Of a DNA stretch of 64,000 nt, positions 1-64,000 are shown piece after piece. The first letter of the stretch is position 1, and the number at the start of each line of letters is the position of its first letter. This stretch comes from Romboutsia hominis (GTDB taxonomy: Bacteria; Bacillota; Clostridia; Peptostreptococcales; Peptostreptococcaceae), in assembly GCF_900002575.1 (NCBI RefSeq), contig NZ_LN650648.1, positions 2,457,565-2,521,564 of the forward strand. Direction: 5' to 3'. The notes under the pieces are model-generated. The model did no database searches. It saw nothing but the letters and a program-made list of their open reading frames with translations, and had not been told where the DNA came from. The position numbers and the translations under genes are program-made.

Positions 1-2349
<2,349 letters not shown>

Positions 2350-2494
2350 AGTTATTAAAAAGTTATCGCGAATGAACAAACTTCGTATTCACTCAGTTTA
2401 TTCCATTGCTTAAAGTTATTTTAAAGACTTTTCTTGTCTATTTATAAAAAATGATGTCATATCACTAAATGTTATACAGTTTTCAAAGTACTAA

Positions 2495-2570
2495 TGGTGG
2501 AGATGAGGAGGATCGAACTCCTGACCCCTTGCGTGCAAGGCAAGTGCTCTCCCAGCTGAGCTACACCCCC
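2495..2570 (-). tRNA. tRNA-Ala (anticodon UGC) in the 16S-23S spacer
   Basis: The reverse complement starts GGGGGTGTAGCTCAG and ends with an encoded CCA. It folds as a 76-nt cloverleaf: a 7-bp acceptor stem with two G-U pairs, anticodon stem CTTGC/GCAAG, loop CTTGCAC with anticodon TGC, and T arm GTTCGATC. A tRNA-Ala in the rRNA spacer is common in Peptostreptococcaceae. Confidence 0.97.
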
Positions 2571-2662
2571 AAGTTGTCTTTTCAACATTAGATATTTTAC
2601 TATCTTATGTGAAAATTGTCAATATAGAATTTTCATTTTTAACAAAAAAAATAAAAACCCTC

Positions 2663-2679
2663 AAAATTAAACAGTAGGT
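2663..2679 (-). other. pre-16S processing stem, 3' half
   Basis: In the transcript this reads ACCTACTGTTTAATTTT just downstream of the 16S 3' end. It is the exact complement of the leader segment at 4357-4374 upstream of 16S, so the two can pair over 17 bp and enclose 16S. Such a stem is the usual RNase III processing substrate. The complementarity is seen; the processing role is inferred. Confidence 0.75.
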
Positions 2680-2681
2680 AA

Positions 2682-4195
<1,514 letters not shown>

Positions 4196-4356
4196 ATTCT
4201 TCGAATTTATATCGTTTTATATCGCGAACGAAATTGTTTCACATACGTTCAACAACATCCGTTGCTAAAATAAATTTGACTACCTGCTCAGACTATCATT
4301 ATCTGAATATCTGGCTTGGTTTGTTTTCGATTCTTTAAGAATCAGTTATATAAATT

Positions 4357-4374
4357 AACCTACTGTTTAATTTT
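4357..4374 (-). other. pre-16S processing stem, 5' half
   Basis: The leader RNA reads AAAATTAAACAGTAGGTT, the complement of the 16S trailer at 2663-2679. It lies between the rrn promoter and the 16S 5' end, as expected for the RNase III stem. The pairing is seen in sequence; the role is inferred. Confidence 0.75.
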
Positions 4375-4408
4375 CAAAGTTCTTACTGTCCTCTCTTGGA
4401 CAAGTACT

Positions 4409-4437
4409 ACTATATCATCTTATTTTTATATGGTCAA
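4409..4437 (-). promoter_or_regulatory. rrn operon promoter (sigma-A type)
   Basis: On the minus strand there is TTGACC (4432-4437), a 17-base spacer and TATAGT (4409-4414), one mismatch from consensus in each hexamer. Transcription would start near 4402, about 205 bases before 16S and upstream of the processing stem. This is the best promoter seen in the 590-bp gap between 16S and the ThrE-like pair. Confidence 0.8.
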
Positions 4438-4744
4438 CACTTTTTTTAAACTTTTTTATTTTTTTCATTTTTTCTCAATATTTTGTATCAATATTTTTAT
4501 AAAAAGCAAGTAATAATCTAGATTTAGGTTATTTTTATTATATTATGTATTAATAAAATTTTTTAAAAATATTTTTATTTGTATTTTTAAATTCTATAAG
4601 TTTTTTAATATAAATAAAAGATGAGTATTTTGACAAAATAGATATAATAATTATTATTATTTAATCTATATAATGTATAAATTTAAAGCTTTATTTTAAA
4701 TTCATATATTTAACTATAGTTTTGTAAACATATGTCAAAAAAGA

Positions 4745-4753
4745 TGTTATAAT
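4745..4753 (+). promoter_or_regulatory. extended -10 promoter for the ThrE-like pair
   Basis: TGTTATAAT is a perfect extended -10 (TG-N-TATAAT) 31 bases before the start codon at 4785. No good -35 lies at the usual distance. An alternative TTGACA at 4630-4635, followed by TATTAT at 4652-4657, lies farther upstream. The rest of 4438-4744 is AT-rich with no coding signal. Confidence 0.55.
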
Positions 4754-4784
4754 GCTTATAATAGGTTAGTTAGGAGGGAATTTT

Positions 4785-5573
4785 ATGTATAACGACAGCA
4801 ATCAAGAATACAAAAAAGACGTACTTAGGTTAGCTTTATTTCTTGGTGAACTTATGCTAATAAATGGGGCTGAAACTTATCGTGTAGAGGATAGCGTTAT
4901 TAGAGTTTGTAAGTCGAGGGGTTTTAATCATATTAGCGTATTTGCAACTCCTACCGCTATCATCATATCAGATGATAGATTTGATGGTTTATCCTTCATG
5001 AAAACGATTAGAAACCGTGGAATAAACTTAAACAAAATTTCTCTACTTAATAATTTTTCTAGAGAGTTTGTTAATGCAAAGGATATGCCTATAAAAGATG
5101 CTTTAGCAGAGCTTAAAGTTCTTGGGGAGACTCCTGAACATCCGCCTAAATTAGTTTACATAGCCACAGGTTTAGCATCTGCTTCTTTTGCTTGTGTTGT
5201 TGGGGGTAATAATTTAATTAATTTCATATTTACAACTATAATATCTATACTAGCAGTTATATGTTATAAAAAAATTATGAAGATAAGTAATATACCAGCC
5301 TTTTCTAGTTTAATAGCTTCAGTATTTATAGCTTTAACTGGGGTTTTAATAACAGAACTTGGCTTCTTAGCAACACCTAAAACCCTAATAGTTGGTTCTA
5401 TAATGCCACTACTTCCTGGAGTATCTTTTATAAAAGGTATACGTGATTTAATTGCAGGGGATTTAATTTCAGGAGTAGCACGTGCTTTTGATGCAGGCTT
5501 AACTGCTATTTCTATAGCTTGTGGTGTTGGTCTTGTTCTAGATTTATGGCTTAAGTTTGGAGGTGCATTCTAA
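4785..5573 (+). CDS. threonine/serine exporter family protein, N-terminal subunit (ThrE/DUF1212)
   Basis: 262 residues. The family of ThrE (Corynebacterium) and YjjP (E. coli) exports small amino or organic acids across the inner membrane. Residues 1-120 form the soluble domain with the conserved GAETYRVED motif at 28-36; residues from about 125 onward contain five hydrophobic segments and the motif PLLPGVSFIKGIRDL. Its stop overlaps the next start by one base (TAATG), so translation of the two is coupled. The pair corresponds to YjjP and YjjB, which together make up one full-length ThrE. Substrate is not deducible here. Start is supported by the SD TAGGAGGG. Confidence 0.87.
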   Translation: MYNDSNQEYKKDVLRLALFLGELMLINGAETYRVEDSVIRVCKSRGFNHISVFATPTAIIISDDRFDGLSFMKTIRNRGINLNKISLLNNFSREFVNAKDMPIKDALAELKVLGETPEHPPKLVYIATGLASASFACVVGGNNLINFIFTTIISILAVICYKKIMKISNIPAFSSLIASVFIALTGVLITELGFLATPKTLIVGSIMPLLPGVSFIKGIRDLIAGDLISGVARAFDAGLTAISIACGVGLVLDLWLKFGGAF

Positions 5574-6049
5574 TGACTGATATGAGTTTAGTTTGGCATT
5601 TTATATTTTCAGCATTTTCTACTGTTGGATTTGCTGTATTTTTAAATGGACCTATATCTACACTAGTTCCAGCAGGAATTACTGGAGGTATAGGGTGGAC
5701 AATGTATTATTATTTAATGGGAATTACTTCTAATGCAATAATTTCAAACTTCATAGCTACTCTAATTGTTGCTTTTATAAGTGAAATGCTTGCTAGGAAA
5801 TTAAAACATCCTGCAATATTATTTGTAATACCAGGTATAATACCTTTAGTTCCTGGACTTGGAATGTATAATACTATGCTTTATCTAGTTCAAAGAGATT
5901 ATGATATGGCTGTATCAGTTGGTACAGATGTATTATTTTCTGGGGCCGCTATAGCACTTGGAATATTAGTTATGACTTCTTTTGTTAGAACTATAAATAT
6001 ATTCAAACTAAAGAAAATGGCAGCATTAATTCAAAAGGTTAATAAATAA
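5573..6049 (+). CDS. threonine/serine exporter family protein, C-terminal subunit (ThrE_2/YjjB-like)
   Basis: 158 residues, almost entirely hydrophobic with about four or five membrane segments and the family motif IPGIIPLVPGLGMY. This is the YjjB-like (DUF3815) half, expected to form the export complex with the product of the preceding gene. The start ATG overlaps the upstream stop, and a bidirectional hairpin at 6086-6120 ends the two-gene operon. The substrate (threonine, serine or organic acids such as succinate) is not resolved by sequence. Confidence 0.87.
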   Translation: MTDMSLVWHFIFSAFSTVGFAVFLNGPISTLVPAGITGGIGWTMYYYLMGITSNAIISNFIATLIVAFISEMLARKLKHPAILFVIPGIIPLVPGLGMYNTMLYLVQRDYDMAVSVGTDVLFSGAAIALGILVMTSFVRTINIFKLKKMAALIQKVNK

Positions 6050-6085
6050 TTGCTTAGATTTTAATTATAAAACCTTTATAAAAAA

Positions 6086-6120
6086 GCTATGAAAATAGAG
6101 TTTAATTCTATATTCATAGC
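6086..6120. terminator. bidirectional intrinsic terminator
   Basis: GCTATGAAAATAGA pairs with TCTATATTCATAGC with one mismatch, flanked by A-runs on the left and T-runs on the right. It separates the ThrE-like pair from the convergent rseC-like gene. Confidence 0.8.
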
Positions 6121-6155
6121 CTTTTTATTAATATATGAGCATGATTGACTATATA

Positions 6156-6605
6156 CTATAAAGAAATATCTTTTCCACTTGATACTATATCCGTAATTAT
6201 AGGTATATACTCTCTGCCCTCTCTAAATTTTTTATCTCTTTTTTTAAGTATAAAAAAAACAATCATCATAGTAGTAATACCCACTATAAAACTTATAACT
6301 TCTATACTACTTGTCATACTTATGCTATTTAGTATAAAATATGTAGCTATTGTTCCAATCAAAAGACCTGCTAATGGAGTAAGATATACTAAAAAGGCTG
6401 CTTTTAATACATTTACACCATCCATATTTACTTTTACCCTATCTCCAACTTTAGCACCTATGTTATTATCAACTTCTACCACTATGTCTTTTGATTCTGA
6501 ACTAGTAACACATTTTCCACAAGCTGCACAAGCAGAATGCCTTTGCATTTTTAGCTTAGCAGTATTTTTATCTAAAATCTCTATTATATACCCTTGTTGT
6601 TCCAC
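6156..6605 (-). CDS. SoxR-reducing system protein RseC/MucC family
   Basis: 149 residues. The N-terminal soluble part carries a cysteine cluster (C26, C29, C32 in SACAACGKC), followed by two membrane helices around 69-90 and 98-118 and a basic tail. In Proteobacteria RseC is linked to the RseP/RNF and SoxR redox systems; in Clostridia it often occurs near RNF or alone and its role is unclear. The start is GTG at 6605, preceded by GGGGTGG. It lies 10 bases after the CsoR-like gene, so the two are probably co-transcribed. Confidence 0.82.
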   Translation of the reverse strand: MEQQGYIIEILDKNTAKLKMQRHSACAACGKCVTSSESKDIVVEVDNNIGAKVGDRVKVNMDGVNVLKAAFLVYLTPLAGLLIGTIATYFILNSISMTSSIEVISFIVGITTMMIVFFILKKRDKKFREGREYIPIITDIVSSGKDISL

Positions 6606-6615
6606 AAAACCACCC

Positions 6616-6906
6616 CTATTTTGTAAACTTAGTTATAGTACCCATTAATTCATTTATAACATCTTCTGTAACTTCTTCATTACCGCTTTTTATGGTGTGA
6701 GAAACACATCCTTTTATATGATTTTCAAGCACTATTGTACCCACTTTGTTTATAGCAGATCTAATTGCCGATATTTGGACCAATATATCTACACAATACC
6801 TTTCTTCTTCTATCATATTTTGAATACCTTTAACTTGTCCCTCTATTCTTTTAAGTCTTTTTATAAGAGCTTCTTTATCATTTGACTCAGCTAATTTTCT
6901 TTCCAT
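6616..6906 (-). CDS. CsoR/RcnR-family metal-sensing repressor
   Basis: 96 residues, all-helical DUF156 family. The Cu(I)-binding triad of CsoR proteins is present (C38, H63, C67 in RYCVDIL and ENHIKGC), favouring copper sensing over the sulfur-sensing CstR type, which has only the two cysteines. CsoR tetramers bind operator DNA and release it on metal binding. No copper ATPase or chaperone gene is nearby; the only partner in the operon is the RseC-like gene. Start ATG follows SD AGAGGTG. Confidence 0.88.
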   Translation of the reverse strand: MERKLAESNDKEALIKRLKRIEGQVKGIQNMIEEERYCVDILVQISAIRSAINKVGTIVLENHIKGCVSHTIKSGNEEVTEDVINELMGTITKFTK

Positions 6907-7016
6907 ATGTTCACCTCTTTTATTGATATATATATTATAGCTTATTTTTATTTTTTCGATGTGAATTTAATTCAAACTATCTAATACTTTATACGAATTT
7001 TTTAGAAAATATAGCC

Positions 7017-7066
7017 TACTAATCATTTTTAATTACAAAATAAATAGTTTTTAATAATGATTAGTA
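7017..7066. repeat. AT-rich inverted repeat in the csoR/spore-protein gap
   Basis: Arms TACTAATCATT (7017-7027) and AATGATTAGTA (7056-7066) match perfectly over 11 bp around a 28-base loop. The gap 6907-7209 is otherwise AT-rich. On the minus strand TATAAT about 30 bases before the CsoR start is its probable -10. The repeat could be an operator, but nothing in the sequence proves it. Confidence 0.45.
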
Positions 7067-7209
7067 ATTATATTATATAATATAATTATTAAATTCTAAA
7101 TATTTTTCATATTTATATCTTAATTATAATACTATTTTACTCTTTTAAGTATAGTTTTAGCTTATTATGTTGATTATATTAATAGATTACTTTTAAAGGA
7201 GATTCTAAT

Positions 7210-7482
7210 ATGGATACTAATTCTAAATCAAATGCTAAAAAAGCTTTAAATAACTTAAGAATGGAAATTTCATCTGAACTTGATTATTACGATAGCTCAG
7301 ATAATAAAACAACTAATAAATATTCACAAGATACTTTAGATGATCATGCTAAAAATTTATTATCTGGAGATAAAGCATATAACATGGAGGGTACTAAACC
7401 TTATGCGGGTGGAGAAAGATCCGTTGAAGGTGGAGAAAAGATGCTTGTAAGCAAGTACTATTCTCAAAATAATATTAAATAG
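7210..7482 (+). CDS. small acid-soluble spore protein-like (alpha/beta type), tentative
   Basis: 90 residues, hydrophilic, no membrane segment. Residues 10-24 (KKALNNLRMEISSEL) resemble the first conserved block of alpha/beta SASPs, including the E-I-S context where the GPR protease cuts. The C-terminal block (ERSVEGGEKMLVSKYYS) resembles the SASP segment SxGGxMVKKMV. Between them is an unusual acidic linker of about 35 residues, longer than in typical 60-70-residue SASPs. SASPs coat spore DNA; that role is inferred from weak similarity only. SD AAGGAG is 8 bases before ATG. Monocistronic. Confidence 0.5.
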   Translation: MDTNSKSNAKKALNNLRMEISSELDYYDSSDNKTTNKYSQDTLDDHAKNLLSGDKAYNMEGTKPYAGGERSVEGGEKMLVSKYYSQNNIK

Positions 7483-7546
7483 TCAAACTTAAATTATAAT
7501 TTTTATGTATCCACTAGGTTTATACCTTGCTCAAAAATAAATAAAT

Positions 7547-7589
7547 AAAGAAAGTGCCTCTTAATAATCTATCTTGAGGCACTTTCTTT
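7547..7589 (-). terminator. aspS terminator
   Basis: GAAAGTGCCTC and GAGGCACTTTC pair perfectly. On the minus strand the stem is followed by TTTATTTATTTATTT. It lies 25 bases after the aspS stop and may also end the convergent small spore-protein gene. Confidence 0.88.
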
Positions 7590-7613
7590 GCTATAATATA
7601 CAAAATTTGTATA

Positions 7614-9398
7614 TTACTTGTTTATTTCAACTTTTATATTTAATTCTTTTAATTGCGCTTCTTCAGCTACTGCTGGAGCATTAGTCATTGGACATACTGC
7701 ACTTTGGTTTTTAGGGAATGCTATAACATCTTTTATGTTAGTAGTTCCTGCAAGTATCATAACTAATCTATCAAGTCCAAATGCAATTCCTGCATGAGGA
7801 GGAGTTCCATACTTAAATGCATCTAATAAGAATCCAAATTTCTCTCTAGCTTCTTCTTCAGTAAATCCTAATGCTTTAAACATTTTTTGTTGAACGTCAG
7901 CGTTAAATATTCTAACACTTCCTCCACCAACTTCGTATCCGTTTATAACTATATCGTAAGCCTTAGCTCTTAAAGATGCTTTGTCATCTCCTTCAAGCTT
8001 TTCTATATCTTCATCCATTGGAGAAGTGAATGGATGATGTTTAGCTACCATTCTTCCAGTTTCTTCATCTTCTTCAAATACAGGGAATTCAGTTACCCAT
8101 AACATTTTGTATTCATTGTTGTCTAATAAGTTAAGTCTTCTAGCAACTTCAAGTCTAACTTGACCTAATGCATCAAATACTACAGAGTTTTTATCAGCAA
8201 CGAATAATAATAAGTCGCCTTCTTTAGCATTCATTCTGTCAAGTATAGCTGTTAATTCTTCTTCTGTGAAGAACTTAGCTATTGGAGAAGTAACCTCTCT
8301 GTTAGCTCCTATTCTCATCCAAGCAAGACCTTTAGCTCTGTAAGTCTTAGCATGGTCTTCTATTTTACTTAATTGCTTTTTACTTATTTCATCAGATTTA
8401 CCTTCAACATTTATACCTCTAACGCTCATTCCATCTTTAGTAGCATTAGCAAATACTCCAAATCCACAGTTTTCTACTAAATCAGATATATTAGTTAATT
8501 CGTATCCAAATCTAGTATCAGGCTTATCACTTCCGTATCTTTCCATAGCTTCAGCATATGTCATAACTGGAAGTGGTAATGCTACATCTACATTTAATAT
8601 TTCTTTAAATATAGTTTGCACCATTTTTTCCATTATTGCCATAACATCTTCTTGTTCAACAAAAGACATTTCACAGTCTATTTGAGTAAACTCAGGTTGT
8701 CTGTCTGCTCTTAAGTCTTCATCTCTAAAGCACTTAACTATTTGGAAGTATCTATCCATACCACTTACCATTAATAATTGTTTGAATAATTGTGGTGATT
8801 GTGGTAAAGCATAGAATTTACCTTCATTAACTCTACTTGGTACAAGATAATCTCTAGCACCTTCTGGAGTTGGCTTTATTAAGAAAGGTGTTTCTATTTC
8901 ACAGAAGTTATTTTCTGTTAAGTAGTTTCTTACTATATTTGCAACCTTACTTCTTAACATTAAAGTCTTTTGCATAGATGGCTTTCTTAAATCTAAGTAT
9001 CTATACTTAAGTCTTAATTCTTCTGATACATTATCATCATCTTTTATATATATTGGTGGTGTTTGAGATTCATTAAGTATTCTAAGTTCAGTAGCAAATA
9101 CTTCTATATCACCAGTTGGCATGTTAGGGTTTTTAGATGATCTTTCACAAACTTTTCCCTTAACAGCTATAACATATTCAGAACCTAACTTTTCAGCCTT
9201 AGCAAAAGCTTCAGCATTAACGTCAGTATCAAATATTATTTGGCATAATCCACTTCTATCTCTTAAGTCAACAAATACTAATCCACCTAAGTTTCTTTTC
9301 TTTTGAACCCATCCCATAAGGACAACTTCTTCATTTATATTGTTTTCTCTTAAGTCCCCACAATAGTGAGTTCTCTTTAATCCGTTTAGAGTTTCCAT
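7614..9398 (-). CDS. aspS: aspartyl-tRNA synthetase
   Basis: 594 residues, the usual length for bacterial AspRS. It charges tRNA-Asp with aspartate in the cytoplasm. An N-terminal OB-fold anticodon-binding domain (about 1-110) is followed by the class II catalytic core with motif 2 (CFRDEDLRADRQPEFTQID), the bacterial GAD insertion (about 300-410) and motif 3 (GIAFGLDRLVMILAG). Start ATG has SD GGAGGG. A 244-base gap with no T-box sequence separates it from hisS, so it probably has its own promoter. Whether it is Asp-specific or also charges Asn (AspRS2) cannot be settled by eye. Confidence 0.97.
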   Translation of the reverse strand: METLNGLKRTHYCGDLRENNINEEVVLMGWVQKKRNLGGLVFVDLRDRSGLCQIIFDTDVNAEAFAKAEKLGSEYVIAVKGKVCERSSKNPNMPTGDIEVFATELRILNESQTPPIYIKDDDNVSEELRLKYRYLDLRKPSMQKTLMLRSKVANIVRNYLTENNFCEIETPFLIKPTPEGARDYLVPSRVNEGKFYALPQSPQLFKQLLMVSGMDRYFQIVKCFRDEDLRADRQPEFTQIDCEMSFVEQEDVMAIMEKMVQTIFKEILNVDVALPLPVMTYAEAMERYGSDKPDTRFGYELTNISDLVENCGFGVFANATKDGMSVRGINVEGKSDEISKKQLSKIEDHAKTYRAKGLAWMRIGANREVTSPIAKFFTEEELTAILDRMNAKEGDLLLFVADKNSVVFDALGQVRLEVARRLNLLDNNEYKMLWVTEFPVFEEDEETGRMVAKHHPFTSPMDEDIEKLEGDDKASLRAKAYDIVINGYEVGGGSVRIFNADVQQKMFKALGFTEEEAREKFGFLLDAFKYGTPPHAGIAFGLDRLVMILAGTTNIKDVIAFPKNQSAVCPMTNAPAVAEEAQLKELNIKVEINK

Positions 9399-9642
9399 TA
9401 TTTACCCTCCAGGCTTTCTTTAAATTTCCTATAGCACATAATAAACTATATTTATTTAAAAATTATTGATATATAATCTTTGTATATGTGCTTCAAAAGT
9501 CTTTCTTTAAGACCTTTTGTATAAGACTTATTATAATTTAATATTTTATCATTACTGCAATTTACTTGTCCATTTAAAATTGGCTTTCTATAATTTATGA
9601 TATATCATAAATTATATTTAAAATTGTATAGTAATTTATAAA

Positions 9643-10905
9643 TTATAATCTTTCCTTTAATTCTTTAACTATATCACTTAGTTTTATAGTAGTTTGCTCT
9701 GATGTAGCCATATTCTTAAGTGTAGCACTATCATTTTCTAGCTCATCATCACCTATAACTATAGTGAATTTTGCATTTATTTTATCTGAGTACTTAAATT
9801 GTGCCTTAACGCTTCTATCTAAGTGGTCATTTTCAGCACTTATATGTTCACTTCTTAAATCTTTTAATATTTTAAAGCTCTTAGTTTTAGCTTTATCTCC
9901 TATTGTTACTATGAATATATCCATAGCATGTGGATTTTCGATTTCTATATTATTATTTTCTAAAGTTAATAATAATCTTTCAACTCCTAGACCAAATCCT
10001 ATACCACTAACTCCTTTAGGTCCTCCAATTTGTTCTACTAGTCCGTCGTATCTTCCTCCACCACAAACTGTACTTTGAGCACCAATATCATTTGATATTA
10101 TCTCAAAAGCAGTTTTCTTGTAGTAATCAAGTCCTCTAACAATTTTTTTGTCAACTACATAGTTTATTTCCATTTCACTTAAGTACTCTTGTACTTTTGC
10201 AAAGTGTTCTCTACAATCATCACATAAGTGATCTACCATAAAAGGTACATCTTGTAAGTTTTCTTGACATGTAGGATTCTTACAGTCTATAACTCTCATT
10301 GGGTTTTTATCTTTTCTTTCTAAACAAGTTTCGCATAATACATCTGCTTTTGAATCTAAGTATGCTTTTAGTATTTCGTTGTATTTAGCTCTACAAGTTG
10401 GACATCCAACAGAGTTTATGCTAACCACTAAATCTTTAAGACCAACTTCATTGAAAAATTGAACAGCTAAAGCTATTACTTCTGCATCTAATGATGGTTT
10501 GTCACTTCCTAAAGCTTCTATTCCAAATTGGTGGAATTGTCTTTGTCTTCCTGCTTGTGGTCTTTCATATCTAAAACAAGGTGTCATATAAAATAACTTT
10601 GTTGGTTGAGTTTCTGCATATAATTTATTTTCTATAAATGCTCTAACTACACCAGCAGTTCCCTCTGGCTTTAAAGTTATATCTCTTTTACCTTTATCTT
10701 CAAAAGAATACATTTCCTTTTGTACTATGTCAGTTGTATCTCCAACACTTCTTTTGAATAATTCTGTATGTTCAAATATTGGAGTTCTCATTTCTTCGTA
10801 TCCAAATAATGCACATACCTCTCTAAATTTATTTTCAACATAATTCCATTTGTAAGCATCTTTTGGAGTTATGTCCTTAGTTCCTCTTGGAGCTTTAGTT
10901 AACAT
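9643..10905 (-). CDS. hisS: histidyl-tRNA synthetase
   Basis: 420 residues, full length. Class II enzyme that attaches histidine to tRNA-His. Motif 2 is FRYERPQAGRQRQFHQFGIE, the HisA signatures are RGLDYYKKTAFEI and GGGRYDGL, and a C-terminal anticodon-binding domain follows. Its start lies inside the 3' end of hemZ (11-base overlap, SD AAGGAGATATAC within hemZ), so translation is coupled. The hemZ-hisS-aspS order is conserved in Peptostreptococcaceae. No T-box motif was seen upstream. Confidence 0.97.
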   Translation of the reverse strand: MLTKAPRGTKDITPKDAYKWNYVENKFREVCALFGYEEMRTPIFEHTELFKRSVGDTTDIVQKEMYSFEDKGKRDITLKPEGTAGVVRAFIENKLYAETQPTKLFYMTPCFRYERPQAGRQRQFHQFGIEALGSDKPSLDAEVIALAVQFFNEVGLKDLVVSINSVGCPTCRAKYNEILKAYLDSKADVLCETCLERKDKNPMRVIDCKNPTCQENLQDVPFMVDHLCDDCREHFAKVQEYLSEMEINYVVDKKIVRGLDYYKKTAFEIISNDIGAQSTVCGGGRYDGLVEQIGGPKGVSGIGFGLGVERLLLTLENNNIEIENPHAMDIFIVTIGDKAKTKSFKILKDLRSEHISAENDHLDRSVKAQFKYSDKINAKFTIVIGDDELENDSATLKNMATSEQTTIKLSDIVKELKERL

Positions 10906-12367
10906 TTTTGTATATCTCCTTTCTCTTTCTTTCTATCATTTCATCAACTCTGTCTATATATTGCTCTACATTTTTAACATTGTCAACTCTTTCTATTCTA
11001 TCTTCATCAACATATACAAATTTTGATATAGATCCAGCACCTACTGCATAGTTACTTTGCTTTTCTTCCATTATTTGAATGTTATATATACATTCATAAC
11101 CTTCTTTAGCATATCCTATGTTTTCTAGATTTCCTAACATATGCTTTTGACGGTACATATAATATGGATTAAGTCCCATATCACGAGCATATTCCATTGA
11201 TAAATCTATCATTTTTATCATTTCTTCATATCTTGTAAGTTCGTATTTATCTAGATTTTCTTTTAGATTAGATGCTCTTTTTACAGCTAATGTATGTACT
11301 GTTAAACTTTCTGGTGAAAGTTTTTTGATTTCTTCTAAAGTATTTCTAACCATATCTAAATCTTCATCTACAAGACCTAATATGATATCCATATTTATAT
11401 TATCAAATCCTATTGCTCTTGCCATATTAAAACAATCTACTATATCAGCTACAGTATGGTCTCTACCTATTTTAGCTAATGTTTCATCATTCATAGTTTG
11501 AGGATTTATACTTATTCTATCTACATTATGCTTTTTAAGAACTTCTAATTTTTCTCTAGTTATAGTATCAGGTCTTCCTGCTTCTACTGTAAATTCTTTT
11601 ATTGTACTTAAATCTAACTCTTTAAATAAAGCAGTTATTAAAGTATCTAACTCTTCTTTTTCTAAAGCTGTTGGAGTTCCTCCGCCAATATATAGTGTTT
11701 CTATTTCTTTATTAGTGTCTTTTAATATTTTAGAAAGTCCCTTTATTTCTTCTATAAGCTTATCTACATATTCTTTTCTTAAATGTCCAAATTGCTTTAA
11801 TGGATTTGCTGGGAATGAACAATAATAACATCTTGTTGGACAAAATGGTATACCTACATATAAAGAAATTTTATTTTTATCTATTGGATATATAAATATT
11901 CTTTCTCTCTTTGCAATTTCTAAGCTTAAGTCTATTTTTTCATCCATTATATAGTATTTTTCTTTTAATATTTTTCTTATAGACTCTTCATCTACACCTT
12001 GATCTAATAGAGTGTGTACTATCTTAACAGGTCTTATACCTGTTAGTATCCCCCAAGGTACATATGAGTTTAATCTATTTTTTAAAACTTTAAATATACT
12101 TCTTTTTATAGTTTCTTTTGTAGCTTTTTTTATTTCTTGTTCATTTAATCCACTTATGTTTATATGGTCTCTAAACTCATACTTTAAATCATAATTTTCA
12201 TAGTATTCAGTTTTAGCGATTATTGTATCATTATATTTTAACAATGTATTTGTTAATATTCTTCCGAAGCTTTTTCTTTCTACAAATTCAAAATCCGTAG
12301 TAAATAGTTTTATTAATTCAGCTACTTCGTATTTATAATCATGTCCTTTTAAAACTACACCTATCAT
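10895..12367 (-). CDS. hemZ: coproporphyrinogen dehydrogenase HemZ (radical SAM)
   Basis: 490 residues. HemN-family radical SAM protein; the family includes oxygen-independent coproporphyrinogen III oxidases of heme synthesis, but HemZ in heme-poor clostridia may do another radical reaction. The cluster motif CPTRCYYC (about residue 180), the GGGTPT SAM-binding motif and a HemN C-terminal region are visible. I chose the ATG at 12367 over the in-frame ATG at 12388 because the SD AAGGAG sits between them with correct spacing. First gene of a pair with hisS. No other heme genes are nearby. Confidence 0.9.
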   Translation of the reverse strand: MIGVVLKGHDYKYEVAELIKLFTTDFEFVERKSFGRILTNTLLKYNDTIIAKTEYYENYDLKYEFRDHINISGLNEQEIKKATKETIKRSIFKVLKNRLNSYVPWGILTGIRPVKIVHTLLDQGVDEESIRKILKEKYYIMDEKIDLSLEIAKRERIFIYPIDKNKISLYVGIPFCPTRCYYCSFPANPLKQFGHLRKEYVDKLIEEIKGLSKILKDTNKEIETLYIGGGTPTALEKEELDTLITALFKELDLSTIKEFTVEAGRPDTITREKLEVLKKHNVDRISINPQTMNDETLAKIGRDHTVADIVDCFNMARAIGFDNINMDIILGLVDEDLDMVRNTLEEIKKLSPESLTVHTLAVKRASNLKENLDKYELTRYEEMIKMIDLSMEYARDMGLNPYYMYRQKHMLGNLENIGYAKEGYECIYNIQIMEEKQSNYAVGAGSISKFVYVDEDRIERVDNVKNVEQYIDRVDEMIERKRKEIYKNVN

Positions 12368-12423
12368 TTTCTTGCTCCTTCTTAACATAATAGTTAAATT
12401 TACTTTAAGTTACTTAAATGCCT

Positions 12424-12450
12424 AAAAGATAGCTAATATAGCTATCTTTT
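12424..12450 (-). terminator. hairpin between the MBL gene and hemZ
   Basis: AAAAGATAGCTA pairs with TAGCTATCTTTT around ATA. The T-run is part of the stem. It probably ends the relA-dtd-MBL transcript. Confidence 0.65.
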
Positions 12451-12497
12451 AAAACTTTAGTTATATATTATCCATAAGTTATTGGAGCAATTATTTT

Positions 12498-13121
12498 TTA
12501 TCTGCTCATATATGGATTGCTCGTCTTTTCTATTCCTAAAGTAGAACTTGGTCCATGACCTGGATGAATTTTAACGTCATTTTCATATTTTGATAATTTC
12601 TTAAGAGATTTTTCTAACTCTTTATAACTTCCTCCAATAAAATCTGTTCTACCTATACTTCCTGCAAATAAAGTATCTCCAGTAAACATATCATCATTGA
12701 CTCTTATACACATTCCACCTTTTGTATGTCCTGGTGTATGTATAAATGATAGTTTTAAATTACCTAATGTTAATTTCTCTTTATCATTTACATATATGTC
12801 AGCATCTAATTCTTGTGGTCCGCAATGAGGCATCATACAACTTAAATTTTTTCTATTATCATTTAATAGCTCTTTTTCATCAGTATGTGCAACTACCTTA
12901 GCACCTGTCTTTTCTCTTATAGATTTTACTGCACCTATATGATCTCCATGTCCATGAGTTAATAATATATACTCAAGTGTTAAACCATTATTTTTTATAT
13001 AATTTAATATCTTATCTTCTGCTCCACCTGGGTCTACTACTGCACATTTTTTAGTTTCTTCATCTACTAATATATACATATTTTCACCAAAGCTTGGTTC
13101 AAGTATTTTTTCTATTTTCAT
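12498..13121 (-). CDS. metallo-beta-lactamase-fold hydrolase (glyoxalase II-like)
   Basis: 207 residues. The Zn-binding motif THGHGDHIGA (H56, H58, D60, H61), the downstream histidines in HTPGHTKGG and IHPGHGPSS, and the bridging aspartate in TGDTLFAGSIGR are all present. This is the YcbL-like short glyoxalase II group, whose members hydrolyse thioesters; the true substrate is unknown. It lacks the C-terminal substrate domain of classical GloB. It follows dtd by 12 bases and so belongs to the relA-dtd operon, a neighbourhood kept in many Firmicutes. Confidence 0.88.
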   Translation of the reverse strand: MKIEKILEPSFGENMYILVDEETKKCAVVDPGGAEDKILNYIKNNGLTLEYILLTHGHGDHIGAVKSIREKTGAKVVAHTDEKELLNDNRKNLSCMMPHCGPQELDADIYVNDKEKLTLGNLKLSFIHTPGHTKGGMCIRVNDDMFTGDTLFAGSIGRTDFIGGSYKELEKSLKKLSKYENDVKIHPGHGPSSTLGIEKTSNPYMSR

Positions 13122-13133
13122 TTTTAAATCCCC

Positions 13134-13583
13134 CTAGAAAGCTTTATTTGACTCTAATAATATTGTAACTGGTCCATCATTAGTTAAATCTACCATCATA
13201 TGAGCACCAAACTCACCAGTTCCAACTACTATATCATTATTCTTTGCTTTTTGTACAAACTCTTCATAAAGTTTAGTTGCAACATCTGGTCTTGCTGCAT
13301 TTGTAAAGCTTGGTCTTTTTCCTTTTCTACAATCACCATATAAGGTAAATTGTGAAACCACTAAAAGTTCTCCACCTACATCTTTAAGAGATAAGTTCAT
13401 TTTTTCATTTTCATCTTCAAAAATTCTTAGGTTTAGTATTTTATCTATCATGTAATCAACATCTTTTGATGTATCTTCATGAGTCACTCCAAGTAAAACA
13501 AGTAGTCCCTTGTTTATTTGGCCTGTAACACGATCACCTACTGTAACTTTAGATGATGATACTCTTTGTACAACTGCTCTCAT
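13134..13583 (-). CDS. dtd: D-aminoacyl-tRNA deacylase
   Basis: 149 residues, full length. Removes D-amino acids (and misacylated glycine) from tRNAs, protecting translation. The family signatures [17 protein letters not shown] and the Gly-cis-Pro segment GPVTILLES are present. It starts 11 bases after relA and is followed by the MBL gene; the relA-dtd order is widespread in Firmicutes. Confidence 0.96.
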
Positions 13584-13594
13584 AGTCCTTCCTC

Positions 13595-15805
13595 CTAGTT
13601 TATTACTCTATATACATCTTCTATTCCTGGTATAGATTTTATCTTTTTCATTAATAAATTTAGCTCATCTATATTATCAACTTCAATAAGTAGATTAACA
13701 TTTATAATACCTTCTTTTCCTTTTCTGGCATTTATACCATTAAATCCTACTTTTTCAACTGCTACAGCATGAGTTATATCATTAATTATACCTTTTCTAT
13801 CTACACCTTTTATTTGAATTTCTGCTTCAAATCTACTACTTTCCGAGTTACACCATTCAACTTCTAATAATCTATTTTTAAAGAAGTCTCCATTTACATT
13901 TGCATTAGGACAGTCTTTTCTATGAACAGCTACACCTCTACCTTTTGTAACATATCCTACTATTTCATCACCTGGAAGTGGATTACAACATTTTGCAAAT
14001 CTAACTAATATATTATCAAGTCCTTTTACTGTTACTCCTTGAGATGTATTCTTTCTCTTTTTCTTATATTCAGAATCTGTTAAATTATGATTCTTTAAGT
14101 CCTCTACAGCATTTACTTCTTGTTCTTTTTTAGTTTTTTTGACTTCTTTTTCGTATAATTCTCTTACCTTTGGAACAACTTGTGATGCCATTATTCCACC
14201 ATAACCAATAGTAGCTATTAAATCCTCTACAGTTTGTTGATTGAATTTTTTAGCCACTTGACCTAGGTACTTTTCTATACAAGCTTCTTTTGCTGGTATA
14301 TTATATTTTTTAAATTCTTTTTCAAGTATTAAATTTCCACGTTCAATATTTTCTTCTCTTCTTTCCTTTTTAAACCACTGTCTTATTCTACTTTTAGCAT
14401 TTGGTGTTTTTACTATATTAATCCAGTCTCTACTTGGTCCATTTGAATTTGAAGAAGTTAATATTTCTACTATATTTCCGTTTTGTAATTTATAATCAAT
14501 AGGAACTATTCTTCCGTCTATCTTAGCTCCAACGCATTTATTACCTACATTAGTATGCACTCTATAAGCAAAATCTATTGGAGTTGCACCTGCCGGAAGT
14601 TCTATAACGTCCCCCCTTGGAGTGAATACATAAACTTGACTACTAAATACATCATCTTTAAGAGCATCTAAAAACTCTTGAGGATCTTTTAAGTCTTTTT
14701 CCCACTCCATCATTTGTCTTAACCATTGAAGTTTCTCTTCAACATTTTGTCTTGTATCTTGAGTTTTACCTTCTTTATATTTCCAGTGAGCTGCAATCCC
14801 GTATTCAGCTATTTGATGCATTTCTTTTGTTCTTATTTGTATCTCTACAGGTTCTCCATCTGGTCCTATAACAGTGGTATGAAGACTTTGATACATATTA
14901 GGTTTTGGCATTGCTATATAATCTTTAAATCTTCCTGGAATTGGCTTCCATAATGTATGTACCATTCCAAGTACTGCATAACAATCTTTAACATTATCTA
15001 CTATTATTCTGACTGCTGTTAAATCGTAAATTTCTTCAAATCCCTTGTCTTTATTTTTCATCTTACTGTATATACTATAAAAATGCTTAGGTCTTCCATA
15101 TACATTGTATGGTATATTTACAGATTTTAATTTTTCATCTAGTATACTTAAAACTTTTTTTATATACTCTTCCCTTTGGCTTCTTTTTTTAGCTACTTTT
15201 TCAACTAATTCATAGTATCCATCTGGATCTATATATCTAAGTGCTAAATCTTCTAATTCCCATTTTATCTTAGAAATACCTAATCTATTTGCTATTCCCC
15301 CATAGATTTCAAGTGTTTCTTTTGCTTTTGATTTTGCTTTTTCTGGAGGCATAAATTTTAAAGTTCTCATGTTATGAAGTCTATCTGCTAATTTTATAAG
15401 TATAACTCTTATATCCTTAGCCATAGCCATAAACATTTTTCTTAGATTTTCTGCCTGTGTTTCTTCTTTTGATTGATACTTAATTTGTCCAAGTTTAGTT
15501 ACTCCGTCCACTAAATTGGCAATTTCTTGAGAAAACTCTTTTTCTATATCTTCATAAGTATAGTCCGTATCTTCAACAACGTCATGTAATATTCCTGCTG
15601 CTATAGTTTCTATATCAAGTTCCATGTCTGCTAGTATATTGGCAACTGCTAGAGGATGAATGAAATAAGGTTCACCAGACTTTCTAAACTGACCTTCATG
15701 TGCTTTTTTACCAAGATAATAAGCTTTTTTTACTAAATCTATATCAGCATTTGGAGCATAACCTTTTATTTTTTCTATTAATTCTTGTAATTCCTTATCA
15801 TGCAT
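13595..15805 (-). CDS. relA: bifunctional (p)ppGpp synthetase/hydrolase
   Basis: 736 residues, a long Rel/RSH protein. The N-terminal HD hydrolase domain is intact ([14 protein letters not shown] and [12 protein letters not shown]), so ppGpp breakdown is expected. The synthetase domain follows ([14 protein letters not shown], ~245-360), then TGS (~390-455), a Zn-finger/helical region with conserved [12 protein letters not shown], and a C-terminal ACT domain. It makes and degrades the alarmone that signals amino-acid starvation. First gene of relA-dtd-MBL. A 35-bp palindrome lies between it and the upstream apt gene. Confidence 0.96.
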
Positions 15806-15925
15806 AATACCACCTATTTTACATATGTAATTTTATAAAGCCTCATTCATTTACTCAAAGAAACAAAACCCTATATTAATTTAATACCTTTTTAATCCTA
15901 TTGTGTAAACATTTTAATTCTTTAT

Positions 15926-15960
15926 ACTAAAATAGTTGGTATAATACCAACTATTTTAGT
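15926..15960. repeat. 35-bp near-perfect palindrome between apt and relA
   Basis: ACTAAAATAGTTGGTAT (15926-15942) and its exact reverse complement (15944-15960) flank a single A. It could end apt transcription, since the stem is very stable, but no T-run follows on either strand. It may instead be an operator. It lies 120 bp upstream of the relA start. Confidence 0.75.
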
Positions 15961-15997
15961 AATGCCTTTAAGCACCTTTGTAAAATAATCTAATTTA

Positions 15998-16510
15998 TTA
16001 ATATTTTATTAGAGAATTTACATCGTATTTAGATAGCTTTTCTCTTCCATTTAAGGACTCTAATTCTATTAAGAATTGCATAGATACAACTTCTCCACCT
16101 AATTTTTCTATTAGAGCCGCTGCAGCTTCCATAGTTCCTCCAGTAGCTAGTAAGTCATCAACTATTGCTACTCTTTGTCCTGGCTTTATAGCATCTTTAT
16201 GTATTTGTAAAGTGTCACTACCATATTCTAATCCGTACTGATAGCTTTCTGTTTCATATGGTAATTTTCCTGGTTTTCTAACTGGGACAAACCCAACTCC
16301 CATTCCATAAGCAACTGGAGTTCCTGTTAAGAATCCTCTCGCTTCAGGTCCTACTACTATGTCTATGTTTTTATCTTTTAAATTTTTTATAAATTCGTCT
16401 ATAGCATATTTAAAAGCTTCTCCGTCTTGCATTAATGTAGTTATATCCTTAAAACTTACTCCTTCTTTTGGGAAGTCTTTGATTTCTCTTATCTTTTGTT
16501 TTAAATCCAT
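15998..16510 (-). CDS. apt: adenine phosphoribosyltransferase
   Basis: 170 residues, typical length. Converts adenine and PRPP to AMP (purine salvage). The PRPP-binding motif [13 protein letters not shown] and the N-terminal [13 protein letters not shown] segment are clear, as is VVGPEARGF. It follows recJ by 14 bases; the recJ-apt-relA order is a standard Firmicutes arrangement. Start ATG with SD AGGAGG. Confidence 0.97.
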
Positions 16511-16524
16511 TACAATTGCTCCTC

Positions 16525-19032
16525 CTAATAACTTTCTCTGTATTTCTCGTTAAGAGTTTTTAAGTTTTTAAGTATTTTACTTTCATCTAAGTTTAATTTT
16601 TTGTCTGGTTTTGGTAATAACTTTATATGTATAGATTTTGTATTTAGTAAGTTATCATATACAAACTCAAAATCTAATAGTAACAATTCTTTAAACACTT
16701 TTAATATTGTAAATACTTTTAAAGGTATCATGTTAAATACCTTCTTTATATCCTTAAAATCAACATTTATTTCTTTATTTGAAAGCATAAATTTATATAC
16801 GTATATAAATTCTTCTCTTTCTGGAATTAAATTATTTACAATATTGTTTAGATATAGTAAATCCGTTTGACTATAATATTTGATAATTATAGCCTCATTA
16901 TTCGCTTTTTCGTATAAATGAGAATAGTCCCCCATATTATACAAATAATCATAAAGAATAATATTATTATATCTTTTTATATTAATTTTTTCAATATTTG
17001 GAGAGAATATAAGCTGAAGTTTAACACTATTTGACATAATTTCGTTGTAGTTTATGTCAAATCCATCTATTATACCTTCATCTACTAATGACATATCTGA
17101 TATAGCTCTATAAAACCCATTTATAGTATTTGCTATAACTAATGTATCTTTAGTTATGTAATCAAATATATTAATATCTTTATTTCCACTTATCATTTCT
17201 TCTATATTATCAAATCCAAATTTTTCATATAATGAATTTTTATCAACTTCTTTTATATCGTATAAGCAATTTTCACTAGGTATAGTCTTTGAAAATAGTT
17301 CAATAATATCTTCATTTGTACTACTATTTTTAGGATAAGACATTCTTATATCTTTTAATAAAAGCTGAATACTTCTTCTTCCCATAAAATTATTTTCATC
17401 TAATTGAAAAAGTACATCTACCTTATCTCCTGGCATATATCTTTCTTTAAGGTATGCCATATTAAATCCTATACATTCATAAGACTTTTCTTTTTCTATA
17501 GTAAACTTTATATGTTGTTTATTTTTACCCATAGTTATTATACTTTTAAGTATTGCATCTCTTACTATGAATCTAGGGTTAGGGTTATTTAATCCATATG
17601 GCTCTAGCTTATGAAGTTCTTCTACTAATTCTAAACTTATAGATTCTTCTTTTAATTCAAGTTCTGCTTTTACATTTTCGATTAAGTCTTCTTCAGTAAG
17701 TTCATAATCTGCAAACTTATTAACTTCATTAGAAAGCTTGTCTATGTTTTCTTTATCTAAAGATAAACCTGCTGCTTGTTCATGCCCACCAAACTTATTT
17801 AATAAATCTTTACATCTTACAAGTGCATCAAATATACTAAACCCTTTTATAGATCTAGCTGAACCTTTAGCTTCACCATCTTCTATAGTTAATAGTATTG
17901 TTGGCTTGTAATATTTTTCTGTAAGCTTTGATGCAACTATACCAATAACTCCATGTTGCCACCCTTCATTAGCTATAACTAAAACTTTATCAGTCTTGTA
18001 CTTTTCATTAGCCTCTATTATAGCCTCTGCTTCTTGATACATTTTTCCTTCTATTAACTGTCTTTCGTTATTTTTCTCTTCTAATAACATAGCTATTTCT
18101 TTAGCTTTTTCTGTATCTTTTGTAGTAAATAATTCAACACCTAACATTGAGTATCCAAGTCTACCTGATGCATTTATTCTAGGTCCTATAGAAAATCCTA
18201 TATGAGATGAACCTATTTTTTCTGTTTCAACTCCACAAACCTTTATAAGCTCCCTTAAGCCTATATTATTGCCCTTAGACATAAGAGTTAAACCATTTTT
18301 TACTATTATTCTATTTTCGTCTACTAGCGGTACTATATCACATATAGTAGCTAGGGTTGTTATTTCTAAATATTTATATAAACTATTTTTAAATTCTTCT
18401 TTAGGAGTAAGTGCTTGTATTAATTTAAAGGCAACACCGCATCCACAAAGCATATCAAAAGGATAATTACAATCTTCTTGTTTTGGATTTATAACAGCTA
18501 GAGCATTAGGTATTTCACTTTGACACTCATGATGGTCTGTTATTATAACATCTATACCTAATTCATTTGCTATTTTTACTTCCTCTACAGATGTAATACC
18601 ACAGTCTACACTTATCATTAGGTTACATCCTTGATTATGTATGTGTCTTATAGCTTCTTCATTTATGCCATATCCTTCTTCTAATCTATTTGGTATGTAA
18701 TAATTAACTGGATAGTTAATAGAGTCAAAATATAAACATAATATTGAGGTAGAAGATACTCCATCTACATCATAATCTCCATATATCCATATGCTCTCTT
18801 TATTGTCTATAGCTTTTTTTATTCTATCTACGGCTTTATCCATGTCCTTCATTAAAAATGGGTCTCTTAAATATTCTAATGATGGATTCATAAATATTTC
18901 TGCATCTTTTTCGTTATTTATTTCCCTATTTTTTAAAATTTGACTAATTTCCGGGGAAATTTTTAATTTTTTACTTAATTCGCTTTCACATACATCTCCC
19001 GTATGTTTAAGTGTCCATTTTTTATTGAACAT
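16525..19032 (-). CDS. recJ: single-stranded-DNA-specific exonuclease RecJ
   Basis: 835 residues. 5'-3' ssDNA exonuclease in recombination and repair. DHH motifs are intact: [10 protein letters not shown] (motif I), SVDCG, ITDHHE (motif III) and the DHHA1 signature [11 protein letters not shown]. An OB-fold follows near 450-560. The last ~270 residues form a C-terminal extension rich in Asn, Ile and Tyr, as in other clostridial RecJ proteins of about 800 residues. Its codon use is not obviously foreign. It sits between the UbiB-like kinase gene and apt, with 13- and 14-base gaps, so the three are one operon. Confidence 0.96.
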
Positions 19033-19045
19033 AACTTATCCCCCT

Positions 19046-20710
19046 CTATTTCTTTTTATATTGAATTCTTATAATTTTGACTACTATTAATATACCTATT
19101 ATAAATGATATAAAGAAACCGCTTAATGCAGTAAACCTTATCCATATATTATTAGTTATATTAGGTGATGAAATTATAAGTGAGGAACCGACTATTATAG
19201 CAGCTAATACTAAACTTAAAGACACTTGTGTAGTTAGATCCCTCATTATTTCCTCTAGTGAAGCAAACTTTATGTCTTCTAATTGAATTTTTATATTGTT
19301 TTTTTCTATATTTCTAAGTATACCTCTCATTTGCTTAGGTATAGTTTTCATATCTGATATTATCTCTTCTGTCATATGTTTTGACTTTAAGAAAGCATTT
19401 TGAGGATTAAATTTATTTATATAATAATGCTTCATAAATTCTTTACCTATAGATGACACGGAGAAGTTTGGATTTAAATCTCTTCCAGTTCCTTCTAGGG
19501 TTATTACTGCTTTTGCAAGTGTAGAAAGCTGTGATGGTATTGATACTTTATATCTTCTAAAGAATCTAAATACTTCATTCATAATATCCGATATATTTAT
19601 TTTTTCTATTGGAACATCATAATAATAATGAATTAAATATAATAAATCTTGTCTTAGCCCAATTATATCCACTTCATTATTTATAACATCCATCTCTGTT
19701 AATATATATATTACCCTATCTACATTCTTCTCTACCAGAGCTACTGCAATTTCATTTAAAGCATTTAGTGTATTTCTATCTACTATTCCTACCATCCCAA
19801 AATCAATGTAAGATATAGTGTTTTGACTAACCACAAAAATATTGCCTGGGTGTGGGTCAGCATGAAAAAAGCCATACTCAAATACTTGCTTAAATAAAGA
19901 CTTAATCCCTATATCACTTATTATCTTTGTGTCCCAATTAAGTTCCTTTATTTTCTCTGCATCATTTAGTTTTATACCTATAATTTTTTCCATTACTAAT
20001 ACTTTTTTTGTAGTAAATTCTCCATAGATTTTAGGTATATAAACTTCTCTACTATTTTCAAACATTTTCCTAAACTTCATAGCATTTATAGCTTCAAAGT
20101 TGTAATCTAGCTCTCTCATTAATTGAGTTTGAAACTCTTCAATTATCTGTATAACGTCTATAGAGCTATGTTTATTTGAATCTTTAAATGCTAAAACCAT
20201 TCCCTTTAGTATTTCTAAATCTGATTTTATCCTACTTTCAATATTAGGTCTTTGTATCTTTATTATTACATCTTCTCCATTTTGAAGCTTGGCTTCATAT
20301 ACTTGTCCAATAGATGCCGCCCCTATTGGATTAGGATTAAATTCATTAAATACTTTTTCTATATCTAGACCTATTTCTTCTTTAAATATCTCTTTAGCAA
20401 TATCCGTATCAAAAGGTTCTACACTATCTCTAAGCAAAGATAATTCATCTATTATATCTTGGTCTAACAAATCTTTTCTAGTACTTAAGATTTGTCCTAA
20501 CTTAACATAAGTAGGTCCTAACTCTTCAAAAGCTCGTCTTATCTTTTCCCCCGTAGACATTTGTTTTATTTCTTCAGATGGATTGGTTATAGGTATTTTA
20601 TATGCTACACCTTCAATATTTAATTTTTCTACTATATAAGAAAACCCATATTTAATTAATATGCGTATAATTTCTTTGTATCTTTTTATATTTCTGTAAC
20701 TTATTCTCAC
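19046..20710 (-). CDS. ABC1/AarF (UbiB) family atypical kinase
   Basis: About 554 residues. Kinase-like domain with the UbiB-specific A-rich loop AAASIGQVYEAKL (AASIGQV), the catalytic lysine context VIIKIQRP, and HADPHPGNIF plus SYIDFGMVG as catalytic and Mg-binding loops. Two C-terminal hydrophobic helices anchor it to the membrane. UbiB relatives support isoprenoid quinone or lipid metabolism; in a quinone-poor anaerobe the role is unknown. I prefer the GTG at 20710, 9 bases after a GGAG, over the ATG at 20725, which has no SD. It follows a terminator, so its own promoter or readthrough is needed. Confidence 0.86.
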   Translation of the reverse strand: MRISYRNIKRYKEIIRILIKYGFSYIVEKLNIEGVAYKIPITNPSEEIKQMSTGEKIRRAFEELGPTYVKLGQILSTRKDLLDQDIIDELSLLRDSVEPFDTDIAKEIFKEEIGLDIEKVFNEFNPNPIGAASIGQVYEAKLQNGEDVIIKIQRPNIESRIKSDLEILKGMVLAFKDSNKHSSIDVIQIIEEFQTQLMRELDYNFEAINAMKFRKMFENSREVYIPKIYGEFTTKKVLVMEKIIGIKLNDAEKIKELNWDTKIISDIGIKSLFKQVFEYGFFHADPHPGNIFVVSQNTISYIDFGMVGIVDRNTLNALNEIAVALVEKNVDRVIYILTEMDVINNEVDIIGLRQDLLYLIHYYYDVPIEKINISDIMNEVFRFFRRYKVSIPSQLSTLAKAVITLEGTGRDLNPNFSVSSIGKEFMKHYYINKFNPQNAFLKSKHMTEEIISDMKTIPKQMRGILRNIEKNNIKIQLEDIKFASLEEIMRDLTTQVSLSLVLAAIIVGSSLIISSPNITNNIWIRFTALSGFFISFIIGILIVVKIIRIQYKKK

Positions 20711-20749
20711 TCTTATCAGCTCCATCTTTTATTGACTTAAGTAAACAAT

Positions 20750-20777
20750 AAAAGGGCAATATTAAAATTGCCCTTTT
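20750..20777 (-). terminator. terminator after the carbonic anhydrase-like gene
   Basis: AAAAGGGCAAT and ATTGCCCTTTT pair perfectly around a 6-base loop. On the minus strand the stem is followed by ATTGTTT. It lies between the gamma carbonic anhydrase-like gene and the UbiB-like kinase gene. Confidence 0.8.
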
Positions 20778-20784
20778 AGTTTTC

Positions 20785-21285
20785 TTATTTATGATTATTT
20801 GCAGTTTCTACATATTTTAATGCTGATTTTTTAAGATTTTCTTTTTCTTCATGTGTTAGTTCTCTTATTACTTTTGCAGGTGAACCCATAGCAAGTACTC
20901 CTGATGGTATTTCTTTACCTGGAGGTACTAAGCTTCCAGCAGCAAGTAGTGTACTTTCTCCGACTTTAGCACCATCTAACACTATTGCCCCCATACCTAT
21001 TAATGTATTATCTCCTATTTTACATCCATGTATAAGAGCTTTGTGTCCTATAGTTACATTGTTTCCTATTATAGTCGGTGCATCATGACAAATATGAACT
21101 ACACATCCATCTTGAATATTTGTATTTTCTCCTATAGTTATGCTACTTTCATCTGCTCTTATAACTACGTTATACCATATGTTAGCATTTTTTCCTATAG
21201 TTACATTACCTATTATATCTGCACTATCTGCTACAAACACATTTTCATGAATATTAGGTTCTATTCCTTTGTACCCTTTTATCAT
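20785..21285 (-). CDS. gamma-carbonic anhydrase family protein (left-handed beta-helix)
   Basis: 166 residues built of hexapeptide repeats ([LIV]-G-x4) that fold as a left-handed beta helix trimer. The three Zn ligands expected for gamma carbonic anhydrases are present in VVHICHD and IGHKALIHGC, so CO2 hydration is possible, although many YrdA-type members show no activity. Starts one base after the scfB stop, so the two are transcribed together. The functional link with SCIFF maturation is unknown. Confidence 0.88.
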   Translation of the reverse strand: MIKGYKGIEPNIHENVFVADSADIIGNVTIGKNANIWYNVVIRADESSITIGENTNIQDGCVVHICHDAPTIIGNNVTIGHKALIHGCKIGDNTLIGMGAIVLDGAKVGESTLLAAGSLVPPGKEIPSGVLAMGSPAKVIRELTHEEKENLKKSALKYVETANNHK

Positions 21286-21286
21286 C

Positions 21287-22660
21287 TTATTCTCCTTCTA
21301 ACATTAATTTTGCTTGTATCATTATTGAACATTCTGTACGTTTCTTTTGCATTTCGCATCCTAATTCATATGGCTTCATTATGTCATTGTTAAAGTTTAT
21401 TGCATTTGCATGACATCCACCTGAACAGTAGAATTTATTCCAACATTTTTTACAATCTTCTTTGCTGTATACGTGAGCATCTCTAAAGCTCTTTACAACT
21501 TCTTTAGGGAATACTATTTCTTCTTCCATTATGTTAGATAGTTTGTAGTCTTCATTTCCAACGAATTGGTGACATGGATACATATCTCCATTTGGAGTTA
21601 TAGCAAGATATTCATTTCCTGCTCCACATCCTGTTACTCTCTTTATTACACATGGACCTTGATTTAGGTCTATTATAAAGTGGAAGAATTTAAAATCTTT
21701 ACCTGATTTTAACATATCAGCATATTTTACTGCTAAGTTTTCATATTCTTCAAATACTCTTGGTAAATCTTCCTCTTTAAGAGCATATGGATTTTCATCT
21801 GCATCTACAACAGGCTCTATAGATGTAAGAGCAAATCCTTCGTTAGCAAAATGCATAACGTCTTTAGAGAAGTCTAAGTTTTCTCTTGTGAAAGTACCCC
21901 TTATGTAGTAGTACTTATCTTTATCTCTACCTTCTACAAGTTTTTTAAACTTTGGTAATATTATGTCATGACTTCCTTTATCATTTAAAGTTGGTCTCAT
22001 ATTATCATTTACTTCTTTTCTACCATCTAAACTTAAAACTGCATTGTGCATATTCTTGTTTATATATTCTATCTTTTCATCATCTAGTAATATACCGTTA
22101 GTAGTTATAGTGAATCTTATATTTTTATTGTGTTCTTTTTCTACACTTCTTCCGTACTCAACTAATTGCTTAACTACATCAAAGTTCATTAATGGCTCTC
22201 CACCAAAGAAATCTATCTCTAAGTTTCTTCTGTTTCCAGAGTTAGCTATAAGGTAATCTATTGCTTTTTTACCAACTTCAAAACTCATCATTTCCTTAGC
22301 TCCACCAAAGTCACCTTGTGCTGCAAAGCAGTATTTACATTTTAAGTTACAATCATGTGCAACATGTAAGCATAATGCCTTAACAACTTTCTTTCTATCA
22401 ACAAATGCTGGGTGTAATTCATAGCTATCTTCTGTATATAAAAGACCTTCTGATTCTAAAGTAGCTATTTCTTCATATGCTTCTTCTAATTGCTCTTTAG
22501 TGAATTCTTCACCTAGAATCTTAAATAATTCTTCCTTTGTATTTTCTTTGTAATGATCTAATAATCTATACGCTACATCATCAACAACATGAACAGCTCC
22601 ACCATTTACATCTAAAACTATATTATATCCGTTCATTGAAAACTTATGTATCATACTCAT
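21287..22660 (-). CDS. scfB: SCIFF peptide maturase (radical SAM/SPASM)
   Basis: 457 residues. It forms thioether crosslinks in the SCIFF precursor (ranthipeptide-type) using SAM-derived radicals. The N-terminal part (1-95) resembles a RiPP precursor-recognition domain, the radical SAM motif CNLKCKYC follows at ~100, and a SPASM domain with auxiliary-cluster cysteines occupies the C-terminus (TGCGAGNEYL, MYPCHQF, CKKCWNKFYCSGGC). The ATG at 22660 is preferred to an in-frame TTG 15 bases upstream because the SD GGGAGGA lies between them. The precursor gene is upstream at 22905-23048, separated by a terminator. Confidence 0.94.
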   Translation of the reverse strand: MSMIHKFSMNGYNIVLDVNGGAVHVVDDVAYRLLDHYKENTKEELFKILGEEFTKEQLEEAYEEIATLESEGLLYTEDSYELHPAFVDRKKVVKALCLHVAHDCNLKCKYCFAAQGDFGGAKEMMSFEVGKKAIDYLIANSGNRRNLEIDFFGGEPLMNFDVVKQLVEYGRSVEKEHNKNIRFTITTNGILLDDEKIEYINKNMHNAVLSLDGRKEVNDNMRPTLNDKGSHDIILPKFKKLVEGRDKDKYYYIRGTFTRENLDFSKDVMHFANEGFALTSIEPVVDADENPYALKEEDLPRVFEEYENLAVKYADMLKSGKDFKFFHFIIDLNQGPCVIKRVTGCGAGNEYLAITPNGDMYPCHQFVGNEDYKLSNIMEEEIVFPKEVVKSFRDAHVYSKEDCKKCWNKFYCSGGCHANAINFNNDIMKPYELGCEMQKKRTECSIMIQAKLMLEGE

Positions 22661-22853
22661 TTTGCGTCCTCCCAAGTTTTATTATTTATTCATCTATATC
22701 AACAATTTTCCTCATTGTATTTAAACTCTATCCTTCATTATATAACTTAAATAAAATATAGGCAATACTTCAAAAAATTAGCTTAATTTATATCTAAAAT
22801 AATATTTATGTATATAATCTATGCTAAATCACACTCATTAATTAAAATTAAAA

Positions 22854-22880
22854 TAAGACGTCATAAGTTATGACGCCTTA
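22854..22880 (-). terminator. terminator between scfA and scfB
   Basis: TAAGACGTCATAA pairs with TTATGACGCCTTA with one G-U. On the minus strand the hairpin is followed by TTTTAATTTTAATT. It sits 25 bases past the scfA stop, so transcript reaching scfB is likely reduced relative to scfA. The 244-base scfA-scfB gap holds nothing else that I can name. Confidence 0.8.
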
Positions 22881-22904
22881 CTTTTTATGTTTATCCTAAA
22901 CTTA

Positions 22905-23048
22905 TTATCTTTCGCACTCTTGGTTTGCTACTGTACAAGAAGTTTTGCAAGCAGATTGACAAGAAGTTTGACATTCTCCACATCCACCTTTAGCAGCACT
23001 TTGCTTTAATGTAGCTTGAGATAAAGTTTTAACATGTTTCTTTTCCAT
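22905..23048 (-). CDS. scfA: SCIFF ribosomal peptide precursor
   Basis: 47-residue peptide. The leader (1-20, MEKKHVKTLSQATLKQSAAK) is followed by a core with six cysteines at 23, 26, 30, 34, 38 and 45, the 'six cysteines in forty-five residues' pattern that defines the family. Alternating Cys and Ser/Thr residues fit the Cys-to-Thr thioether crosslinks made by ScfB. SD TAGGAGGT is 7 bases before the ATG. SCIFF is almost universal in Clostridia; its product and function are not established. Neighbours TIGR04086, yajC and tgt are the conserved SCIFF context. Confidence 0.95.
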   Translation of the reverse strand: MEKKHVKTLSQATLKQSAAKGGCGECQTSCQSACKTSCTVANQECER

Positions 23049-23112
23049 TTTAAGTACCTCCTAGTTAAATTTCCCTATTGATTATATCACAAAATGTATT
23101 TATGTAAAACTT

Positions 23113-23475
23113 CTATTTGAAGTTTACACCCAAAACCCCTCCAATACCACCAGATAAGGATACTAAAAGTGCCTTATAAAGCATACCCATATCAAACATA
23201 AATTGATCTTTAGCTAAACAAACTAACAATATAAGAAACACTATATAAACTAAACCTACCAATAATCCATATATAAGACCCTTTTCTTTTATATGTTTAG
23301 TAGCATAAAAGCCCCCAAACGCTGAAGATGCTGTAGTTATAACTGAAGATGCCATAGCTATACTGCTTCCTGACATATCTGTAAATGTAAGTATTAAATT
23401 ATATATAAGTAAAGTAGCTAATGTTAATATGTACGCATATCCAAGACCTTTTAAGATATGATTTGTTTTTTCCAT
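23113..23475 (-). CDS. TIGR04086 family membrane protein
   Basis: 120 residues with four predicted membrane helices (about 8-30, 35-55, 67-88, 95-118) and short loops. TIGR04086 proteins have no known function, but are regularly found beside yajC and the SCIFF genes in Clostridia, as here. It lies 66 bases after yajC and 64 before scfA. Possible roles in handling the modified peptide or in the Sec neighbourhood are guesses. Confidence 0.85.
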   Translation of the reverse strand: MEKTNHILKGLGYAYILTLATLLIYNLILTFTDMSGSSIAMASSVITTASSAFGGFYATKHIKEKGLIYGLLVGLVYIVFLILLVCLAKDQFMFDMGMLYKALLVSLSGGIGGVLGVNFK

Positions 23476-23541
23476 AAAAAATACCTCCCCTCAGTAATAT
23501 ATATATATTCTAGGAAAGGTATTTAAATTACTATTATTTAA

Positions 23542-23820
23542 TTATTTCTCATCTTGTGGCTGAACAGTTCCTATAGCCCATTTTTCAAATGGAACTTTAC
23601 TTCTGTTTGGTCCAAGTTCTAATACTACATGATCTTCTTCAACCTTTGCAACATGAGCTATTATACCACCTATAGTAGTTACCTTATCTCCTGTTTTTAG
23701 GTTTTCTCTCATTTCTTTTAATTGCTTTTCTTTTTTCTTTTGAGGTCTTATTAATAGGAAGTAGAATACAGCAAATACTGCTACCCACATAACTACAGCC
23801 ATTATCATTTGTTGTGGCAT
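23542..23820 (-). CDS. yajC: preprotein translocase subunit YajC
   Basis: 92 residues. One N-terminal membrane helix (about 5-25) followed by the YajC motif YFLLIRPQKKKEKQLKEM and a small basic, KOW-like soluble domain (LKTGDKVTTIGGIIAHVAKV). YajC associates with SecDF and the Sec translocon. The ATG at 23820 is chosen over a GTG at 23829 because of SD AGGAG at 8-base spacing. The gene follows tgt after 183 bases; secDF is not in this window. Confidence 0.93.
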   Translation of the reverse strand: MPQQMIMAVVMWVAVFAVFYFLLIRPQKKKEKQLKEMRENLKTGDKVTTIGGIIAHVAKVEEDHVVLELGPNRSKVPFEKWAIGTVQPQDEK

Positions 23821-24003
23821 TACCTTCACTCCTTTTTATTATACTAAATTCTATAATACTATAAATATTATAGATTACCCTCCTTGGATAATCTATTTAT
23901 TTTTAATTAGTATTTATATAAACTATACCCCTAAAATATAGGAAGAGTTTACCTTTTCATTAATAATTATATATTAAAAATACTTTATTTCATAGTACAA
24001 TTT

Positions 24004-25137
<1,134 letters not shown>

Positions 25138-25153
25138 TTACTATCTATTCATT

Positions 25154-25651
25154 TTATACGTTGTGTTGCTTCATTCTTTCTCTACAAGCTTCGCATTCTT
25201 CACATTCTTGACCTTCTTCACAGTCTTCATAGTGAATACTGGTTATATTCATAGTACTGTTATCCTTAGCTATTAAGTATTTTCTAATAATAAACAATCC
25301 TGCTATTGCTATAACACCTAATAATACTTCTGTCATACCTTCACTCTTTGGAAGTAATAGCATTTTTCTAGCTATTGCATATAGTAATACCTCTAAAAGA
25401 GCACCTGGAATATGAAGTGATAACATTACTACAAGCTCTACCCCTATAACTAAAAGTAAAATCTGTCCTAATATATCATTTAGTTGACCATAATCAACCG
25501 GTGTATGAAAATCTACTATATAGGCTGTCCATATTACTCTTAAAACGTCTATAGTTCCTAAAAATACAGCAAGTAGAACCACCATTGCTAAAATTGATTC
25601 AAAAACATAGGCTATTCTTAAAGATAAATTATTTTTATCTATATTTTTCAT
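25154..25651 (-). CDS. PsiE-like small membrane protein
   Basis: 165 residues, four predicted membrane helices (about 12-35, 58-80, 84-105, 112-128) followed by a cytoplasmic tail with a cysteine and acidic cluster (EDCEEGQECEECEACRE). The helix pattern and the phrase LEVLLYAIARKMLLL resemble the PsiE family (phosphate-starvation-inducible, function unknown), but the match is weak. Lies between queA and tgt, with 10 and 28 bases, so is transcribed with them. ATG at 25651 is favoured (SD GGGGG). Confidence 0.6.
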   Translation of the reverse strand: MKNIDKNNLSLRIAYVFESILAMVVLLAVFLGTIDVLRVIWTAYIVDFHTPVDYGQLNDILGQILLLVIGVELVVMLSLHIPGALLEVLLYAIARKMLLLPKSEGMTEVLLGVIAIAGLFIIRKYLIAKDNSTMNITSIHYEDCEEGQECEECEACRERMKQHNV

Positions 25652-25661
25652 CAAATTCCCC

Positions 25662-26687
25662 CTATTTTATAATCATGGCATCTCCGAAACTAAAGAATCT
25701 ATATTTTTCTTCAACTGCAACATTATATGCATTTAATGTTTTGTCTTTTCCACATAAAGCACTTACTAACATTATTAAAGTTGACTCTGGTAAGTGGAAG
25801 TTAGTTATAAGTCTATCTACTACCTTAAACTTATATCCTGGGTATATAAATATATTAGTCCATCCACTAGACTCTTGTACAACTCCATCTTCACTACTTG
25901 CAGACTCTACAGTTCTACAGCTAGTAGTTCCAACACATATAACTTTCTTTCCATTAGCTTTTGCTTTATTTATTTTGTCAGCTGCCTCTTTATCTACCAT
26001 ATAAAACTCAGAGTGCATCTCATGATTTAATACATCTTCTACTTTTACTGGTCTAAAAGTTCCAAGGCCAACATGAAGAGTAACAAATGCTATATCTACA
26101 CCTTTTGCTTTTATCTCACTAAGTAGCTCTTGTGTAAAGTGTAACCCTGCTGTTGGTGCTGCCGCTGAACCATTGTGTTTTGAATATACAGTTTGATATC
26201 TTTCTCTCTCTTCTAATCTTTCTGTTATATATGGAGGAAGTGGCATATTTCCTAGTTCATCTAAAACTTCTTCAAATATTCCTTCATAATAAAACTTTAT
26301 TATTCTAGAACCCTCTTCAGCAAGTCCCACTACTTCTCCTATTAGCTTTCCATTTCCAAAAGAGAATTTAGCTCCTACCTTAGCTCTTTTACCTGGCTTA
26401 ACTAGAGCTTGCCAAGTATCCTCTTCTGTTCTTTTAAGTAAAAGAAATTCTATTTTTCCTCCAGTATCAAGTTTTTCTCCTATCAATCTAGCTGGTATAA
26501 CTCTAGTATTGTTAAGAACTAAGCAATCTCCTGGATTTAAATAATTTATTACATCTTTAAATATCTTATGCTCAATTTCTCCGCTTTCTCTATCTAAGAC
26601 CATAAGCTTTGAGCTTGATCTATCCTTTATAGGTACTTGCGCTATTAATTCTTCTGGTAGGTCAAAGTAAAAATCACTTGTCTTCAA
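25662..26687 (-). CDS. queA: S-adenosylmethionine:tRNA ribosyltransferase-isomerase
   Basis: 341 residues. Transfers and isomerises the ribosyl part of SAM onto preQ1 in tRNA to make epoxyqueuosine. Family signatures [40 protein letters not shown]-like [13 protein letters not shown] and [10 protein letters not shown] are visible. I place the start at TTG 26687: SD AAAGGA lies between the in-frame ATG at 26705 and this TTG, and the resulting [13 protein letters not shown] is the standard N-terminus. First gene of the queA-psiE-like-tgt group. Confidence 0.95.
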
Positions 26688-26879
26688 TTTAAACGTCCTT
26701 TCCATAAAATTTATATAATTATCATAATAACAAAAATATCATATTTTTTCTATATTCATATTCCTAGCCATTATTATAACTCTATAAATTAATGATTTTT
26801 TATTTCGTCTTTATTTTACTTTTCTATTTTACCCTAGATTTCTTTTTAAAACAAAGCCTAGTTTTTATTTTTAATAGCT

Positions 26880-27896
26880 TTATTTAGTAGGGTAAGGAAT
26901 TTTTAGGTGCTCATAGGCAAGTGGCATTGCCACCCTTCCCCTTGGCCCTCTATTTAAAAATCCTAATTGTAATAAATAAGGTTCATATACATCTTCTATA
27001 GTATTTCTATCTTCTCCTATTGATGCAGCTAATGTATCTAGCCCTACAGGTCCACCCTTAAACTTTTCAATTATTGTCATAAGTAACTTTTCGTCTACAT
27101 AGTCAAGACCTAAACTATCTACGCCTAAAAGTTCTAGTGCCTTATCTGCAACTTCGTTAGTTATATCTCCATCTGCTCTTACTTGTGCATAGTCTCTTAC
27201 TCTTTTTAAAAGTCTATTTGCTATTCTTGGTGTTCCTCTAGAACGTCTTGCTATTTCTATTGCACCACCTTCCTCTATAGTAGCTCCTAATATTTCAGCT
27301 GATCTTATGACTATTTTTGCTAATTCATCAACAGTGTAATAATCTAGTTTTGATATAACTCCAAATCTATCTCTTAGTGGATTTGTAAGCATACCAGCTC
27401 TAGTTGTAGCTCCTATTAGTGTAAATTTTGGAAGGTCTAGTCTTATACTTCTAGCTGATGGACCTTTTCCAATTATTATATCCAAACAAAAATCTTCCAT
27501 TGCAGGATATAATACTTCTTCTACACTTCTATTTATACGATGTATTTCATCTATGAATAATACGTCATTTTCATTTAAGTTAGTTAGTATTGCAGCTAAA
27601 TCCCCTGCTCTTTCTATTGCAGGACCTGATGTTATTCTTAGATTAACACCCATTTCATTAGCTATTATACTTGATAAAGTTGTCTTACCTAATCCTGGAG
27701 GTCCATATAATAGTACATGGTCTAATTGTTCATTTCTAGACTTTGCAGCCTCTATAAATATTTTTAACTGTTCTTTAGCTTTTTCTTGACCTAAATAATC
27801 ATCTAGAGATTTTGGTCTTAAGCTATTTTCTATATCTACATCTTCATTTTTCATGGTAGATGTAATTATTCTGTTTTCATCTTCAAAATCGTACAT
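26880..27896 (-). CDS. ruvB: Holliday junction branch-migration ATPase RuvB
   Basis: 338 residues. Hexameric AAA+ motor that drives branch migration with RuvA. Walker [10 protein letters not shown], Walker B LFIDEIHR, sensor 1 IGATTRAG and the C-terminal winged helix (RGRVA) are present. It is preceded by a 160-base gap after ruvA and its SD is GGGGGTAGG. Third gene of the ruvC-ruvA-ruvB group. No clear terminator was seen in the 192-base gap to queA. Confidence 0.97.
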
Positions 27897-28056
27897 AATC
27901 CTACCCCCTTACATTTTATTGTCTGTAAACAATTTATTTAAGTTAAATTCCTTCAATCAACTTAATTTTTAGTATTTAATATAAAGCCTTGTAAATATAC
28001 AATATTAAATATCTTCATTGATTCAATTTTCAACTAATATATCATATTTTATAAAT

Positions 28057-28659
28057 TTATCTTAATGCCTTACTCATTAGATATGTTAGTGATTTCTTTA
28101 TTATGTCTTCTGTATTAAGTCCGTCTTTTTTACATTTATCTACTGCTTCCTTTGCCTCAGCACTTGAGTACCCAAGAGCAAGTAATGCATCTACTGCTTC
28201 GTCTTTTGATATAGCAACTGGAGCTTGCGTAAGTAGAGTTGGCTCAAATTCTATATTATTTTTATCTACTTTATCTTTTAACTCAAGTATTATTCTTTCA
28301 GCTGTCTTTTTACCTACACCTGGTGCTTTAGACATTTTTGCTATATCTTCACTTAATATATAGGCTCCTAATTGTCCTGGTGTTGCAAAAGATAATATAC
28401 CAAGTCCAACTTTAGGACCTATTTTTGATACAGATGTTAATAATTCAAACATATGCATTTCTTCTTTTGTTGAAAATCCACAAAGACTCATATCATCTTC
28501 TCTTACTATAAGTTTTGTATATATCTTTGCCATACTTCCTATTTCTAAATCTTTTATAGTGTTTGATGATGCATTTATTTTATATCCTATATTATTATTA
28601 TCTATTACTATATGGTCTAAATATATTTCTTCTATTGTTCCTTTTATATAACTATACAT
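28057..28659 (-). CDS. ruvA: Holliday junction DNA helicase subunit RuvA
   Basis: 200 residues. Tetrameric protein that binds Holliday junctions and loads RuvB. N-terminal OB domain, two helix-hairpin-helix motifs (about 70-130, KIGPKVGLGILS and KAPGVGKKTAERIILELK) and a C-terminal RuvB-binding domain are all present. It overlaps ruvC by 8 bases, so their translation is coupled. Downstream of the LexA-type box at the ruvC promoter. Confidence 0.97.
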   Translation of the reverse strand: MYSYIKGTIEEIYLDHIVIDNNNIGYKINASSNTIKDLEIGSMAKIYTKLIVREDDMSLCGFSTKEEMHMFELLTSVSKIGPKVGLGILSFATPGQLGAYILSEDIAKMSKAPGVGKKTAERIILELKDKVDKNNIEFEPTLLTQAPVAISKDEAVDALLALGYSSAEAKEAVDKCKKDGLNTEDIIKKSLTYLMSKALR

Positions 28660-29161
28660 ACTTACCCCCTATATTTTTTAATGTTTTTTCCAATCTATTG
28701 GCATGAGCATGACATATTGCAACTGCTAAAGCATCTGCTACGTCATCTGGCTTTGGTACTGCTTTTAGGTTTAAAAATGAAGTTACCATTTGCTGAACCT
28801 GTGCCTTTTGTGCCCTTCCATATCCTACTACACCTTGTTTAACCTGAAGAGGTGTGTATTCATATACAGGCTTATTATTGTGTGCACAAGCAAGCATGGT
28901 TACTCCTCTAGCTTGTGCTACACTTATAGCCGTCTTAACATTTTTATTAAAGAACAATTCCTCTATTCCAACTTCATCTACATTGTATTTTTTTATTATT
29001 AAATCAATTCCTTTATAAACAAGTTCTAATCTTTTTAATGTATCCATTCCTGCAGGAGTTGTAACTGCTCCATAATCTATTACTCTAAATTTCGAATTTT
29101 TATACTCTATTATTCCAAACCCAACTATTGCTATTCCTGGGTCTATGCCTAGTATTATCAA
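28652..29161 (-). CDS. ruvC: crossover junction endodeoxyribonuclease RuvC
   Basis: 169 residues. Resolvase that nicks Holliday junctions. N-terminal acidic motif LGIDPGIA (D7), the conserved VGIEELFFNKN segment, and the C-terminal DDVADALAVA acidic cluster give the four metal-binding acids. Start codon is TTG at 29161, after SD GGGAGGAAG. Leads the ruvC-ruvA-ruvB group; the promoter at 29217-29246 overlaps a LexA-type box. Confidence 0.96.
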   Translation of the reverse strand: MIILGIDPGIAIVGFGIIEYKNSKFRVIDYGAVTTPAGMDTLKRLELVYKGIDLIIKKYNVDEVGIEELFFNKNVKTAISVAQARGVTMLACAHNNKPVYEYTPLQVKQGVVGYGRAQKAQVQQMVTSFLNLKAVPKPDDVADALAVAICHAHANRLEKTLKNIGGKYV

Positions 29162-29193
29162 ATAAAACTTCCTCCCATTAATCTTTGTAACTC

Positions 29194-29237
29194 AAATAAA
29201 ACTTATGTTCTTATACATTATAGCATAAGTTTTATTT
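29194..29237. repeat. 14-bp inverted repeat around the ruvC -10
   Basis: AAATAAAACTTATG (29194-29207) and CATAAGTTTTATTT (29224-29237) are exact reverse complements, 16 bases apart. The repeat spans the ruvC -10 and the LexA-type box, so it is more likely an operator than a terminator. Confidence 0.75.
29199..29210 (-). promoter_or_regulatory. LexA-type SOS box in the ruvC promoter
   Basis: On the minus strand GAACATAAGTTT fits the Gram-positive LexA pattern GAAC-N4-GTTY and lies 7 bases after the -10. Binding there would block transcription until DNA damage. SOS control of ruvC-ruvA is known in related clostridia; it is inferred here from the motif alone. Confidence 0.75.
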
Positions 29238-29246
29238 ACGTTACAA
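29217..29246 (-). promoter_or_regulatory. ruvCAB promoter (sigma-A type)
   Basis: Minus strand: TTGTAA (29241-29246), an 18-base spacer and a consensus TATAAT (29217-29222). Transcription would start near 29210, beside the LexA-type box. Confidence 0.75.
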
Positions 29247-29283
29247 AAATAACCACAACATATACACTACGTTGTGGTTATTT
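29247..29283 (-). terminator. terminator of the bofC-like gene
   Basis: AAATAACCACAAC and GTTGTGGTTATTT pair perfectly across an 11-base loop. On the minus strand it follows the bofC-like stop directly and ends in TTTTTG, just before the ruvC promoter. Confidence 0.85.
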
Positions 29284-29285
29284 CA

Positions 29286-29885
29286 TTAACTTCCGAAGTT
29301 TTCAAGTCTTGAGTAAGCTTCTTCCTGTGAATCTACGACCACTCCCTTTTGAATTTCTTCTTGTACTGATTTTGGAAGTGAATTTATATGTATTTGAGTA
29401 TCCTCTACTAATTCTCGATTTCCATCATCATCATATTTATAAAGTCCTATAAGATCATCATCTGCTTCTAAAGCATACTTATTGCTTCTAGATGCATCTT
29501 TATGTGTTTGAATTTCTGATAAAACTATCTCATATTTACTTATTTTTTCTACTTCTCTTTCTGGATATTTATTTTTTAAATATTCCCTTATTTCTTTCTC
29601 ATTCATTTCTACTAATGATTTATCTACTGTTCCTACCATCATAGGAGTCTTATCTGATTCGCTACCATCTTCATTTTTCGTATGAACCCATATTTCACAA
29701 TCCTTACTCAAACCAAATACTTCTTTAACCTTTTGTTCTTTTTTTATTTCTTCTTTAGCATTCACTTTTTGAGCATCTGCACCATTAGTTTTTACTCCTA
29801 TATAAATACCACCTGTTAAAGCAACCACTCCTGCTATTATCATAACTGGTATTTTCCAATTAAATGGGTCTCTTCTTTCAAACAT
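29286..29885 (-). CDS. BofC C-terminal domain-like sporulation protein
   Basis: 199 residues. A short cytoplasmic N-terminus, one membrane helix (about 12-31) and an extracytoplasmic hydrophilic domain. The latter half carries the BofC-like segment ALEADDDLIGLYKYDDDG and a SLPKSVQEEIQKG end. In Bacillus, BofC restrains the SpoIVB protease so that sigma-K is activated on time; here SpoIVB is encoded at 43656. The similarity is moderate, and a plain membrane-anchored protein is the alternative. Own promoter presumed; a strong hairpin follows the stop. Confidence 0.6.
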   Translation of the reverse strand: MFERRDPFNWKIPVMIIAGVVALTGGIYIGVKTNGADAQKVNAKEEIKKEQKVKEVFGLSKDCEIWVHTKNEDGSESDKTPMMVGTVDKSLVEMNEKEIREYLKNKYPEREVEKISKYEIVLSEIQTHKDASRSNKYALEADDDLIGLYKYDDDGNRELVEDTQIHINSLPKSVQEEIQKGVVVDSQEEAYSRLENFGS

Positions 29886-30046
29886 TAAAATACCTCCTTC
29901 TACATAATTTATTGTTATAGATATAAAATCTTTTATATTTAGGTAATTTTTAGTAATTATTTATATTTGAATTTTTGTCCCATTAATTGTTTTTTATACA
30001 TATTATATATATCATTATTAAATTTATTTATAAGGGGGGTATTTAT

Positions 30047-30367
30047 GTGAGTTCATACGTTAAAGAAATTTCCGATAGACTTGATTTTATAGAATTTAAG
30101 CAAAACATTTTACTTTTAAAACAACCACAACATAAGGCATCTATATTTTATGACCTTACCTTAGATGATTTTTTAAAGATAAAAAGCTTAACTGCTAAAG
30201 TTTCTGATATCATGACACGTGGAGAAAAATATACTATATATGATTTTGAAAAAGAATTATTTGTTATATGGCCACCTATAAAAAGCTATCCATCATCATC
30301 AACATTGGTTGCAAAAGCGCTTATGGATACTCAATATTTTGATCAATTATTTATGCACGATAACTAA
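30047..30367 (+). CDS. conserved small protein of unknown function
   Basis: 106 residues from a GTG start at 30047, chosen because SD AAGGGGGG ends 7 bases before it; the longer frame from 29987 would add an improbable hydrophobic run. The protein is soluble, mixed charge, with no cysteine and no membrane segment. Tyr- and Ser-rich C-terminus with FVIWPPIKSYPSSSTLVAKA. I do not recognise a family. It is followed by the DUF1540 gene in the same direction 92 bases on, with no clear terminator between them. Confidence 0.6.
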   Translation: MSSYVKEISDRLDFIEFKQNILLLKQPQHKASIFYDLTLDDFLKIKSLTAKVSDIMTRGEKYTIYDFEKELFVIWPPIKSYPSSSTLVAKALMDTQYFDQLFMHDN

Positions 30368-30459
30368 TATATTTATTTTTATTGTTAAATAATGATATAT
30401 TTTCCTTATTCTTGGAAATACTCCTAATAGATTTATTAATTTATTAGGAGGTTAATTTT

Positions 30460-30774
30460 ATGTCTAGTGTAAACTGTAATGTAATAAATTGTTCACATAA
30501 TGATAGCGGAATGTGTTATGCAAATAAAATTGCTGTTAATGGCAAAAAATCTCATACAAGCACTCATACTTGTTGTAGTTCCTTTGTAGAGTCTAGTGAT
30601 AACTTATCTAGTTCTAATAATGATCATCCATGTTCATTTATAGGATGTAATGTTAAAACATGTACTCATAATGCAGGTGTCATATGTGCACTTAATAATA
30701 TAGCTGTTACTTCTAAAACGCCTAGACCAAATGAGTTATCTGAAACATATTGTTCTAGTTTTAAATGCAAATAA
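30460..30774 (+). CDS. tandem DUF1540 cysteine-rich protein
   Basis: 104 residues made of two copies of the DUF1540 module, each about 40-50 residues with the order Cys-x3-Cys-x-His-x5-Cys...Cys (NVINCSHNDSGMC and NVKTCTHNAGVIC), joined by a Ser/Asn linker. The repeated Cys/His spacing suggests metal binding. DUF1540 proteins are common in spore-forming clostridia and function is unknown. Good SD TAGGAGGT. It is convergent with yebC. Confidence 0.85.
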   Translation: MSSVNCNVINCSHNDSGMCYANKIAVNGKKSHTSTHTCCSSFVESSDNLSSSNNDHPCSFIGCNVKTCTHNAGVICALNNIAVTSKTPRPNELSETYCSSFKCK

Positions 30775-30780
30775 ATACAT

Positions 30781-30811
30781 AAAAAACCTAGACCAAATAT
30801 TTTGGCCTAGG
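30781..30811. terminator. yebC terminator (bidirectional)
   Basis: CCTAG-A-CCAAA pairs with TTTGG-C-CTAGG. On the minus strand it is followed by TTTTTTATG. It also ends the DUF1540 gene on the plus strand less strongly. Confidence 0.8.
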
Positions 30812-30827
30812 CTCTTATCTTTATAGA

Positions 30828-31550
30828 TTATTCTTCGATTTCCCAGTTATGAGCTATAGATTGAACATCATCATCTTCTTCTAACATATCAACTAATTTT
30901 TCCATGAACTTTAATTGTTCTTCATCAGTTAATACTGTTGTAGTTTGAGGTATTAATTTTACCTCAGCAGATATAAATTCATATCCCTTAGCTTGTAACT
31001 CATCTCTTACAGCTGTAAAGTCTTCTGGAGCTGTTATTACTTCAAATCCATCTTCTTCTGTTATGAAGTCTTCTGCACCAGCTTCTAGAGCAGCATCCAT
31101 TAATTCTTCTTCTGAAACTTCATCAGTGGCTTCTATTAACATTTGTCCTTTTTTATCGAACATAAATGATACACATCCGCTAGTTCCTAAGTTTCCACCG
31201 TTTTTATCAAAATAATATCTTACGTTACCAGCAGTTCTGTTTTTGTTGTCTGTTAAAGCTTCAACTATAACAGCAACTCCACCTGGTCCGTATCCTTCAT
31301 AAACTATAGTCTCATAGTTCTCGTTAGCTCCACCGCCTGCTCCTTTAGCTATAGCTCTATCTATGTTGTCGTTTGGCATATTATCAGCTTTAGCTTTTTC
31401 TATAGCAGTTTTTAAAGTAGCATTGTATTCTGGATCTCCTCCACCTTCTTTAGCTGCAACAGCTATTGCTCTAGCATGCTTAGTGAATATCTTTGCTCTT
31501 TTGGCATCTTGCTTACCTTTTCTATTTATTATGTTTCCTATACGTCCCAT
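30828..31550 (-). CDS. YebC/PmpR family protein
   Basis: 240 residues, full length. The N-terminal [16 protein letters not shown]-like segment ([18 protein letters not shown]), the [12 protein letters not shown] motif and the C-terminal acidic domains are typical. YebC proteins were described as transcription regulators, and one branch relieves ribosome stalling at polyproline. Which branch this belongs to cannot be told by eye. Monocistronic between DUF1540 and nadE; SD GGAGTG. Confidence 0.93.
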
Positions 31551-31681
31551 ACTTTCACTCCTTACTACGTATGATTAATTTTATATTATTTAGAAATATA
31601 TATATATTTCTAATCATTTAATAAATTCTCATAAATTTATTATTACTCGTAAATTTTAGCATATATATTTAAATTAGTAAA

Positions 31682-32437
31682 TTAGAACTTAGGAGGACCT
31701 GCTGGCGTGTGTCTTTTATGCTCACTCACTCTGTGAAGTCTGTCGATTATTTCCTTATCTTTTTGTGGAACTTCATCTAACCTTCCTTCCACTACTGCAT
31801 CTATCATATCATAAGTCGTACCCATTTCATTTTCATCAGTTTGTCCTTCCCAAAGACCTGCTGATGGTGCCTTATTTATTACATCTTTATGTACGCCTAA
31901 TACTTTTGCCCACTCGTATACTTCTTTTTTAGTAAGGTTTGATAACGGCACTAAATCTACTCCTCCATCTCCATATTTTGTGAAGTAACCTGTATGTATT
32001 TCCGCCGCATTATCTGTTCCTACTACTAAGTATCCTAAATTGTTTGCCACTGTATATACAGTACTCATTCTAACTCTCGCTCTTAAATTTGCATCTGTCA
32101 TTTTTAAATAATCTTCTTTATATAAATTCTTTTCTTTAAGAGAATTTATTACTGTACTTAATATTAAATCTTGCGGCTGTGTTAAATCTAAGTCAAGAAA
32201 TTCTATACCACATCCATTTATAACTTTAAGGGCATCTTCTCTATCATTTGGATTGCTTTTTATGCTCATTATTACACCCATAGAATTTTCAGGAAATGCT
32301 TTTTTTATAAGGTAAGCTACTACAGCTGAATCTATCCCACCAGATACTCCAACAATTAAGCCTTTACTATTAGCTTCCTTAACTTTTTCCCTTAACCACT
32401 CTACAGTTTTGTCTATCTTTAACTTTATATCTTTCAT
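31682..32437 (-). CDS. nadE: NH3-dependent NAD(+) synthetase
   Basis: 251 residues, the ammonia-using form without a glutaminase domain. Adenylates nicotinic acid adenine dinucleotide and amidates it to NAD. PP-loop signature GVSGGIDSAV (~31), the NAAEIHTGYFTKYGDGG segment and LTKKEVYEWAKVLG are present. Ends with the basic RLHRVSEHKRHTPAGPPKF tail typical of NadE. Monocistronic; no nadA/B/C genes nearby. Confidence 0.96.
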   Translation of the reverse strand: MKDIKLKIDKTVEWLREKVKEANSKGLIVGVSGGIDSAVVAYLIKKAFPENSMGVIMSIKSNPNDREDALKVINGCGIEFLDLDLTQPQDLILSTVINSLKEKNLYKEDYLKMTDANLRARVRMSTVYTVANNLGYLVVGTDNAAEIHTGYFTKYGDGGVDLVPLSNLTKKEVYEWAKVLGVHKDVINKAPSAGLWEGQTDENEMGTTYDMIDAVVEGRLDEVPQKDKEIIDRLHRVSEHKRHTPAGPPKF

Positions 32438-32502
32438 ATTTATCTCCTATCCACACTTTACATATTTTGTATATTTTCATTATATCATATGTTTATAAAT
32501 AA

Positions 32503-32568
32503 AAAAAATCCATCTATTTAGAACTAATTAATTACTTAAATAGCTATCTAAAAATAGATGGATTTTTT
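32503..32568. terminator. ferredoxin-gene terminator (bidirectional)
   Basis: AAAAAATCCATCTATTT on the left matches AAATAGATGGATTTTTT on the right, around a loop that can itself fold. It follows the ferredoxin stop by 9 bases. Confidence 0.75.
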
Positions 32569-32576
32569 ATTTTAAA

Positions 32577-32765
32577 TTAGTCTACGCTTATTGCATCAAC
32601 TGGACAGCTTTCTTCAGCTTCTTTAGATGCATCTTGTTCACCTTCTGGAACTTCGCCACTTATTGCTACTGCTTTTCCATCATCGTCCATTGAAAATACT
32701 TCTGGACATATACTTGGACATAGGCCACATGATATACATGTATCTTTGTCTACTACTGCTTTCAT
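32577..32765 (-). CDS. 4Fe-4S ferredoxin
   Basis: 62 residues, acidic. Cluster ligands lie at C10, C13, C16 and C54 (CISCGLC ... SCPVDAI) as in single-cluster ferredoxins of Thermotoga or Desulfovibrio type; an extra cysteine at C20 (CPSICPEVF) could form a disulfide with another or be spare. It is a cytoplasmic one-electron carrier in anaerobic metabolism. Monocistronic with a strong terminator. A full 2[4Fe-4S] protein would need a second CxxCxxC motif, which is absent. Confidence 0.94.
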   Translation of the reverse strand: MKAVVDKDTCISCGLCPSICPEVFSMDDDGKAVAISGEVPEGEQDASKEAEESCPVDAISVD

Positions 32766-32963
32766 AATTGAACTCTCCTACATAAATATATTTTCAGATG
32801 ATTTTCTGAATTTCTCCTTCTAATTGAAGGTATTTGAACTCGCTTAATCATAGTATAACCATATATATAAATTAAAATTCAAAATTATTTTTTCTTAATT
32901 ATTATATATTACATAAATATAATTTAGCATTTCTGTAAAAGCTATCTTTAAAAGGTGATTATA

Positions 32964-33332
32964 ATGAAAAATAAACATTTTGATTTTAATATTAAAAATA
33001 CATTAATAGGTCTTATAACAGGGTTTATAAATGGGGTATTTGGATCTGGAGGAGGTACTTTATTAGTTCCTATATTAAACAACATATTAAAGGTTGAAGA
33101 ACACAAGTCCCATGCTACTGCATTGGCGATAATAGTTTTTCTTACAAGTGCAAGTTCTGTTGTATATATTTCTAATGGTACCTATGATCTTGAGCTTACA
33201 TTTAAAGTGGCTGTAGGAAGTGTTATCGGTGGAATATTAGGAGCCAAGCTTTTGTGTAAAGTAACCGGGCGTTTTTTACGGATTTCATTTGGGCTTATTA
33301 TGATTATTGCATCTTTAAGGATGGTGTTTTAG
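32964..33332 (+). CDS. TSUP (TauE/SafE) transporter, N-terminal half
   Basis: 122 residues, about four membrane helices. It carries the first TSUP repeat signature GFINGVFGSGGGTLLVPIL. TSUP permeases have two such homologous halves in one chain of ~250 residues; this gene covers only one half. ATG at 32964 is preceded by SD AAAGGTG (in-frame GTG at 32955 is less likely). It ends TAG one base before the next start. The substrate (sulfite, sulfonate or other anions) cannot be assigned. Confidence 0.8.
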   Translation: MKNKHFDFNIKNTLIGLITGFINGVFGSGGGTLLVPILNNILKVEEHKSHATALAIIVFLTSASSVVYISNGTYDLELTFKVAVGSVIGGILGAKLLCKVTGRFLRISFGLIMIIASLRMVF

Positions 33333-33333
33333 A

Positions 33334-33726
33334 TTGCTGTATTTAATAGGATTTTTAGGTGGGATAATAGGTGGAATGGGTATGGGCGGCGGAACTATTT
33401 TAATACCAGCCCTAATCTTATTCCTAAATATTGATCCAAAGATAGCTCAAAGCATAAACTTACTTTCTTCAATTCCAATGACAATATTTGCATTAATGGT
33501 TCATATAAAAAATAAAAACACTATTTTAAAACTTATAATTCCAATTGCAACCTTCGGTGTTATTGGTGCTGTTATTGGTTCTCTAGTAGCTAACCACCTT
33601 TCATCAGAACTACTTAGAAAAATATTTGGAGTATTCCTTTTATCCATAGGATGTTTAGAGATTTACAAAGGTATAAAATGCCCTCCTAAATCTTGTAAAT
33701 GTAGTTTTAAGAAAATAAAAAAATGA
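33334..33726 (+). CDS. TSUP (TauE/SafE) transporter, C-terminal half
   Basis: 130 residues, about four membrane helices, with the second repeat signature GFLGGIIGGMGMGGGTILIPAL. The likely start is TTG at 33334, one base after the TAG of the first half. The SD-like AAGGATGG (33317-33324) is 9 bases before it, so re-initiation by the terminating ribosome is plausible. Together the halves give the usual full length. It could also be a +1 frameshift in one gene. A hairpin terminator follows the stop. Confidence 0.78.
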   Translation: MLYLIGFLGGIIGGMGMGGGTILIPALILFLNIDPKIAQSINLLSSIPMTIFALMVHIKNKNTILKLIIPIATFGVIGAVIGSLVANHLSSELLRKIFGVFLLSIGCLEIYKGIKCPPKSCKCSFKKIKK

Positions 33727-33743
33727 GTTCTAATAAATAGAAC
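33721..33743. terminator. terminator between the TSUP pair and DUF2935
   Basis: AAATGAGTTCTA pairs perfectly with TAGAACTCATTT around a 5-base loop, with TTTTTTTA beyond. It serves both convergent transcripts. Confidence 0.85.
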
Positions 33744-33755
33744 TCATTTTTTTAT

Positions 33756-34670
33756 TTACATGTTTTGGTAAGATTGTAATAATCTTATATAATGATTAGC
33801 TTCTCTTAATACATGATCTCCAAGAAGTGGAAGTATTATAGATCTTATTTTACAACTTGCAATCCCCTCTGTTCCTGCTTGTTTGAAGTTTCTAAGTTGA
33901 ATAGTTTGATTTAATGTTTTATTTGTAATACTATTTATCGTTGCATTCATCATATTTTTTGCATCTTCTATTAAATCCTCAAAATCATCTGCAAATTCAT
34001 CTGCAGTTTCAATTAAGTTATTTTCAGAAGGATCAAGTAGTCCCCTTATAAATAGTGCATGTTCCATCATTATTTGATCCCAGAATAACTCTGTTTCTCT
34101 AGCATCTTTAGAATCAATATCAACTCTATTATCAAGATCTTCCACTAATGAAAGATATAATTTTGCCTCACGAAGTATATGTTCAATAAGTAATGGGTAG
34201 TTAACTGTAAACAAGTTACAAGATAATACTCCATCTAATAATCTTTCCTTAAAACCAATAAGTCCCTTAAGTAATCTCTTTGCATTGTCATTAAGTTGAC
34301 CTACATAATTTACTAAATTAGCGCTAACATTAGGATTATTTCCACTACGTAGCCTTGATTCTGATCTAGTTATATTTTGGTCTATTTCTATTCCTGTTAA
34401 ATTTTGTGTCTTTTCTTCTGTACCTAATGTATAGTTAGTAATAATTTCTCCAGATTGTAAGACATTAGGTCTAATTATTCCATTACTAGCACTCACTGCA
34501 AATGATAGTAATTTTTCAAATTCCCTTTTGTAATGTTCTGCCTCATTAGCAAGGTCTGAGTTTTTAGGTGTAAATCCGGCCGCTAAAAAAATAGAGTGCT
34601 CCTTCATTATTCTTGCAAAAAATAGATGTAATTCAAGCGATAAAATAGCATACTTTTGATCGTTTATCAT
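33756..34670 (-). CDS. DUF2935 domain-containing protein
   Basis: 304 residues, helical, no membrane segment. The chain appears as two similar halves, each with an early E-H-L/E-H motif (SLELHLFFARIMKEHSIFL and ETELFWDQIMMEHALFI), as expected for duplicated four-helix bundles of DUF2935, a family frequent in sporulating Firmicutes and of unknown function. The His/Glu residues suggest a metal site; this is inference. Monocistronic, SD TAGGAGG. Confidence 0.85.
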   Translation of the reverse strand: MINDQKYAILSLELHLFFARIMKEHSIFLAAGFTPKNSDLANEAEHYKREFEKLLSFAVSASNGIIRPNVLQSGEIITNYTLGTEEKTQNLTGIEIDQNITRSESRLRSGNNPNVSANLVNYVGQLNDNAKRLLKGLIGFKERLLDGVLSCNLFTVNYPLLIEHILREAKLYLSLVEDLDNRVDIDSKDARETELFWDQIMMEHALFIRGLLDPSENNLIETADEFADDFEDLIEDAKNMMNATINSITNKTLNQTIQLRNFKQAGTEGIASCKIRSIILPLLGDHVLREANHYIRLLQSYQNM

Positions 34671-34881
34671 ATTTCCTCCTAAAAATCAATTTTATATATA
34701 ATATGCATTTAAATATCACTTAGTGAATAGAAAATTTAATTCTCTTAAGTTACAAATCAAAAATTTTGGCTAATATTTTAAGTAAAGTAAAAATCCTATA
34801 ATTAATGCATTACATCTTTCTTTATGCTCATAATAATTAAATATCAATAAAAAGTTTACATATTAATACTCTAGTATATAA

Positions 34882-34913
34882 AAATAGAGTAAGTCAAAAT
34901 ACTTACTCTATTT
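34882..34913. terminator. strong hairpin in the DUF2935-yigZ gap
   Basis: AAATAGAGTAAGT and ACTTACTCTATTT pair perfectly around a 6-base loop, with T-rich sequence on both sides. It lies 180 bases beyond the yigZ stop. The rest of the 34671-35096 gap is AT-rich and shows no gene; the base 34671-34760 part should hold the DUF2935 promoter. Confidence 0.7.
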
Positions 34914-35096
34914 GTTTTATAAGAATATCACTAAAATTATTTATGGATTTATTTTAGATTCTCCAATTAAAAAAACAACCGATGTACAATAAGCTAAAGT
35001 TATAATAACCTCTTATATTATAAGATTTTTAAAATGTAGAATTAGTGAATAAACCTAGATTAAAACTAGTTTTTTTATATGGCAATTTAATATATA

Positions 35097-35741
35097 CTAA
35101 ATTATTATTTGACCATCTTTTTCTGATAAATAAAATTCCTCACCTAATGTTATATCTGCCGTAGCACTAGTTATATCTGTCATTCTTGATGTAAGTGCAT
35201 CAACCTCATTAAGTCTTGAATAAACTATCATCTCAACACTATCTTCATAAATAGTATCTTTTACAAAATACCCCATGTTCATTATCTCATTTTGTATTTT
35301 TCCAAGTTGATTGTAATCTATCTTTATTCTAACCTCTTTATACATAACCTTATCTATAATTTTACCAGCTTCAAGGCCTATCTTAGCACCTTTAGTATAT
35401 GCTCTAACAAGTCCTCCTGCACCTAGCTTAACTCCTCCAAAGTATCTAGTAACAACAACTACCACATCCCTTAAGTCTTCTTTTTTTATAACTTCTAAGC
35501 TTGGTATTCCTGCTGTTCCTTGCGGCTCTCCATCATCACTATATCTTTGTATGTTCATACTTTTTCCCACTGTATATGCCCACACATTGTGAGTTGCATC
35601 CTTATGCTTTTTCTTTATTTCGTTTATAAATTCTACTGCTTCTTCTTCTGTTTTTATAGGCTTTGCATACCCTATAAAAGTTGATTTTTCTATTATAACT
35701 TCATCCATTCCAAATTCATGCAATGTTTTGTATGTACTCAT
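35097..35741 (-). CDS. YigZ/IMPACT family protein
   Basis: 214 residues. N-terminal UPF0029 domain with the family hallmark VVVTRYFGGVKLGAGGLVRAY and the preceding NVWAYTVG...YSDDGEPQGTAG segment, then a ferredoxin-like DUF1949 domain. Role unknown; some relatives were linked to RNA or ribosome-related activities. Start at 35741 is supported by SD GGAGG lying between it and an in-frame ATG at 35753. Monocistronic. Confidence 0.93.
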   Translation of the reverse strand: MSTYKTLHEFGMDEVIIEKSTFIGYAKPIKTEEEAVEFINEIKKKHKDATHNVWAYTVGKSMNIQRYSDDGEPQGTAGIPSLEVIKKEDLRDVVVVVTRYFGGVKLGAGGLVRAYTKGAKIGLEAGKIIDKVMYKEVRIKIDYNQLGKIQNEIMNMGYFVKDTIYEDSVEMIVYSRLNEVDALTSRMTDITSATADITLGEEFYLSEKDGQIII

Positions 35742-35840
35742 AAAAGCCTCCATCTATCTAAATATTAGTTCTTAATTTACTAACTTTATTTTATACTTTT
35801 TATAATATATTATATCGAATAAGCTATTATAAATCAAAAA

Positions 35841-35861
35841 AGAAAGGGCTAAACCCTTTCT
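35841..35861 (-). terminator. Nudix-gene terminator
   Basis: AGAAAGGG pairs with CCCTTTCT around CTAAA. On the minus strand it is followed by TTTTTTGATTT, shortly after the stop of the Nudix-like gene. Confidence 0.8.
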
Positions 35862-35882
35862 CTTATTTATATTTAATATATA

Positions 35883-36320
35883 TTATATACTTGCACTAGT
35901 TTCAACTACTTCTTTTTTTAATTCTTTGTACTTTTTATAAGATATTTCTACTAATGATTTTTCCTTTTTATGTGTTAGTTGTTCTATAGCATCCTTTACC
36001 TTAAAGAATCCACCATCTAATAATTCTTTATTTAATACACAACTAGTATCTGATGTTTCCATTATATACCAAGTAACTGAGTTGCATACTTGTTGTTGTC
36101 TGCTTCTAGAGAAAAATTCATACATACTATCTCCGGCTACCCCTAAAACTTTTCCTTCTACACCTGTTTCTTGCTTTACACTTAATATTGCACTTTCTGT
36201 TTTTAGTTCACCATTAAATATTTTACCTTTTGGAAGTGTCCATTCTCCTCTATCGTTTTTTATCAAAAGAACCTTATTTGCATAAAATACTACTCCACCA
36301 GCACAATGTCTTACTATCAT
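35883..36320 (-). CDS. Nudix-fold protein with a degenerate Nudix box
   Basis: 145 residues. The fold is indicated by AGGVVFY...WTLPKGKIFNGE and the spacing of the motif. The Nudix box (G-x5-E-x7-REUxEExGU) reads GKIFNGELKTESAILSVKQETGV. The arginine and glutamate of RE are replaced by L and S, and the first E of EE by Q; only the last glutamate remains. Metal-dependent pyrophosphatase activity is therefore doubtful; a regulatory or binding role is possible. Monocistronic with a terminator; SD GGAGGGG. Confidence 0.82.
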   Translation of the reverse strand: MIVRHCAGGVVFYANKVLLIKNDRGEWTLPKGKIFNGELKTESAILSVKQETGVEGKVLGVAGDSMYEFFSRSRQQQVCNSVTWYIMETSDTSCVLNKELLDGGFFKVKDAIEQLTHKKEKSLVEISYKKYKELKKEVVETSASI

Positions 36321-36493
36321 TTAAAACCCCTCCTATTTAACTTTCTATAGCATGTAATAAATTTTTAGATATTTTGCTTAAAAAGTAATGTTTCAAAGTT
36401 TTTATTAGATTTTCTAATGTTAGGTTTTTAATGTCTTATAGATAAATAACTAATTTGTTAATTATATGTAAAATATTTTTCCTTTATGTTAAG

Positions 36494-37159
36494 TTATTTA
36501 TCTATATTTTCTAAATTATAAATAGCGTCTTCATATGCTCTTAATACGTAGTCTTTCTCAAATTGTTTTTTGCTTTTTAGTTGTTTTAACATCTTTAAGC
36601 TATTTTCATTTCCAATTTTAGCAAGTGCTTTTGCACAGTATTGTCTAGTTTGAGGATTGGTATCATATAATCCCCTTTGTAAGTACTCTCTACTTTTAGG
36701 TGATTCTATCTTCCTAAGGGCTGAATATGTTATCCTTCTTACGTCCGAATGTCTATGACTTGTAAGAGGATGTAGTAATTTTAGGAACCTATCATCCTTT
36801 AGCTCTCCTGTTGTCCAAATCAATATCATTAAGTCTTCTGCATTTTTTTCTGTCAGTATTCTTTTGTATAGCTTTCTTTTAAAGTCTATTAAATTTTCTT
36901 CACTTAGGCTACTTATAAAATCTAATCTGTCATTTTTGTTTTTCCCTAAAAATTTGTCTATTATGTCTTTTGATAACTCAATTTTTTCTTTTAACATTGA
37001 TTTTATTTCTAGCTTTGCCTTTATTAATTGGTCATTTACCTCTGTAACTGATATATTTCTTATTTTACTGATTTGAGAAACTGTTTTAGATTCTTTGTAT
37101 AGAAGATAAGTTATATAATGGTCCTCTAAGTTGCCTATATTGTCCCAACTTATATTCAT
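36494..37159 (-). CDS. HEAT repeat protein with an N-terminal sigma-like HTH region
   Basis: 221 residues. The N-terminal ~55 residues (LLYKESKTVSQISKIRNIS) resemble the sigma-70 region 4-like helix-turn-helix of DNA-binding proteins. Residues 130-215 form two or three HEAT repeats (LLHPLTSHRHSDVRRITYSALRK; YDTNPQTRQYCAKALAKIG), a protein-binding scaffold. Starts 8 bases after hflX, so is co-transcribed with it. Partner and role are unknown. Two-part reading of the N-terminus is an inference. Confidence 0.75.
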   Translation of the reverse strand: MNISWDNIGNLEDHYITYLLYKESKTVSQISKIRNISVTEVNDQLIKAKLEIKSMLKEKIELSKDIIDKFLGKNKNDRLDFISSLSEENLIDFKRKLYKRILTEKNAEDLMILIWTTGELKDDRFLKLLHPLTSHRHSDVRRITYSALRKIESPKSREYLQRGLYDTNPQTRQYCAKALAKIGNENSLKMLKQLKSKKQFEKDYVLRAYEDAIYNLENIDK

Positions 37160-37167
37160 ATTATTAC

Positions 37168-38463
37168 CTACTTTTCTAATATATACTCCTTATATATATT
37201 ATAATCCTCTTCTAACAAATTAACATCAACTGTTATTCCATTTTCTACATATTCAAAATTTTCTACATTGTATTTATTTTTAAGTTTACTAAATATATCT
37301 CCTCTTTCATAAGGTAATAAAAGCTTAACTTGATATGTAGCTTCACTTAGGGCATTTTCTATAAGTTCTAATAACTTATCCATGTTCACACCTTTTTTAG
37401 CAGATATATATACTACATCATCTCTGTTTTTAGGGTATATATCTAGGTCTAATCTGTCTATTTTGTTATATACAAGTATTGTATTTTTATTATCTGCTCC
37501 TAATTCCTTAAGAACTTTTTCAGTTGTTTTCATTTGTATTTCATAATTTGAGTTTGTAGCGTCTACTACATGAAGTATTAAATCAGCATATTGAACTTCT
37601 TCTAGAGTTGCTTTAAATGCCTCTACTAAATCATGTGGAAGTTTACTTACAAATCCAACTGTATCTACTGCTAAAAATTCTTTTTTGCTTGGAAGTACTG
37701 CTTTTCTTAAAGTTACATCTAAAGTAGCAAACAGCATATCTTTTGCAAATACTTCTTTTTCAGCTTCATAATCTTTATGTGTTTTTATTAATTCATTTAA
37801 TAATGTTGATTTTCCTGCATTAGTGTAACCCACAAGTGCAACTATAGGTATATTTGATTTTATACGTTGTACTCTTTGAGTTTCTCTTATTTTTTTAACT
37901 TCTCTAAGTTCACGTCTTATGTCAGCTGCTTTGTTAAGTATATTTCTCTTATCTATTTCTAACTTTTGTTCACCTGGTCCTCTAGTACCTATACCTGCAC
38001 CAGTTCTACTCATTTGGCCACCCATTCCATATAATCTTGGAAGTCTGTAGTTTAACTGAGCTAGTTCAACTTGAAGTTTACCTTCTTTACTTAATGCCCT
38101 TTGTGCAAATATATCAAGTATTAAAGTAGTTCTATCTATTATTTTTATGCCTACTATTTCTTCTATATTTCTTATATGAGCACCTGATAATTCATCATTA
38201 AATATTACCATTGTAGCATCTAAAGATTCACAGTATGCCTTTATTTCTTCTACTTTACCTTTTCCTACATAAAATGCAGAATCTCTTGATTGCCTATTTT
38301 GAATTAAACTTCCTACAACTTCCGCTCCTGCAGCTTTTGCAAGTTCTTTTAATTCCTCCATTGATTCATTTATATCTATATCATCTGTTCTTTTTGCTGT
38401 AGAAGTTATATTAAGTCCTACAAGCAAGGCTCTTTCTTGTTTTTTTTCTTCTATATGTTCCAT
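37168..38463 (-). CDS. hflX: ribosome-associated GTPase HflX
   Basis: 431 residues. Binds ribosomes and splits stalled or heat-damaged ones. The N-terminal HflX domain with the NDELSGAHIRNIE segment, the glycine-rich GMGGQMSRTGAGIGTRGPGE linker, and the G domain motifs G1 GYTNAGKST, G3 DTVGF and G4 NKID are all present. Followed 8 bases later by a HEAT-repeat gene. Start ATG with GAGGTG. Confidence 0.96.
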   Translation of the reverse strand: MEHIEEKKQERALLVGLNITSTAKRTDDIDINESMEELKELAKAAGAEVVGSLIQNRQSRDSAFYVGKGKVEEIKAYCESLDATMVIFNDELSGAHIRNIEEIVGIKIIDRTTLILDIFAQRALSKEGKLQVELAQLNYRLPRLYGMGGQMSRTGAGIGTRGPGEQKLEIDKRNILNKAADIRRELREVKKIRETQRVQRIKSNIPIVALVGYTNAGKSTLLNELIKTHKDYEAEKEVFAKDMLFATLDVTLRKAVLPSKKEFLAVDTVGFVSKLPHDLVEAFKATLEEVQYADLILHVVDATNSNYEIQMKTTEKVLKELGADNKNTILVYNKIDRLDLDIYPKNRDDVVYISAKKGVNMDKLLELIENALSEATYQVKLLLPYERGDIFSKLKNKYNVENFEYVENGITVDVNLLEEDYNIYKEYILEK

Positions 38464-38576
38464 TATAACACCTCATTATCTTACTGATTTTCCAAAGATT
38501 TTAATGTTTTTATTATACCACTAATAGAAATATTTAGTATAATTATCTTAGTTTAATTAATTAGGAGGTTCGTCTC

Positions 38577-38840
38577 ATGAGTGAAAATTATAAGTTTTTT
38601 AACCATAAAAATTGCGAGTATTTTCCTTGTCATAAAACTAATAAACCCGAGGAATTTAATTGTTTATTTTGCTACTGTCCTTTATACGCTCTAGGAAAAA
38701 ACTGTGGTGGAAATTTTAGATATACAGACAAAGGTATAAAAGATTGTTCTCAGTGTCTACTTCCTCATAATAAAAACAACTATGACTATATTATGAGTAA
38801 ATTTCAAGATATTATTAAAGTAGCTAGTGAAAAAGAGTAA
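38577..38840 (+). CDS. cysteine-rich small domain protein
   Basis: 87 residues, one copy of the Pfam cysteine-rich small domain (PF04071). Conserved spacing HKNCEYFPCHK, FNCLFCYCPLYALG, GGNF and KDCSQCLLPH gives eight cysteines plus histidines that could hold a metal cluster. In some genomes the domain is fused or next to cobalamin-related genes; none is here. Start with good SD TAGGAGG. Convergent with the DUF1461 gene. Confidence 0.9.
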   Translation: MSENYKFFNHKNCEYFPCHKTNKPEEFNCLFCYCPLYALGKNCGGNFRYTDKGIKDCSQCLLPHNKNNYDYIMSKFQDIIKVASEKE

Positions 38841-38846
38841 TATACT

Positions 38847-38885
38847 AAAGAGAGAGCATAATACTATTGCTCTCTCTTTCTTTTT
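38847..38885. terminator. bidirectional terminator
   Basis: AAAGAGAGAGC pairs with GCTCTCTCTTT around an 11-base loop, followed by CTTTTT on the plus strand. It separates the cysteine-rich gene from the convergent DUF1461 gene and overlaps the end of the latter. Confidence 0.8.
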
Positions 38886-39499
38886 AAAAGTCTATATATA
38901 CCCTGAATAATTATACTAGATGCTAATATCAAACCTAATATCATCAAACCTGAATTCATAAAAAATTCTGCTGGCAAAATTTTTATAACAGGATCTAATA
39001 TTGGATCAAATATCCAATAGTCATTGTCAAATAATAGCTTATGAAATACAACAAAGCTGCTATCAAAATCTATGACTATAGGTATAACCAACGCAACTGG
39101 CATAATTATTAATAATATTGATGTTAAATTTAAAAATCTTATATTTTTATTTCTTATGTTATAAACAATTCCTAATACAGAAATTATAAGACATACATTA
39201 AATATTTTATTAACATTTTGATATATTTCTCTAACTTCTTCAAAATGTATTTTACCTTCTTTTGAAGAAGTTAGAGTAGGCATTTCAAAATCATTTTCTT
39301 TTTTACTTGTAATATACTCTATTAAATAGTCATAATTTAACTTTATGTCTTCCTTAGACATATTAGTTAATTCTACTATATTAAGCTTATCTACATCATA
39401 GTAGTATAAAGGCTTAAAACCTACTGTAAATTTTATTACACCAGTTATTATTAATATGCTAAAGCACAACGAAAATATTATATTTATAATCTTTTTCAT
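38864..39499 (-). CDS. TIGR01906 (DUF1461) family membrane protein
   Basis: 211 residues. Four membrane helices: an N-terminal one (about 5-27), two at ~95-145 and one at ~180-202. The family hallmark FHKLLFDNDYWIFDP is present on the extracytoplasmic side, between helices three and four. Function unknown. Neighbours ABC-F and the cysteine-rich gene give no hint; the gene stands alone. Confidence 0.85.
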   Translation of the reverse strand: MKKIINIIFSLCFSILIITGVIKFTVGFKPLYYYDVDKLNIVELTNMSKEDIKLNYDYLIEYITSKKENDFEMPTLTSSKEGKIHFEEVREIYQNVNKIFNVCLIISVLGIVYNIRNKNIRFLNLTSILLIIMPVALVIPIVIDFDSSFVVFHKLLFDNDYWIFDPILDPVIKILPAEFFMNSGLMILGLILASSIIIQGIYRLLKRKREQ

Positions 39500-39549
39500 T
39501 AATCATACCCCTTAGTCTTATAAAATACTCTATTCTCTTAAATACATAA

Positions 39550-41100
39550 TTATACTATTTTAGTTGTAAAGTCCTCTATATTCCATACATCATCAACTAT
39601 ATCACTATAAAACTCTGGCTCATGGCATACTAATAATACAGTTCCTTTAAATTCTCTTATAGCTTTCTTTAATTCATCTTTAGCTTCTACGTCTAAGTGG
39701 TTTGTAGGTTCGTCAAGAACTAATAAGTTTATATCTTTTAACATTATTTTACATAATCTAACTTTAGCTGCTTCTCCTCCACTTAAAACTCTCATTTGGC
39801 TAGTTATATGTTCATTAGTAAGACCACATTTAGCAAGATTTTGTCTTACTTCAAAGTTTGTAAGGCCTGGGAATTCCGCCCATACTTCATCCATTGGAGT
39901 AGCTGTGTTTTCTCTTGAGCTTTCTTGTTCAAAATATCCAACTTCTAAGTAATCTCCTAACTTAACTTCACCATCAAATGGTTTTATTATACCAAGTAAT
40001 GTTTTAAGAAGTGTAGACTTCCCTATACCATTCATACCTTTTAAAGCTATTTTTTGATTTCTCTCTAGTGTAAAGTTTAATGGCTTTGTTAATGGTTCAT
40101 TATATCCTAATACTAAGTCCTTTGTTTCAAATATAAATCTACTTGGAGTTCTTGCTTCTTTAAATCCAAATGTAGGCTTTATCTTTTCCTTTGGTCTTTC
40201 TAATATTTCCATTTTATCTAATTGTTTTTGTCTACTATTAGCCATTCCACGAGTTGCAACTCTCGCCTTATTTCTAGCTATAAAGTCTTCTAATTTCTTT
40301 CTTTCCTCAACTTGTCTATCATAAGCTTGTTCTTCTTGACGCTTTTTAATTTCATGAAGTCTCATAAACTCATCATAGTTACCTTTGTATCTATTTAATT
40401 CTCCACTTTCCATATGATATATAACATTACATGTATTATTTATAAATGGTATGTCGTGAGAAACTAATACAAAACTATTTTCATATTCTTGTAGATATCT
40501 TGTTAACCATACTATATGTTCTTCATCTAGGTAGTTTGTAGGCTCGTCTAGTATTAATATAGTTGGATTTTCAAGTAATAATTTAGTTAAAAGTACTTTT
40601 GTTCTTTGCCCACCACTTAAATCAGTAACATCTCTATCTAACCCTATTTCTCCAAGACCTAAACCATTTGCTACCTCTTGAATTTTTGCATCTATCATAT
40701 AGAATCCACTATTTTCTAATATTGTTTGAATCTCAGCTGTTTCTTCCATAAGCTTTGACATTTCATCGTCATTAGCTTCTCCCATTTTATCATACATAGC
40801 TAACATTTCTTGCTCTAAATCAAACATAGGCTTAAAGGCATCTCTTAATATATCTCTTATAGTTTTACCTTTTTCAAGTACTGTATGCTGGTCTAAGTAA
40901 CCTACACTTACTCTAGATGACCACTTTATATTACCTGCGTCTGGCATAAGTTTTTTAGTTATTATATTTAAAAATGTTGATTTTCCTTCTCCATTGGCTC
41001 CTACTAAAGCTATATGTTCACCTTTTCTTAATCTGAATGAAACATTCTCTAGTATAGTCCTCGCTCCGAAACCATGACTTACATTTTCTACTACTAGCAT
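39550..41100 (-). CDS. ABC-F family ATP-binding protein
   Basis: 516 residues. Two ABC ATPase domains without membrane parts: Walker A GANGEGKST and GMNGIGKST, signatures LSGGQRTKVLL and LSGGEAAKVRL, Walker B LILDEPTNYLD and LVLDEPTNHLD, joined by a long linker with ARNKARVATRGMANS. ABC-F proteins bind the ribosomal E site and act in translation or antibiotic protection. This resembles the housekeeping group, not a specific resistance protein. Start 41100 follows SD AGAGG; the GTG two codons upstream is less likely. Confidence 0.93.
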   Translation of the reverse strand: MLVVENVSHGFGARTILENVSFRLRKGEHIALVGANGEGKSTFLNIITKKLMPDAGNIKWSSRVSVGYLDQHTVLEKGKTIRDILRDAFKPMFDLEQEMLAMYDKMGEANDDEMSKLMEETAEIQTILENSGFYMIDAKIQEVANGLGLGEIGLDRDVTDLSGGQRTKVLLTKLLLENPTILILDEPTNYLDEEHIVWLTRYLQEYENSFVLVSHDIPFINNTCNVIYHMESGELNRYKGNYDEFMRLHEIKKRQEEQAYDRQVEERKKLEDFIARNKARVATRGMANSRQKQLDKMEILERPKEKIKPTFGFKEARTPSRFIFETKDLVLGYNEPLTKPLNFTLERNQKIALKGMNGIGKSTLLKTLLGIIKPFDGEVKLGDYLEVGYFEQESSRENTATPMDEVWAEFPGLTNFEVRQNLAKCGLTNEHITSQMRVLSGGEAAKVRLCKIMLKDINLLVLDEPTNHLDVEAKDELKKAIREFKGTVLLVCHEPEFYSDIVDDVWNIEDFTTKIV

Positions 41101-41203
41101 TTTCACACCTCTTTTGTTATTTTATCTTTACATTCTATAATATAATATATTCTTTTTAAAGTTAAATCAAGTAAATAGCAAACCTTTAGCATCTATAAAA
41201 AAA

Positions 41204-41239
41204 GAATGCTCTTTTATGAAAATTCATACTAGAACATTC
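41204..41239 (-). terminator. imperfect hairpin after the phospholipase-like gene
   Basis: GAATG...CATTC outer arms and TATGAA/TTCATA inner arms form an interrupted stem, with an A-run on the left that gives a T-run on the minus strand. It follows the stop of the zinc phospholipase-like gene. Confidence 0.6.
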
Positions 41240-41249
41240 TCTTCTTTAA

Positions 41250-41960
41250 TTAGTTTAAATGCATTACATCTTCAAAAAACATTACCATACATCCTGCAGT
41301 AGTTCGTTGAGCTATATTTATACTTTTTACTGCTATCAAATAAAATTTTGTATTTAAGTCAGTGACATTTTTATACATATAGTCAACATTTAAGGCATAC
41401 ATTGAATTATAATCAGCATATTCTTTTATACTATTTAATAAAATAGGCTCTTCATGTGCTTTAAATCGCTTTATTTTCTTATAGTTATTTTTTACATACA
41501 CTTCAAACTGTCTATGATTATCTAAAAGCCTTCCTTTAGCATGTTGTGGTATTGTCAAATCTTGTATTATATGACACGCTGCTCCAAAGAAAAACATACT
41601 TCTTGTGTAATTACCTGCCTTAAAATATTTCTTTGCTTTATCGTAATATCCTATAGCTACTGTTAGAGCATTATCTTCATACCCATACTTACCTTTACCT
41701 TCTTTTGGATTATAAAAATGGTGGTATGATTTAAAGTCTTGATCTGCCCATACAAGACCTCTTTCTATATCATTTACATATTCCTTAAAAAAATTATATA
41801 TTTCATAACTTCCTTCTTTTTTTAATATTTCTAGTGAATTTTCATTTATAAATAAATGTACTTCACAAGTTGTTTTTATTATACTTTTTTTTATTGGATT
41901 TACAAACTTAAAAGTATTTGTTAGTGCTTTGGCATAAACACCTTCTATTTTTTTTTTCAT
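41250..41960 (-). CDS. zinc-dependent phospholipase C family protein
   Basis: 236 residues. Resembles the N-terminal catalytic domain of clostridial phospholipase C. Candidate Zn ligands are H in TCEVHLF, D in the WADQDF segment, SYHHFYNP histidines, and H-x3-D-x5-H in ACHIIQDLTIPQHAKG. The protein lacks a signal peptide and the N-terminal tryptophan that is a ligand in secreted enzymes, so it is probably cytoplasmic and may act on something else. It is encoded 14 bases after an amidase gene. The start at 41960 fits SD GAGG. Confidence 0.72.
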   Translation of the reverse strand: MKKKIEGVYAKALTNTFKFVNPIKKSIIKTTCEVHLFINENSLEILKKEGSYEIYNFFKEYVNDIERGLVWADQDFKSYHHFYNPKEGKGKYGYEDNALTVAIGYYDKAKKYFKAGNYTRSMFFFGAACHIIQDLTIPQHAKGRLLDNHRQFEVYVKNNYKKIKRFKAHEEPILLNSIKEYADYNSMYALNVDYMYKNVTDLNTKFYLIAVKSINIAQRTTAGCMVMFFEDVMHLN

Positions 41961-41974
41961 TGTCCTCACCTAAT

Positions 41975-42811
41975 CTAATTAGTCAAAAAATACTCTTCCA
42001 CCCCGTCAGCTACACTTTGCATAAGCTTTCTTTGATATTCTGGATTTGACATCATCTGATCTTCACTATGATTACTTAAGAATCCCATTTCTATTAAAAT
42101 TACTGGTACCTTAGACCAATTAAATCCTGTCAAATCATTTCTTTCAAATATACCATTTATATTTATACCATCATTTTTCATCTTTTCCTGTACTAAATTT
42201 GCACACTTACTACTTTCTTCGTATATTGAAGTTGTATATTTACCATCCTTAGCTGGTATTAAAATCGACGCTCCTGTTTTTGATGGATTACTTATACTAT
42301 CTGCATGAATTCTAATTACCATTTTGGCATTTTTATCATTTGCTAACTGAGCTCTTTCTGCATTGCTTATATTAACATTATGAGATTCTCTAGTCATCAC
42401 TATATTGTATCCTTTACCCTCTAATATATGCTTTAAAACCATGGATGCTTCTAAATTTAATATGTATTCTGGTTTTTTTGTTGAAACACCCGTCGCACCA
42501 GATGACACTCTTGCCTTTGTTTGACCCGAACCAGGAGCTACCTGTTCTGGCCTTCTATCTCCTTTTTCTTGGTGTCCTGGATCTATGCATATTAATATTT
42601 CTTTTTGATCAGCTTTATTCTTTTCTTTTGTACTATTGTCATTAACTTTATTATCTTTTGCTTCTTTTTCATCATTAGATTGTTCATTTTGTTTTATGAT
42701 GTTACCTATTAAACCTGTCCCTTTATTTAAATTGCTCATTGGGTTTGAAGTAAATATTATTATAATTGCTATGGTCATTATGGATAATACTAATATTCTA
42801 TATTTTTTCAA
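41975..42811 (-). CDS. N-acetylmuramoyl-L-alanine amidase (amidase_3)
   Basis: 278 residues. A short N-terminal anchor helix (about 5-22) and an Asn/Lys-rich linker precede the amidase_3 domain (72-277). The Zn ligands and catalytic glutamate are intact: DPGH, NLEAS, RIHAD and LIEMGFLSN. It hydrolyses the amide bond between MurNAc and the stem peptide outside the membrane. It resembles sporulation and germination amidases such as CwlD, though a general cell wall role is equally possible. Start TTG at 42811 with SD AAGGTG. Followed by the phospholipase-like gene. Confidence 0.9.
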   Translation of the reverse strand: MKKYRILVLSIMTIAIIIIFTSNPMSNLNKGTGLIGNIIKQNEQSNDEKEAKDNKVNDNSTKEKNKADQKEILICIDPGHQEKGDRRPEQVAPGSGQTKARVSSGATGVSTKKPEYILNLEASMVLKHILEGKGYNIVMTRESHNVNISNAERAQLANDKNAKMVIRIHADSISNPSKTGASILIPAKDGKYTTSIYEESSKCANLVQEKMKNDGININGIFERNDLTGFNWSKVPVILIEMGFLSNHSEDQMMSNPEYQRKLMQSVADGVEEYFLTN

Positions 42812-43014
42812 CTACATACACCTTCCTAAATTTCAATTTATATTAAAACTAATATCTTTATATATTTTTACATTAAATGTACTCTTATATTCATTTTTAG
42901 TTAAATATTACATATTTTACTTTTTGAAATTTTTTATACTTTTATATTATGGTTTTATTTTTTTATTGAACTCATATATATTTATATGACCTTTTATAGG
43001 AGGTGGTTATAAAA

Positions 43015-43341
43015 ATGAATGATAAGTGTAATGATAAAAATAAGCCTAGACTATGTAAATTTGGTTATGTTGATTATATAGTGTTAGCTTCAACTATATC
43101 CATTGCCCTTGCAGAGGAGTTTGATACTCAAGATTTGAGTATCTTAGCTTCTTTTTTTGCAGTATTGTCTGATGAACTTGCTTTAATTTCATCAGTTGAA
43201 GCATGCTTTTCAGAAGATGACTCAGAACCAGTTCCATCTCCTATTCCAGATGTTGCTATAACTAATATACCTACTAAAAAAATTAGAAATAAATCTTATA
43301 AAAGGAAAGTTTATAAAAAAGTAAAAAGAAAAAACACTTAA
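43015..43341 (+). CDS. small protein with DUF6774-like segment, unknown function
   Basis: 108 residues from ATG 43015 (SD AGGAGGTG, 8-base spacing). The middle part IALAEEFDTQDLSILASFFAVLSDELALI resembles the short helical DUF6774 motif (LxxLASFFxxLGDxLA); the N-terminus is charged, the tail highly basic (RKVYKKVKRKN). No membrane segment is clear. Function unknown. Directly followed by a strong intrinsic terminator, so it is monocistronic. Confidence 0.65.
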   Translation: MNDKCNDKNKPRLCKFGYVDYIVLASTISIALAEEFDTQDLSILASFFAVLSDELALISSVEACFSEDDSEPVPSPIPDVAITNIPTKKIRNKSYKRKVYKKVKRKNT

Positions 43342-43362
43342 CAATTTTTGTATAAGTGTTTT
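43331..43362 (+). terminator. terminator of the small basic-tail protein
   Basis: AAAACACTTA pairs with TAAGTGTTTT around a 12-base loop, followed by TATTTTTTT. The rest of the 43342-43655 gap is AT-rich and contains no recognised gene. Confidence 0.88.
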
Positions 43363-43655
43363 TATTTTTTTGTGAATATTTTTTATGTAAATACTTTAAC
43401 TGTAATTATTTTTTATTTTATTTTTAAAATACCCTATATTATGAACTATAAATGAATACTTTTTATTTTTATTTTGATATTTGATTATGTATTTATATTT
43501 TAAAAAGTATTTTTTTCTAGGTTATTGATTAATTATTTATTTATGTAATCTAAAACTATATTGCTTCTATTTTACAAGGATTAAAAGAAAATTAGTGTGC
43601 AATATATTATTAAGGCACCAAAATCAATCAAGTATAGACAGAAAGAAGGTGTTTT

Positions 43656-44639
43656 ATGTATAAATTTTTAGATTTAAAAAATAAAAGTTTATTAAAGTTA
43701 AAATTTATCTTATTTGTATCATTTTTATTATATTTTCTCTCAACTAATTTAATTTATTCACATTCTATCCCAAAAGATGAAGATTACCTAATTCCTATGG
43801 GAAATCTAATCCAGATAGATGCTGAATTAGAAAATTTAGTTGTTAAAAATTTTATTGAAGGTTCTTCATTTTGTGTGGGAGATTCAATTTTAAAAGTTAA
43901 TGGAACTCAGGTTAATAGTTACAAAGATTTTACAGATTTATTATCTAATTTATCTACTAAAGATGATGTAGTTGTTCTTGTAAAAAGAGGCGAAAATACT
44001 TTTTCATTTAAAACTACTAAAAATGAATTAGAAAAGGTAAATTGTAACAACTATATAAGTGGATTTGCTACACTAACTTATATAAATCCTAAAACAAATA
44101 GATTTGGAGCTGTCGGCCATCCTATAAGTATTGGTTTAGCAAGAAAAGTTCCTATCAAAAATGGTAATATATATACTACAAAAGATTTAACTATCGACAA
44201 GTCATGTAGAGGTCATGTTGGTTGCATTAATGCTGTAAGAAAAGATGTTATTGGTGAGTTTACCCATAACTCAGATTTTGGTATAAAAGGTGAAATAGCT
44301 ACATTTAAAGATTCTTTGTTAAAACCTTATAAAGTTGCTTCTTTGGATGATGTTAAACTAGGAAAAGCTCAAATAATCTTACAAACTGGTTCTTATACAA
44401 AAGATGCATTTGATATACAAATAGTTGATATACAACTTCAACATTCTCCTAAAGCTAAAACTTTTAAAATAAAAGTAGTAGATAAAGATTTATTAGCTCT
44501 TACAGGTGGTATTGTTCAAGGTATGAGTGGAGCTCCTATTGTTCAGGGTGATAAAATTATCGGAGCTGTATCACATGCTATTGAAAACAATCCTGCTCTT
44601 GGATATGCAGTTTATATAAAGTGGATGAATGAAAATTAA
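43656..44639 (+). CDS. spoIVB: SpoIVB peptidase
   Basis: 327 residues. Forespore-made serine protease (S55) that crosses the inner forespore membrane and triggers pro-sigma-K processing by cutting SpoIVFA. Signal anchor (~15-35), PDZ domain (~65-130) and protease domain (~140-327). Catalytic His in FGAVGHPI and catalytic Ser in GGIVQGMSGAPIVQ are intact. In many clostridia spoIVB sits between recN and spo0A; here it is alone. A sigma-G promoter would be expected upstream, but I could not identify one with confidence. Confidence 0.96.
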   Translation: MYKFLDLKNKSLLKLKFILFVSFLLYFLSTNLIYSHSIPKDEDYLIPMGNLIQIDAELENLVVKNFIEGSSFCVGDSILKVNGTQVNSYKDFTDLLSNLSTKDDVVVLVKRGENTFSFKTTKNELEKVNCNNYISGFATLTYINPKTNRFGAVGHPISIGLARKVPIKNGNIYTTKDLTIDKSCRGHVGCINAVRKDVIGEFTHNSDFGIKGEIATFKDSLLKPYKVASLDDVKLGKAQIILQTGSYTKDAFDIQIVDIQLQHSPKAKTFKIKVVDKDLLALTGGIVQGMSGAPIVQGDKIIGAVSHAIENNPALGYAVYIKWMNEN

Positions 44640-44642
44640 TGT

Positions 44643-44675
44643 AAAGATAAGTCAGGTTAATCCTGGCTTATCTTT
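44643..44675. terminator. bidirectional terminator between spoIVB and yunB
   Basis: AAAGATAAGTCAGG pairs with CCTGGCTTATCTTT over 14 bp with one G-U, around a short loop. It serves the convergent spoIVB and yunB. Confidence 0.85.
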
Positions 44676-44679
44676 ATAT

Positions 44680-45354
44680 TTAAGGAGATACATTTAGTAA
44701 ACCTTTTTCTGGTAAATTAATAAAGCTATTTGGTACATCTCCTACTATTATAGTTTCACATATAGGTACTTTAGCTTTAACTTCTTTAGTTGATGTTGTA
44801 AGTGGTATTACTACTCTTACTTGTGTCTTAACTTGAAGATATATTGTATGTCTAGTTTGATTTATACCAGATGATTCAAACTTAGTTTCAAAATCTACTG
44901 ATACTGTTCCTATTGGTTCAATAGATACCTTAATTTGAGGACCGTATTTAGCAAGTATGGGACTTTTAAGAGCTGTTCCTATAGGTATGTATGCAGTTGT
45001 TGATTTTACCTTTTTTAATTCTTCTTGAATTTCTAAAGCAACATCTGAAGCTATTTGATTCATCATTATAGTGTTGGCTTGAATCATAGTTATTTTTCCC
45101 TGAGAATCCATATTTGTATTCATTAAATCTGAATAATTAATCTTATCTTTTACAATGTCTCCAACAGCTTTATTTATAGATCTGTTTGCCAGTTCTATTG
45201 CTTTTGTTTCTGCAAGAACTGTTATTGTTGGTCTTAAATTTTTATCTACATATATAAAGCTTCCTATTAATATAGATAATATAGATATAATTAAAAATAT
45301 TATTAGTGGTTTTTTAATAAAGCTATTTTTAAAATCATATCTATTTTTATTCAA
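44680..45354 (-). CDS. yunB: sporulation protein YunB
   Basis: 224 residues. N-terminal membrane helix (~14-34), then a mostly extracellular domain with the typical LRPTITVLAETKAIELANRSIN start and IPIGTALKSPILAKYGPQI middle segment. YunB is needed for efficient late sporulation in Bacillus, with unclear mechanism. Start TTG at 45354 has SD GGGGGTG. Divergent from the penicillin-binding protein gene, sharing a 238-bp regulatory gap. Confidence 0.93.
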   Translation of the reverse strand: MNKNRYDFKNSFIKKPLIIFLIISILSILIGSFIYVDKNLRPTITVLAETKAIELANRSINKAVGDIVKDKINYSDLMNTNMDSQGKITMIQANTIMMNQIASDVALEIQEELKKVKSTTAYIPIGTALKSPILAKYGPQIKVSIEPIGTVSVDFETKFESSGINQTRHTIYLQVKTQVRVVIPLTTSTKEVKAKVPICETIIVGDVPNSFINLPEKGLLNVSP

Positions 45355-45556
45355 AATATCACCCCCATAATATTTTATGCAAACAAAGTATCACATATTT
45401 TTTATATTATTAGATAAAAATAATTATTATTAAAGTTATAATAATTTTTTAAATTATATAATTAATAACATGTTTGTTTTGGAAGTATTTTGCAGATTTT
45501 TAGTATATATAAATTATGACTATTTTATTCTGTAATTAGAAAATTTCATATATATA

Positions 45557-45565
45557 TGGTATAAT
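45557..45565 (+). promoter_or_regulatory. extended -10 promoter of the penicillin-binding protein gene
   Basis: TGGTATAAT is a perfect extended -10, 27 bases before the start codon. No clear -35 is present at 17 bases. It agrees with the strong SD AAGGAGGT. Confidence 0.6.
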
Positions 45566-45592
45566 ATTGCATTAAGTAAGGAGGTTAACTTA

Positions 45593-48373
45593 ATGAATAA
45601 TGATAATAATGAAAATAGAAATAAAATAAGAAGAAAGAAAGCAAGTTCTTCTTCTTCAACAGCTACTCGTAATTCATCTACCACTCGTAGTTCATCTACT
45701 TCTCGTGGTTCATCTACTAGTAGCTCAAATAAAAAAACTAAACCAAAAAAGAAAAAAGATAAGTTTAAGACTCTCAGGTCTATTTTGGTAGTTTGTTTAG
45801 TTTTATTAGTTGCTGGAGTAGCCGTTGGAACTGGTGTAGTCTTTGCTTCATTAAGAAACGCTGAGCCAATATCAAAAGCTCTTTTAGAAGAAAAGACTTA
45901 TCAAACAACGCGTATATACTATGCTAATAATGATCTACTTTCTAATGCCCCTAGTGTAAATAAAAAGCAACCTGTACCTCTAAAAGATATGGGTAAATAT
46001 CTTCCTAAGGCAATAGTAGCTATAGAAGATGAGCGTTTTTATGAACATGGTGGAGTAGATATAAGAGGATTGCTAAGATCTGTAGTAAAAACTCTTACTG
46101 GAGATAAGCAAGGTGGTAGTACAATACCTATGCAGGTATCAAAAATGTTACTAACATCTACTGAACAAAGCCTTCCTCGTAAAATAAAGGATATATACTA
46201 TGCTCATGAAATGAGTAAAGTCTTAAGTAAAGATGAGATATTAGAACTTTACTTAAATAACTTCTTCGTTGGTAAGGGTCTAGCTGGTGCTGAGGCTGGT
46301 GCTAGAGGATATTTTGATAAAAAAGCATCGCAACTTACTCTTGGTGAGTCAGCATTACTTGCAGGTTCTACTCAAAACCCGTCAAGATATTCAGCTTATA
46401 TTACTGCTAAGTTAGAAGGTAATGAAACTAAGGATGATGTTGCAAATAGATTACTATTTTTCATAAATACTCCTGATGATACTCTTGATGATCCTACTCC
46501 AATGGAATTAGATATGGTTGAAAAGTTAAATTCTTGGGGACTTATTCCTAACGATGATACTTACAAGCAATTAAAAGCTGGTACTATGGTTGTTAGAAAA
46601 GCTGTACCTAATCCTAAGGCTAAAGAAAGACGTAATATTGTTTTAGGTAAAATGCTACAAACTGGAGCTATAACACAATCAGAATACAATGAGGCTGTGG
46701 CTGAGGAAATAAATATAAAACTACCTAAGCCTAAAGAAAGTGTTTCTTCTTCAGTTGAGGATTTAATAGAATATAAAGTTATAGATGCTTTAGTAGCACA
46801 AGGTAATACTAAAGACGAAGCATATAATATGTTCTATAATGGTGGTTTAAAGATACACACTACTATAGACCCTAAAATGCAAAAAATATTAGAAAAAGAA
46901 TATGATAATGATAATAACTTCCCTGGTAGCCGTCATAGCAATGGAATGACTCAACCTCAATCATCTATGGTTATATTAGATTATAAAACTGGTGAAATAA
47001 AAGCTTTAGTTGGTGGTAGACATATAACAGGAAGAAAAACTCTAAATAGAGCTACTACTCCTCAACAACCAGGTTCAACTATAAAGCCATTATCAGTTTA
47101 TACACCTGCTATAGATACACTTAAATTAACTCAAGCTACTGCATTAAGTGATACTACTGCAAATCTTACACCTTATAAGTTTAAGGAAAATAATAAGTGG
47201 AATCCAAATACGACTACTCCTGGTAAAGATATCATGAGTTTACGTAAAGCTTTAGCTTACTCATCAAATACTATAGCTATAAGAACTGCCGAACTTTTAG
47301 GTGATTCTTATAAAGATTGTGTTGATATAATGATGGATTACTTAAAGAATTTTGGTATAACAACTTTAGTTGATAGTAATACTGCAAATGCAGAAAGTAA
47401 TGATAGAAGATTCCCAGCATTAACACTTGGAGGTATGACTCATGGTATATCACCTCTTGAAATGGCTTCTGCTTATGGAACTTTAGCTAATGGCGGTGTT
47501 TATATAGAGCCAACTATATTTACAACTATAACAAGTTATGATGGACAATTAATAGTTAAAAATACTCCTGAACAACACAAAGTTGTTGATCCTGATGTTG
47601 CTTACGTAATTACTGATATGCTAAAGGCAGTTATAACTGAAGGTATCGGTGGTAAAGCTGCTATACCTGGTGGAATGCCTGTTGCTGGTAAAACAGGAAC
47701 AACTAATAAAGCCTTAGATGCTTGGTTTGTTGGTTACACTCCATACTACGTTGGTGCAACTTATATAGGTGATGATGCAGGTAGAAAAAATCCTACTACA
47801 GGAGAATTTATACCTCGTGAAAGTGTTGAAGGTGGAAGTGGTTCGGCAGCAAAACTTTGGTCTATAGTTATGAGACAAATTCATGAAAACTTAAAGAAAG
47901 TTGATTTCAAAGTTCCTGATAAAGTATACTTTGCTAAAATTAACTTAATAGATGGTGGAAGATCTTCATCTGGTGTTAAAGCAGCATTTATAGATGGAAC
48001 ATCTCCAACTAAATATACTTCTAGAGCCAATGCTGTAAAGCCAAAACATGAAGAATCTACTACACCTCCTGAAAACCAAAATAATGAAGGTACTGTAGAT
48101 AATAATACTACTCCTCCTGCTGATAATGGCGGTGGAAATACTACTCCTCCTACTGATAATGGCGGTGGAAATACTACTCCTCCTGCTGATAATGGTGGCG
48201 GAAATACTACTCCTCCTGCCGATAATGGTGGCGGAAATACTACAACTCCTCCTCCTAATAATGGCGGCGGAACTGCAACTCCTCCTCCTAGTAATGGTGG
48301 TGGAAATACTACTCCTCCTGCCGATAATAGCGGTGGAGCTACTAATCCAGCTAGTAATCCAACTGGACAATAG
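45593..48373 (+). CDS. class A penicillin-binding protein (PBP1a-type) with repetitive tail
   Basis: 926 residues. Bifunctional peptidoglycan polymerase. A Ser/Thr-rich and Lys-rich cytoplasmic stretch (1-58) precedes a membrane helix (~62-88), the GT51 transglycosylase domain (EDERFYEHGG, GGSTIPMQ) and the transpeptidase domain, with SxxK in PGSTIKP, SxN in AYSSNT and KTG in AGKTGTTNKA. After about residue 815 the tail is disordered, and 838-915 contains about seven 11-residue units N-T-T-P-P-A-D-N-G-G-G. The tail resembles wall-spanning Pro/Gly linkers. Monocistronic with a terminator. Confidence 0.95.
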   Translation: MNNDNNENRNKIRRKKASSSSSTATRNSSTTRSSSTSRGSSTSSSNKKTKPKKKKDKFKTLRSILVVCLVLLVAGVAVGTGVVFASLRNAEPISKALLEEKTYQTTRIYYANNDLLSNAPSVNKKQPVPLKDMGKYLPKAIVAIEDERFYEHGGVDIRGLLRSVVKTLTGDKQGGSTIPMQVSKMLLTSTEQSLPRKIKDIYYAHEMSKVLSKDEILELYLNNFFVGKGLAGAEAGARGYFDKKASQLTLGESALLAGSTQNPSRYSAYITAKLEGNETKDDVANRLLFFINTPDDTLDDPTPMELDMVEKLNSWGLIPNDDTYKQLKAGTMVVRKAVPNPKAKERRNIVLGKMLQTGAITQSEYNEAVAEEINIKLPKPKESVSSSVEDLIEYKVIDALVAQGNTKDEAYNMFYNGGLKIHTTIDPKMQKILEKEYDNDNNFPGSRHSNGMTQPQSSMVILDYKTGEIKALVGGRHITGRKTLNRATTPQQPGSTIKPLSVYTPAIDTLKLTQATALSDTTANLTPYKFKENNKWNPNTTTPGKDIMSLRKALAYSSNTIAIRTAELLGDSYKDCVDIMMDYLKNFGITTLVDSNTANAESNDRRFPALTLGGMTHGISPLEMASAYGTLANGGVYIEPTIFTTITSYDGQLIVKNTPEQHKVVDPDVAYVITDMLKAVITEGIGGKAAIPGGMPVAGKTGTTNKALDAWFVGYTPYYVGATYIGDDAGRKNPTTGEFIPRESVEGGSGSAAKLWSIVMRQIHENLKKVDFKVPDKVYFAKINLIDGGRSSSGVKAAFIDGTSPTKYTSRANAVKPKHEESTTPPENQNNEGTVDNNTTPPADNGGGNTTPPTDNGGGNTTPPADNGGGNTTPPADNGGGNTTTPPPNNGGGTATPPPSNGGGNTTPPADNSGGATNPASNPTGQ
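48104..48340 (+). repeat. tandem 33-bp repeats in the penicillin-binding protein gene
   Basis: About seven in-frame units of 33 bp (one with an extra codon) encode NTTPPADNGGG and variants. Identity is high for the first four units and lower for the last three. Tandem repeats of this kind often vary in number between strains. Confidence 0.9.
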
Positions 48374-48385
48374 TTTAATATATAT

Positions 48386-48423
48386 AAAAAAGACTATTCT
48401 CTATTTTGAGATAGTCTTTTTTT
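48386..48423 (+). terminator. terminator of the penicillin-binding protein gene
   Basis: AAAAAGACTAT pairs with ATAGTCTTTTT around a loop, followed by TTTATTT. It lies 12 bases after the stop. Confidence 0.85.
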
Positions 48424-48488
48424 ATTTATGCCTTATATTATAATATTTTATATAACTTAAATTATTAACTTATATACATTTATTAATT

Positions 48489-48851
48489 TTAAGGTTTAGC
48501 TTTTGGTGTAAAAATAAGTGCCATCATATATCCAAAAAATATAGCTCCTGCTATTCCTCCTGCAGTTGCAATTGTACCTCCTGTGAATATTCCCATAAAC
48601 CCATCAGTCTCTATTGCTTTTTTTACGCCATTTGCTAATGAATATCCAAATCCTATTATAGGTACTGTCGCTCCTGATCCTCCAAACTTAACTATAGGTT
48701 CATATATCCCTAAAAATGTTAAAATTACTCCGCTAGTAACATAAGATACCATTATATAGGGCATTTGTACTTTAAAGTAATCAAGAAGAATCTGACCAAT
48801 AAGACAAATTATTCCTCCTACTATAAATGCCCTTACATAATCCATAAGCAT
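48489..48851 (-). CDS. spoVAE: stage V sporulation protein AE
   Basis: 120 residues, about three or four membrane helices, with the SpoVAE-type segment KFGGSGATVPIIGFGYSLANGVKKA. It belongs to the membrane channel that imports dipicolinic acid into the forespore and releases it on germination. It follows spoVAD by 6 bases, the last gene of the operon. No clear terminator is visible in the short gap to the convergent penicillin-binding protein. Confidence 0.94.
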   Translation of the reverse strand: MLMDYVRAFIVGGIICLIGQILLDYFKVQMPYIMVSYVTSGVILTFLGIYEPIVKFGGSGATVPIIGFGYSLANGVKKAIETDGFMGIFTGGTIATAGGIAGAIFFGYMMALIFTPKAKP

Positions 48852-48857
48852 ATTTAA

Positions 48858-49874
48858 TCACTCCTTATTTTCAATAATTACTGCATGAGCTACACAGGGT
48901 ATTGTTTGTTTTTGTAAAGTACTAGTTGGTGATAATAAAGCCCCTGTTGATACTAGCATTACTTTATTGAATTCTTTATTTTTAAGTTTTTTGTAAATAT
49001 ATCCACAGAAAACAGTAGCTGAACATCCACATCCACTACCTCCACAGTGTACATCTTGTTTTTCCATATTAAACATTTCTATTCCACAATCCATATATAC
49101 TTTTGATATATCAAGTCCCCTTTGAGCTAATAATTCTTCTGTTATTTCTTTACCTAGTTTTCCCAAATCTCCTGTAGCTATTACATCAAAGCTATTTGGG
49201 TCATCTTTTGTATCATTAAAATATGAGTATATAGTATCTACTGCTGCAGGAGCCATAGCTGCTCCCATATTATTACCATCATCTATACCCTTATCTATTA
49301 CTTTTCCAATAGTTACATGGGTAACCTTAGGCCCTTGCCCTTTTGGAGATATTAATACACTACCTGCACCAGTAACGGTCCATTGAGCTGTCATAGGTTT
49401 TTGATTACCAAATTCTAGAGGAAACCTAAATTGTCTCTCTGCTGCACAAAAATGACTAGATGTTCCAGATAGTATCAAGTCTGCAAATCCTCCGTCTATA
49501 AGCATAGAGCTTATACACATACCTTCTGCCATAGTAGAACATGCTCCATATATTCCTATAAATGGTATAGATAAGTCCCTAGCAGCAAAAGATGCAGGAA
49601 ATATTTGATTGAGCAAATCTCCACCTATCATATAATTTATATCTTCTAATTTTTTATTAGCTTTTTCACATGTTTTTTTCATAGCAGTTTTTACCATATC
49701 ACTTTCTGCTAATTCCCATGATTTTTGACCACATAAGTCATCCTCAAGTATAATATCAAAATATTCTCTTAATGGTCCTTCTCCTTCTTTGGGACCAACA
49801 ACTGAACTAGCTGATATAATAGTTGGCTTATTTTCTAGTTTTACTGTTCTATTTCCAATTCTTTTACTTTTCAT
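48858..49874 (-). CDS. spoVAD: stage V sporulation protein AD
   Basis: 338 residues, thiolase-like fold as in all SpoVAD. It is the soluble dipicolinate-binding subunit on the forespore membrane. Conserved segments GIYGACSTMAEG, LSGTSSHFCAAERQFRFPLEF and DCGIEMF support this. Small cysteine cluster CGGSGCGCSA near 273. Starts 12 bases after spoVAC and ends 6 before spoVAE, so it is in the operon. Confidence 0.96.
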   Translation of the reverse strand: MKSKRIGNRTVKLENKPTIISASSVVGPKEGEGPLREYFDIILEDDLCGQKSWELAESDMVKTAMKKTCEKANKKLEDINYMIGGDLLNQIFPASFAARDLSIPFIGIYGACSTMAEGMCISSMLIDGGFADLILSGTSSHFCAAERQFRFPLEFGNQKPMTAQWTVTGAGSVLISPKGQGPKVTHVTIGKVIDKGIDDGNNMGAAMAPAAVDTIYSYFNDTKDDPNSFDVIATGDLGKLGKEITEELLAQRGLDISKVYMDCGIEMFNMEKQDVHCGGSGCGCSATVFCGYIYKKLKNKEFNKVMLVSTGALLSPTSTLQKQTIPCVAHAVIIENKE

Positions 49875-49886
49875 ATTTTAGTCTCC

Positions 49887-50327
49887 TTATTTTATAAGAT
49901 TGAAAATATAGTATATAAATCCACATAGAATAGATGAGCCTATTCCATATACTAATACTGGACCTGCAATTTTAAATAAGTTTGCTCCTACTCCAAGTAC
50001 ATAACCTTCTCTTTTAAACTCCATAGCAGGTGATACTATAGAATTTGCAAATCCTGTTATAGGTATAGCTGAACCTGCACCTGCCCTTTTTCCTATAAGG
50101 TCATACACACCAAGACCTGTTAATAAAGCTCCTATAAATATCAAAGTTATTGATGTAGCGCCTGCTGCATCTAGTTTACCAAGCCCTACAAAATTCATAT
50201 AAAAATCATTTATACCTTGTCCTATTACGCATATTATTCCACCAACTATAAATGCTAATATATAGTTTTTCGCGTATGTTGGTTTTGGGCTTTTTTCTTC
50301 AACATACTTTTTGTAATTTTTATCCAT
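49887..50327 (-). CDS. spoVAC: stage V sporulation protein AC
   Basis: 146 residues, about four membrane helices (25-45, 57-80, 85-110, 120-140). SpoVAC acts as the mechanosensitive channel part of the dipicolinate system. Family signature KRAGAGSAIPITGFANSIVSPAMEFKREG is clear, split here only for length. The N-terminal 20 residues are charged and cytoplasmic. Starts 3 bases after spoVAB. Confidence 0.96.
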   Translation of the reverse strand: MDKNYKKYVEEKSPKPTYAKNYILAFIVGGIICVIGQGINDFYMNFVGLGKLDAAGATSITLIFIGALLTGLGVYDLIGKRAGAGSAIPITGFANSIVSPAMEFKREGYVLGVGANLFKIAGPVLVYGIGSSILCGFIYYIFNLIK

Positions 50328-50330
50328 AAA

Positions 50331-50747
50331 TTAACCTCCTTGAATTATAGACCATCCTATTAAAGATCCAATTACTTTTCCCACAAGCATTGCTATAATT
50401 ATATATTTTAAATACAAAGCAGGTATTTTTAATCTTCTTGCAACTACAGGTATATAATCTAATATCTCTGTTAGGCCTGAACTTAAAAAACCTACGAATA
50501 CTCCATAAGCAAGCCCTGCTACTAAAGCACCCATTTTACCTATGCGTATATTCATGCCTTGAATTGAAATTAAGCTTCCAAATAAAGTTCCTATAACCAG
50601 TAGACTTTCATATGCCCCTATAAATTCTTTTGTCTTACTTATTTGTGCCATTCTAGGTATTATACCTACAAGTATTAGTAAAGAAACTACTCCTGACCCA
50701 ACAACTACTCCTGATGATATTCCAAATATTATTAAAAATAATTTCAC
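50331..50747 (-). CDS. spoVAB: stage V sporulation protein AB
   Basis: 138 residues, four membrane helices. Family segment GSGVVSLLILVGIIPRMAQ and IQGMNIRIGKMG are typical. GTG at 50747 is preferred as the start: SD GAGG ends 6-7 bases before it, and it overlaps the spoVAA stop by 10 bases; an in-frame GTG at 50759 has no SD. Exact role in the DPA channel is not known. Confidence 0.92.
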   Translation of the reverse strand: MKLFLIIFGISSGVVVGSGVVSLLILVGIIPRMAQISKTKEFIGAYESLLVIGTLFGSLISIQGMNIRIGKMGALVAGLAYGVFVGFLSSGLTEILDYIPVVARRLKIPALYLKYIIIAMLVGKVIGSLIGWSIIQGG

Positions 50748-50755
50748 AAAATACC

Positions 50756-51343
50756 TCACTGTTTTTTTCTTAGTTGATTTTCTATTTCTTTATTTAATGA
50801 AACCATCTTTAAATCTAAAGGACTAGGCTCTCCTCTAGAATAATTTGGTATGAATTTATTAAAAAATAATGCTACGCCAATTCCTATACCAATTGAGTAT
50901 GGTATTTGAAAATATGGCATATAAGACTTTGCATCTTTTGTGATTGCATTTACCATCATAAATTGCGAATGAGCCATATTTACATCTGCATGAAAGTTCA
51001 TTATTCCCATTATAGAACCCATAAGTACTACTACTGCTACTATGAAAACTCTTATGTATTTAGTTCTATCTTTTTTGTAGCTGTCAAAGAAGATTATTAT
51101 ATCTTCAGGTTTCAAAAAATTTAACCTTAATTTTGGAAACCTATTATTTACTTCTTCTATAACTTCACCTAAATGTATTACATCATATTTAGATGTATTA
51201 TTGTCGTAGCTTCTTAAGCATATATCTTTTATTTTCGCTTCATAAGCCTCTGGATAGATAGTATATATTTCACCTAAATAAATCTCTTTTTTTGATATGT
51301 TAAAAGGTTTTATACTCTTAGGTATTAAGTAAATATCATCCAT
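50756..51343 (-). CDS. spoVAA: stage V sporulation protein AA
   Basis: 195 residues. An N-terminal cytoplasmic domain (1-90) with YLGEIYTIYPE and a C-terminal part with two membrane helices (~98-118, 140-163), as in known SpoVAA. First gene of spoVAA-AB-AC-AD-AE, ending inside the next gene. A candidate sigma-G promoter lies 23-52 bases upstream. It starts 177 bases after sigF, across a strong terminator. Confidence 0.93.
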   Translation of the reverse strand: MDDIYLIPKSIKPFNISKKEIYLGEIYTIYPEAYEAKIKDICLRSYDNNTSKYDVIHLGEVIEEVNNRFPKLRLNFLKPEDIIIFFDSYKKDRTKYIRVFIVAVVVLMGSIMGIMNFHADVNMAHSQFMMVNAITKDAKSYMPYFQIPYSIGIGIGVALFFNKFIPNYSRGEPSPLDLKMVSLNKEIENQLRKKQ

Positions 51344-51365
51344 ATATAATACCTCCTTCTTACTT

Positions 51366-51395
51366 TATTATTTGTTTAAGCTAATAAAATATTCT
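51366..51395 (-). promoter_or_regulatory. candidate sigma-G promoter of spoVA
   Basis: Minus strand: AGAATA (51390-51395), 17-base spacer, AATAATA (51366-51372). The GAATA core fits the -35 GHATR, and the -10 fits CATNHTA at 5 of 7 positions. spoVA is a sigma-G operon in known sporulators; the -10 mismatch keeps this tentative. Confidence 0.4.
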
Positions 51396-51466
51396 AATAT
51401 ATTAAAACTTAAGCAACATTTATATAAATTTTAACCTAGGTTGTTTTTACCTATAATTTATTTCAA

Positions 51467-51515
51467 ATAAAAAGCACCCACTAAACAAATATTTGTCTAT
51501 TGGGTGCTTTTTATT
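51467..51515 (-). terminator. spoIIA operon terminator (after sigF)
   Basis: AAAAAGCACCCA pairs perfectly with TGGGTGCTTTTT, with an inner palindrome ACAAATATTTGT. On the minus strand it is followed by TTATTTG. It separates spoIIA from spoVA. Confidence 0.9.
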
Positions 51516-51519
51516 TTTA

Positions 51520-52284
51520 TTAACTAATATATGATTTTAATTTAGCTAATACTTTTTTCTCTATTCTAGAAACTTGTACTTGAGATATATTTAACATATC
51601 CCCAATTTCACTTTGAGTTTTATCTTCAAAATATCTAAGCATTATTATCTGTCTTTCTCTTTTTTCTAATTTGCCTAAAACTTCTTTTAAAAGAAGATTA
51701 TCTATTACTTTCTCTTCTTCACACTCTCCCTTTAAGCTAATCTTATCTATTAAGCAAATTGGATTTCCTTCTTCTTCATGTATAACTCCATGTAAATACT
51801 CTACAGAAAAATTAGATTCCATTGCCATAACTAAGTCTTCTTTTTCCACTTCTAATACATTAGCTATTTCTTCTATACTTGGTTCTCTTCCTAGTTTCTT
51901 ACTAAGTATTTCGCTTTGTGTTTTAGCTTTTATAGCTATTTGCTTTAAAGACCTAGATACTTTTACCATTCCGTCATCTCTTAGATATCTTTTTATTTCT
52001 CCTAATATCATTGGTACAGCATATGTAGAAAACTTTACATTAAACTTAGGATCAAACTTATATATAGCCTTTATTAAACCTATTGATCCTAATTGAAATA
52101 AATCATCTCTATCATAACCTATATTTAAAAATTTAGTTACAACACTTCTAACTAATCCTAGATTGTTAGTTATTAGTATTTCCTTAGCTTCCTCATCTCC
52201 ATTTTGTGCTTTATCTATTAATTTTAATGTTTCTTCATGACTAAGCAATACTCTCTTTTCTTCTTTTATTGCAATTATCCCCAT
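51520..52284 (-). CDS. sigF: sporulation sigma factor SigF
   Basis: 254 residues. Earliest forespore-specific sigma factor. Region 2 (NNLGLVRSVV, DLFQLGSIGLIKAIYKFDP, FSTYAVPMILGEIKRYLRDDG) and region 4 (LRYFEDKTQSEIGDMLNISQVQVSRIEKK) are complete. Held inactive by SpoIIAB. Third gene after spoIIAA and spoIIAB; 25 bases after spoIIAB. SD AGAGGTT. Followed by a strong terminator. Confidence 0.98.
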   Translation of the reverse strand: MGIIAIKEEKRVLLSHEETLKLIDKAQNGDEEAKEILITNNLGLVRSVVTKFLNIGYDRDDLFQLGSIGLIKAIYKFDPKFNVKFSTYAVPMILGEIKRYLRDDGMVKVSRSLKQIAIKAKTQSEILSKKLGREPSIEEIANVLEVEKEDLVMAMESNFSVEYLHGVIHEEEGNPICLIDKISLKGECEEEKVIDNLLLKEVLGKLEKRERQIIMLRYFEDKTQSEIGDMLNISQVQVSRIEKKVLAKLKSYIS

Positions 52285-52309
52285 AATAAAACCTCTATTC
52301 TTTTGGACT

Positions 52310-52738
52310 TTATTGTGGTAAGTTTATCTTTTTAGTCATTACAATTTTAGTCCCTTCACCCTTTATTGAACTTACCCATACATCATCCATAAAGCTCTCC
52401 ATTACAGTAAATCCCATTCCTGATCTTTCAAGCTCTGGCTTTGATGTGTAAAGTGGTTGCATAGCCATTTGAACATCTTCTATACCATTACCTCTATCTT
52501 CTACTACTATTTTTATAGTATTTCCTTCTATTTCACATCTTAAATATACGAATTCTTCTTCATTTTCATCATATCCATGAATTATTGAATTGGTTACAGC
52601 TTCTGATACTGCAGTTTTTATATCTGCTAGTTCATCTATAGTCGGATCTAATTTCGCAGCAAATGAAGCTACTATAACTCTAGCAAAACTTTCATTCTCA
52701 GATTTAGCAGAAAATTTAACTTCCATAATGTTCTTCAT
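52310..52738 (-). CDS. spoIIAB: anti-sigma F factor SpoIIAB
   Basis: 142 residues. GHKL-fold kinase that binds SigF and phosphorylates SpoIIAA. N-box [11 protein letters not shown], and G1 [10 protein letters not shown] and G2 [10 protein letters not shown] are intact, so kinase activity is expected. Starts 13 bases after spoIIAA (SD GGGGGA). The chain is the usual length (146 in B. subtilis). Confidence 0.98.
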
Positions 52739-52751
52739 TTTGTATTCCCCC

Positions 52752-53084
52752 TTATATAGAACTTACTACTTCATCTGTATTGTTTATGTCTATAATTTTA
52801 TTCATTCCAGATAAATTAAATACTTTCTCAACTCTTTCATTTGCATTTATTATAGATACTTTTCCACCTTCAGCTGATATTTTTTTGTATCTACCTATAA
52901 TTACACCTATCCCTGATGAATCCATAAATTTAATATTTCTAAAATCAAATATTATGTTTTTTATAGGCTTAGATAGTAATATATTATCTATTTCATCTCT
53001 AACCTCATTTGTTATATGGTGGTCTAGTTCTGTAAATACAAACTCTATTGTTAGAGTTTTTTGTTCTAAGTAGTAGTTTATCAT
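52752..53084 (-). CDS. spoIIAA: anti-anti-sigma factor SpoIIAA
   Basis: 110 residues, STAS fold. Target serine for SpoIIAB phosphorylation lies in [15 protein letters not shown] (S57 or S58). Dephosphorylated SpoIIAA displaces SigF from SpoIIAB. First gene of the operon, under the sigma-H promoter at 53124-53153. Confidence 0.97.
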
Positions 53085-53123
53085 TTGTATCCCCCCTGAT
53101 TATTGAGTATATTAACTCTTAAT

Positions 53124-53153
53124 CAATTCTATTATATTTACTTTTTATCCTTC
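53124..53153 (-). promoter_or_regulatory. sigma-H promoter of spoIIA with near-match Spo0A box
   Basis: Minus strand: GAAGGATAA (53145-53153), 12-base spacer, ATAGAATTG (53124-53132). The -35 matches RNAGGAWWW fully and the -10 RNNGAATWW with one mismatch. TGTTGAA at 53151-53157, one base off the Spo0A box TGTCGAA, overlaps the -35. Both fit known spoIIA control. Confidence 0.85.
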
Positions 53154-53342
53154 AACAAAATTTAACTACTTTTGTTTTATTATGTCTTAATCAACATCAG
53201 ACATAAATTATATAATTAATGATGTTAAATGTTGGCAATCCACATATTTATTATTTACATATTTTTTATTAATATACATTTTTTTCTATTAATTTATTTA
53301 TCTTTATATAAAGTAATAATTAATAGAAAATTTTTGCATATA

Positions 53343-53370
53343 AAAAAGCATAGCTTTTGCTATGCTTTTT
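53343..53370 (-). terminator. terminator of the DEAD-box helicase gene
   Basis: AAAAAGCATAGC pairs perfectly with GCTATGCTTTTT around TTTT. It is immediately after the stop codon. Confidence 0.88.
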
Positions 53371-53372
53371 AT

Positions 53373-54992
53373 CTATCTTCTTTTGTTGTTTGCTTTTTCT
53401 ATGTTTATCTTGTTACCTTTTATTTTTATATCTTTCATCTTTTCTAATACTTTTTTAGCATTTTGCTTAGGTACTTCAACGAAAGTATATTTGTCATATA
53501 TATCTATAGTTCCTATAAGTTTTCCTGGTATCCCAACTTCTCCAGCTATTGCACCTAATATATCTTTAGCTTGAACTCTTTGGTTTCTACCTACATTTAT
53601 AAATAATCTAGCCATACCTTCTTGAGCCCCAGTTGATCCATCTTTAGAACGCGCTTCTCTACGTTGTCTTGGTTTTTCTTCTACTATTTCTTCTTTAAGT
53701 TCTTCACCTAAAGCTAATTTTAAAAGTGCAGCAGCTACATCAACTGTAGAGTAATCTTCTTCTTGACAGAATGTTTCTAACCATTGCATTTGTTTAGTTA
53801 ATTTACCTTGTTCCATAGTTGATTTAACTTCTTTGAAGAATGCACTTACTTTCTTTTCTTCAACATCAGCTATTGAAGGTATACCATGCTTAATTAACTT
53901 AGTCTTAGTATATCTTTCTATATCTTTCATCTTTCTCATTTCTTTTCCAAATACAAAACTGAAAGATATACCTTCTCTACCAGCTCTACCAGTTCTACCT
54001 ATTCTATGAACATAGTATTCTTCATCTTGAGGAAGATCATAGTTAAATACCGCTTCAACATCATCAACGTCTATTCCTCTAGCTGCAACATCTGTCGCTA
54101 CTAGTATGTCTATAGTTCCCCCTCTAAACTTATCCATAACTATATCTCTTTGAGTTTGCTTTAAATCCCCGTGTAATGCATCTGCAAAATATCCTCTAGC
54201 TTGTAATTCACTAACTAATTCATCTGAACCTCTCTTAGTATTACAGAATACTACTGATAATTTTGGATTATAAACATCTATTAATCTACATAATACTTCT
54301 AATTTATTTGCAGATCTTGTTTCTATATAATATTGCTTTATATTAGGCACTGTAAGTTCTTTTCTAACAACTTTTATGTGCTCTGGATTTTTTTGGTATG
54401 CCTTTGTTAACTCTAATATCCCTTTTGGCATAGTAGCTGAGAAGAATACTGTTTGTCTATCTTCTGGAGTTCTACTTATTATAGTTTCTATATCTTCTCT
54501 GAACCCCATATCTAACATCTCATCCGCTTCATCTAATACAACCATCTTAACATTATCCATTTTTAATGTTTTACGGTTTATATGGTCTATAACACGACCT
54601 GGAGTTCCTATTACTATTTGAACTCCCCCTTTTAAAGACTTTATTTGTCTATCTATTGGTTGCCCACCATATATAGGTAAAGTTTTTATTCCGTGCATGT
54701 ATTTAGATATTTTTCTTATTTCTTTAGAAACTTGTATTGCAAGTTCTCTAGTAGGACAAAGTACCACCGCTTGTAAACTTTTGTCCTCTGGATTTATAGT
54801 TTCTAGTATTGGTATACTGAATGCTGCTGTTTTTCCCGTACCTGTTTGTGCTTGACCTATAACATCTTTACCTGATAATACAACAGGTATAGATTGAGCT
54901 TGTATTGGAGATGGCTCTTCAAACCCCATGTCCGATATAGCTTTTTTTATATCATCACTTATTGGTAAGTCTTCGAATTTTATTGTGTTCAT
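53373..54992 (-). CDS. DEAD-box RNA helicase with DbpA-type RNA-binding domain
   Basis: 539 residues. Q motif (FEDLPISDDIKKAI), Walker A AQTGTGKT, DEAD box VVLDEADEM, SAT FFSATM and motif VI HRIGRTGRAGR are intact. The C-terminal ~75 residues (MARLFINVGRNQRVQAKDIL to the basic end) form the DbpA-type RNA-binding domain, which in DbpA and CsdA relatives targets rRNA or structured RNA. Expected role: ribosome assembly and cold adaptation. Monocistronic with a strong hairpin terminator. Confidence 0.95.
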   Translation of the reverse strand: MNTIKFEDLPISDDIKKAISDMGFEEPSPIQAQSIPVVLSGKDVIGQAQTGTGKTAAFSIPILETINPEDKSLQAVVLCPTRELAIQVSKEIRKISKYMHGIKTLPIYGGQPIDRQIKSLKGGVQIVIGTPGRVIDHINRKTLKMDNVKMVVLDEADEMLDMGFREDIETIISRTPEDRQTVFFSATMPKGILELTKAYQKNPEHIKVVRKELTVPNIKQYYIETRSANKLEVLCRLIDVYNPKLSVVFCNTKRGSDELVSELQARGYFADALHGDLKQTQRDIVMDKFRGGTIDILVATDVAARGIDVDDVEAVFNYDLPQDEEYYVHRIGRTGRAGREGISFSFVFGKEMRKMKDIERYTKTKLIKHGIPSIADVEEKKVSAFFKEVKSTMEQGKLTKQMQWLETFCQEEDYSTVDVAAALLKLALGEELKEEIVEEKPRQRREARSKDGSTGAQEGMARLFINVGRNQRVQAKDILGAIAGEVGIPGKLIGTIDIYDKYTFVEVPKQNAKKVLEKMKDIKIKGNKINIEKANNKRR

Positions 54993-55122
54993 ATATTATT
55001 TCCTTTCCGTTATCTAATTATATTAACTTATCTATTATATATTTAATTCGAATAATATGCAATTAGTATTTTATCCCTTACTCATCTATAATATTCAAGA
55101 TAATACAACTTGTTTTATACCA

Positions 55123-56082
55123 TTAAGCAACGATATATATATAATATAATGTAGCCATATATAAAAGATATGTTGAAAGCATTAGCATTCCCTGCCATCT
55201 ATGTAATTTATGTTTTTTAATAGTTGGTATTATTAAAATCAAAAGTAGAGCTATCATAAAAGGAAAATCTATTTTTGCTGTTTGTGCCAAAATTGGTATA
55301 TCATTTGGTATTGCTGATATTCCTATTACAGATACTATATTTAATATGTTAGCACCTAATACATTTCCCACTGATATAGCATGATGCTTTTTCCTTATAG
55401 CAGTTATTGATGATACTAATTCAGGCAGTGACGTACCTAGTGCTATTACAGTAAGACTTATTATTCCTTGTGGTATGCCTATAATTTCTGCTATTTTTAT
55501 CCCATTATCTACTAATAATTTTGAGCCTAAAACCATCATTACTAATCCAAGTATAAAAAAGACAGCTATTTTCAATGTTTCCTTTATATTTATACTTCCT
55601 CTATTATAATTTTTACTTAAGTCTGTTTTACTATCTTTTTCTACACTTTTATAATTTGTATACATATATACTAAAAGCATTAAAAGAAGCAATAATGCAT
55701 CTATTCTATTAATATTTCCATCTATACTAAGCAATATTGTTAAAAATACTGATATTAAAAGAATTATTGATTTTGAAAAAAACATATTTTTATCTACTTT
55801 AAATGGACTTATAAATGCTACTAACCCAAGTACTAAGCCTGTATTACAAATAATAGAACCTACTGCATTCCCTAGGCTCATTGTTGTATGCCCTTGTAAA
55901 GATGCTACTGTTGACACTGTTAACTCTGGAAGAGTTGTTGCAAAACTTACTATCGTAGCACCAAGTACCAATTCCGATATATTAGTCTTCTTCCCTATTA
56001 TTACTGTATAGTTTATAAATATATCTGCTCCTTTTGTTATTAATATAAAACCTAAAATAAATAGTATAATAATAAATAACAT
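55123..56082 (-). CDS. calcium/sodium antiporter, CaCA superfamily (YrbG-like)
   Basis: 319 residues, ten or so membrane helices in two inverted halves. The two alpha-repeats are GATIVSFATTLPELTVS and ALGTSLPELVSS, which form the cation site, with a loop of ~20 charged residues (KSVEKDSKTDL) between them. Could exchange Ca2+ or K+ for Na+ or H+; ion specificity cannot be read by eye. Monocistronic; SD GGGGAGGG. Confidence 0.92.
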   Translation of the reverse strand: MLFIIILFILGFILITKGADIFINYTVIIGKKTNISELVLGATIVSFATTLPELTVSTVASLQGHTTMSLGNAVGSIICNTGLVLGLVAFISPFKVDKNMFFSKSIILLISVFLTILLSIDGNINRIDALLLLLMLLVYMYTNYKSVEKDSKTDLSKNYNRGSINIKETLKIAVFFILGLVMMVLGSKLLVDNGIKIAEIIGIPQGIISLTVIALGTSLPELVSSITAIRKKHHAISVGNVLGANILNIVSVIGISAIPNDIPILAQTAKIDFPFMIALLLILIIPTIKKHKLHRWQGMLMLSTYLLYMATLYYIYIVA

Positions 56083-56250
56083 AATATCCCTCCCCTATAT
56101 AAGATAGATATTCATTATTTGGACATATATACTATTTTTTTATTTTTAAATTTTTTTGTTTTAGCATAAAAACACTTGGGTATTATATGATTATAAGGAA
56201 AACAAATTCAGATTAAATTTAAAAATTATCGACAATATTTATGCGAAAGG

Positions 56251-56279
56251 TTGTATACAAAATACCTTTTATATGTTAT
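56251..56279 (+). promoter_or_regulatory. candidate pflB promoter
   Basis: TTGTAT (56251-56256), 17-base spacer and TGTTAT (56274-56279). The -35 lies in the palindrome TTGTATACAA (56251-56260). Anaerobic or redox control via Rex is common for pfl, but this is not a match to the Rex site. Tentative. Confidence 0.35.
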
Positions 56280-56327
56280 TATTATATTGTCTAAAAATTA
56301 TCTAGCTAGATTAATAATATAAATTTT

Positions 56328-56380
56328 TTAAATATTTAAATTTAAATAATAATATTAAATATTTAAATTTAAATAACAAT
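56328..56380. repeat. 27-bp AT-rich tandem repeat upstream of pflB
   Basis: TTAAATATTTAAATTTAAAT plus a short tail occurs at 56328 and again at 56355, with a single mismatch in 26 bases. It lies in the 5' untranslated region or promoter of pflB. Each copy contains the palindrome AAATATTT. The gap 56083-56424 otherwise contains only the candidate promoter. Confidence 0.75.
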
Positions 56381-56424
56381 AAATAACTTTACAAATTTTA
56401 AACCCTAACAAGGAGGCTATTCAC

Positions 56425-58656
56425 ATGAATGCATGGCAAGGATTTAAAGAAGGTAGATGGACTAAAGAAATAGATGTTAGAGGGTTCATCCAAGAAAACT
56501 ACACTCCATATGAAGGAAATGATTCTTTCTTAGCTGGAGCTACTGAAAACACTAAAAAATTATGGGAAGAAGCTATGGCTCTTTTCAAAAAAGAAAGAGA
56601 AAATGGCGGAACTTTAGACGTTGATACTAAAACAGTATCTATGATAGATGCTTATGCACCAGGATACTTAGATAAAGAATTAGAAACAATAGTTGGTTTC
56701 CAAACTGACGCACCATTAAAAAGAGCTGTTATGCCTTTCGGTGGTATAAAAATGGTTGAAAATTCTTGTAAGGCTTACGGATACGAATGTGATCCTGAAA
56801 TAAGCGAAATATTTACTAAATATAGAAAAACTCATAACCAAGGGGTATTCGATGCTTACACTCCTGAAATGAGAGCTGCTAGAAGATCTGGTATAATAAC
56901 TGGTTTACCAGATGCTTACGGAAGAGGTAGAATAATAGGTGACTACAGAAGAGTTGCTTTATACGGTATAGATAGATTAATAGAAGATAAATTAGCTCAA
57001 AAAGCTGAATACGAAGTAAGATGCATAGACGAAGAAGTTATAAGAGCTAGAGAAGAAATATCTGATCAAATAAAAGCTTTAGAAGCATTAAAGAGAATGG
57101 CTTTATCTTACGGATTCGATATATCTAAGCCAGCTACTAACTCAAGAGAAGCTGTTCAATGGTTATACTTCGGATACTTAGGAGCTATAAAAGATCAAAA
57201 CGGAGCTGCAATGTCATTAGGTAGAACTTCTACATTCTTAGACATATACTTCGAAAGAGATTTAGCTAACGGAACAATAACTGAAGAAGAAGTTCAAGAA
57301 ATAATGGACCACTTCGTTATGAAGTTAAGAATGGTTAAATTCTTAAGAACTCCAGAATACAACGATTTATTCTCAGGAGACCCAACTTGGGTAACTGAAT
57401 CAATCGGTGGTATGGGTATAGATGGTAGAACATTAGTAACTAAAAACTCATTCAGAATGTTAAATACTCTTTACACTCTTGGACCATCTCCAGAGCCAAA
57501 CTTAACAGTATTATGGTCTACTAGATTACCTCAAGGATTCAAAGACTTCTGTTCAAAAGTTTCAATAGATACAAGTTCTGTTCAATACGAGAACGATGAT
57601 TTAATGAGACCATACTGGGGAGATGACTACGGTATAGCTTGTTGTGTATCTGCAATGAGAATAGGTAAACAAATGCAATTCTTCGGAGCTAGAGTAAACT
57701 TAGCTAAGACTTTATTATACGCTATAAACGGTGGTGTTGATGAGAAGTCAGGAGTACAAGTTGGACCTAAATTCGAAGCAATAACTTCAGAATACTTAGA
57801 TTACGATGAGGTTATGGCTAAGTTCGAACCATTCACTGATTGGTTAGCTAACTTATACGTAAATACATTAAACATAATCCACTACATGCATGATAAGTAC
57901 TCTTATGAAGCATTAGAAATGGCTTTACATGATAGAGAAATATTCAGAACTATGGCTTGTGGTATAGCTGGTTTATCAGTTTGCGCTGACTCATTATCTG
58001 CTATAAAACATGCTAAAGTTAAAACTATAAGAAACGAAGCTGGTATAGCTGTTGACTTCGAAATAGAAGGAGATTATCCAAAATTCGGAAACAACGATGA
58101 CAGAGTTGACCAAATAGCTTGTGACTTAGTAGAAAACTTCATGAATAAAATAAGAAAGAACAAAACTTACAGAGATTCTTACCATACTCAATCTATATTA
58201 ACAATAACTTCAAACGTTGTTTACGGTAAGAAGACTGGTAACACTCCTGACGGAAGAAGAGCTGGTGAGCCATTCGCTCCAGGAGCTAACCCAATGCACG
58301 GAAGAGATAACAGCGGAGCTTTAGCTTCATTATCTTCAGTTGCTAAATTACCATACGAGCATGCTCAAGATGGTATATCTAATACTTTCTCTATAGTACC
58401 AGGTGCTTTAGGAAAAGATATGACTGAAAGAGTAAACAACTTATCTTCAATGATGGACGGATACTTCTCTCAAGGAGCTCATCACTTAAACGTTAACGTA
58501 TTTGATAGAGCTACATTAGAAGATGCTATGGAGCATCCAGAAAAATACCCTCAATTAACTATAAGAGTTTCAGGATACGCTGTAAACTTCATCAAGTTAA
58601 CTAGAGAGCAACAATTAGACGTTATAAACAGAACATTCCACGGAAAAATGGCTTAA
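56425..58656 (+). CDS. pflB: formate C-acetyltransferase (pyruvate formate-lyase)
   Basis: 743 residues, full length. Converts pyruvate and CoA to acetyl-CoA and formate through a glycyl radical. The catalytic cysteine pair is in GIACCVSAM, the radical glycine is G717 in [10 protein letters not shown], and the Pfl signature [16 protein letters not shown] is intact. Codons look optimised compared with neighbours, consistent with high expression. pflA follows after a terminator. SD AGGAGG. The start ATG at 56425 gives the usual N-terminus ([11 protein letters not shown]). Confidence 0.98.
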
Positions 58657-58724
58657 TTTATAACATCTATAATCTTACATCAGATAGTTTAACAATTATC
58701 AAAAGTCAAAGTATATAATTTTTC

Positions 58725-58758
58725 AGAGTGTAAGTCTCATCAACTTACACTCTTTTTT
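58725..58758 (+). terminator. pflB terminator
   Basis: AGAGTGTAAGT pairs perfectly with ACTTACACTCT around a 7-base loop, with TTTTTTTA after it. It separates pflB from pflA. The rest of the 58657-58982 gap holds TATAAT at 58843-58848, a candidate pflA -10, and no other recognised element. Confidence 0.9.
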
Positions 58759-58982
58759 TATTTATTTTAAAATCAATTATATATAATAACATTATAATCT
58801 AAAATTTTTTTACATTTATAGTTTGTATAGGTACTTACTGGGTATAATTAAAATATAAGGAATTATACATTACTTAAACAATATAGACTTTAAAGATATA
58901 ATAATTTATAATATATTTAGATGATATTATGTATACAGTATATTTAAAACGCAATTTATAAAACGACTTAGAGGTGGATATT

Positions 58983-59717
58983 ATGATAAAAGGAAGAGTT
59001 CATTCAATAGAAACATTTGGTACAGTAGATGGTCCAGGAATAAGATTTATAGTATTTATGCAAGGATGCCCATTAAAATGTAAGTATTGCCACAATAGAG
59101 ATACATGGGATGCAAAAGGTGGAAAAGAATATACAACTGACGAATTAATCACTGAGGTGCTTAAGTACTCATCTTATATGAAATTCTCTGGTGGTGGTTT
59201 AACTGTTTCAGGTGGTGAAGCTACACTTCAACCAGAATTTGTAGCAGAATTATTTGCTAAAGCTAAGAAAAATGGTATACACACTTGCTTAGATACTTCT
59301 GGATTTGTAGATATAGATAAAATAGATCCAATACTTGATAATACTGATTTAGTTTTACTTGACTTAAAACATATGATAGATGATAAAGCTAAAGACTTAA
59401 CAGGTGTAACAATACAAAAAACATTAAAGTTAGCTAAACACTTAGATGAAAGAAATATACCTGTTTGGATAAGACACGTTTTAGTTCCTGGTATAACAGA
59501 TGATAGAGAAAACTTAGAGGCATTAGGTAAATTTGTATCTACTCTTAACAATGTAGATAGACTTGAATTATTACCATATCATACAATAGGTGTTCACAAA
59601 TGGGAAAGTATGGGAATTGAATATGAGTTAAAAGGTGTTCCTGATGCTACTCCAGAAGATATTAAAAAAGCTAGCCAAGTTTTAAAAGAATTTGGTGTTG
59701 AGGTATTTAATAAATAA
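58983..59717 (+). CDS. pflA: pyruvate formate-lyase-activating enzyme
   Basis: 244 residues. Radical SAM activase that abstracts a hydrogen from G717 of PflB. The cluster motif is CPLKCKYCHNRDTW, and FVMQGCP-like FIVFMQGCP, SGGEATLQPEF and the ...LDTSGF segment are typical of PflA. The ATG at 58983 follows SD GAGGTG; a GTG nine bases upstream is less likely. Transcribed separately from pflB. Confidence 0.97.
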   Translation: MIKGRVHSIETFGTVDGPGIRFIVFMQGCPLKCKYCHNRDTWDAKGGKEYTTDELITEVLKYSSYMKFSGGGLTVSGGEATLQPEFVAELFAKAKKNGIHTCLDTSGFVDIDKIDPILDNTDLVLLDLKHMIDDKAKDLTGVTIQKTLKLAKHLDERNIPVWIRHVLVPGITDDRENLEALGKFVSTLNNVDRLELLPYHTIGVHKWESMGIEYELKGVPDATPEDIKKASQVLKEFGVEVFNK

Positions 59718-59750
59718 GCCCTTAAATTTCTTTGAATAATTTATATATAA

Positions 59751-59784
59751 CAAAAAAGAAGTCCTAGGACTTCTTTTTTTTGTT
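59751..59784. terminator. bidirectional terminator between pflA and thiI
   Basis: AAAAAAGAAGTCC and GGACTTCTTTTTTTT form a long stem with TATATAAC/GTTATATA outside. Convergent genes pflA and thiI end here. Confidence 0.88.
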
Positions 59785-59797
59785 ATATATTTTAGAA

Positions 59798-60970
59798 TTA
59801 GAATTCTAAATCTTCTACTTCTATGTTATCTATAGCATCTTGTATTAATTTTTCTACATCTAATGCATTTTCTGACTTTTCTATTCTCTCTAATCTAGGC
59901 TTAGTCACAGGTTTTTTAGGAGCAAATACTGTACAACAATCTTCTTCTGGAAGTATTGATGTTTCAAATGTTCCTATTTTTTGAGCTATATCAACTATTT
60001 CAGTTTTATCCATAGCTATAAGAGGTCTAAATACAGGTATACTAACTGATGCATTTGTGCAAGTTAGTCCTTGTATAGTTTGAGATGCAACTTGTCCTAT
60101 ACTCTCTCCTGTAACTAAAGCATCACAGTGTCTTTTTTCTGCTACTGCTTGAGCTATTCTCATCATAAATCTTCTTGATATTATAGTCATTTCTTCATCT
60201 TTACAATTTAGACCTATAGCTTTTTGTATTTCTAACATATTAACTTTATGAAGTCTTACTCTTCCACAATACTTAGCTAATATTTTTCCTAAATCTCTTA
60301 CTTTCTCTTGAGATTTTTCACTAGTAAATGGATAACTGTGGAAATGTATACATTCTAGTTCCATACCTCTTTTTGCTACCATCCAAGATGCAACTGGTGA
60401 ATCTATACCTCCAGATAATAAAGACATAGCTCTACCGTTTGTTCCAAGAGGTAATCCTCCATAACCTGGTATAGTATCGCTGTATACCATTACATGATTT
60501 TCTCTATATTCACAACGTATTCTAACTTCTGGATTTCTTATATCTACTGCTATTTTGTCTTTAACTTGAGATACTAAGTAACCTGCTATATCTCTACTCA
60601 TTTCTTGAGAAGTAAATTTAAAGCTCTTATCTCCTCTTTTACTTTCTACTTTAAAGCTCTTTGCTCCTGCGTCTATTTTTTCTTCTAATACTTCTAACGC
60701 CAATTCCTTTAATTTAGTATAATCTTTTTCAGCTCTTATTGCTGGACATACTCCTACTATACCAAATACTTTTCTTACTTCTTCTGCAACTTCTTCATAA
60801 TCATAGTCTTCTAAGTCTACATATATTCTTCCAAATTCTTTATAAACTTTAAATTCACCTAATGGCTTAAGCATATTTTTTACATTTTTTATTAACTTAT
60901 TTTCAAATAAGTATCTATTTTTTCCTTTTACACCTATTTCCCCGTACTTAACTATTAATATATTATACAA
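59798..60970 (-). CDS. thiI: tRNA 4-thiouridine synthase ThiI
   Basis: 390 residues, without the C-terminal rhodanese domain of E. coli ThiI. N-terminal ferredoxin-like and THUMP domains (1-165) and the PP-loop [12 protein letters not shown] are present. It makes s4U8 in tRNA; the short version may take sulfur directly from a cysteine desulfurase, and the next upstream gene encodes one. The start TTG at 60970 gives [16 protein letters not shown] and fits SD AGGTG; an upstream GTG at 60979 is not preferred. Confidence 0.94.
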
Positions 60971-60999
60971 ATGTATCACCTCATATTTTGATTATCGTC

Positions 61000-61061
61000 T
61001 TCTTGTTGTTTTTCTTAAAAATTCAACTTCTTCTTATTATTTTTCTTAAAGATTCAACTTC
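61000..61061. repeat. 31-bp tandem duplication at the cysteine desulfurase 3' end
   Basis: 61000-61030 and 61031-61061 differ at only three of 31 positions, all transitions. The copy inside the gene encodes EVESLRKIIRR; the outer copy, in the frame of the first one's reading, would encode EVEFLRKTTRRR followed by TAA. Confidence 0.9.
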
Positions 61062-62174
61062 CTCTTTAAGTATTTTTACAGCTTCTAAAATCTCTTCTTC
61101 TGTATTTAAATCTGATAAGCTAAATCTTATAGCTCCTTCTATTTCTTCATTAGTTAATTTCATTTGAGTTAGTACATGACTTCCTTTTTTCTTAGAAGAA
61201 CATGCAGAACCTGTAGATACATACATACCTTTTTGCTCTAAGCAATGAAGTAACACTTCTCCTTTTATATCTTTAAATGAGATATTAAGTATATGACACA
61301 CTCCATCTTCTGGAGAATTTATTTTTATATCTTCTATATTTTTAGATATTTCTTCTTTAAGTAAATTCTTTAAAGAAGATATTTTTTCTATTTTAGAATT
61401 TAAATCATCATTTATAATTTTTATAGCCTCGCCTAATCCATATATACCAGGTGCATTTTCTGTCCCTGCTCTTACACCGATTTCTTGTCCCCCACCAGTT
61501 AACATAGGTTTTATCCTGTTAGTTTCCTTTATATACATAAATCCTATACCTTTAGGCCCGTGGAATTTATGCCCACTAACACTCATAAAATCTATATTAT
61601 ATCTTGATGGTCTAAAGTTTATCTTAGAATATGATTGAACTGCATCTACATGTAAATAAACTTTGTCTTTTAATGACTTAAGGTACTTACCTATTTCTTG
61701 GATAGGTTGTATGGATCCTACTTCATTATTTACGTGCATTATAGTTACTAAGCATGTAGTAGGCTTTATAGCTTTTTTAAGTTCCTCTAAATCTATTTTA
61801 CCTTCTCTATCAACATCTAAATATGTTACCTCACATCCATCGTTTTCTAAATCCTTTAATGTATTTAAAACTGATGGATGCTCTATACTCGTAGATATTA
61901 TATGGTTTTTTCTTTTTTTATGTAGATTGACTACACCTCTAATTATAGTATTATTAGATTCTGTTCCTCCTGATGTAAAGTAAATTTCTTTATCCTTAGC
62001 ACCTAAAGTTTTAGCAATCTCACTTCTTATGGCTTTTATATTCTTTTCTACCTCAACACCCTTTCTATGTAAAGATGATGGGTTTGCGTAATCATGGCTA
62101 AGTGCATAAACAACTTTTTCAATAACCTCACTATATGGTTTAGTTGTTGCACTATTATCTAAATATATTTCCAT
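61023..62174 (-). CDS. cysteine desulfurase family protein (NifS/IscS-like)
   Basis: 383 residues. PLP enzyme that takes sulfur from cysteine. The PLP lysine is in SVSGHKFHGPKGIGF and the catalytic cysteine in STGSACSSKKKGS (long-loop, class I type). Directly upstream of thiI (gap about 50 bases), so it most likely supplies persulfide for s4U. The C-terminus is altered by a 31-bp duplication. ATG at 62174 is preferred over a GTG at 62183. Not clearly the main Isc desulfurase, as no iscU or iscR is near. Confidence 0.92.
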   Translation of the reverse strand: MEIYLDNSATTKPYSEVIEKVVYALSHDYANPSSLHRKGVEVEKNIKAIRSEIAKTLGAKDKEIYFTSGGTESNNTIIRGVVNLHKKRKNHIISTSIEHPSVLNTLKDLENDGCEVTYLDVDREGKIDLEELKKAIKPTTCLVTIMHVNNEVGSIQPIQEIGKYLKSLKDKVYLHVDAVQSYSKINFRPSRYNIDFMSVSGHKFHGPKGIGFMYIKETNRIKPMLTGGGQEIGVRAGTENAPGIYGLGEAIKIINDDLNSKIEKISSLKNLLKEEISKNIEDIKINSPEDGVCHILNISFKDIKGEVLLHCLEQKGMYVSTGSACSSKKKGSHVLTQMKLTNEEIEGAIRFSLSDLNTEEEILEAVKILKEEVESLRKIIRRS

Positions 62175-62492
62175 ATTTTTCACCAGCTTCCTGTATTAAG
62201 TATTTATATAAATTCAAAATTATTCAAATATGTTTTATTTATTCTTTCCAATTTATAAATTATTTTATCAAATTGAAATAAAAATTTTATCTATTATATA
62301 TTAACCTAAATAGACTTATTTATTATATCATATTTACGTTATTTTTTAAGGTTTAATAATAATATTACTAAATATATATTAAATATAATTGTTGTTTTAT
62401 TTTATATATTCACTTATAATTTTAACTTAATAATTATAAATTATCACTATTTTGTAGAATTGTAATTTTTTTCAATATTTTTCTTTAAAGTA

Positions 62493-62521
62493 TTGATTTT
62501 CATGTCGAAATTTGATAATAT
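62493..62521 (+). promoter_or_regulatory. promoter of sRNA-like unit 1 with Spo0A box
   Basis: TTGATT (62493-62498), 17-base spacer, TAATAT (62516-62521) preceded by TG-A (extended -10). The exact Spo0A-box heptamer TGTCGAA occupies 62503-62509, inside the spacer. The same order occurs in unit 2. Confidence 0.7.
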
Positions 62522-62527
62522 ATAAAC

Positions 62528-62640
62528 ATGGTTATCCCCCTGATAACCTTAGTAAAATCTCTATTCCCAATACCCCTTTTAAATGAATATTTAATTCATT
62601 TAAGGCCTACTTCAGATCGGAAAAGAAGTAGGTTTTATTT
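62528..62640 (+). ncRNA. candidate C-rich small RNA, unit 1
   Basis: Predicted RNA of about 113 nt starting near 62528. Its 5' end folds as GGTTATC-CCCCT-GATAACC (62530-62548), followed by a C-rich single strand (ATTCCCAATACCCC), an AAATGAAT/ATTCATTT hairpin and an intrinsic terminator CCTACTTC/GAAGTAGG with a T-run. It has no open frame of note. C-rich loops of this kind pair with Shine-Dalgarno sequences in RsaE/RoxS-type sRNAs of Firmicutes; the match here is of type, not of identity. I know of no family name for it. Confidence 0.6.
62606..62640 (+). terminator. terminator of sRNA-like unit 1
   Basis: CCTACTTC (62606-62613) pairs with GAAGTAGG (62625-62632), followed by TTTTATTTTT. Confidence 0.85.
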
Positions 62641-62683
62641 TTATAATTTTCGTTTGACAATAAATTAACTTTCTTGAAAAGTA

Positions 62684-62712
62684 TTGATTTTTATGTCGAA
62701 ATTTGATAGTAT
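62684..62712 (+). promoter_or_regulatory. promoter of sRNA-like unit 2 with Spo0A box
   Basis: TTGATT (62684-62689), 17-base spacer and TAGTAT (62707-62712) preceded by TG-A. The Spo0A-box heptamer TGTCGAA lies at 62694-62700. It has the same spacing as in unit 1. Confidence 0.7.
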
Positions 62713-62718
62713 ATAGAC

Positions 62719-62860
62719 ATGGTTATCCCCCTGATAACCTTAATTAAAATCTCTATTCCCAATACCCCTTTTGAACGGATAAACTTTATATCCATTTTAT
62801 CAAGTTGATAACGGAAATCAACTTGATAGCAAAAAAGAGCTTCCCCGAGCTCTTTTTTTT
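62719..62860 (+). ncRNA. candidate C-rich small RNA, unit 2
   Basis: Predicted RNA of about 142 nt starting near 62719. The first ~55 nt match unit 1 closely, with the same GGTTATC-CCCCT-GATAACC hairpin (62721-62739) and C-rich ATTCCCAATACCCC. The 3' part differs: a 12-bp stem (62798-62809 with 62817-62828) and the terminator AAAAAAGAGCT/AGCTCTTTTTT (62832-62858). Conserved 5' seed and divergent tail fit a duplicated sRNA. No open frame of note. Confidence 0.6.
62832..62860 (+). terminator. terminator of sRNA-like unit 2
   Basis: AAAAAAGAGCT pairs perfectly with AGCTCTTTTTT around TCCCCG, followed by TTT. Confidence 0.92.
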
Positions 62861-63094
62861 TATATAATAAAATATAAATTATTTTAATGAGTATATATTT
62901 TACTAAAATTTTTGACTTTGAATATTTTCTTATAAATTTTAAAAGTTCTTTATATACTAAGTATAATTTCATTTTTATTTTACATTTATCGTCTTTTTTT
63001 GCAATCCTCTAACTTTTTATCTATATTTCTATGAGTTTTACTTTCTTTTTAATAAATAATTAACTTTATTTAACATGCTTATATAGTTTTTTTT

Positions 63095-63103
63095 TGATAT
63101 AAT
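63095..63103 (+). promoter_or_regulatory. extended -10 promoter of the asparaginase gene
   Basis: TGATATAAT is a TG-N extended -10 with a consensus hexamer at 63098-63103. No clear -35. The start codon is 44 bases further on. Confidence 0.55.
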
Positions 63104-63146
63104 TTACTTATGATATATATGTATATATTTTTAAGGAGGGACATTC

Positions 63147-64000
63147 ATGACTAAAAAGAAAAAAGTTGCTATAGTTTTCACAGGTGGAACTATATCAATG
63201 ACTGTAGATAAAGAAATTGGAGCTGCTATTCCTACTTTATCTGGTGAGCAAATAATGTCTATGGTAACTAATATAGATAAAGTTGCTGAAATAGAAGTTT
63301 TAAACTTTGATGAAATACCTGGTCCTCATATGACTCCTGAAAGAATGATGGAGTTAAAGGATTATGTTAATGATTTACTTATTAGAGAAGATATATGCGG
63401 TGTTGTTATAACTCATGGTACTGATAGTTTAGAAGAAACTGCTTATTTCTTAGACTTAACTATAACTAGTATAAAACCTGTTATAGTCACAGGAGCTATG
63501 AGAAGTAGTTCAGAGCTTGGATATGATGGTCCAAGTAACTTATCTGCTGCTGTTTGTACTGCTATATCTGATGATGCTATAGGAAAAGGTGTTCTTATAG
63601 TTTTAAACAATGAAGTACTTTTAGCTTCTGAAGCTACTAAAACTAATACATTATCATTAAATACTTTTAAATCTTTAACATCTGGACCTCTTGGTATAAT
63701 AGATTGTAACGAATTAGTTTTATATAAGGATGTTGTCAATAGATCTATAATAGATACAGATAAAGTTGAGTCTAAAGTTGCTCTATTTAAATCTGGAGTT
63801 GGTATGGATGATGAACTTATAAAATTCGCTACTGATAATGGATACAAGGGTATTGTCATAGAAGCTATGGGTAGAGGTAATATACCTCCTAAGATGTATG
63901 AAGGTGTAAAATATGCTAGGGAGAAAGATATACCTGTTGTAATAGTTTCTAGATGTCATTCTGGAAGGGTATTTGATAGTTATGGATACTTAGGTTCTGG
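63147..64000 (+). CDS. type I L-asparaginase (3' end beyond the window)
   Basis: At least 284 residues; the frame is open at the window end, and full length is expected to be about 325-330. Hydrolyses asparagine to aspartate and ammonia. The first catalytic threonine is in FTGGTISM and the second with its Asp in THGTDSLEET. No signal peptide, so it is the cytoplasmic (type I) kind. SD AAGGAGG 7 bases before ATG 63147. The preceding C-rich sRNA-like units are divergent neighbours only by position. Confidence 0.93.
   Translation, partial: MTKKKKVAIVFTGGTISMTVDKEIGAAIPTLSGEQIMSMVTNIDKVAEIEVLNFDEIPGPHMTPERMMELKDYVNDLLIREDICGVVITHGTDSLEETAYFLDLTITSIKPVIVTGAMRSSSELGYDGPSNLSAAVCTAISDDAIGKGVLIVLNNEVLLASEATKTNTLSLNTFKSLTSGPLGIIDCNELVLYKDVVNRSIIDTDKVESKVALFKSGVGMDDELIKFATDNGYKGIVIEAMGRGNIPPKMYEGVKYAREKDIPVVIVSRCHSGRVFDSYGYLGS

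Follow-up and report, generated by a model that had tools for sequence, protein, structure and literature searches.

The two units described here lie between a cysteine desulfurase gene of the NifS/IscS type (61023-62183, minus strand) and an asparaginase gene (63147 onward, plus strand; PF00710). The gap is part of a 64,000-nucleotide stretch of the Romboutsia hominis genome, which we call the window. The initial annotation had placed two near-copy units at 62484-62580 and 62674-62773. Near copies they are, with positions 62487-62557 93% identical to 62678-62748 and positions 62553-62589 92% identical to 62745-62781. The predicted RNAs, however, reach beyond those ends, to about 62641 and to 62862. 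We refer to the units as A1 and A2, with the following features.

62493-62641, plus strand: sRNA gene A1 overall, promoter to end.
62493-62521, plus strand: A1 promoter, with the -35 TTGATT at 62493-62498 and TGTCGAA at 62503-62509.
62516-62521, plus strand: TAATAT of the A1 extended -10, TGA-TAATAT, which ends at 62521; read from the sequence.
62528-62641, plus strand: sRNA A1, supported by its fold (z -4.5) and by homologues; start inferred at about 7 nt after the -10.
62530-62548, plus strand: 5' hairpin of A1.
62549-62577, plus strand: C-rich single strand of A1.
62578-62602, plus strand: hairpin of A1.
62605-62633, plus strand: terminator hairpin of A1, with a T-rich tail.
62684-62862, plus strand: sRNA gene A2 overall, promoter to end.
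62684-62712, plus strand: A2 promoter, with TTGATT at 62684-62689, TGTCGAA at 62694-62700 and the -10 TAGTAT at 62707-62712; read from the sequence.
62719-62862, plus strand: sRNA A2, supported by its fold (z -7.2), the terminator scan and homologues; start inferred.
62721-62739, plus strand: 5' hairpin of A2.
62740-62776, plus strand: C-rich single strand of A2.
62777-62793, plus strand: hairpin of A2.
62797-62829, plus strand: hairpin of A2, loop AACGGAA.
62831-62858, plus strand: terminator of A2.

In both promoters the spacer is 17 nt long and holds TGTCGAA, as the initial annotation had read it, and a TG one base before each -10 makes these extended -10 elements. The same 19-nt hairpin, GGTTATC-CCCCT-GATAACC, occupies 62530-62548 in A1 and 62721-62739 in A2. 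The fold of A1 (62524-62640) and that of A2 (62716-62862) were each better than 200 of 200 dinucleotide shuffles. The terminator-like hairpin of A1 was seen by folding and was not listed by the consensus terminator scan, because its loop is longer than the scan allows. The proposed layout of an identical hairpin, a C-rich strand and separate terminators is upheld by sequence, folding and the terminator scan together. It is the anatomy of a C-rich trans-acting sRNA, with its own promoter and terminator, structured ends and a C-rich strand. No transcript has been seen, and transcription is inferred.

An ATG stands just upstream of the hairpin in both units, which could point to a gene for a small protein. 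No Shine-Dalgarno sequence accompanies it, the start codon is not conserved, and the linker between the hairpin and the C-rich segment varies in length by amounts indivisible by three, with A1 and A2 themselves an example. The initial annotation had found no conserved reading frame, and we agree; with linkers that break the frame, a small protein is ruled out, and we give the idea next to no weight. A mobile repeat is ruled out as well, as a DNA search of this genome found no close copies besides A1 and A2. The AGATCGGAAAAG stretch in the A1 terminator was considered as a sequencing adapter and rejected, since relatives carry GATCGG there.

A third paralogue, which the initial annotation did not have, adds to the two that it described. 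This paralogue, B, was found by covariance model (E 0.0035) on the minus strand at G000:C1:729115-729192 (locus L219), unlinked to A1 and A2, and has counterparts in 12 relatives. Its hairpin, GGTTATT-CCCCT-AATAACC, is kept through compensatory change. It carries extra C-runs and a terminator loop with GATCGG or similar, and TGTCGAA is present in all 13 paralogue B promoters read. In this genome B faces a gene on the opposite strand, with no same-strand gene within 500 nt.

CGG or CGGA (GATCGG, AACGGAA) recurs in 3' hairpin loops of the three paralogues and many relatives, in A1 at 62614-62624 and in A2 in the loop of 62797-62829. One could read RNAs with such loops as sponges for a CsrA-type protein, on the strength of the GGA or CGG in a 3' loop. 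The second family examined (f10) and many other homologues lack the loop motif while keeping hairpin 1 and the C-rich strand, and we regard a sponge as very unlikely.

Homologues of the RNA are widespread. DNA search recovered it in 56 of the 71 genomes of the family, covering 22 of 23 genera. With a covariance model of 64 positions, it was found in 62 of the 71 at E<=0.1 (G012, at 0.0089, and G043, at 0.046, being weak). The model also matched 257 of the 393 genomes of the order (E<=0.001) and 22 of the 391 of the class (E<=0.01), the latter including several weak matches. A covariance search was among the checks that the initial annotation had proposed. A pattern scan of the genome collection returned 102 stretches. 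Among the 80 of these with titles listed are Clostridioides difficile, Metaclostridioides, Romboutsia, Paraclostridium, Tepidibacter and Peptacetobacter, together with Tissierella, Soehngenia, Alkaliphilus, Natronincola and Geosporobacter. At one Paraclostridium benzoelyticum locus (L101) the unit occurs in three tandem copies.

An alignment of 32 distinct sequences shows CCC-AATACCCC almost invariant. The search pattern that selected these sequences demanded GGTTATCCCC-like letters and TCTATTC, and it accounts in part for the invariance of GGTTATCCCC and TCTATTC within the set. The second family has TCTAATC in place of TCTATTC. Among close homologues the hairpin hardly varies and no covariation was found. 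It appears with the distant members and paralogue B, where three of the seven pairs have changed on both sides. Across 11 hairpin types, 97.4% of cells pair. The covariation score exceeds that of every one of 500 shuffles and every slid control; 45 of the 500 shuffles reach the observed number of doubly changed pairs. Three loci from one other genus (L231, L232 and L234) match the model weakly (E about 0.001-0.004). They have a GGTTATTGACCATATAACC hairpin, a TTCTCAATACCC segment and a terminator, with TGTCG (TGTCA in one) directly before the -10, and are possibly a distant branch of the family.

No Rfam 15 family scored above its gathering threshold for this RNA in the window or at loci L219, L231, L234, L226 and L059, and the scan of the window, also proposed at the outset, matched rRNA and tRNA alone. 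A known RNA family is in this sense ruled out, and the earlier remark that no named family fits holds for Rfam 15. With sequence and structure conserved across an order and beyond, the view of A1 and A2 as paralogous RNA genes is well supported. The family is genuine and widely conserved, and as Rfam 15 has no name for it, its homologues in annotated genomes are probably unlabelled. We found no description of the RNA in the literature, for which only open-licence PMC papers were searched; the portions available of PMC3649979, PMC7438776 and PMC11109978 name nothing that could be placed at the RNA locus. The C. difficile copy, whose locus is flanked by genes for an amino-acid ABC transporter and a cysteine desulfurase, may already carry an nc number.

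The gap had been called otherwise empty, and this needs qualifying, because an asparaginase gene oriented like the units bounds it, so that a role in cis cannot be set aside. The units could be terminated leaders, or attenuators, acting in cis on the downstream gene, most often asparaginase, with any trans role secondary. A same-strand asparaginase gene follows in 64 of 86 collection loci, namely those with at least 900 nt of sequence (13 were too short and left out), and its start lies a median of 207 nt after the hairpin start (n=65; nearest 122 nt). Ten loci were read by eye from translations; within their 3 kb, nine have a desulfurase gene like that of the window and six have an asparaginase gene. 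In the second family, at L226 and L227, a different gene starts soon after the terminator. However, 22 of the 86 loci lack such a gene, the three C. difficile records with enough sequence (L076, L080 and L145) among them, and most of the 22 have no other same-strand gene close by. Each of the two tandem units has a terminator to itself, no partner for the conserved segment is evident in the variable terminator stems, and a leader would leave the sigF and spoVE sites given below unexplained. The loci with no such gene, together with the unlinked paralogue B, argue against a leader as the main role, and as a full account it is quite unlikely. The frequency of a same-strand gene downstream nevertheless makes an added cis function possible. 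Part of the conservation may serve the asparaginase gene, and the RNA may double as a terminated leader for whatever gene follows.

The initial annotation had linked the units to Spo0A through the box in the spacer. The 0A box is TGNCGAA. Across 120 homologous promoter rows, some genomes being included twice, TGTCG is found in 107, and the next two bases vary. We tallied box against Spo0A in 99 RNA-bearing genomes, all scanned for Spo0A_C, with the second stretches of three genomes left out. Spo0A was matched in 81 of the 87 genomes with TGTCG and in all four with a one-mismatch box (L157 and three Metaclostridioides mangenotii, a species in which Spo0A is present and the box reads TGTCC). The box is gone from eight genomes, Soehngenia, Gudongella and Peptacetobacter hominis among them, while the -35 and -10 are kept; only two of the eight have Spo0A, and both proteins are divergent (137 and 66 bits). 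The difference between 81 of 87 and 2 of 8 gives a Fisher value of 2.6e-5, uncorrected for ancestry.

The same association is seen in 40 RNA-bearing genomes of the second family. There TGTCG occurs in 12 of 20 genomes with strong Spo0A matches, in none of 12 without Spo0A and in none of eight with weak matches (12/20 vs 0/20, Fisher 4.5e-5, again uncorrected). The rule used, TGTCG on either strand within 70 nt, was set after the sequences were seen. In the home family, the RNA is kept and the box lost in g11 (three genomes; Spo0A none or weak), and in g14 none of nine genomes has a Spo0A match and none has the RNA except for the weak G043 match. The six box-bearing genomes without a Spo0A match are four MAGs, one draft and one 1.0-Mb record. 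In G081 (locus L238), which is rated 100% complete, TGTCGAA is present without a Spo0A match; either Spo0A was missed or the box is used by another regulator.

The RNA itself also follows Spo0A across the order. It is present in 145 of the 156 genomes whose Spo0A match is strong (E below 1e-39), in 49 of 86 where the match is weak and in 63 of 151 where there is none. All of these box, RNA and Spo0A counts ignore shared ancestry. A 0A box in the promoter that is associated with Spo0A across genomes, and lost in most of the genomes read that lack an intact Spo0A, is what a member of the Spo0A regulon should have, and the family meets this, with only TGTCG constant. The comparative evidence for Spo0A control of the family is strong, in the absence of binding or expression data.

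The direction of that control is inferred. Spo0A could activate the RNAs, which would then serve as a timer or brake after the onset of sporulation in an incoherent loop. Spo0A-activated promoters usually have the box abutting the -35. In the second family (L330-L349), TGTCGAA is often just upstream of or abutting the -35, or on the opposite strand, and not in the spacer, and activation there is as likely as repression. In this genome and the box-bearing loci read, by contrast, the box lies inside the spacer by a good extended -10, favouring repression. From this position between -35 and -10, bound Spo0A~P would most simply exclude RNA polymerase, a block that is inferred from known Spo0A promoters. 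We consider activation unlikely, though it stays in play.

We searched for targets, as the initial annotation had also suggested, in the leaders (-30 to +10) of 364 genes of this genome, called by a simple gene caller in 20 stretches, the window and spo0A. Targets were ranked by contiguous-helix scans in place of RNAduplex without accessibility, which was uninformative (spo0A ranked 11, 15 and 1 of 51). For the linear segment of A1, the best two of the 364 leaders were those of spoVE (-19.4 kcal/mol) and sigF (-17.9), the third reaching -13.6; for A2 the values were -19.4 for spoVE, -14.6 for sigF and -13.9 for the third. The predicted spoVE site, TTGGGAATGGAGGT, covers the ribosome-binding site. 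Three predicted sites lie in the window.

52284-52300, minus strand: predicted site GAATAGAGGTTTTATTA in the sigF (spoIIAC) leader, 17 contiguous pairs with A1 and 14 with A2; it covers the ribosome-binding site, and the gene is named by TIGR02885.
53091-53100, minus strand: predicted site ATCAGGGGGG in the spoIIAA leader (TIGR02886), 10 pairs with the hairpin loop and 3' arm.
52746-52752, minus strand: weaker predicted site AGGGGGA in the spoIIAB leader (TIGR01925), 7 pairs with the hairpin loop.

Of the 364 leaders, spoIIAA ranked 6 for A1 and 5 for A2, its pairing being equalled by 21 and 25 of 300 shuffles. The spoIIAB leader ranked 37 for both, and spo0A only 41, 42 and 48 for A1, A2 and B. 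At the spo0A site, though, a G-run of at least five is found in 30 of the 32 RNA-bearing genomes read, vs 2 of 7 without the RNA and 8 of 50 window genes. The spo0A leaders examined (L239-L258) have a strong G5-6 ribosome-binding site and GUG, UUG or AUG starts. Energy alone does not make the case. Of 200 shuffled linear segments, 31 found a leader with which they paired equally well and 28 equalled the second best; the corresponding whole-unit shuffles were as good in 97 and 89 of 300. Because shuffles often reach such energies, the case rests on gene identity and conservation. No shuffled segment of 200 matched both spoVE and sigF as well, and no shuffle of 300 paired as well with sigF.

The motif GAATRGAGG occurs eight times in 464 kb, both strands counted, and falls in a scanned leader only for spoVE and sigF. 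Within the family it is present in 13 of 22 sigF leaders and 12 of 20 spoVE leaders, and outside it in 1 of 29 and 0 of 10. Clostridioides sigF lacks GAATRGAGG, and the Clostridioides RNA is altered at the place that would face it. Of the 39 genomes in which the RNA gene and sigF were listed on a single contig, 38 have the RNA gene 3.7-27 kb from the best sigF match. The exception is G228, of the second family, whose sole sigF match is 847 kb off and may be sigG. A further 14 genomes have the RNA and sigF on different contigs and stand outside this tally. The suggestion that the RNAs could pair with Shine-Dalgarno regions is borne out as far as complementarity goes, the C-rich segments matching ribosome-binding sites by sequence alone. 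The evidence that the RNA targets sporulation genes is good but unproven, and pairing in cells is inferred.

The RNAs could instead be growth-phase C-rich sRNAs, RoxS/RsaE-like, that damp many genes with G-rich sites in metabolism, envelope and transport, merely turned off by Spo0A and with sporulation genes a minority of the targets. C-runs match any G-rich site, and 8 of 50 window genes have a G-run of at least five. Leaders of murA, a PTS IIC gene, a DUF554 gene and a VanW-like gene also rank at the top. Since 63 of the 151 genomes that lack Spo0A retain the RNA, it must also have a task outside sporulation. Against a purely general role, the two best partners of the linear segment are sporulation genes whose site is kept in relatives, and the RNA gene lies near spoIIA in 38 of 39 genomes. 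We think a general role doubtful, although it remains a serious possibility.

On balance we lean, by a little, toward A1 and A2 as trans-acting C-rich sRNAs of one old family that are repressed by Spo0A~P and restrain the translation of sporulation genes during growth. Growing cells would make the RNAs, and Spo0A activation would end their synthesis. The 5' hairpin would offer its CCCCU loop and the following strand would offer AAAAUCUCUAUUCCCAAUACCCCUUUU. Paired to G-rich ribosome-binding sites, these would stop translation, chiefly that of sporulation genes. Predicted pairing is with sigF and spoVE through the linear segment, and with spoIIAA, possibly also spo0A, through the C-runs. Spo0A activates transcription of spoIIA. 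If it also lifts the RNA brake, the two effects would form a double-negative loop that sharpens commitment. Growth-phase activity and an effect on sporulation are, like transcription and repression, inferences made without expression data.

A broader proposal is that an old sRNA near spoIIA, repressed by Spo0A~P, is a core sporulation brake of Peptostreptococcales and Tissierellales. It would silence translation of spo0A, spoIIA and spoVE and make commitment switch-like, with three paralogues bearing different seed arrays in this family. We put this forward tentatively, at somewhat under an even chance. How the sporulation decision is taken in clostridia without a Bacillus-type phosphorelay is an open question, as stated for C. 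difficile in the available part of PMC10267692. An RNA conserved from Clostridioides to Tissierella and Alkaliphilus offers a concrete, testable layer of that decision. Its promoter box tends to vanish with Spo0A, and the best partners of its linear segment are sigF and spoVE.

Several known sRNAs invite comparison. RsaE/RoxS present C-rich single-stranded motifs (UCCC/CCCC) to Shine-Dalgarno regions, and such motifs are common to them and the RNA described here. The RsaE/RoxS model (RF01820) aligns weakly to the RNA over its full length. It gives 24.9 bits (E 0.09) and 20.4 bits, well short of the 79 bits (gathering score) that would mark a member. The 5' hairpin of RsaE/RoxS is unlike that of the RNA, and we know of no Spo0A box for them. 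LhrC and the Cia-dependent csRNAs resemble our family in that a single response regulator governs several near-identical paralogues rich in C or CU; the regulators, the bacteria and the non-sporulation targets are different.

Another comparison is with SpoY of C. difficile. As far as the available part of PMC10267692 describes, SpoY and SpoX bind spo0A mRNA, and SpoY blocks the G-rich spo0A ribosome-binding site and represses translation, its overexpression lowering sporulation; spoIIAB, sigE and sigG were also enriched in the C. difficile Hfq interactome. Like the RNA described here, SpoY is an sRNA aimed at G-rich ribosome-binding sites. It is, however, 5'UTR-derived and shares its start with CDIF630_00827 (PMC10267692, available part), whereas the unit at the one Clostridioides locus compared (L041) ends in its own terminator, and the next same-strand open frames downstream run antisense to a transporter gene. 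SpoY was rejected as the C. difficile homologue on this context alone, from a source available in part, and identity is not excluded by sequence. SR1 of Bacillus subtilis is likewise an sRNA that restrains sporulation, through a block of kinA translation (PMC8501984, available part). It differs, by the same partial account, in being dual-function and peptide-encoding, and it belongs to another organism and acts on other targets.
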